Shown here piece by piece: positions 1 through 19,860 of a DNA stretch of 19,860 nt. The translations under genes and the position numbers were made by a program. The DNA lies in assembly GCA_003694355.1 (NCBI GenBank), contig RFKI01000001.1, forward strand, positions 1 through 19,860. The letters are read 5' to 3'. This DNA is from Bdellovibrio sp. GTDB lineage: Bacteria; Bdellovibrionota; Bdellovibrionia; Bdellovibrionales; UBA1609. The number at the start of each line of letters is the position of its first letter. Within the stretch, counting starts at the first letter, position 1. The notes beneath the pieces were generated by a model. It made no database searches. It was not told where the DNA came from and saw only the letters and a list, made by a program, of their open reading frames with translations.

Positions 1-71
1 CATATGTGTCCCCCTGTTAAATCGAAATATTCTCGATAAAAAACGTTTCAATTTAACACAGTGATGGGATA

Positions 72-96
72 ATGAGGCAACCAGGTTGTGCCTCAT
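72..96. other. Imperfect inverted repeat in the upstream intergenic region
   Basis: ATGAGGC (72-78) is matched by GCCTCAT (90-96) around an inner ACC/GGT pairing, giving a stable imperfect hairpin. The T-rich stretch that follows (TTATTTTGTTT, 110-120) is not directly adjacent to the stem. It could be the weak terminator of a gene left of the window, or a regulator site for the lipoprotein gene at 257. I see no open reading frame with a Shine-Dalgarno in bases 1-256. Confidence 0.3.
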
Positions 97-196
97 AATC
101 TCTACACCCTTATTTTGTTTCGATTTGGTGCGTCTTAGTGACGATAATTTCGGATCAATGCGTTTATTTTAGCAAGGAGGAAAAAGGCCCTAAAGT

Positions 197-250
197 CTTT
201 GGTCCAGGAGGCCGAAGAGTAAGGTGTTAGGAAAAGATTAACAAGGATCT
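197..250 (+). promoter_or_regulatory. Leader with CsrA-type GGA sites before the propeller lipoprotein
   Basis: Bases 197-217 fold into a hairpin (CTTTGG, bulged T, CC pairing with GGCCGAAG) whose tetraloop is AGGA (206-209). A second site, ACAAGGATCT (241-250), agrees well with the CsrA consensus RUACARGGAUGU and contains the Shine-Dalgarno AAGGA (243-247) of the TTG start at 257. A hairpin-loop GGA plus a GGA in the ribosome-binding site is the usual layout of CsrA-repressed mRNAs. That CsrA binds here is inference. Confidence 0.4.
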
Positions 251-256
251 GGTGAT

Positions 257-2119
257 TTGAAGGAACGTGTTTTGTTTATTTTATTGTTTCGTCTAGGCTT
301 TGTTTCTTTGCTTTTATCGGGCGTGGTGGCCTGCAAAATCGATGTTGTTTTTGAGCCACCCAAGTGGTCTCCAAAACCTTCTCAACAATGTGTTTTTGAA
401 ACCAATGCAGAGTTTTATACAGCTCCTCAAAACAATACTTGTTATAACAGCTTAGGGGCCAATCAAGTCAATGATGTTTATGTGGACTCAAACGGCGGCC
501 TTTATGTGGCCACTGACATGGGTTTGTCCATTTCCCTGGATGGGGGTGGAAACTTTATCACTCGAACCTCAGCTCAAGGTTTAGGCAGTAATACTGTTTA
601 TGGCGTGTATGTGGACTCCATTGGAGTGGTCTATGCTGGAACTTCGGGAGGACTATCGATATCCACAGATGGCGGGCAGAGTTTTGTGACTAAAACCACA
701 ACTCAAGGTTTAGGAAGTAATGTTGTGAAGGCTGTGTCTGTGGACTCAAGCGGCGTGATCTATGCTGGAACTTATGGAGGCTTATCGATTTCTCGAGATG
801 GCGGGCAGAGTTTTCAGAATAGAACCAAGGCAGAAGGTTTGGGAGCTAATTCTGTTTTTGGCGTGTATGTGGACTCAAGCGGCGTGATCTATGCTGGAAC
901 TTATGGAGGCTTATCGATATCCACAGATGGCGGGAAGAGTTTTGTGACTAAAACCACAGCAGATGGTTTGGGGGTTAATACTGTTTATGGCGTGTATGTA
1001 GATTCCAATGGAGTGATCTATGCGGCCACTTCGGGAGGCTTATCGATTTCTCAAGATGGCGGGCAGAGTTTTGTGAATAAAACCACAGCAGATGGTTTGG
1101 GAAGTGATGTTGTGAAGGCTGTGTATGTGGATTCAAGCGGCGTGATCTATGCGGCCACTTTAGGAGGCCTATCGATATCCACAGATAGCGGGCAGAGTTT
1201 TGTGACTAAAACCACAACTCAAGGTTTAGGCGGTAATATTGTTTATGGCGTGTATGTGGACTCAAGCGGCGTGATCTATGCGGCCACGGGGAATGTTAGA
1301 TCTGGAGGAGGCCTATCGATTTCTCAAGATGGCGGGCAGAGTTTTGTTACAAAAACCTCAACTCAAGGTTTAGGAAGTGACATTGTGAATGATGTGTATG
1401 TGGACTCAAGCGGCGTGATCTATGCGGCCACGGGGAATGTTAAATCTGGAGGAGGCTTATCGATATCCACAGATGGCGGGAAGAGTTTTGTGACTAAAAC
1501 CACAGCAGATGGTTTGGGAAGTAATATTGTGAATGATGTGTATGTGGACTCAAGCGGCGTGATCTATGCGGCCACTTCGAAAGGACTATCGATATCCACA
1601 GATGGCGGGCAGAGGTTTGTAAATAAAACCACAACAGATGGTTTGGGAAGTAATATTGTGAATGGTGTGTCTGTGGACTCAAGCGGCGTGATCTATGCGG
1701 CCACTTCGGGAGGTCTATCGATTTCCAAAGATGGGGGAGTGAATTTTGTAACGAAGACCATGGCTCAGGGTTTGGGAGCTAATACTGTTTATGGCGTGTA
1801 TGTGGATACGAGTGGAGTGATTTATGCAGCCACTCAGGGAGGCTTATCGATTTCTCAAGATGGCGGGCAGAATTTTCAGAATAAAACCACAGCAGATGGT
1901 CTGGGGAACAACTATGTTCGAAGAGTTTATGTGGATACGAGTGGAGTGATCTATGCGGCCACTTTCGGAGGCTTATCGATATCCACAGATGGTGGGCAGA
2001 GTTTTGTGACTAAAACCACAGCAGATGGTTTAGGCAGTAATACTGTTTATGGCGTGTATGTGGACTCCAGTGGAGTGGTCTATGCGGCCACTTCAGAAGG
2101 CCTAAGTATAAGGCCTTAG
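257..2119 (+). CDS. Lipoprotein of tandem propeller/Asp-box repeats
   Basis: The start is TTG at 257 with Shine-Dalgarno AAGGA 9 bases upstream. Residues 1-25 form a signal peptide ending in a lipobox (VVAC, lipidated Cys26), so it should be an envelope lipoprotein. From residue 65 nearly the whole protein is a tandem array of 43-residue units. Each has GLGxNxVxxVYVDSSGVIYAAT, as in two-component-regulator propeller repeats (Reg_prop), and GGLSISxDGGQSF, which matches the Asp-box (SxDxGxxF/W) of BNR repeats. There are twelve full units and a thirteenth that ends after the first half. Units 7 and 8 carry a five-residue insertion (GNVRS/GNVKS). I see no kinase, enzyme or anchoring domain. The fold should be one or two beta-propellers used for binding, with ligand unknown. 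It is transcribed alone, between a hairpin-rich leader and a terminator. Confidence 0.85.
   Translation: MKERVLFILLFRLGFVSLLLSGVVACKIDVVFEPPKWSPKPSQQCVFETNAEFYTAPQNNTCYNSLGANQVNDVYVDSNGGLYVATDMGLSISLDGGGNFITRTSAQGLGSNTVYGVYVDSIGVVYAGTSGGLSISTDGGQSFVTKTTTQGLGSNVVKAVSVDSSGVIYAGTYGGLSISRDGGQSFQNRTKAEGLGANSVFGVYVDSSGVIYAGTYGGLSISTDGGKSFVTKTTADGLGVNTVYGVYVDSNGVIYAATSGGLSISQDGGQSFVNKTTADGLGSDVVKAVYVDSSGVIYAATLGGLSISTDSGQSFVTKTTTQGLGGNIVYGVYVDSSGVIYAATGNVRSGGGLSISQDGGQSFVTKTSTQGLGSDIVNDVYVDSSGVIYAATGNVKSGGGLSISTDGGKSFVTKTTADGLGSNIVNDVYVDSSGVIYAATSKGLSISTDGGQRFVNKTTTDGLGSNIVNGVSVDSSGVIYAATSGGLSISKDGGVNFVTKTMAQGLGANTVYGVYVDTSGVIYAATQGGLSISQDGGQNFQNKTTADGLGNNYVRRVYVDTSGVIYAATFGGLSISTDGGQSFVTKTTADGLGSNTVYGVYVDSSGVVYAATSEGLSIRP
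449..2116 (+). repeat. Tandem 129-bp coding repeat array (12 full units and a partial)
   Basis: Units begin near 449, 578, 707, 836, 965, 1094, 1223, 1367, 1511, 1640, 1769, 1898 and 2027. The period is 129 bp except for units 7 and 8, which are 144 bp. Similarity is high at the DNA level, including synonymous positions: the block coding for DSSGVIYAAT is nearly invariant in the middle units. This indicates recent duplication or recombination between units. The array probably varies in length between strains and is a misassembly risk for short reads. Confidence 0.92.
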
Positions 2120-2163
2120 GTGTTTGATCATGAGTTTTGTGAAGGCCTTTCTTTTGATTTTTA
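2110..2163 (+). terminator. Probable intrinsic terminator of the propeller gene
   Basis: AAGGCCTT (2110-2117, overlapping the stop codon) pairs with AAGGCCTT (2142-2149), followed by the T-rich run TCTTTTGATTTTT. A third AAGGCCT at 2097-2103 gives an alternative shorter fold. The loop is long (24 bases), so termination may be incomplete. On the opposite strand the hairpin lacks a T tract, so it is not obviously a terminator for ung. Confidence 0.5.
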
Positions 2164-2886
2164 AAGGCTTTTCTTTTTTAAGTAAGAATCAAGCTCTGAT
2201 TTGGGAGGCAATTTCCAGTTAATGGGGGCGATGTGGTGTTGCTCTAAATAGGTATTGATTTTGGAAAAAGGGCGACTGCCAAAAAAACCTCGATGGGCTG
2301 ACAGTGGAGAGGGGTGAGGAGCTTTTAAAATAAGGTGTTTTTGGGGGGTGATTAGAGAGGCTTTTTTTTGAGCATAACTGCCCCAGAGAACAAAAACCAA
2401 GTGTTCTTTGTGTTGGCTTAAATACTGGATCACTTGATCTGTAAAGGTTTCCCACCCCTTGCCTTGATGGGACCCAGCTTTGCCTCGTTCCACAGATAAA
2501 GTGGCATTTAATAAAAGCACACCTTGTTGGGCCCAAGGAATCAGGCAGCCATGGTCTGGTGGAGGAAAACCCAGGTCATTTTGTAGTTCTTTGTAAATAT
2601 TCTTTAAAGAAGGGGGGATAGCTGTTTGTGGAGGTACGGAAAAACAAAGGCCATGGGCCTGGTTGGGGCCATGATAGGGGTCCTGGCCCAGGATTAACAC
2701 TTTCACTTTGTCAAGAGGAGTGTAGTTAAAGCTTGCAAAAATTTGAGAGGCTTTTGGATAAATGGTTTTGGTTTTATATTCTTTTTTCAGAAAATCCCGC
2801 AGGTTCTGCATATAGGGCTTTTGAAACTCTGGAAGAAGAGCTTGTTTCCAGCCAGGCTCTAACTTGATTTGCTCTGTTTGACTCAT
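2161..2886 (-). CDS. ung: Uracil-DNA glycosylase, family 1
   Basis: It removes uracil from DNA as the first step of base-excision repair. All family-1 signatures are present: the water-activating motif GQDPYHGP with catalytic Asp, the central [17 protein letters not shown] block (compare LLLNTVLTVRAGQAHSH in E. coli Ung), the GWETFTD motif, and the minor-groove loop [18 protein letters not shown]. At 241 residues it is close to the usual 220-230. The start ATG at 2886 has no Shine-Dalgarno. A good sigma-70 promoter places the likely transcription start at or next to the A of the ATG, so the message looks leaderless. It diverges from the DUF1820 gene. Confidence 0.97.
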
Positions 2887-2892
2887 AGGGGC

Positions 2893-2921
2893 GTTATAAA
2901 ATTTTCCTTTCAGCTTGCCAA
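2893..2921 (-). promoter_or_regulatory. Sigma-70 promoter of ung (leaderless)
   Basis: Read on the minus strand: -35 TTGGCA (2921-2916), a 17-base spacer, and -10 TATAAC (2898-2893). Six bases separate the -10 from the ATG at 2886, so the expected +1 falls on or beside the start codon. The -35 lies inside the palindrome AGCTTG-C-CAAGCT. Confidence 0.6.
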
Positions 2922-2944
2922 GCTTGTAAATGTAACGATATTAA
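2915..2944 (+). promoter_or_regulatory. Divergent promoter of the DUF1820 gene
   Basis: -35 TTGCCA (2915-2920), 18-base spacer, -10 TATTAA (2939-2944). Seven bases lie between the -10 and the ATG at 2952, and no Shine-Dalgarno is present, so this message may also be leaderless. The -35 box occupies the same bases as the ung -35 on the other strand. Confidence 0.4.
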
Positions 2945-2951
2945 CTGTCGC

Positions 2952-3308
2952 ATGGCAAAAAAAGAAAGTTTTTATCGCATTTATTATAGAGACCCTAAAA
3001 CCGGGAAAAACACAGAGCTAAAAGCCCGTGAAATTGGAGACTCTCCTTTGGGGCTTAGCTTTGTGCGCATTGCAGATTTTCTATTTGATGAAAGCTCCAT
3101 TGTTTTAAAACCCGCTGAAGAGCAACTGAAAAAGCAGCTAGAAGGTGTTAAAAGCCTTCACTTGTCCATTTACAGTATTATTTCCATTGAAGAAATGGGT
3201 CTTGAAAACAAAGGGTTAAAGTTTCAAAAGGATAAGTCCAATATTGTTGTTTTGGCCAAAGATGAACCTTTTACTTCTGGACCTGATTCTTCCCCGCCAA
3301 AATCTTAA
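2952..3308 (+). CDS. DUF1820 family protein
   Basis: A 118-residue soluble protein with no signal peptide or membrane segment. The pattern FYRIYYRDPKTGKNTELKAR, then SFVRIADFLFDE, then PAEEQLKKQLEGVKSLHLSI and ISIEEMG matches the DUF1820 family of short proteobacterial proteins of unknown function, which have YxExYAR, GFVEVExLxFGE and PSEExLKxEFxGV at the same places. The C-terminal 20 residues (Ser/Pro/Asp-rich) look disordered. It is followed after 12 bases by dapF and is probably co-transcribed with it and the ferredoxin. Function unknown. Confidence 0.75.
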   Translation: MAKKESFYRIYYRDPKTGKNTELKAREIGDSPLGLSFVRIADFLFDESSIVLKPAEEQLKKQLEGVKSLHLSIYSIISIEEMGLENKGLKFQKDKSNIVVLAKDEPFTSGPDSSPPKS

Positions 3309-3320
3309 GGGAGAATATTT

Positions 3321-4154
3321 TTGAGCTCTACAGTGTCAATTGCTTGTATGGAAGGGACGGGCAACAGTTTTTTGATCTTTGACTTAAGGTCTAAGCCGGG
3401 TTCTTTGGAGTCTTGGTTGAAATCCTGGGGTTTTAAAAATCAAAAAGAAGGTCTTTTGTTTTTAGCGCAAAAACAGGATGTGGATGGGTTGGTGTTTCTA
3501 AGGCCCTCTTCAAAAGGAGATTTTGGATGGGAGTTTTTTAACCGGGATGGCAGTGTGGCCGAGATGTGCGGAAATGCAGCTCGTTGTGTGGTGCAGTTTA
3601 TTTATGATCAGGATCAAAAAAAGGAAGTTTCCTTTCAAACTGAGGCGGGATTGGTACATGGCCGCCACTTATCTGAGGGGTATGTGGAGGTGGAAATGCC
3701 TCTTCCTCAATGGAGGAGCGCAACAAATTATATGGGAGAAAGCGTGAGGCAGGTTGTGGTGGGGGTTCCTCATGGGGTGAAAAGACTTTCTTTGGGAAAA
3801 GATTTTTTTAGGAAAGTGCAGAATGATAAAAAAAACTGGGCGCAAGGGCTGAGAGCTCAGGAAAATGTCAATGTGACCTTCTTTCAGGAGGAGGCCGCTG
3901 GGAGCTTGAAGGCCATCAGCTTTGAAAGAGGGGTGGAAGATTTTACAAAAGCCTGTGGTACAGGAGCCTGTGCAGCAGCTGTGAGTTACATGGAGGACAG
4001 TGGTTTTTTAGGAAAAGTGTCTTTGCAACTTCCTGGAGGTTCTGTGGTTGTTTATTATCGGGAAGGAAAACTTTTTCTGGAAGGACCTGTTTGTTACATT
4101 CAGGAGAAAATGGGAAAAGAAAATTTTTTTAACAACTTGGAGGCAAAAACATGA
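3321..4154 (+). CDS. dapF: Diaminopimelate epimerase
   Basis: It interconverts LL- and meso-diaminopimelate for lysine and peptidoglycan synthesis in the cytoplasm. It has both catalytic cysteines in their motifs: Cys83 in EMCGNAARC and Cys212 in ACGTGACAAA. It also has the substrate loops GTGNS (family GLGND), FNRDGS and FERGV. The NPH substrate motif reads VPH (GVPHGV, residue 149), so the usual Asn is Val; I believe related DapFs share this variant. Length (277) is normal. The start is TTG at 3321 with GGGAG seven bases upstream; no ATG gives a full N-terminus. Its stop overlaps the next start by four bases (ATGA). Confidence 0.95.
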   Translation: MSSTVSIACMEGTGNSFLIFDLRSKPGSLESWLKSWGFKNQKEGLLFLAQKQDVDGLVFLRPSSKGDFGWEFFNRDGSVAEMCGNAARCVVQFIYDQDQKKEVSFQTEAGLVHGRHLSEGYVEVEMPLPQWRSATNYMGESVRQVVVGVPHGVKRLSLGKDFFRKVQNDKKNWAQGLRAQENVNVTFFQEEAAGSLKAISFERGVEDFTKACGTGACAAAVSYMEDSGFLGKVSLQLPGGSVVVYYREGKLFLEGPVCYIQEKMGKENFFNNLEAKT

Positions 4155-4468
4155 TTTGTATTGGAGATCCGTTAACTCAAGAAAATGAAAAGCCTAAAAA
4201 ACTAGAAGCTGAAATTGATGGTGAGTGGGTGAGTGTTGACTATGATGGAAGTAAGACCATCTTAGAGGCTCTTATGGATGCTGGTTTTGACCCCCCTCAC
4301 TCTTGCTTGGCGGGAAACTGCATGGCTTGTGTGGCCAAAGTGGAAAAAGGGCGAGTGTGCCAGGAGGAGTTAGGCATTCTGACAGAAGAGAATGTGGAAG
4401 ATAGAGAGGCTCTAACCTGTCAAGCCAGGGGAGTTTCTGAAGTGGTTAAGGTTTCTTATTCGTTTTGA
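4151..4468 (+). CDS. Plant-type [2Fe-2S] ferredoxin
   Basis: A 105-residue electron carrier. The cluster ligands are visible as Cys-x4-Cys-x2-Cys (SCLAGNCMACVAKV) followed by a fourth Cys in LTCQA about 30 residues later, the plant/phthalate-reductase 2Fe-2S arrangement. The upstream stretch (DYDGSKTILEALMDAGFDPPHSC) is the usual beta-grasp lead-in. No flavin or reductase domain is attached, so it is a stand-alone ferredoxin whose partner is not in the window. Its ATG overlaps the dapF stop, implying translational coupling. No role in diaminopimelate synthesis follows from this. Confidence 0.92.
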   Translation: MICIGDPLTQENEKPKKLEAEIDGEWVSVDYDGSKTILEALMDAGFDPPHSCLAGNCMACVAKVEKGRVCQEELGILTEENVEDREALTCQARGVSEVVKVSYSF

Positions 4469-4547
4469 TGGGATAAGGGATTAAAGTTTTTACGGATTGT
4501 TTGCTTGGTTTTTAGATCTTATGGGTTAATGTTCGGAGCAACATTTT

Positions 4548-4799
4548 ATGACAAGAATGGTTTTTGTTCTTTTCTTTTTATCATGCTCAGCTTTTGCAGA
4601 CTTGTCAGTTAAGGCAACAGTGAGAGGGAAACTTTGGGACAGGCAACATTGCTCTTTTGATATGCAACTTCTTGGAGAAAAGCTTCAAGAAAAATGTAAA
4701 CGTTTAAAAACGAAGCTAGATCAAACTCCTATTGGCATAAAGGTGTTTATTAAAGAAGATGTTTGTCAAATTGAAGGCCTGTCTTTTTGCGAGGGATAA
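4548..4799 (+). CDS. Small secreted protein, unknown function
   Basis: An 83-residue ORF with ATG at 4548 and Shine-Dalgarno GGAG nine bases upstream. Residues 1-17 (MTRMVFVLFFLSCSAFA) are a typical signal peptide with an AFA|D cleavage site. The mature part is about 65 residues with four cysteines (in QHCSFD, QEKCKR, DVCQIE and SFCEG), which could form two disulfides in the periplasm. I do not recognise a family. It follows the ferredoxin after 79 bases and ends exactly against the stop codon of the convergent lytic transglycosylase gene. Confidence 0.65.
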   Translation: MTRMVFVLFFLSCSAFADLSVKATVRGKLWDRQHCSFDMQLLGEKLQEKCKRLKTKLDQTPIGIKVFIKEDVCQIEGLSFCEG

Positions 4800-5798
4800 T
4801 TAAAGTTTCAAGGAAACATATTTGGAAACCAATTTACTATATCCTTTAGGAATGCGAATGCGGTGGCTGGAAACATATTTGGGAATAAATCCATGAATGA
4901 GTTCGGGGTTCAGACGTTTTATTTTTTTATAAGGAATGCCCAAGAATCGAGAGAGATTCACTAGATCAGTGCCGCCAGGAGCATAGAAATACTCATAACG
5001 ATAAGGTGCATGCGGGCGAATGTGGTGGAAACCATATAAGCGAGGAGCTTTGGCAATTAAAAGGGCCGCAATAAGTTTGGGAATATAGTTTTTGGTTTCA
5101 GTGGGGAAGTCGCGCTTTCTGGAAAGAACCCAGAAATTTTTCGTTTTATATTTTCGGATCAATCTTTTAAGACGATTTTCTCCCATATTATAGGCTGCAG
5201 CAGCTAAATACCAGGAGCGAAACATTTTATAAAGGTCAGCAAGGTATCTGGCAGCCGCAAGAGTGCTTTTTTGAAAATCTCTTCGTTCATCAATCCACCA
5301 GGAGATTTTTAGGCCGTAGCGTTGAGCTGTGGCTTTAATAAATTGCCAGTAACCCACGGCGGAAGCATGGCTCACAGCCCGGGAAGAAAATCCACTTTCT
5401 ATCATAGCTAAATAGGCCAGATCTTGAGGAAGACCTTTTTGTTTAAGAGTGTATTTTATAAGAGGAAGATATTTTGAGGAACGCTCTAACCAGATTTTAA
5501 AGTCTTTTCTTGCATAGGTTTGAAAGTATTGTATCCAATTTTTGACTTTTGAATTGTAAGTGACAGGAATGTCAAAAAGAGGGGGTTTATTTACAGGGCG
5601 AAATATGGTTTTTTTTCTGTATTTTTTTAGTGAAGGGGAATAAACATGAATGATTTTTTTTCGAATTTTCTGAATGTCTTTTAAGTTTTTATGAAGAGAT
5701 GAAAAAGCGGGAAGGGAGAAAAAAAATACAAGGAAGAATTGAAGTGCGGTTGTTGTTTGCTTTCCCATAGTCCTCATCGTTGTTTTACAAGTCTTCAT
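4800..5798 (-). CDS. Lytic transglycosylase (SLT domain, C-terminal LysM-like), MltD type
   Basis: It cleaves the glycan backbone of peptidoglycan in the periplasm. A hydrophobic signal segment covers residues 15-33. The SLT domain spans about 110-225: GLPQDLAYLAMIESGF with catalytic Glu134, SAVGYWQFIKATAQRYGL, and AAAYNMGENRL. The C-terminal 55 residues (PGGTDLVNLSRFLGIPYKKI, LNPELI, IRIPKG) look like a LysM peptidoglycan-binding motif. Start choice is uncertain. The ATG at 5798 has no Shine-Dalgarno and sits in a perfect palindrome; in-frame ATGs at 5777 and 5768 (MGKQTTTALQFF, with GAGG just before) give a more conventional signal peptide. It lies next to the flagellar cluster, but a specific flagellar role is only a guess. 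Confidence 0.88.
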   Translation of the reverse strand: MKTCKTTMRTMGKQTTTALQFFLVFFFSLPAFSSLHKNLKDIQKIRKKIIHVYSPSLKKYRKKTIFRPVNKPPLFDIPVTYNSKVKNWIQYFQTYARKDFKIWLERSSKYLPLIKYTLKQKGLPQDLAYLAMIESGFSSRAVSHASAVGYWQFIKATAQRYGLKISWWIDERRDFQKSTLAAARYLADLYKMFRSWYLAAAAYNMGENRLKRLIRKYKTKNFWVLSRKRDFPTETKNYIPKLIAALLIAKAPRLYGFHHIRPHAPYRYEYFYAPGGTDLVNLSRFLGIPYKKIKRLNPELIHGFIPKYVSSHRIRIPKGYSKLVSKYVSLKL

Positions 5799-5810
5799 TT
5801 TAAAATGAAG
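5793..5810. promoter_or_regulatory. Perfect 18-bp palindrome at the lytic transglycosylase start
   Basis: CTTCATTTT (5793-5801) is followed immediately by its reverse complement AAAATGAAG (5802-5810). It covers the outermost ATG of the lytic transglycosylase and lies about 200 bases from flgF. It could be an operator. As RNA it would form a stem with almost no loop, so a dimeric DNA-binding protein is more plausible. Function is inferred from symmetry only. Confidence 0.4.
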
Positions 5811-5857
5811 CGTGTTTTTGTTTAAGTGTTCTTCAAAAAGGCTTTACTATAGTCAAG

Positions 5858-5895
5858 TGTCAGTTCTTTCAGGGGACCTGTCATTTTCGTGACAG
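5858..5895. promoter_or_regulatory. Candidate enhancer (UAS) for the sigma-54 promoter of flgF
   Basis: CTGTCA-TTTTCG-TGACAG (5878-5895) is a perfect six-base inverted repeat that fits the TGT-N10-ACA form of some sigma-54 activator sites. A further half-site, TGTCAG, lies at 5858-5863. The dyad centre is about 150 bases upstream of the predicted start at about 6039, a normal distance for a bacterial enhancer-binding protein such as a flagellar FlrC/FlgR-type activator. The activator's identity is not known. Confidence 0.4.
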
Positions 5896-6012
5896 AAAAA
5901 CACGACAAACTCTGGACCTTGGTTGAGTGATCGTTTTCCATACCGGAAAAAAGAGAAACTTTTTAAAGCTTCCATAAAGATTCTTTCCAAAGGTCTTAAG
6001 ACTAATAAACTA

Positions 6013-6028
6013 TGGCATACCAATTGCT
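6013..6028 (+). promoter_or_regulatory. Sigma-54 (-24/-12) promoter of the flagellar cluster
   Basis: TGGCAT-ACCAA-TTGCT matches the sigma-54 consensus TGGCAC-N5-TTGC with GG and GC exactly ten bases apart. The expected transcription start is near 6039, 33 bases before the flgF ATG at 6072. An upstream ATG at 6012 lies inside the promoter and so cannot be the start of the protein made from this transcript. Confidence 0.75.
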
Positions 6029-6071
6029 CAAACACAGAGTAGAAACCTCTTTAATGAGGGAAAGGGGCTGG

Positions 6072-6881
6072 ATGAGTACCAAAGGCATCTTTACAGCTTT
6101 AAGTGGAGCGATGGCTCAAGATCAGAAGCTGGAAACAATTGCAAACAATTTAGCAAATGTAAATACAACCGCTTTTAAAAAAGACCAACTTGTTTTTAGA
6201 GAATATCTTACGGCCAATGAAAAGGAACCTCAGATTCTAAAAGTGCCTAAAGTGCCAGCATCCATAGAGAGTTTTTATGATATGAATGGAGGAGATAAAA
6301 GCTATGTGGATGTGGCTGGTAGTTATACGGATTTTTCTCAAGGCCACTTGAAGCCAACAGGAAATGCTTTAGACGTGGCCATTGAAGGTTCTGGTTTTTT
6401 TGAGGTGCTAACGCCTCAAGGGATTCAGTACACAAGAAATGGATCTTTCAAGGTCGATGGACAAGGCTTTCTTGTGAATCAAAATGGATATCCCGTTTTA
6501 AGGGCAGGAACAGAGGCGCCACAGGCTCGTCGTTTACAGGTTCAGAATGGAAACCGTCTAACTATTTCCTATTCAGGTGATGTGTATGAAAGGGGAGAAA
6601 ACCTGGGACGTCTTTCCGTTGTGGATTTTAATAATAAAGATGCTTTAAAAAAGGTGGGGAGAGGGCTTTACTCCTTAAAGCCCAACTACAATGAAGCGCC
6701 AAGGCCTCAAAATGATGTAAAGATCCATCAAGGGTTTTTAGAAGGGAGTAATGTGAATATTGTTAAAGAAATGACAGATATGATTTCCACAACTCGAACT
6801 TTTCAGAGCACTCAAGAAGCCATCAAGGCTTTTGATAGCATGAATGAAAAACTGGTTAACGTGGTTCCTAAGACGAACTAA
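6072..6881 (+). CDS. flgF: Flagellar basal-body rod protein FlgF
   Basis: It forms part of the proximal rod of the flagellar basal body and is exported by the flagellar type III system. The N-terminal rod/hook motif is clear: ALSGAMAQDQKLETIANNLANVNTT. So is the C-terminal FlgF/FlgG motif (EGSNVNIVKEMTDMISTTRT, then FQSTQEAIKAFDSMNEKLVN). The DVAIEGSGFFEV and YTRNGSFKVD blocks lie between. I place the start at ATG 6072 (MSTKGIFTAL, 269 residues) because the frame's outer ATG at 6012 overlaps the sigma-54 promoter, its extra 20 residues do not resemble the family, and 6072 has AAAGGGG just upstream. It is called FlgF rather than FlgG because a closer FlgG follows after 11 bases. Confidence 0.93.
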   Translation: MSTKGIFTALSGAMAQDQKLETIANNLANVNTTAFKKDQLVFREYLTANEKEPQILKVPKVPASIESFYDMNGGDKSYVDVAGSYTDFSQGHLKPTGNALDVAIEGSGFFEVLTPQGIQYTRNGSFKVDGQGFLVNQNGYPVLRAGTEAPQARRLQVQNGNRLTISYSGDVYERGENLGRLSVVDFNNKDALKKVGRGLYSLKPNYNEAPRPQNDVKIHQGFLEGSNVNIVKEMTDMISTTRTFQSTQEAIKAFDSMNEKLVNVVPKTN

Positions 6882-6892
6882 AGGGGGAGATT

Positions 6893-7678
6893 TTGTTAAA
6901 GTCGCTAAATACAGCAGCAACAGGTATGAAGGCCCAGCAAACAAATATGGATGTGATTGCTAACAACTTGGCAAACGTTTCAACAACGGGATTTAAAAAA
7001 GCCCGGGCTGAGTTTGAAGATCTCATGTATCAAACCATTAAAGAGCCAGGTTCAGCAACAGGAGCCAATGCCATCTCACCCACAGGGGTTCAAGTGGGGT
7101 TGGGGGTGAAAACCAGTGCTATACAAAAAGACTTTACTCAAGGGTCTTCTAAAGTGACTCAAGCTCCTTTTGATCTGGAAATTAGTGGGCCTGGTTTTTT
7201 TGCAGTTCAACGTCCAGATGGATCTATTGCCTATACGAGAAATGGAGCGTTTAAGAAAGGGACAGATGGGCGTTTGCAGGATGGCAATGGAAATGTTTTG
7301 CAGCCAGAAATCACTATTCCTCCAAACACCACGGGGGTTGAAGTCACTTCTGATGGGCGAGTGCAAATCATTACAGGGGTGAGTTCCGTTCCTCAGAACA
7401 TTGGTCAAATTGAAATAGCAAATTTTATAAATCCTGCAGGACTAAAAAACATTGGAGGAAATTTATTTGTTCCAACGCCAGCCAGTGGTTTACCTCAACA
7501 GGGCGTTCCTGGAACTGGGGGGCTTGGAACCATTGCCCAGGGTCAACTGGAAACGAGTAATGTGAATATTGTGGATGAAATGGTGAATATGATTTCGGCT
7601 CAAAGAGCTTATGAGACAAACTCTAAAGTGATTCAGGCTGCTGACCAAATGTTACAATATGTGAATACCTTGAGGTAA
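6893..7678 (+). CDS. flgG: Flagellar distal rod protein FlgG
   Basis: It builds the distal rod that crosses the peptidoglycan and P/L rings. At 261 residues it is the family's usual length. It has SLNTAATGMKAQQTNMD, VIANNLANVSTTGFKKARAE, FDLEISGPGFFAV, YTRNGAFK, and the C-terminal VNIVDEMVNMISAQRAYETN. The start is TTG at 6893 (Met-Leu-Lys-Ser), preceded by the strong Shine-Dalgarno AGGGGGAG; no ATG exists at the conserved N-terminus. flgA begins two bases after its stop. Confidence 0.97.
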   Translation: MLKSLNTAATGMKAQQTNMDVIANNLANVSTTGFKKARAEFEDLMYQTIKEPGSATGANAISPTGVQVGLGVKTSAIQKDFTQGSSKVTQAPFDLEISGPGFFAVQRPDGSIAYTRNGAFKKGTDGRLQDGNGNVLQPEITIPPNTTGVEVTSDGRVQIITGVSSVPQNIGQIEIANFINPAGLKNIGGNLFVPTPASGLPQQGVPGTGGLGTIAQGQLETSNVNIVDEMVNMISAQRAYETNSKVIQAADQMLQYVNTLR

Positions 7679-7680
7679 GA

Positions 7681-8595
7681 ATGAAGATTTTTATCTTTTG
7701 CATTTTGTTTTCTTTGAACCTTTATGCAAAGGAAGTTTTGCAGATTAAAGAGAATGTTCTCGTGTGGCCTCAAGAGAAAATTCATTTTTCTGATCTTCTT
7801 TTTAAAAAAGATCAGAAAAAGGTTCCAGCACCACTTTTGAAGCGGGTTATTTTTGAGGCTCTCAAAAATGGAGAAAAGAAGGTGATTTCCAGCGAACGTT
7901 TGGCTTTGATTTTGCGAAGGAAGGGAGTCCAAGAGTTTGCTTTACATATTCCTCAAGAAATTCACTTGTTGGCTCAACCTTTTCAGTTAAAAGAAGAAGC
8001 CGTAAGATCAGCTCTTCGTAAAGCTTGGAGTAAATTGTGTAGAGAGTGTCGGTTTTCTTTTTTAAAGCTCTCTCTTCCTCAAGTGCCAAAGAATTTTCGA
8101 GCTCATTCATGGCGCCTTTCTCCAGTCACAACTGTTCCTCGAGGATCGTTTTCTCAAAAAGTTTTTATTTCTAATGAAAAAGACGAAAAAAGGTTTTTTT
8201 GGATTCAGGGACAAGTTCAGATTATTCAAAAAGTGCCTGTGGCAACAAGAGCGTTGTCCTTTGGAACTAAGTTGAAAGCAGAAGATGTGAAGTGGGAGTA
8301 TCGTGATGTTACTTATGCTGTGGACTCTGTTCCGAGTTCTGTGGAAGGAAAAATTTTAAAAAAAGGACTTCGCTCCAAAGATATTATTTGGTTTTCGGAT
8401 TTAAAAAGGGGAAAGGTTTTGCATCGTGGGGATGAGGTGAAGGTGAGTATTAGAAAGAGTAATTGGGTTTTGAGTTTAAGAGGAGTTGCTTTACAAGATG
8501 CTGACGTGGGAGAGCGTGTGCGTGTTCGAATTCCCAAAACCAGAAAGGTTTTAACGGCCATTGTTAGCAAAGAAGGGGAGGTGGTCTTACAATGA
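7681..8595 (+). CDS. flgA: Flagellar P-ring assembly chaperone FlgA
   Basis: A periplasmic chaperone for FlgI polymerisation into the P ring. Residues 1-16 are a signal peptide ending LYA. The C-terminal third is the SAF/FlgA domain: PVATRALSFGTKLKAEDVKW, a gap, then ILKKGLRSKDIIWFSDL, GDEVKVSIRKSNWVLSLRGV and the terminal DVGERVRVRIPKTRKVLTAI. The N-terminal 150 residues are poorly conserved, as usual in the family. Its position between flgG and flgH/flgI supports the call. It overlaps flgH by four bases (ATGA). Confidence 0.93.
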   Translation: MKIFIFCILFSLNLYAKEVLQIKENVLVWPQEKIHFSDLLFKKDQKKVPAPLLKRVIFEALKNGEKKVISSERLALILRRKGVQEFALHIPQEIHLLAQPFQLKEEAVRSALRKAWSKLCRECRFSFLKLSLPQVPKNFRAHSWRLSPVTTVPRGSFSQKVFISNEKDEKRFFWIQGQVQIIQKVPVATRALSFGTKLKAEDVKWEYRDVTYAVDSVPSSVEGKILKKGLRSKDIIWFSDLKRGKVLHRGDEVKVSIRKSNWVLSLRGVALQDADVGERVRVRIPKTRKVLTAIVSKEGEVVLQ

Positions 8596-9359
8596 GGATC
8601 CTTCTTTGTTGTTTTCTTTTGTTCGCCCAGGTGGGATGTGCCAGTTTTGGAAAAAAGTTAAAGGCTTTTTTAAATGGTCAAGCAGCATTACCTCAACTGC
8701 CAAAAGGCTTAGAAGGTGACAAAAAAGCTACAGAAATACCAGGCCCCTCTTTTTCCAAGATGCCCAACTACAGATATGGATTGAAAAGGCAATACAAGAG
8801 AATGACACGAAAAAAACTGGAAGAAGAATCCATGTTAGATAGTCGTGCAGGGTCTTTATGGGTGATGGAAGGTCAGGGAGCTTATTTGTTTTCTCAAAAT
8901 ATCATGCGTCTTATAGGGGATCCCATTACAATTAAAATGGATGGAGATCCTAAGGAGCAAATGGAAGCTAAGGCTCAAGTTATTGCTAAACTTTTAAAAA
9001 AGTATGAGCAATTGAAACAAGAGGCTTTAGCGCGTTCTCTTGCAGCCAATGCCCCTAAAAAGGGCAGTAGAAAGGTGGTGGCTCCAAAACCGAAATCACC
9101 TTCTGAAAAGCCAGCAGGCGAAGAGAAAGATAAAAAAGCTTTCACAGTTAAAAATATTCCTGCGCGGATAGTGGAGCGAACTGTTGATGGCAATTATCGC
9201 ATTAAGGGCAGCCAGGTTTTTCTCATTGGGAAGAAAGAGTATAAAGCGATCGTGACGGGTGTGGTTCGTGCTGAAGATTTTTCAGAAGATGGGATTTCAG
9301 CTTCTAAGCTCATAGATCCTCGTTTTGATATTGTGAGCGTTAAGCGGAGGAAAGAATGA
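8592..9359 (+). CDS. flgH: Flagellar L-ring protein FlgH
   Basis: An outer-membrane lipoprotein forming the L ring, the bushing around the rod. A short signal sequence ends VGC (lipidated Cys16 expected); the -3 residue is Gln, which is atypical for a lipobox. GSLWVMEGQGAYLFSQNIMRL is the FlgH entry motif, followed by GDPITIKM, and the C-terminal VERTVDGNYRIKGSQVFLIG plus IVTGVVRAEDFSEDGISASK are diagnostic. Between them (about 115-185) is a charged helical, then Lys/Pro-rich segment replacing the usual low-complexity region. It overlaps flgA and flgI by four bases each, so the three are probably translationally coupled. Confidence 0.94.
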   Translation: MRILLCCFLLFAQVGCASFGKKLKAFLNGQAALPQLPKGLEGDKKATEIPGPSFSKMPNYRYGLKRQYKRMTRKKLEEESMLDSRAGSLWVMEGQGAYLFSQNIMRLIGDPITIKMDGDPKEQMEAKAQVIAKLLKKYEQLKQEALARSLAANAPKKGSRKVVAPKPKSPSEKPAGEEKDKKAFTVKNIPARIVERTVDGNYRIKGSQVFLIGKKEYKAIVTGVVRAEDFSEDGISASKLIDPRFDIVSVKRRKE

Positions 9360-10360
9360 AATACTTTGTTTTAAGTCAGGTTGTGGTTCTTATCTTGGCG
9401 ATTGCTTTGAATGTACAAGGTGCTCGTTTGAAGGACATTGTTAATATTCGTGGAGTTCGAAGCAATCAGCTTGTGGGGTATGGTATTGTGGTGGGGCTAA
9501 ATGGAAGTGGTGATGGTAAAATGGAGTTTACCAATAAAAGTATCTCTCGCATGTTGGACAAACTGGGGATGAAGATTAAAGGTCAAAATGCAGCCAGTAA
9601 AAATGTAGCAGCGGTTTTGGTCACAGCAGAGTTACCTCCCTTTGCTCGGGCGGGCAACAAAATTGATGTAACGGTAAATGCTATTGGGGATGCAAAAAGT
9701 TTAAAAGGAGGAACGTTGATCCAAACTCCTCTAAGGGCAGCCAATCAACAAATTTATGCTGTAGCTCAGGGGCCTCTTCTTGTGGGGGATGGAGGTAAGA
9801 GTTCGTTTTCTACGGTGGCCCGTATTCCTAATGGGGCGATGATTGAAAGAGATGTGGGAGAGAATTTTGCCAGCCGGAAAATGTTTCGTTTAACATTACA
9901 GAACCCTGATTTTACAACGGCTGCTCGTATTGCAAAACTGATCAATAGAGAGTTGGCTGGCAAGTTTGCAACAGCCCTTGATGCTTCCACAGTGGACCTT
10001 TTGACTCCTCCTTCTTTTGAAGGTAAGGGAGTTGAGCTTTTAGCCATGATTGAATCTCTGGAAGTATCTCCAGACCTTCGTGCAAAAGTGATTGTAAATG
10101 AAAAAACTGGAACCGTTGTGATAGGACATAATGTTAAAATATCAGAAGTAGCCATTTCTCATGGAGATATTTCTTTGTTGGTGAAAGGAAAAGGAAAGAA
10201 AGGGAAAGGGCAGTTTGTGTTTAAGTTAGATAAGTCAGCTAATGTGGGAGATATTGTGGATGCTTTAAATCGGTTAGGTGTGAAGCCTAAAGATTTAATC
10301 ACAATACTTCAGAGCATAAAAGCTGCAGGAGCGTTGCAAGGAGAATTGGAAGTTTTATAG
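9356..10360 (+). CDS. flgI: Flagellar P-ring protein FlgI
   Basis: A periplasmic P-ring subunit. The signal peptide runs to about residue 22 (VQGA). The conserved start RLKDIVNIRGVRSNQLVGYG is followed by GLNGSGDG, KNVAAVLVTAELPPFARAGN and GDAKSLKGGTL. The C-terminus has VIGHNVKISEVAISHGDISL and then ALNRLGVKPKDLITILQSIK-AAGALQGELE, all hallmark FlgI blocks. At 334 residues it is somewhat shorter than the 365 of E. coli; the loss is mainly before the final helix, where a Lys/Gly-rich segment (KGKGKKGKGQF) sits. The last codons may contain the promoter of the downstream non-coding RNA. Confidence 0.97.
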   Translation: MKYFVLSQVVVLILAIALNVQGARLKDIVNIRGVRSNQLVGYGIVVGLNGSGDGKMEFTNKSISRMLDKLGMKIKGQNAASKNVAAVLVTAELPPFARAGNKIDVTVNAIGDAKSLKGGTLIQTPLRAANQQIYAVAQGPLLVGDGGKSSFSTVARIPNGAMIERDVGENFASRKMFRLTLQNPDFTTAARIAKLINRELAGKFATALDASTVDLLTPPSFEGKGVELLAMIESLEVSPDLRAKVIVNEKTGTVVIGHNVKISEVAISHGDISLLVKGKGKKGKGQFVFKLDKSANVGDIVDALNRLGVKPKDLITILQSIKAAGALQGELEVL

Positions 10361-10361
10361 A
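10334..10361 (+). promoter_or_regulatory. Possible promoter of the flgI-flgJ intergenic RNA
   Basis: TTGCAA (10334-10339), 16-base spacer and TATAGA (10356-10361) are each four of six matches to the sigma-70 boxes. This would start transcription near 10367-10368, just at the 5' foot of the first hairpin. The match is weak. The RNA could instead be processed from the flgI message. Confidence 0.3.
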
Positions 10362-10366
10362 TTTTT

Positions 10367-10550
10367 GGATTTCCAACATAGGATGTGTTGGAATCTGGGG
10401 GTGATGAGCTAAAGAGCGTGTACCAAGGATGGTCAAGAGGCCCAGTTTCTCGCAGGAAACATCGTCGAAGCCAAGGATTGGTTTTGCCGAATTTGCCAAA
10501 AGTGCAGGATGCACAAAAAGTTCTTGGCTCATCCACCCTTTTTTATTTTT
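10367..10550 (+). ncRNA. Candidate CsrA-binding regulatory RNA between flgI and flgJ
   Basis: This segment has no supported reading frame but is densely structured. Five short hairpins carry GGA in or at the loop: 10371-10393 (TTCCAACA/TGTTGGAA, loop TAGGATG), 10422-10433 (ACCA-AGGA-TGGT), 10445-10460 (GTTTC/GAAAC, GGA at the loop edge), 10468-10484 (AAGCCAA-GGA-TTGGTTT, one G-U pair) and 10502-10514 (GTGCA-GGA-TGCAC). A long helix closes the last four: 10397-10412 pairs with 10524-10540 with a single bulged C, and TTTTTTATTTTT follows directly. GGA-loop hairpins ending in an intrinsic terminator are the architecture of CsrB/RsmZ-type CsrA sponges. csrA and fliW lie downstream in the same cluster. 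It could act as a free sponge or as a CsrA-sensitive attenuator before flgJ. I see no sequence match to a known sRNA. Confidence 0.55.
10397..10550 (+). terminator. Closing helix and poly-T terminator of the intergenic RNA
   Basis: GGGGGTGATGAGCTAA (10397-10412) pairs with TTGGCTCATCCACCCTT (10524-10540), with C10534 bulged and G-U pairs at the outer end, immediately followed by TTTTTTATTTTT. The loop is over 100 bases and itself folded. flgJ starts 15 bases later, so either readthrough is substantial or termination is regulated. Confidence 0.5.
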
Positions 10551-10564
10551 GAAAGGATGACTCC

Positions 10565-11227
10565 TTGAAGCCTTTACCTTTATATAAACCTTTAAACTCT
10601 TCTCTAGAAAAAAGCCGTCAATTGCAGCAAAAAAAATTGGATCAAAAGTTGCGAAAGGCTTCTCAAATGTATGAGGAGCAGTTTTTAAGAGAAATGGTAA
10701 GGGCCATGAGAAAAACAGTAAATAGAGCTCATGCGCCGTCCATGGCTGAAAAAATTTTTGAACAAAAGCTAGATGAAAAATATGTGGAGCAATGGGGGGA
10801 ACGGGGAGGTATTGGACTTGGAGAAATGATTTATCGGCAATTAAAAGAACGCTTTTATTCTGTGCCTCTACGGCCGCCTAAAGGGCCTTTGCCAGTAGAA
10901 AAAGGGCGTATTTACCAGTTAAAAGGAGACTCCCCACAAAAAACTTTTCTTCTAAAGCCAACTGGAACACAAAAGAAGACTTCAGCAATTCAGGCACCAT
11001 GGGATGGGCGTGTTTCTTTGATTCGTCGCGGAGATGATGGGAGTGTTTTTGTGCGTCTAGACCATGAACAAGACGGAGTGTCATCAGTCTTTCATTATCA
11101 GGGAAAAGTGAATATCCAGGTGGGTGAAAAAGTGATTGCCGGACAAAAGTTAGGAGAGCTTTTGAATATGGAAGATGGTCGAGGTTTAGGCTGGAAGGTG
11201 ACAGAAATTGACTCTCTTCACGGATAA
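10565..11227 (+). CDS. flgJ: FlgJ-like rod-binding protein with degenerate LytM domain
   Basis: Residues 25-100 are the FlgJ rod-binding domain: KASQMYEEQFLREMVRAMRK, then FEQKLDEKYVEQW and ERGGIGLGEMIYRQL, which cap and guide rod assembly. In place of the glucosaminidase domain of enteric FlgJ, the C-terminal 80 residues resemble an M23/LytM fold (APWDGRVSLIRRGDDGSVFV, then DGVSSVFHYQGKV and VGEKVIAGQKLGEL). Neither the HxxxD nor the HxH zinc motif is present, so it is probably a non-catalytic peptidoglycan-interacting or scaffold module. The start is TTG at 10565 with AAAGGA upstream; the bases AAGGA and TCCTT around the start can pair and bury both. Confidence 0.85.
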   Translation: MKPLPLYKPLNSSLEKSRQLQQKKLDQKLRKASQMYEEQFLREMVRAMRKTVNRAHAPSMAEKIFEQKLDEKYVEQWGERGGIGLGEMIYRQLKERFYSVPLRPPKGPLPVEKGRIYQLKGDSPQKTFLLKPTGTQKKTSAIQAPWDGRVSLIRRGDDGSVFVRLDHEQDGVSSVFHYQGKVNIQVGEKVIAGQKLGELLNMEDGRGLGWKVTEIDSLHG

Positions 11228-11273
11228 AAATTATGTCTAAAGAATAGGTTGGATTTTTATTTTTGTCTCAATG

Positions 11274-11282
11274 TGGTACAAT
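11274..11282 (+). promoter_or_regulatory. Possible extended -10 promoter before flgM
   Basis: TGGTACAAT is an extended -10 element (TGnTACAAT) with no clear -35. Transcription would start near 11289, just ahead of the AGGAGG at 11292-11297. It would give flgM-flgN a supply independent of the upstream cluster. Confidence 0.35.
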
Positions 11283-11301
11283 AGTAGAAATAGGAGGAAT
11301 C

Positions 11302-11613
11302 ATGAAAATTAATTCACATACAGGTAAGCTCTTGAATCAAGTGGACCAGTCATCTCAAGCTGATAAGAAAACCCTGAACCGTTTAGGGAAGAAAGAAACA
11401 AAAGGACAAAATCCTCTTTCTGGTTCGGTTAAGGTGGATTTATCTAAAGAAGTGAGTGCTTATCAAAAAGCTCGTGAGATTGCCAGCAAGGATGATATTG
11501 ATTACAAAAAGGTAAATCGTCTTCAAAAATTAATTGATGAAGGAAAATATAATGTGGATGCAAGAGAAATTGCTGATCGTTTAGTAGATGAACATCTGAA
11601 GATGAATTCATAG
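11302..11613 (+). CDS. flgM: Anti-sigma-28 factor FlgM
   Basis: It binds and inhibits the flagellar sigma factor FliA until it is exported through the finished hook. It has 103 residues, with a disordered polar N-terminal half and the C-terminal sigma-binding helices: VDLSKEVSAYQKAREIAS, VNRLQKLIDEGKYNVDAREI and ADRLVDEHL, which match the FlgM pattern (VxxLKxxIxxGxYxVDxxxIAxxLL). I choose ATG 11302 with AGGAGG at 11292-11297 over an in-frame TTG at 11263, which overlaps the putative promoter. It lies directly upstream of flgN, flgK and flgL, the same order as in Bacillus. Confidence 0.9.
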   Translation: MKINSHTGKLLNQVDQSSQADKKTLNRLGKKETKGQNPLSGSVKVDLSKEVSAYQKAREIASKDDIDYKKVNRLQKLIDEGKYNVDAREIADRLVDEHLKMNS

Positions 11614-11629
11614 GAGTGGAAATAAAATT

Positions 11630-12139
11630 ATGGGGAATCAAGATTTGTATGAAGAATTGCTTCAGAGTTTGGAAGGCCTTGTGAAGGTCTATCGAAGTGT
11701 TTTGCGGGTTGTTCGCCAAGAAAAAGAGATTTTAATTTCAGCAGATTTGGATGAGTTGAATGAAAATAATAGGGCTAAAGAGCGAATGCTTCATGAGGTG
11801 AAAAAAAGAGAAGAAGAGCGCCTTGCCATTGTTCAAAGAATTCTTCAGCAAGAGGGACTGCCTCCCGAAAAAAATCGTCTTTTGGACTTGGCAACTCACT
11901 TCGGGGGTGAAAGAGGTGAAAGGCTAAGGAATTATCATTCGGTTTTGGAACTTTTAGTTAAACGAGTTAAAAAATTAAATTTACAAAATGAATCTTTAGT
12001 GCAAGCCGCTCTTCATCGCATTACAGGGGCCATGGAGGCCTTAAGAGACACCTTGAAAGAGAAAAACACTTATCAGAAAAAAGGGGGAATGGCTCAGGCG
12101 CCCACAGCTTCAGGGCATTTTGTGAGTCGAGAAGCTTAA
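11630..12139 (+). CDS. flgN: FlgN-family export chaperone
   Basis: A cytoplasmic chaperone that holds the hook-filament junction proteins FlgK and FlgL for export. The 169-residue protein is almost all amphipathic helix: LYEELLQSLEGLVKVYRSV, then LISADLDELNENNRAKERML, RNYHSVLELLVKRVKKLN and a C-terminal helix SLVQAALHRI. This is the typical FlgN arrangement, with a flexible tail that would be the client-binding end. Sequence identity is low across the family, so the location between flgM and flgK carries much of the evidence. Confidence 0.85.
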   Translation: MGNQDLYEELLQSLEGLVKVYRSVLRVVRQEKEILISADLDELNENNRAKERMLHEVKKREEERLAIVQRILQQEGLPPEKNRLLDLATHFGGERGERLRNYHSVLELLVKRVKKLNLQNESLVQAALHRITGAMEALRDTLKEKNTYQKKGGMAQAPTASGHFVSREA

Positions 12140-12143
12140 AAAA

Positions 12144-12171
12144 GGCAAAAAGGACTTTTGCCGTAAGGGGA
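12144..12171 (+). promoter_or_regulatory. GGA-loop hairpin in the flgK leader (CsrA-type site)
   Basis: GGCAAAA (12144-12150), loop AGGAC, TTTTGCC (12156-12162) form a perfect seven-base stem with GGA in a five-base loop. A second GGA (12169-12171) lies in the flgK Shine-Dalgarno AAGGGGA. This two-site layout is typical of CsrA translational repression. The GCCGTAAG at 12160-12167 also resembles a sigma-28 -10, but without a good -35. Confidence 0.45.
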
Positions 12172-12175
12172 CAAG

Positions 12176-13603
12176 ATGTCGAGTATTTGGTCCATGATGG
12201 ACATTGGAAAACGTTCTATGATGAACAGTCAGACGGCTTTGCAGACTGTGAGTCATAATATCGCGAATAAATCCACAAAAGGTTATTCTCGTCAAAGAGT
12301 GGAAGTTGTAGCCAATGAGCCCATTACAAAAGGGCGCTTGCAGATAGGGTCTGGTGCCAGTACGACTCGTATTTCTCGGATCAATAATCAGTATTTAGAG
12401 AAGCAGCTAGAAGGCGAACAAAACCAGTTGGGCTTTTTGAAGGCCAGAGATGAGTCCTTGTCTCGTGTGGAGCAAGTTTTTAATGAGCAGTCTCAAAAAG
12501 GGCTGAATCACTTTTTAGGAGAGTTTTTCAATTCATTCAGGGAACTCTCCAATAACCCTGAGAGTTTGGCAACCAGGACGGCTGTTAAGGAGTCGGCTCA
12601 CTTTTTGACAAAAGATTTCTCTCGGGCCGTGAATCAGCTTAAAGACATTCAAAAAGACATTGATTTTCAGATCGCTTCTCATGTGGAAGAGATCAATGAG
12701 ATGACTCGAGAGATCGCTCAATTGAATGAGAAAATTCAAACTGTGGAGCTCAATGGAGTTCCTGCAAATGATGAGCGTGATCGGAGAGATCAACTGATTA
12801 AAGAACTGAGTGAAAAAATTAATATTCGTTATGCTGAAGGCAAAGATGGTGCGGTGACTATTACGGCCGGAAATTCAGCTGTGTTGGTTTCAGGGCATTC
12901 ACATAGAGATCTTATTGTGGCCTCCACTCCAGGGAGAGAAGGAAAGCAGGAAGGCAATTTTGATATTTTATATAAAGCATCAGAGAACTCTAACCCCATT
13001 AATGTGACTGCTCAAATTACAGGAGGCGCCGTTGGTGGGCTCTTGGATGTGAGAGACAAGGTTGTTAATAATTTATTAGATCAGCTGGATGAGATGGCTT
13101 ATTCCTTAGCTCAAGAAGTGAACAAGGCTCATGTGGAGGGCTTTAATCGTTATAATAAAAAAGGAGTTTTGTTTTTTGAGCCTTTGAAGGGGGTTAAAGG
13201 AGCCGCAGAGAGCTTACGCTTAAACCCTTTGATTCAATCGGACGTGGGACAAATTGCGGCCGCCGCTCAGCCTAATGCTCCTGGAGATAACCGCATTGCC
13301 AATATCTTATCTTCTTTGCAGTACAAAAAAGTCTTGCAAGATAAAACAAGCACCTTTGATGATTTTTACAACAGCATTGTTAGTAAAGTGGGTATTGAAA
13401 CTAGTCGGGCTCGCTCGGCCTTTGAAGCCCAATCAGATATTTTCAATCAGCTTAAAAATTTGAGAGAAAGTATTAGTGGTGTGAGTCTTGATGAAGAGGC
13501 AACCAAAATGATTGAATTTCAAAAAAGTTTTGATGCTTCGGCAAGGATGATTAGAGCCGCTGATGAGATGATGGATACCGTGTTGAACTTAAAACGTTAC
13601 TAG
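12176..13603 (+). CDS. flgK: Hook-filament junction protein FlgK (HAP1)
   Basis: The first junction protein between hook and filament. It has the N-terminal D0 motif (NSQTALQTVSHNIANKSTKG, YSRQRVEV), the flagellin-like helix (FLGEFFNSFRELSNNPES) and the C-terminal D0 helix (EEATKMIEFQKSFDASARMI, RAADEMMDTVLNLKRY). At 475 residues it falls within the range of the family, slightly shorter than the enteric version. The ATG at 12176 follows AAGGGGA by five bases. The upstream hairpin with a GGA loop suggests post-transcriptional control. Confidence 0.96.
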   Translation: MSSIWSMMDIGKRSMMNSQTALQTVSHNIANKSTKGYSRQRVEVVANEPITKGRLQIGSGASTTRISRINNQYLEKQLEGEQNQLGFLKARDESLSRVEQVFNEQSQKGLNHFLGEFFNSFRELSNNPESLATRTAVKESAHFLTKDFSRAVNQLKDIQKDIDFQIASHVEEINEMTREIAQLNEKIQTVELNGVPANDERDRRDQLIKELSEKINIRYAEGKDGAVTITAGNSAVLVSGHSHRDLIVASTPGREGKQEGNFDILYKASENSNPINVTAQITGGAVGGLLDVRDKVVNNLLDQLDEMAYSLAQEVNKAHVEGFNRYNKKGVLFFEPLKGVKGAAESLRLNPLIQSDVGQIAAAAQPNAPGDNRIANILSSLQYKKVLQDKTSTFDDFYNSIVSKVGIETSRARSAFEAQSDIFNQLKNLRESISGVSLDEEATKMIEFQKSFDASARMIRAADEMMDTVLNLKRY

Positions 13604-13618
13604 GAGGCATATAGATTT

Positions 13619-14719
13619 ATGAGAGTGGCTGACAATATGACATTTGATCAAGTGAACCAGAACTTGGCCAAGAACCGCGCTGAGATGGCCAACCTTCAGG
13701 ATCAGGCCGCTACTCAAAAACGCGTCACGAAACCCTCAGATGATCCTGTAGCTGCCAGTCGCGTGCTTTCTTCTCGTGTGGATGTTCAAGGAATCAAGCA
13801 ATATGTGAAGAATTTAAATTATGCGAAATCTTTTTTGGAATTCACAGATCAATCTTTAGATGAGCTAACAGGGCATTTGGTGAGAGCCAAGGAGCTAGCC
13901 TTGGCTCAGGCCAATGATGCCAGTGCCAATGCAGAAACTCGTCGTGTTGTGGCCACAGAAATTGAGCAAATTTACAAACAGATTGTGAGAGTGGCGAATC
14001 GGAAGTTGGGAGACCGTTATATTTTTGGAGGGTTTTCGACCACTCGTCCTCCCTTTGATAGCAGTGGGAAGTATTTTGGAGATGATGGGGAGATGCTTGT
14101 TCATGTAGATAAAGGTTCTTTTTTAGGTATGAACATTCCGGGCTCTAAAGTTTTCTTGGGGAAGGGGCTTTCTCAAGACGGCATTGCTCATCCTTCTATG
14201 GAGCAACCAACCACTATAGAAGAATTGCTGGCTCAGCGTGGAGAAAAACCGAGGGAGGACTCTCGGGCTGATCAACGTTCAACGCAAAAACAGGAGCGCT
14301 CTCATCGAGCTCATATTAAACTCAGGCAGCCCGCTTCGGCCAAAGAAAAAGAAGAAAGTGAAGAAGAGTCCATCGGCAATGGGGGCGTGAATGTTTTTCA
14401 GGTGCTTAAAAAACTGGATGTGGCTTTGATGACCAATGATAAGAAAGGTGTTCAGGACACATTGGATCTATTGGATGCAGCCATCAATCAAGTGGTTCTA
14501 GGGCGTTCTCAAGTGGGGTCACGAGTGATGGCTATCGATACAGCTTTAGATACTTTAGAAAAAAATAAGGTGGATAATCTGGTTTATGCTTCACAGTTGG
14601 AAGATGCAGATGTTTTTAAAGTGATGAGTGATATTACAAAGACAGAAGGCACTTTGCAGGCCACCTTACAGACCTCTGGCAAACTTATTCAGCCGAGTTT
14701 ATTGGAGTTTTTAAGATAA
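13619..14719 (+). CDS. flgL: Hook-filament junction protein FlgL (HAP3)
   Basis: The second junction protein. The N-terminal flagellin-like region is clear: MTFDQVNQNLAKNRAEMANL, then KRVTKPSDDPVAASRVLSSR, and the diagnostic GDRYIFGGFST. The C-terminal helix (LVYASQLEDADVFKVMSDIT, then KTEGTLQATLQTSGKL) completes the coiled D0. Between residues about 205 and 255 there is a highly charged linker (Arg/Gln/Lys then Glu-rich) where the variable surface domain normally sits, so that domain looks partly replaced by disordered sequence. AGGAGG overlaps the flgK stop, 11 bases before the ATG. Confidence 0.95.
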   Translation: MRVADNMTFDQVNQNLAKNRAEMANLQDQAATQKRVTKPSDDPVAASRVLSSRVDVQGIKQYVKNLNYAKSFLEFTDQSLDELTGHLVRAKELALAQANDASANAETRRVVATEIEQIYKQIVRVANRKLGDRYIFGGFSTTRPPFDSSGKYFGDDGEMLVHVDKGSFLGMNIPGSKVFLGKGLSQDGIAHPSMEQPTTIEELLAQRGEKPREDSRADQRSTQKQERSHRAHIKLRQPASAKEKEESEEESIGNGGVNVFQVLKKLDVALMTNDKKGVQDTLDLLDAAINQVVLGRSQVGSRVMAIDTALDTLEKNKVDNLVYASQLEDADVFKVMSDITKTEGTLQATLQTSGKLIQPSLLEFLR

Positions 14720-14780
14720 ATTCCAATTCCTTCTTTCGTCTAGATTATGTTTCTTGACATTTAAAAAGATAAAGAATAGC

Positions 14781-14808
14781 TAAGGTTTCAACCGGAAGTG
14801 GCCGTATA
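14781..14808 (+). promoter_or_regulatory. Possible sigma-28 promoter of csrA-fliW
   Basis: TAAGGTTT (14781-14788), 12 bases, then GCCGTATA (14801-14808) resembles the flagellar sigma-28 pattern TAAAGTTT-N11-GCCGATAA with one extra spacer base. A perfect -35-like TTGACA at 14754-14759 has no good -10. If real, csrA and fliW are late flagellar genes released when FlgM is exported. Confidence 0.4.
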
Positions 14809-14822
14809 GTAAACAGACGCTA

Positions 14823-14854
14823 CTTCAAAAACTTTGACCAGGATGTTGAAGGAG
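14823..14854 (+). promoter_or_regulatory. CsrA site in the csrA leader (autoregulation)
   Basis: ACCAGGATGT (14837-14846) matches the core of the CsrA consensus ACARGGAUGU with one mismatch. It lies in the loop of a hairpin closed by CTTCAA (14823-14828) and TTGAAG (14846-14851), whose 3' arm covers the start of the Shine-Dalgarno AAGGAG (14849-14854), a second GGA. This is a standard layout for CsrA repression of its own message. Confidence 0.5.
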
Positions 14855-14859
14855 ACATT

Positions 14860-15096
14860 ATGTTGGTTTTAACTCGAAAATTAGGAGAAAGCATTGCCAT
14901 TGATGATCACATCAAGATTCGGGTTGTTCAAATCAAAGGCAAGCAGGTTCGTTTAGGCATTGAGGCTCCCAAAGACACTAAAATTCATCGAGAAGAAGTT
15001 TATCTGGCCATTCAATCTCAGAATGCTCAGTCTGCCAATACTAGCTCAGAGAGTACAAGAGCGGTTTCTGAATTGCTAAAGAGCAAAGAGTCTTGA
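14860..15096 (+). CDS. csrA: Carbon storage / translational regulator CsrA
   Basis: A dimeric RNA-binding protein that recognises GGA in hairpin loops and usually blocks ribosome binding. MLVLTRKLGESIAIDDHIKI and then IRVVQIKGKQVRLGIEAPKD match the family closely, including the N-terminal beta-1 strand (Leu4, Arg6) and the VRLGIEAP strand. At 78 residues it is slightly longer than the E. coli protein because of a Ser/Asn-rich tail of about 20 residues. AAGGAG lies five bases before the ATG. Its neighbour fliW encodes its protein antagonist, and a candidate RNA antagonist lies upstream between flgI and flgJ. Confidence 0.97.
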   Translation: MLVLTRKLGESIAIDDHIKIRVVQIKGKQVRLGIEAPKDTKIHREEVYLAIQSQNAQSANTSSESTRAVSELLKSKES

Positions 15097-15248
15097 TTTT
15101 TTAATTCCATCTTTGATTTTGCGCCGAGTCTATTTGACGCAATACATCTTTTGCTGTTTCGAGTTAGAAAAAATTTCAATTTTAACCCTATTTAGACTTG
15201 AAGTGTCTTCTCTTTGTGGGCATCCTCTATATATGGACGGGAGGCAAA

Positions 15249-15770
15249 ATGTTAGTACAAACGTCTAGGTTTGGCCCTTTAGATGTTCAGGAAGAAGACC
15301 TTATTCATTTCCCTGAGGGGCTATTGGGGTTTGATAATTTAACTCGATTTGTTTTGTTAGATGACCCCAATGAGGATATTTTTGCTTGGCTGCAAAGTTG
15401 TGAAGAACCCTCTGTGGCTTTTCCTGTTTTAGAGCCAGAAATTTTTATGGAATCTTATAATGTGAACCTTACTAAAAGCGATATGGAAGCCATCAAGGTG
15501 TCTTCGCCATCAGAGTGCCAGTTTTTTGTGATTATAACAATCCCTGAAGATCCTAAAGAGATGACAGCCAATCTAAAGGCTCCCATTGTGATTAACTCCA
15601 AAGAGCGCTTGGCAAAGCAGTGTGTTCTTCAGGATAATCGCTTGGCCATTAGAGAACCCATTTTTAAGAGGTTGCAACAAAAGGTTGTTCCTCGGAGTTC
15701 AAAAGATCAGGATGCTCCAAAGAAAAATCTTTCTTCTTCTGTGCGTCCTCATAAAGAGTCAGAACTTTAA
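15249..15770 (+). CDS. fliW: Flagellar assembly factor FliW (CsrA antagonist)
   Basis: FliW binds CsrA allosterically, and flagellin competes for FliW, tying CsrA activity to filament assembly. Motifs: RFGPLDVQEEDLIHFPEGLL (the FPEGLLGF signature), WLQSCEEPSVAFPVLEP, and TANLKAPIVINSKERLAKQC. I start it at ATG 15249 (173 residues) with GGGAGG four bases upstream, because an in-frame TTG at 15198 adds 17 residues unlike the family. The C-terminal 30 residues are basic and Ser-rich, an extension beyond the usual 150. No flagellin gene is in the window. Confidence 0.95.
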   Translation: MLVQTSRFGPLDVQEEDLIHFPEGLLGFDNLTRFVLLDDPNEDIFAWLQSCEEPSVAFPVLEPEIFMESYNVNLTKSDMEAIKVSSPSECQFFVIITIPEDPKEMTANLKAPIVINSKERLAKQCVLQDNRLAIREPIFKRLQQKVVPRSSKDQDAPKKNLSSSVRPHKESEL

Positions 15771-15806
15771 TCCTTATAGCCAGTCCAGTTTTTATAGTGT
15801 TTTTAT

Positions 15807-15833
15807 TAAGAATGCCTCTTTTTGAGCCGAAGG
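15807..15833 (+). promoter_or_regulatory. Possible sigma-28 promoter of the secreted protein at 15900
   Basis: TAAG (15807-15810), exactly 15 bases, then GCCGAAGG (15826-15833), against the short sigma-28 consensus TAAA-N15-GCCGATAA. Spacing is ideal and the GCCGA core is intact. It would make the following gene a late flagellar gene. Confidence 0.4.
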
Positions 15834-15899
15834 GTATTTTGTCATCAGGAAGAAAAAAGAGAGCTAAGGAAGGCGAAATCCAGGGAAAGGACATAATCT

Positions 15900-16442
15900 A
15901 TGAAAAGCCTTCTTTTTCTCCTAATTTTTCTCACCTCTGTTAGGGGATGGAGTCAAAACTTTACCATTTTTGAAGTGAAAAAAAACCTCCCTTTGAATGA
16001 TTCAGAGCCTGTTTATCGAGACTTTTATATCAATGCAGGCTTACAAGAAGGCTTTAAAAAAGGAATGCTTGTGGAAGTGAGACGTCGGAGTGTTTTATAC
16101 GATTCTTATCAAAACAAAAATCCTGAAACTCTTGTTGTGCCAGTTGGCCTTTTAAAACTGATTCATGTGCAACCAGAAGTGAGTGTGGGAAGAGTTTATA
16201 AAATTTATAAGAGAAAGGACTTACCTGTTTTGGACTATAATTTCTTTTTGGTGGGCGATCAGGTGGTTTTGAAAAAAGGGCCAAAAGGTTCAAGGAAAAA
16301 GTCGGCCTCTCATTTTTCGAGAAAACCGATTTCAAATTTACAAATGAAAAAAGCCATTGCTCTTAAAGAAAAGAAACGCTCTCTTAAAGAGCCTCTTCAG
16401 GCAACCCAAGAGCCTGTTGTAGAAACTCCTCGAATTCAATAA
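15900..16442 (+). CDS. Secreted protein with FlgT-like C-terminal fold, unknown role
   Basis: 180 residues with ATG at 15900 after AAAGGA. A signal peptide covers residues 1-18 (VRGWSQ). The mature N-terminal part contains RDFYINAGLQEGFKKGMLVE, then VRRRSVLY, VVPVGLLKLIHVQPEVSVGR, and DYNFFLVGDQVV. This recalls the SH3-like domain of flagellar periplasmic proteins such as the FlgT C-terminus, where an 'INxGxxxGxKxGdxxEV' strand pair is followed by 'xGxlkvxxvxxxxSxgrv'. The last 50 residues are Lys/Arg-rich and probably disordered. Position after fliW and a possible sigma-28 promoter hint at a flagellar or envelope role. Homology is my reading of the pattern, not a search result. Confidence 0.7.
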   Translation: MKSLLFLLIFLTSVRGWSQNFTIFEVKKNLPLNDSEPVYRDFYINAGLQEGFKKGMLVEVRRRSVLYDSYQNKNPETLVVPVGLLKLIHVQPEVSVGRVYKIYKRKDLPVLDYNFFLVGDQVVLKKGPKGSRKKSASHFSRKPISNLQMKKAIALKEKKRSLKEPLQATQEPVVETPRIQ

Positions 16443-16510
16443 GTTTCACATTGCCATCATGAGCTTTTCCTGATTTTATCAGCCACAAACGGGTCTGTTT
16501 AGGAGGCTTT

Positions 16511-17260
16511 ATGCGGCGCTATTGGGTGAAAGAAGATAGCTTTGGTGAAGGAAAGGTGACTTTGCGGGGAGAGGATTTTCATCACATTTGTGAGGTTTGT
16601 CGACGTCAGATAGGGCATCGTTTTGAAGTTTTAAGAAAAGGAGAGGCTTTTCTTGTGGAACTTGTTGCCAGAAAGAAAAAGGAGGCTGAGGCCCGCATTA
16701 TTGAAAGGCGGCCTTTGCCTTCTTTAAAACCGCCGTTTATTCATCTGGCGCTCAGTGTTCCTCGATTTTCCACCATGGATAAGGTTGTGGAAAAATCTGT
16801 GGAATTAGGGGTTTATGAGGTTTGTCCCTTCTTCTCTGATTATAGTTTTGTTAAAGACCTTAAAAAAATAGGGGGTTCTCGCCAAAAACGATGGGAAAAA
16901 ATAGTGCGTTCTGCAACAGAACAAACAGGGCGGGCAGACCTGATGCCTATACAGCCTCCTGTTAGTCTGGAAGTTCTTTTAGATCAAATTAACCCTTCAC
17001 AGGGTATTCTGGGTCTGTTTTTCTACGAAGGTCAGGGGGGCATGGACCTTCGTCAAGCTTTAGAAAAGGTCAAGGAGGTTTCCTTGAAGAAAGATGTGTA
17101 TTTATTTATTGGAGGAGAAGGCGGTTTTTCCCAACGGGAAGTGTCTTTGTTAGGTCAAAAGGGGTTAGAGCCCATTTCTTTAGGAGATCAGGTTTTAAGG
17201 GTTGAAACCGCTTGCACCGCAACCATAGCCATCATAAAGTATGAATTGGGCCTTATATAA
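16511..17260 (+). CDS. rsmE: 16S rRNA m3U1498 methyltransferase RsmE
   Basis: It methylates N3 of U1498 in 16S rRNA using S-adenosylmethionine; a SPOUT-fold enzyme with a C-terminal trefoil knot. An N-terminal PUA-like part (HHICEVCRRQIGHRFEVL) is followed by STMDKVVEKSVELGVYEVCP, RSATEQTGRADLMP, and the knot motifs LFIGGEGGFSQREV and ISLGDQVLRVETA. The family's IGPEGG reads IGGEGG here. At 249 residues it is normal. AGGAGG lies four bases before the ATG at 16511. Confidence 0.95.
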   Translation: MRRYWVKEDSFGEGKVTLRGEDFHHICEVCRRQIGHRFEVLRKGEAFLVELVARKKKEAEARIIERRPLPSLKPPFIHLALSVPRFSTMDKVVEKSVELGVYEVCPFFSDYSFVKDLKKIGGSRQKRWEKIVRSATEQTGRADLMPIQPPVSLEVLLDQINPSQGILGLFFYEGQGGMDLRQALEKVKEVSLKKDVYLFIGGEGGFSQREVSLLGQKGLEPISLGDQVLRVETACTATIAIIKYELGLI

Positions 17261-17277
17261 AGGGAGAGGAGGGTTTT

Positions 17278-18099
17278 GTGGACTCTTTTGATGATTTTGA
17301 AATGAAACCCCTTACTGCGGGACTTGGATTTCATAAAAAGTCAGTCTCTTTAAAGGAGTCAGCTCAGAAGGTGGATTTGTCGGAGGAAAAAACGAAACGT
17401 TTTATCCCTCAGCCGCCTCCTGAAGATGTCTTAGATAAAAAGTTATCCTTTCAGTTACCTCAATTAGATATCAAAGAGTCATCATCAGAAAAGCAGAAGA
17501 TGAGCCCAGATATTGAAATTTCTGAGCCTCTGCCTCGAAAATCTCCGGCCCCCTCACCTTTGCATGATAAAGAAGATATTAACAACATTTTTGAACCTCA
17601 AATTAAAGACAAGGAGATTATTTCATCTTCAACACGCCGAGGGGGGCATAACGCTCCGACGTTAAAAAATATTGAACCTTATCCTTTTAGTCCTTTAGCT
17701 GTTCTGGTCGATGCTTTGGTTGTTGTGGCACTTGTTTTATTGTTTTTATTAAGCCTTCTTTTTGTAACTGAAGCTAATTTGGTGAGTGTTTATAGGAATG
17801 CTCAGCAAGACTTTTTTGTTCAGCTCAGTGCAGCCACTCTTTTTGTGTCTGTGTGGTTGATTTATTCACTGGTTTCCAGAAGTTTTTATGGAAAAACTTT
17901 TGGAGAATGGGTTTTTGACCTTCAACTGGGAGATGAGGAACAGCAACGCAAGGTTTACTACCCCTTTCTTGTGTTATGGCGCCATCTTGTTATTCTCATG
18001 ACGGGCTTGATCACACTGCCTTTGCTTTCTTTTATCTTCAGGAAAGATCTGGCGGGGTATTTTTCTGGCCTTTCTTTATATAAAAAGAAAGTTTTATGA
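17278..18099 (+). CDS. RDD-family membrane protein with long disordered N-terminus
   Basis: The GTG start at 17278 follows GAGGAGGG. Residues 1-135 are charged and Pro/Ser/Glu-rich with no predicted fold. Three membrane helices follow (about 139-163, 182-200, 231-254), arranged as in RDD proteins: an Asp in the first helix (AVLVDALVV), the loop GKTFGEWVFDLQLG (family GxTxGKxxxgixv) before the third helix, and a final RKDLAGYFSGLSLY. The first Arg of the R-D-D signature is not evident. RDD proteins are poorly characterised, with roles suggested in transport or membrane sensing. It overlaps rfaE2 by four bases (ATGA). Confidence 0.8.
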   Translation: MDSFDDFEMKPLTAGLGFHKKSVSLKESAQKVDLSEEKTKRFIPQPPPEDVLDKKLSFQLPQLDIKESSSEKQKMSPDIEISEPLPRKSPAPSPLHDKEDINNIFEPQIKDKEIISSSTRRGGHNAPTLKNIEPYPFSPLAVLVDALVVVALVLLFLLSLLFVTEANLVSVYRNAQQDFFVQLSAATLFVSVWLIYSLVSRSFYGKTFGEWVFDLQLGDEEQQRKVYYPFLVLWRHLVILMTGLITLPLLSFIFRKDLAGYFSGLSLYKKKVL

Positions 18100-18578
18100 A
18101 GGTCTGGACTTCTGGACATCTTTTAACTGAAAGAGATTTCTGGGAAAGGCTTCAAAAGGAGCGTCAAGGTAAAAAGGTTGTTTTTACAAATGGTTGCTTT
18201 GACCTTCTTCATGTGGGCCATGTTCGATATTTAAAGGAAGCCAGGCAATTAGGGGATCTTTTGGTGGTTGGGCTCAACTCTGATGCCAGTGTTCAGCGAC
18301 TAAAGGGGCGAGAAAGACCTCTTCAAAAAGAAGATGCACGAGGAGAGATTCTCTCATCTTTGTTTTTTGTGGATTATGTGTTGTTGTTTGATGAAGATAC
18401 GCCTTTTAATTTAATCAAAAAGATTTTGCCAGATGTTTTAGTTAAAGGGGGAGATTGGGAGCCTTCAAAAATTGTGGGTGCTGACGTGGTTCTAGCTCAT
18501 GGTGGCGAGGTGCGAAGCCTTCAATTTGTAGAAGGCTATTCCACAACTCATTTATGGGAACAGCTTAAAAAACTATAG
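18096..18578 (+). CDS. rfaE2: D-glycero-beta-D-manno-heptose 1-phosphate adenylyltransferase
   Basis: It transfers AMP to heptose-1-phosphate to make ADP-heptose for the LPS inner core. The nucleotidyltransferase signature is TNGCFDLLHVGHVRYLKEAR. LLVVGLNSDASVQRLKGRER, LPDVLVKGGDW and the C-terminal GGEVRSLQFVEGYSTT complete the cytidylyltransferase-like fold of HldE domain 2. It is a stand-alone 160-residue enzyme, so the heptose kinase half (HldE domain 1 / RfaE1) must be encoded elsewhere. Its presence implies heptose-containing LPS. Confidence 0.94.
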   Translation: MKVWTSGHLLTERDFWERLQKERQGKKVVFTNGCFDLLHVGHVRYLKEARQLGDLLVVGLNSDASVQRLKGRERPLQKEDARGEILSSLFFVDYVLLFDEDTPFNLIKKILPDVLVKGGDWEPSKIVGADVVLAHGGEVRSLQFVEGYSTTHLWEQLKKL

Positions 18579-18609
18579 CGTTTGATGAAAAAAGCTGCTG
18601 TTCTGTTTG

Positions 18610-19068
18610 TTAAAATTGAGACACTGCTTTTGTGAAAATTTTTGTTTCGCTTGTCAGTGTTCTGTGTACCGGACATTTTTCAGAAATTTCTAGAAGCCTT
18701 TGCCTTTGAGCTTCATCAAGGTCGCCATGAAGGACAATTTCTTTTTCAATTTTATCAACCATGCCAGTTTGACTTTCACAATTTTCACAATCTTTTGCGT
18801 GGATTTTTTCATGTCTTAATTTGATTTCAATTTTTTCTAAAGGCCAGTTTTTTCTTCTGGCATACATTTGTAGAGTCATGGAGGTGCAGGCAGCTAGAGC
18901 GGAAAGCAAAAGTTCATAAGGAGACATGCCTTTATTTTGTCCTCCCACGGAGAGGGGTTCATCGGCAACAAGAGCATGGTCTTTGGAAAAGATGTATTGA
19001 ATGTAGTACTCTTCTCCTGATTTCAAATAGACTTCTTTTTCCTGAAGGGGAATGGGGGTTTGGTTCAT
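18610..19068 (-). CDS. OsmC-family peroxiredoxin-like protein
   Basis: A 152-residue OsmC/Ohr-superfamily protein, expected to reduce organic hydroperoxides through two reactive cysteines: Cys61 (LSALAACTSMTLQMYA) and Cys132 (EKCPVHRTL). The PLSVGGQNKGMSPYELLLSA block is typical, and an inserted CxxC (AKDCENCE) is usual for this subgroup. I start it at ATG 19068 because AAGGAG stands nine bases upstream and a promoter lies just beyond. The frame stays open to an ATG at 19296, which would add 76 residues with one membrane helix (FFLGALSIALALVIS), but that ATG has no Shine-Dalgarno. Confidence 0.88.
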   Translation of the reverse strand: MNQTPIPLQEKEVYLKSGEEYYIQYIFSKDHALVADEPLSVGGQNKGMSPYELLLSALAACTSMTLQMYARRKNWPLEKIEIKLRHEKIHAKDCENCESQTGMVDKIEKEIVLHGDLDEAQRQRLLEISEKCPVHRTLTSETKIFTKAVSQF

Positions 19069-19095
19069 TCGATTATTCTCCTTTTTCTCTAAAGA

Positions 19096-19122
19096 ATTAA
19101 AGTTGAACCTATCTTTTGTCAA
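19096..19122 (-). promoter_or_regulatory. Probable promoter of the OsmC-family gene
   Basis: Read on the minus strand: a perfect -35 TTGACA (19122-19117), a short 15-base spacer, and -10 TTTAAT (19101-19096). The start would fall about 20 bases ahead of the Shine-Dalgarno-preceded ATG at 19068. Confidence 0.4.
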
Positions 19123-19263
19123 AAATCTTTTTTCTTTTAAATTCGGAGTCTTTTGAACTTTTGGGTGAGTCGCTGTCTTTCGGGAGCTTATGACAAGAGC
19201 TAAAGCAATGGAAAGAGCACCAAGAAAAAAGCTTGCTTTAGAAAGGTTTAGAAACCAGGCTAT

Positions 19264-19292
19264 TTGCTTCAAAGGTTCAATTTTCCTATAAT
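19264..19292 (+). promoter_or_regulatory. Sigma-70 promoter of the HEPN/MNT pair
   Basis: TTGCTT (19264-19269), 17-base spacer, perfect -10 TATAAT (19287-19292). Transcription would begin near 19299 and give a leader of about 24 bases containing AGGGAG (19308-19313) before the ATG at 19323. Confidence 0.55.
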
Positions 19293-19322
19293 ACATTTTT
19301 ATGTTTTAGGGAGAGCTTCAAA

Positions 19323-19742
19323 ATGACAGAACTGGATGTTCGTTGGAAACAGCGCTTGGAGAATTTAAAAAGAGCCTATAATGAGTTAAAAGAAGCTGTT
19401 CAGCTTAGTCAAACAAGACCTCTAAGTAAGTTGGAAAAACAAGGACTTATTCAAAGTTTTGAATACACCCATGAGTTGGCTTGGAAGACTTTAAAAGACT
19501 TCTTTAGTGCACAGGGGAATACCCAGATAACGGGCTCAAAAGATGCTATTCGAGAAGCCTTTAAAGCTGGTCTTATTCAAAATGGACAAGAATGGATGGA
19601 TATGATTGTTAGTAGAAATTTGAGTTTTCACACTTATAATCAGAAGGTTGCCGATCAAATTACCGAAAAAATAGTGAATGTTTACTTTGAATTATTCTCT
19701 GACCTTATAGATACTTTAAGTTCAAGAGAGTTAAATGTATAA
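19323..19742 (+). CDS. HEPN-type nucleotidyltransferase-partner protein (HI0074/HepT-like)
   Basis: A 139-residue all-helical protein of the NTase substrate-binding (HI0074) family: FEYTHELAWKTLKDFFSAQG and DAIREAFKAGLIQNGQEWMD, then SRNLSFHTYN. The last block contains R98-x4-H103-x-Y105, the HEPN motif RX4HXY. In the MntA-HepT toxin-antitoxin systems the Arg and His are required for RNase toxicity, and the Tyr is the residue AMPylated by the partner. The adjoining gene is such an MNT-type nucleotidyltransferase and overlaps by eight bases. It could be an active toxin or the milder HI0074-type partner; sequence alone does not settle this. Confidence 0.88.
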   Translation: MTELDVRWKQRLENLKRAYNELKEAVQLSQTRPLSKLEKQGLIQSFEYTHELAWKTLKDFFSAQGNTQITGSKDAIREAFKAGLIQNGQEWMDMIVSRNLSFHTYNQKVADQITEKIVNVYFELFSDLIDTLSSRELNV

Positions 19743-19860
19743 AAAATATGATATAAAACAGTCTGGTTTATCTAAAGAAGTTGTTCAAAAAATAAGGTCC
19801 TGTTTCCCTTCGTTTAAAAATATTCTAAAAGTTATTTTATTTGGATCTCGTGCTAAAGGC
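19735..19860 (+). CDS. MNT-family nucleotidyltransferase, N-terminal part (cut by window end)
   Basis: The reading frame opens at ATG 19735, inside the end of the HEPN gene, and is still open at the window edge after 42 codons. VILFGSRAKG at the end is the GS-x-A/K nucleotide-binding motif of minimal nucleotidyltransferases (MNT/MntA, HI0073). The catalytic DxD would lie just outside. With the HEPN partner it forms a toxin-antitoxin type pair in which MntA modifies and silences the HEPN protein. Confidence 0.85.
   Translation, partial: MYKKYDIKQSGLSKEVVQKIRSCFPSFKNILKVILFGSRAKG

Follow-up and report, generated by a model that had tools for sequence, protein, structure and literature searches.

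The flagellar locus

The stretch of DNA analysed here (the window) is 19,860 nucleotides long and corresponds to contig C108 of its genome. It carries a flagellar cluster on one strand, with flgF/G-type genes, flgA, flgH, flgI, flgJ, flgM, flgN, flgK, flgL, csrA and fliW. Pfam matches identify flgH, flgI, flgJ, flgM, flgN, csrA and fliW, and the remaining gene names were read from translations. An earlier note, made from the sequence of the window, had placed both csrA and fliW in this cluster, and the Pfam assignments confirm this. The note also described a gap of 204 bases between flgI and flgJ, and this is borne out by direct reading: flgI ends at 10360, the flgJ open reading frame starts at 10565, and 10361-10564 lie between. 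The gap contains an RNA element, the subject of this analysis, about 4.6 kb upstream of fliW (Table 1). A single copy of the element is present in the genome (1.89 Mb in 325 contigs, about 83% complete), which rules out a repeat or mobile element. At the other end of the window, 257-2119 encodes a protein of 620 residues with near-identical repeats and propeller/BNR Pfam matches.

Table 1. Positions of the RNA element, its parts and the genes considered with it in the window
Feature	Position	Strand	Evidence and remarks
flgI, P-ring protein, upstream neighbour	9356-10360	+	Pfam FlgI PF02119, E 2.3e-115
Candidate -35, TTGCAA	10334-10339	+	Spacer of 16 to candidate -10
Candidate -10, TATAGA, overlapping flgI stop codon	10356-10361	+	Position relative to TAnnAT-type boxes of relatives; weak
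Small RNA element, APsRNA1 homologue	10367-10550	+	R2 match 10368-10545, 102.4 bits; same ends with R1
Hairpin 1, GGA 10381	10371-10392	+	Both-side changes in 6 of 7 aligned pairs; present in window's own fold
Closing helix, 5' strand	10396-10414	+	Covariation; paired from 10397 in window's own fold
Hairpin 2, ACCA-AGGA-TGGT, GGA 10427	10422-10433	+	GGA in 33 of 34 aligned rows; absent from window's lowest-energy fold
Hairpin 3, GTTTC-TCGCAG-GAAAC, GGA 10455 at loop edge	10445-10460	+	GGA in 34 of 34 rows; stem changes one-sided only
Hairpin 4, AGCCA-AGGA-TTGGTT, GGA 10475	10469-10483	+	Both-side changes in 5 of 6 aligned pairs; present in window's own fold
Hairpin 5, GTGCA-GGA-TGCAC, GGA 10507	10502-10514	+	99.4% of cells paired; absent from window's lowest-energy fold
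Closing helix, 3' strand	10522-10540	+	Covariation; window's own fold
T tract TTTTTTATTTTT after closing helix, probable terminator	10539-10550	+	Read directly; HD100 RNA ends in matching tract
flgJ, downstream neighbour, rod-binding and peptidase M23 domains	10565-11227	+	Pfam PF10135, PF01551; TTG start
csrA, proposed ligand	14860-15096	+	Pfam PF02599, E 5.2e-26; L4, R6, R44, N55 present
fliW, CsrA protein antagonist, start codon uncertain	15198-15770	+	Pfam PF02623, E 3.1e-41

Folding of the element in the window

The earlier note had read the gap as a candidate CsrA-sequestering RNA, built around GGA trinucleotides at 10381, 10427, 10455, 10475 and 10507. All five are at these positions, three of them within AGGATG, and the gap holds two more, at 10367 and 10390. 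Folded in silico, 10360-10560 reached -68.3 kcal/mol (z -3.30), and none of 200 shuffled sequences was equally stable. The corresponding value for 10367-10550 was -67.3, compared to -48.8 ± 4.3 for shuffled sequences, with 0 of 1000 as stable. As predicted, a long helix abuts the T tract at 10539-10550: 10397 pairs with 10540 in the fold of 10367-10550, which has 23 outer pairs.

Placement of GGA in or at the loops of five hairpins was a further claim. It stands in that the arrangement is conserved in relatives, but in the window GGA 10455 lies at a loop edge, and hairpins 2 and 5 are both missing from the lowest-energy and centroid folds. The latter two hairpins had been called near-ideal CsrA ligands; the sequences are indeed there, but neither hairpin appears in the lowest-energy fold, where parts of hairpins 2 and 5 are paired to each other (bases within 10421-10424 to bases within 10507-10511). 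Five of the seven GGAs (10381, 10390, 10427, 10475 and 10507, with 10455 outside the loop) can be placed in the loop of a local hairpin whose stem has at least 4 pairs, a count matched by 10 of 1000 shuffled sequences. In the minimum-energy fold, hairpin loops contain two GGAs, a count matched by 43 of 1000. For this one sequence, the proposed comparison of GGA loops with shuffled sequence is thus a weaker test. Taken alone, the single sequence would be suggestive only, and comparison with relatives decides.

Conservation and covariation among relatives

The relatives compared belong to the Bdellovibrionales. The end of flgI was placed in 82 locus records, from which 63 units were cut. The 19 left out comprise 6 duplicates, 2 near-copies of one unit (L068), 2 at contig ends and 9 that are diverged, displaced or gapless. 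Three units (L031, L052 and L073) end prematurely at a false T tract and are still included in the 63-unit counts. For alignment A1, 34 of the 63 units were picked for diversity, with the window included and L031 re-cut; alignment A2 contains 23. Among those listed, the gaps of relatives share one order of elements: hairpin 1, a closing strand, CCA-nGGA-nGG, GTTTC-nnGCAG-GAAAC, CCAAGGATTGG, GTGCAGGATGCAC (a position where GCG/CGC or GCA/TGC versions also occur), the other closing strand, CCCC and a T tract.

In the 34 aligned rows, 88.3% of the cells in the named structure of 40 pairs are paired, compared to at most 46.3% in controls with slid partners. Cells with changes on both sides number 122 (44.4 ± 6.4 when shuffled, reached by 0 of 500 shuffles) and pairs with such changes number 19 (13.4 ± 1.8, reached by 1 of 500), with the caveat that kinship can lift counts over shuffles and that a structure derived from the alignment favours itself. 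This caveat is answered in part by the slid-partner controls and by the variety of the changes seen. Unaided, RNAalifold proposed 25 pairs, 14 of them with both-side changes. The closing helix (helices 2 and 3 of the alignment) has 90.4% and 88.6% of its cells paired and both-side changes in 6 of 13 pairs. In these 34 rows, hairpins 2 and 3 vary too little in their stems for a covariation test. Judged from the aligned sequences, comparative support is strongest for the predicted hairpin 5, the stem of which occurs as GUG/CAC, GCG/CGC or GCA/UGC among relatives.

Conservation is concentrated on the GGA trinucleotides. GGA is found at all five positions in 32 of the 34 rows and at four positions in the other 2, and the GGA columns are 97.8% identical; identity in the remaining 184 well-filled columns is 67.2%. 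Linkers between the hairpins also carry conserved bases. The motif CA(N)GGANG occurs in all 63 units, with a mean of 2.97 compared to 0.28 in shuffled sequences. A stricter motif, [AT]CANGGANG[AT], is present in 45 of the 63 and absent from the window. Several GGA motifs in conserved hairpins are thus found across the relatives, and the lowest-energy fold of the window shows part of this arrangement.

Model searches and distribution

Two covariance models were built, R1 with the window included and R2 from 23 sequences outside the window's family. A model built from the flgI-flgJ gaps of relatives had been suggested as a check, and R2, run with filters off, finds the element of the window (Table 1; E 2.8e-26, a rough value); compensatory changes are present in several stems. 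Of 52 matches in the window, the next best scored 16.1 bits (E 0.0011; minus strand, 16673-16796), lies inside an open reading frame and was taken as chance.

We surveyed 98 genomes, including the window's own, with R1 at a cut-off of E ≤ 0.1. Matches were found in 76 of the 98, spanning 41 of the 52 genera searched; we discounted weak hits on G011:C3 (19.5 bits) and G061:C7 (17.1 bits). A blastn search with the window gap gave matches in 45 of the 98 genomes at E ≤ 0.01, mostly just downstream of flgI, and the few elsewhere were attributed to chance. One match, at 76% and E 3e-8, is to 499389-499475 of Bdellovibrio bacteriovorus HD100 (G071). Four blastn hits in Bdellovibrio-type genomes were considered as second genomic copies and rejected, as on our reading of the DNA they fall in Lon-like coding sequence.

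FlgI was matched in 79 of the 98 genomes, CsrA in 90 and FliW in 78. The RNA is present in 75 of the 79 genomes with FlgI, compared to 1 of the 19 without. In 74 of the 76 matching genomes, the hit shares the strand of the FlgI match and follows it downstream at a distance of 2-268 nt (median 50); in the two exceptions, the RNA is on another contig (G039) or FlgI has no match (G012). This shared position, together with the covariation, supports the reading of the gap as a CsrA-type RNA. Four genomes with FlgI have no R1 match. Two of these contain diverged copies (G053 and G085; 38.3 and 36.1 bits with filters off), and in a third (G043) FlgI itself is matched only in part. In the fourth, G077, which is flagellated, flgJ directly follows flgI and no match above noise was found there.

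The RNA, FliW and CsrA co-occur in 70 of the 98 genomes. The RNA was found without a FliW match in 6 genomes, all 61-88% complete, 5 of which also gave no CsrA match. CsrA was found without the RNA and without FliW in 11 genomes, all of them small-genome relatives lacking FlgI (G001, G013, G014, G017, G020, G022, G028, G029, G030, G036 and G042), with CsrA scores mostly lower than elsewhere. Because these genomes keep CsrA alone, the RNA is not required by CsrA, and the flagellar linkage could be one of position alone. Extending the search to the phylum gave matches (E ≤ 0.01) in 111 of 368 genomes. The same order accounts for 107 of these (own included); 3 belong to another family of the class (G269-G271, with the element again between flgI and flgJ) and one, G325, lies outside the class.

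A transcript in B. bacteriovorus HD100

RNA-seq of B. bacteriovorus HD100 defined a small RNA, APsRNA1, of 207 nt at 499,375-499,581 on the plus strand (Karunker and others 2013, PMC3627812). Starts in this dataset come from mapped 5' ends and ends were estimated from coverage; no FliA promoter is marked for APsRNA1. Attack-phase cells gave 50,451 RPKM for this RNA, 16-fold more than the 3,181 of growth phase (PMC3627812). We confirmed the coordinate frame with a c-di-GMP-I riboswitch, which in our copy of the genome (G071) is at 1,073,868-1,073,951 on the minus strand, inside the published merRNA span of 1,073,741-1,074,185 (PMC3627812). In this frame, 18 bases of the APsRNA1 stretch precede the first loop GGA, and its 3' end falls in the T tract that follows CTCCCC. 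The sequence TACAAT ends 5 bases upstream of the start, and the fold of the 207-nt RNA has a z score of -4.31.

APsRNA1 is therefore the HD100 copy of the window's element, in the same place between flgI and flgJ. We conclude that the element is genuine and ancient, and that it is transcribed in at least this relative. That no RNA of this kind had been described is accordingly incorrect, since APsRNA1 was listed in 2013, without a function (PMC3627812). As far as the available text goes, the published account gives no CsrA link (the main text does not contain the term 'CsrA') and no outside homologue, the attack-phase RNAs being said to have no significant homology outside B. bacteriovorus (PMC3627812). 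Our profile search contradicts the latter statement for APsRNA1. No link of APsRNA1 to CsrA was found in titles or the starts of abstracts among the matches listed for open PubMed Central papers. GGA content is near expectation in five of the other six attack-phase RNAs of HD100 (APsRNA2-APsRNA7); APsRNA4 has 4, compared to 1.6 expected.

With its own mapped 5' end and a discrete product of 207 nt, the HD100 element is a free-standing gene for a small RNA, located inside the flagellar cluster. The earlier description as an in-operon element is thus incomplete. The window's element has a T tract after the closing helix but no consensus promoter or terminator, and a scan there for a local terminator hairpin found none; the HD100 copy is a discrete transcript. 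The element would be transcribed in the window's own organism as well.

The promoter region

In the window, the sequence upstream of the element is flgI coding sequence, and a consensus scan of it revealed no consensus promoter; candidate boxes are given in Table 1. Promoter features were counted over 62 units. In 52 of these, a TAnnAT-type box is located between -45 and -20 relative to the first GGA. In 25 of the 62, we found an inverted repeat, TGTTTC-N5-GANACA, upstream of the RNA (allowing up to 2 mismatches in 11), and in 23 of those 25 it is exactly 25 bases before the TAnnAT-type box. HD100 provides an example at G071:C1:499339-499355. The HD100 genome contains five exact instances of the pattern, compared to 0 and 1 for the reversed control, and inspection of their neighbours revealed no clear common theme. 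The repeat is probably a regulator site. It is a different inverted repeat from that of CsrB/RsmZ regulation, where the promoter depends on BarA-UvrY or GacS-GacA.

CsrA and FliW

CsrA of the window retains L4, R6 and R44, which we take to be RNA-binding residues. On this assumption, the genome encodes a CsrA with its RNA-binding residues intact. Another residue, N55, is named for FliW binding in a published study (PMC13407953). We compared it in the 12 usable CsrAs obtained from 20 stretches of relatives. N55 and its tail are lacking in the four from genomes without FliW (G013, G020, G028 and G036), and N55 is present in the eight from genomes with FliW (G002, G004, G015, G050, G053, G055, G071 and G077). 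As a sequence pattern, this fits with FliW also controlling CsrA in the genomes that bear the RNA.

A proposed CsrA sponge

Taken together, we consider it highly probable that a free-standing small RNA gene, homologous to APsRNA1, occupies the gap, and that its product sequesters CsrA as a sponge. The folded RNA would consist of an outer hairpin and a domain that is closed by the long 5'-3' helix, which ends at the T tract. Each of the five GGA hairpins would offer one CsrA site, for a capacity of two CsrA dimers or more. In attack phase, the abundant RNA of HD100 would titrate CsrA off mRNAs; as the RNA falls in growth phase, CsrA would be freed. FliW would antagonize the same CsrA via a separate route. 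In this way, attack-phase abundance of the RNA may restrain CsrA and contribute to the attack/growth switch.

Several GGA hairpins on one small RNA are also found in CsrB/CsrC and RsmX/Y/Z, with CsrA sequestration being the function proposed here. In contrast to CsrB and RsmZ, this RNA sits in a flagellar cluster and its host carries FliW. The CsrB/Rsm design has a separate terminator hairpin at the 3' end, unlike the long closing helix found here. The number of GGAs differs too, with 22 cited for E. coli CsrB (PMC7652899) and a median of 7 in our 63 units. Rfam returned no match at gathering score in the window or in a 9.5-kb flagellar stretch of HD100. No Csr/Rsm family is among the Rfam matches in the window, down to E 10 for 10200-10700, or in five relatives; the weak hits are almost all to microRNA or snoRNA families, far below cut-offs.

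The pairing of a CsrA sponge RNA with FliW in the same bacteria has been considered rare or absent. The nearest parallel is in Campylobacter jejuni, where flaA mRNA and FliW together are reported to titrate CsrA (PMC4894983), so that RNA and FliW act against CsrA in a flagellar setting, as proposed here. As far as that account goes, the flaA element forms an mRNA leader and carries two GGA hexaloops, whereas ours is a non-coding RNA with five GGA hairpins; the CA(N)GGANG motif resembles the CANGGANG hexaloop called high-affinity there (PMC4894983). A wider proposal, towards which we lean only slightly, is that sponge and FliW jointly restrain one CsrA across the whole order, predators included, with the level of the sponge helping to throw the attack/growth switch. 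This would be the first natural case of dual control by non-coding RNA and FliW, and the sponge family would have arisen apart from CsrB/RsmZ. CsrA, FliW and a CsrA-type RNA with five sites are all encoded in a single compact locus, and a specific hypothesis is now offered for a small RNA listed without function. Transcription of the RNA in a laboratory predator, HD100, is established, so the sponge question is testable at once.

Alternative explanations

The RNA might play both roles, acting in trans as a sponge and also insulating or attenuating the genes downstream. The data for a sponge and for an attenuator also support this reading, and a terminated small RNA in a same-strand cluster is expected to lower read-through; we regard it as a real but less probable option. 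An element acting purely in cis is unlikely. Here, CsrA would set how much transcription reaches flgJ-flgM-flgN-flgK-flgL-csrA-fliW through a CsrA-responsive terminator or attenuator: because the closing helix forms a terminator-like end around the GGA hairpins, binding of CsrA could alter termination. The conserved position in the cluster and the short distance from T tract to flgJ start codon (14 bases in the window) are in line with this. However, the RNA of HD100 is a discrete transcript of 207 nt for which a separate start is mapped; in HD100, G058 and G069 a second terminator-like hairpin, recognized by eye, directly follows and flgJ starts further on; and GGA conservation exceeds what attenuation alone needs.

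More improbable still is a structured RNA of other purpose, such as a base-pairing small RNA or the ligand of a protein other than CsrA. Conserved linker bases between the hairpins would suit such an RNA, but the peaks of conservation are the GGAs of five separate hairpins, a CsrA signature, and csrA is in the same cluster. A small coding gene or chance spacer can be dismissed, being largely refuted by covariation: several relatives have an open reading frame running from the flgI stop across the gap and the window has reverse-strand frames of 75 and 77 codons, but the frames listed for the window and for many relatives include no gap-crossing one, unit lengths vary freely, and paired changes preserve the helices.

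Other GGA-rich loci

Two further loci came to light in the searches. One (L151; G012:C127:4512-4661, minus strand) is a weak R1 hit of 22.6 bits near the start of an open reading frame, with several GGA motifs; it looks like an mRNA leader and is perhaps a CsrA target. The other (L150; G325:C26:5479-5869, minus strand), from another class, contains a run of many GGA motifs in what appear by eye to be hairpins, followed by a strong hairpin. No flagellar gene was seen in the 3.5 kb covered around it, and on our reading of translations it sits downstream of two tandem DksA/TraR-like genes. L150 is possibly an independent CsrA-type RNA. Among 35 genomes of its family, relatives of L150 were found in G323 (G323:C395, L187 and L189; 76-90% in two pieces) and, over 26 bases, in G338.
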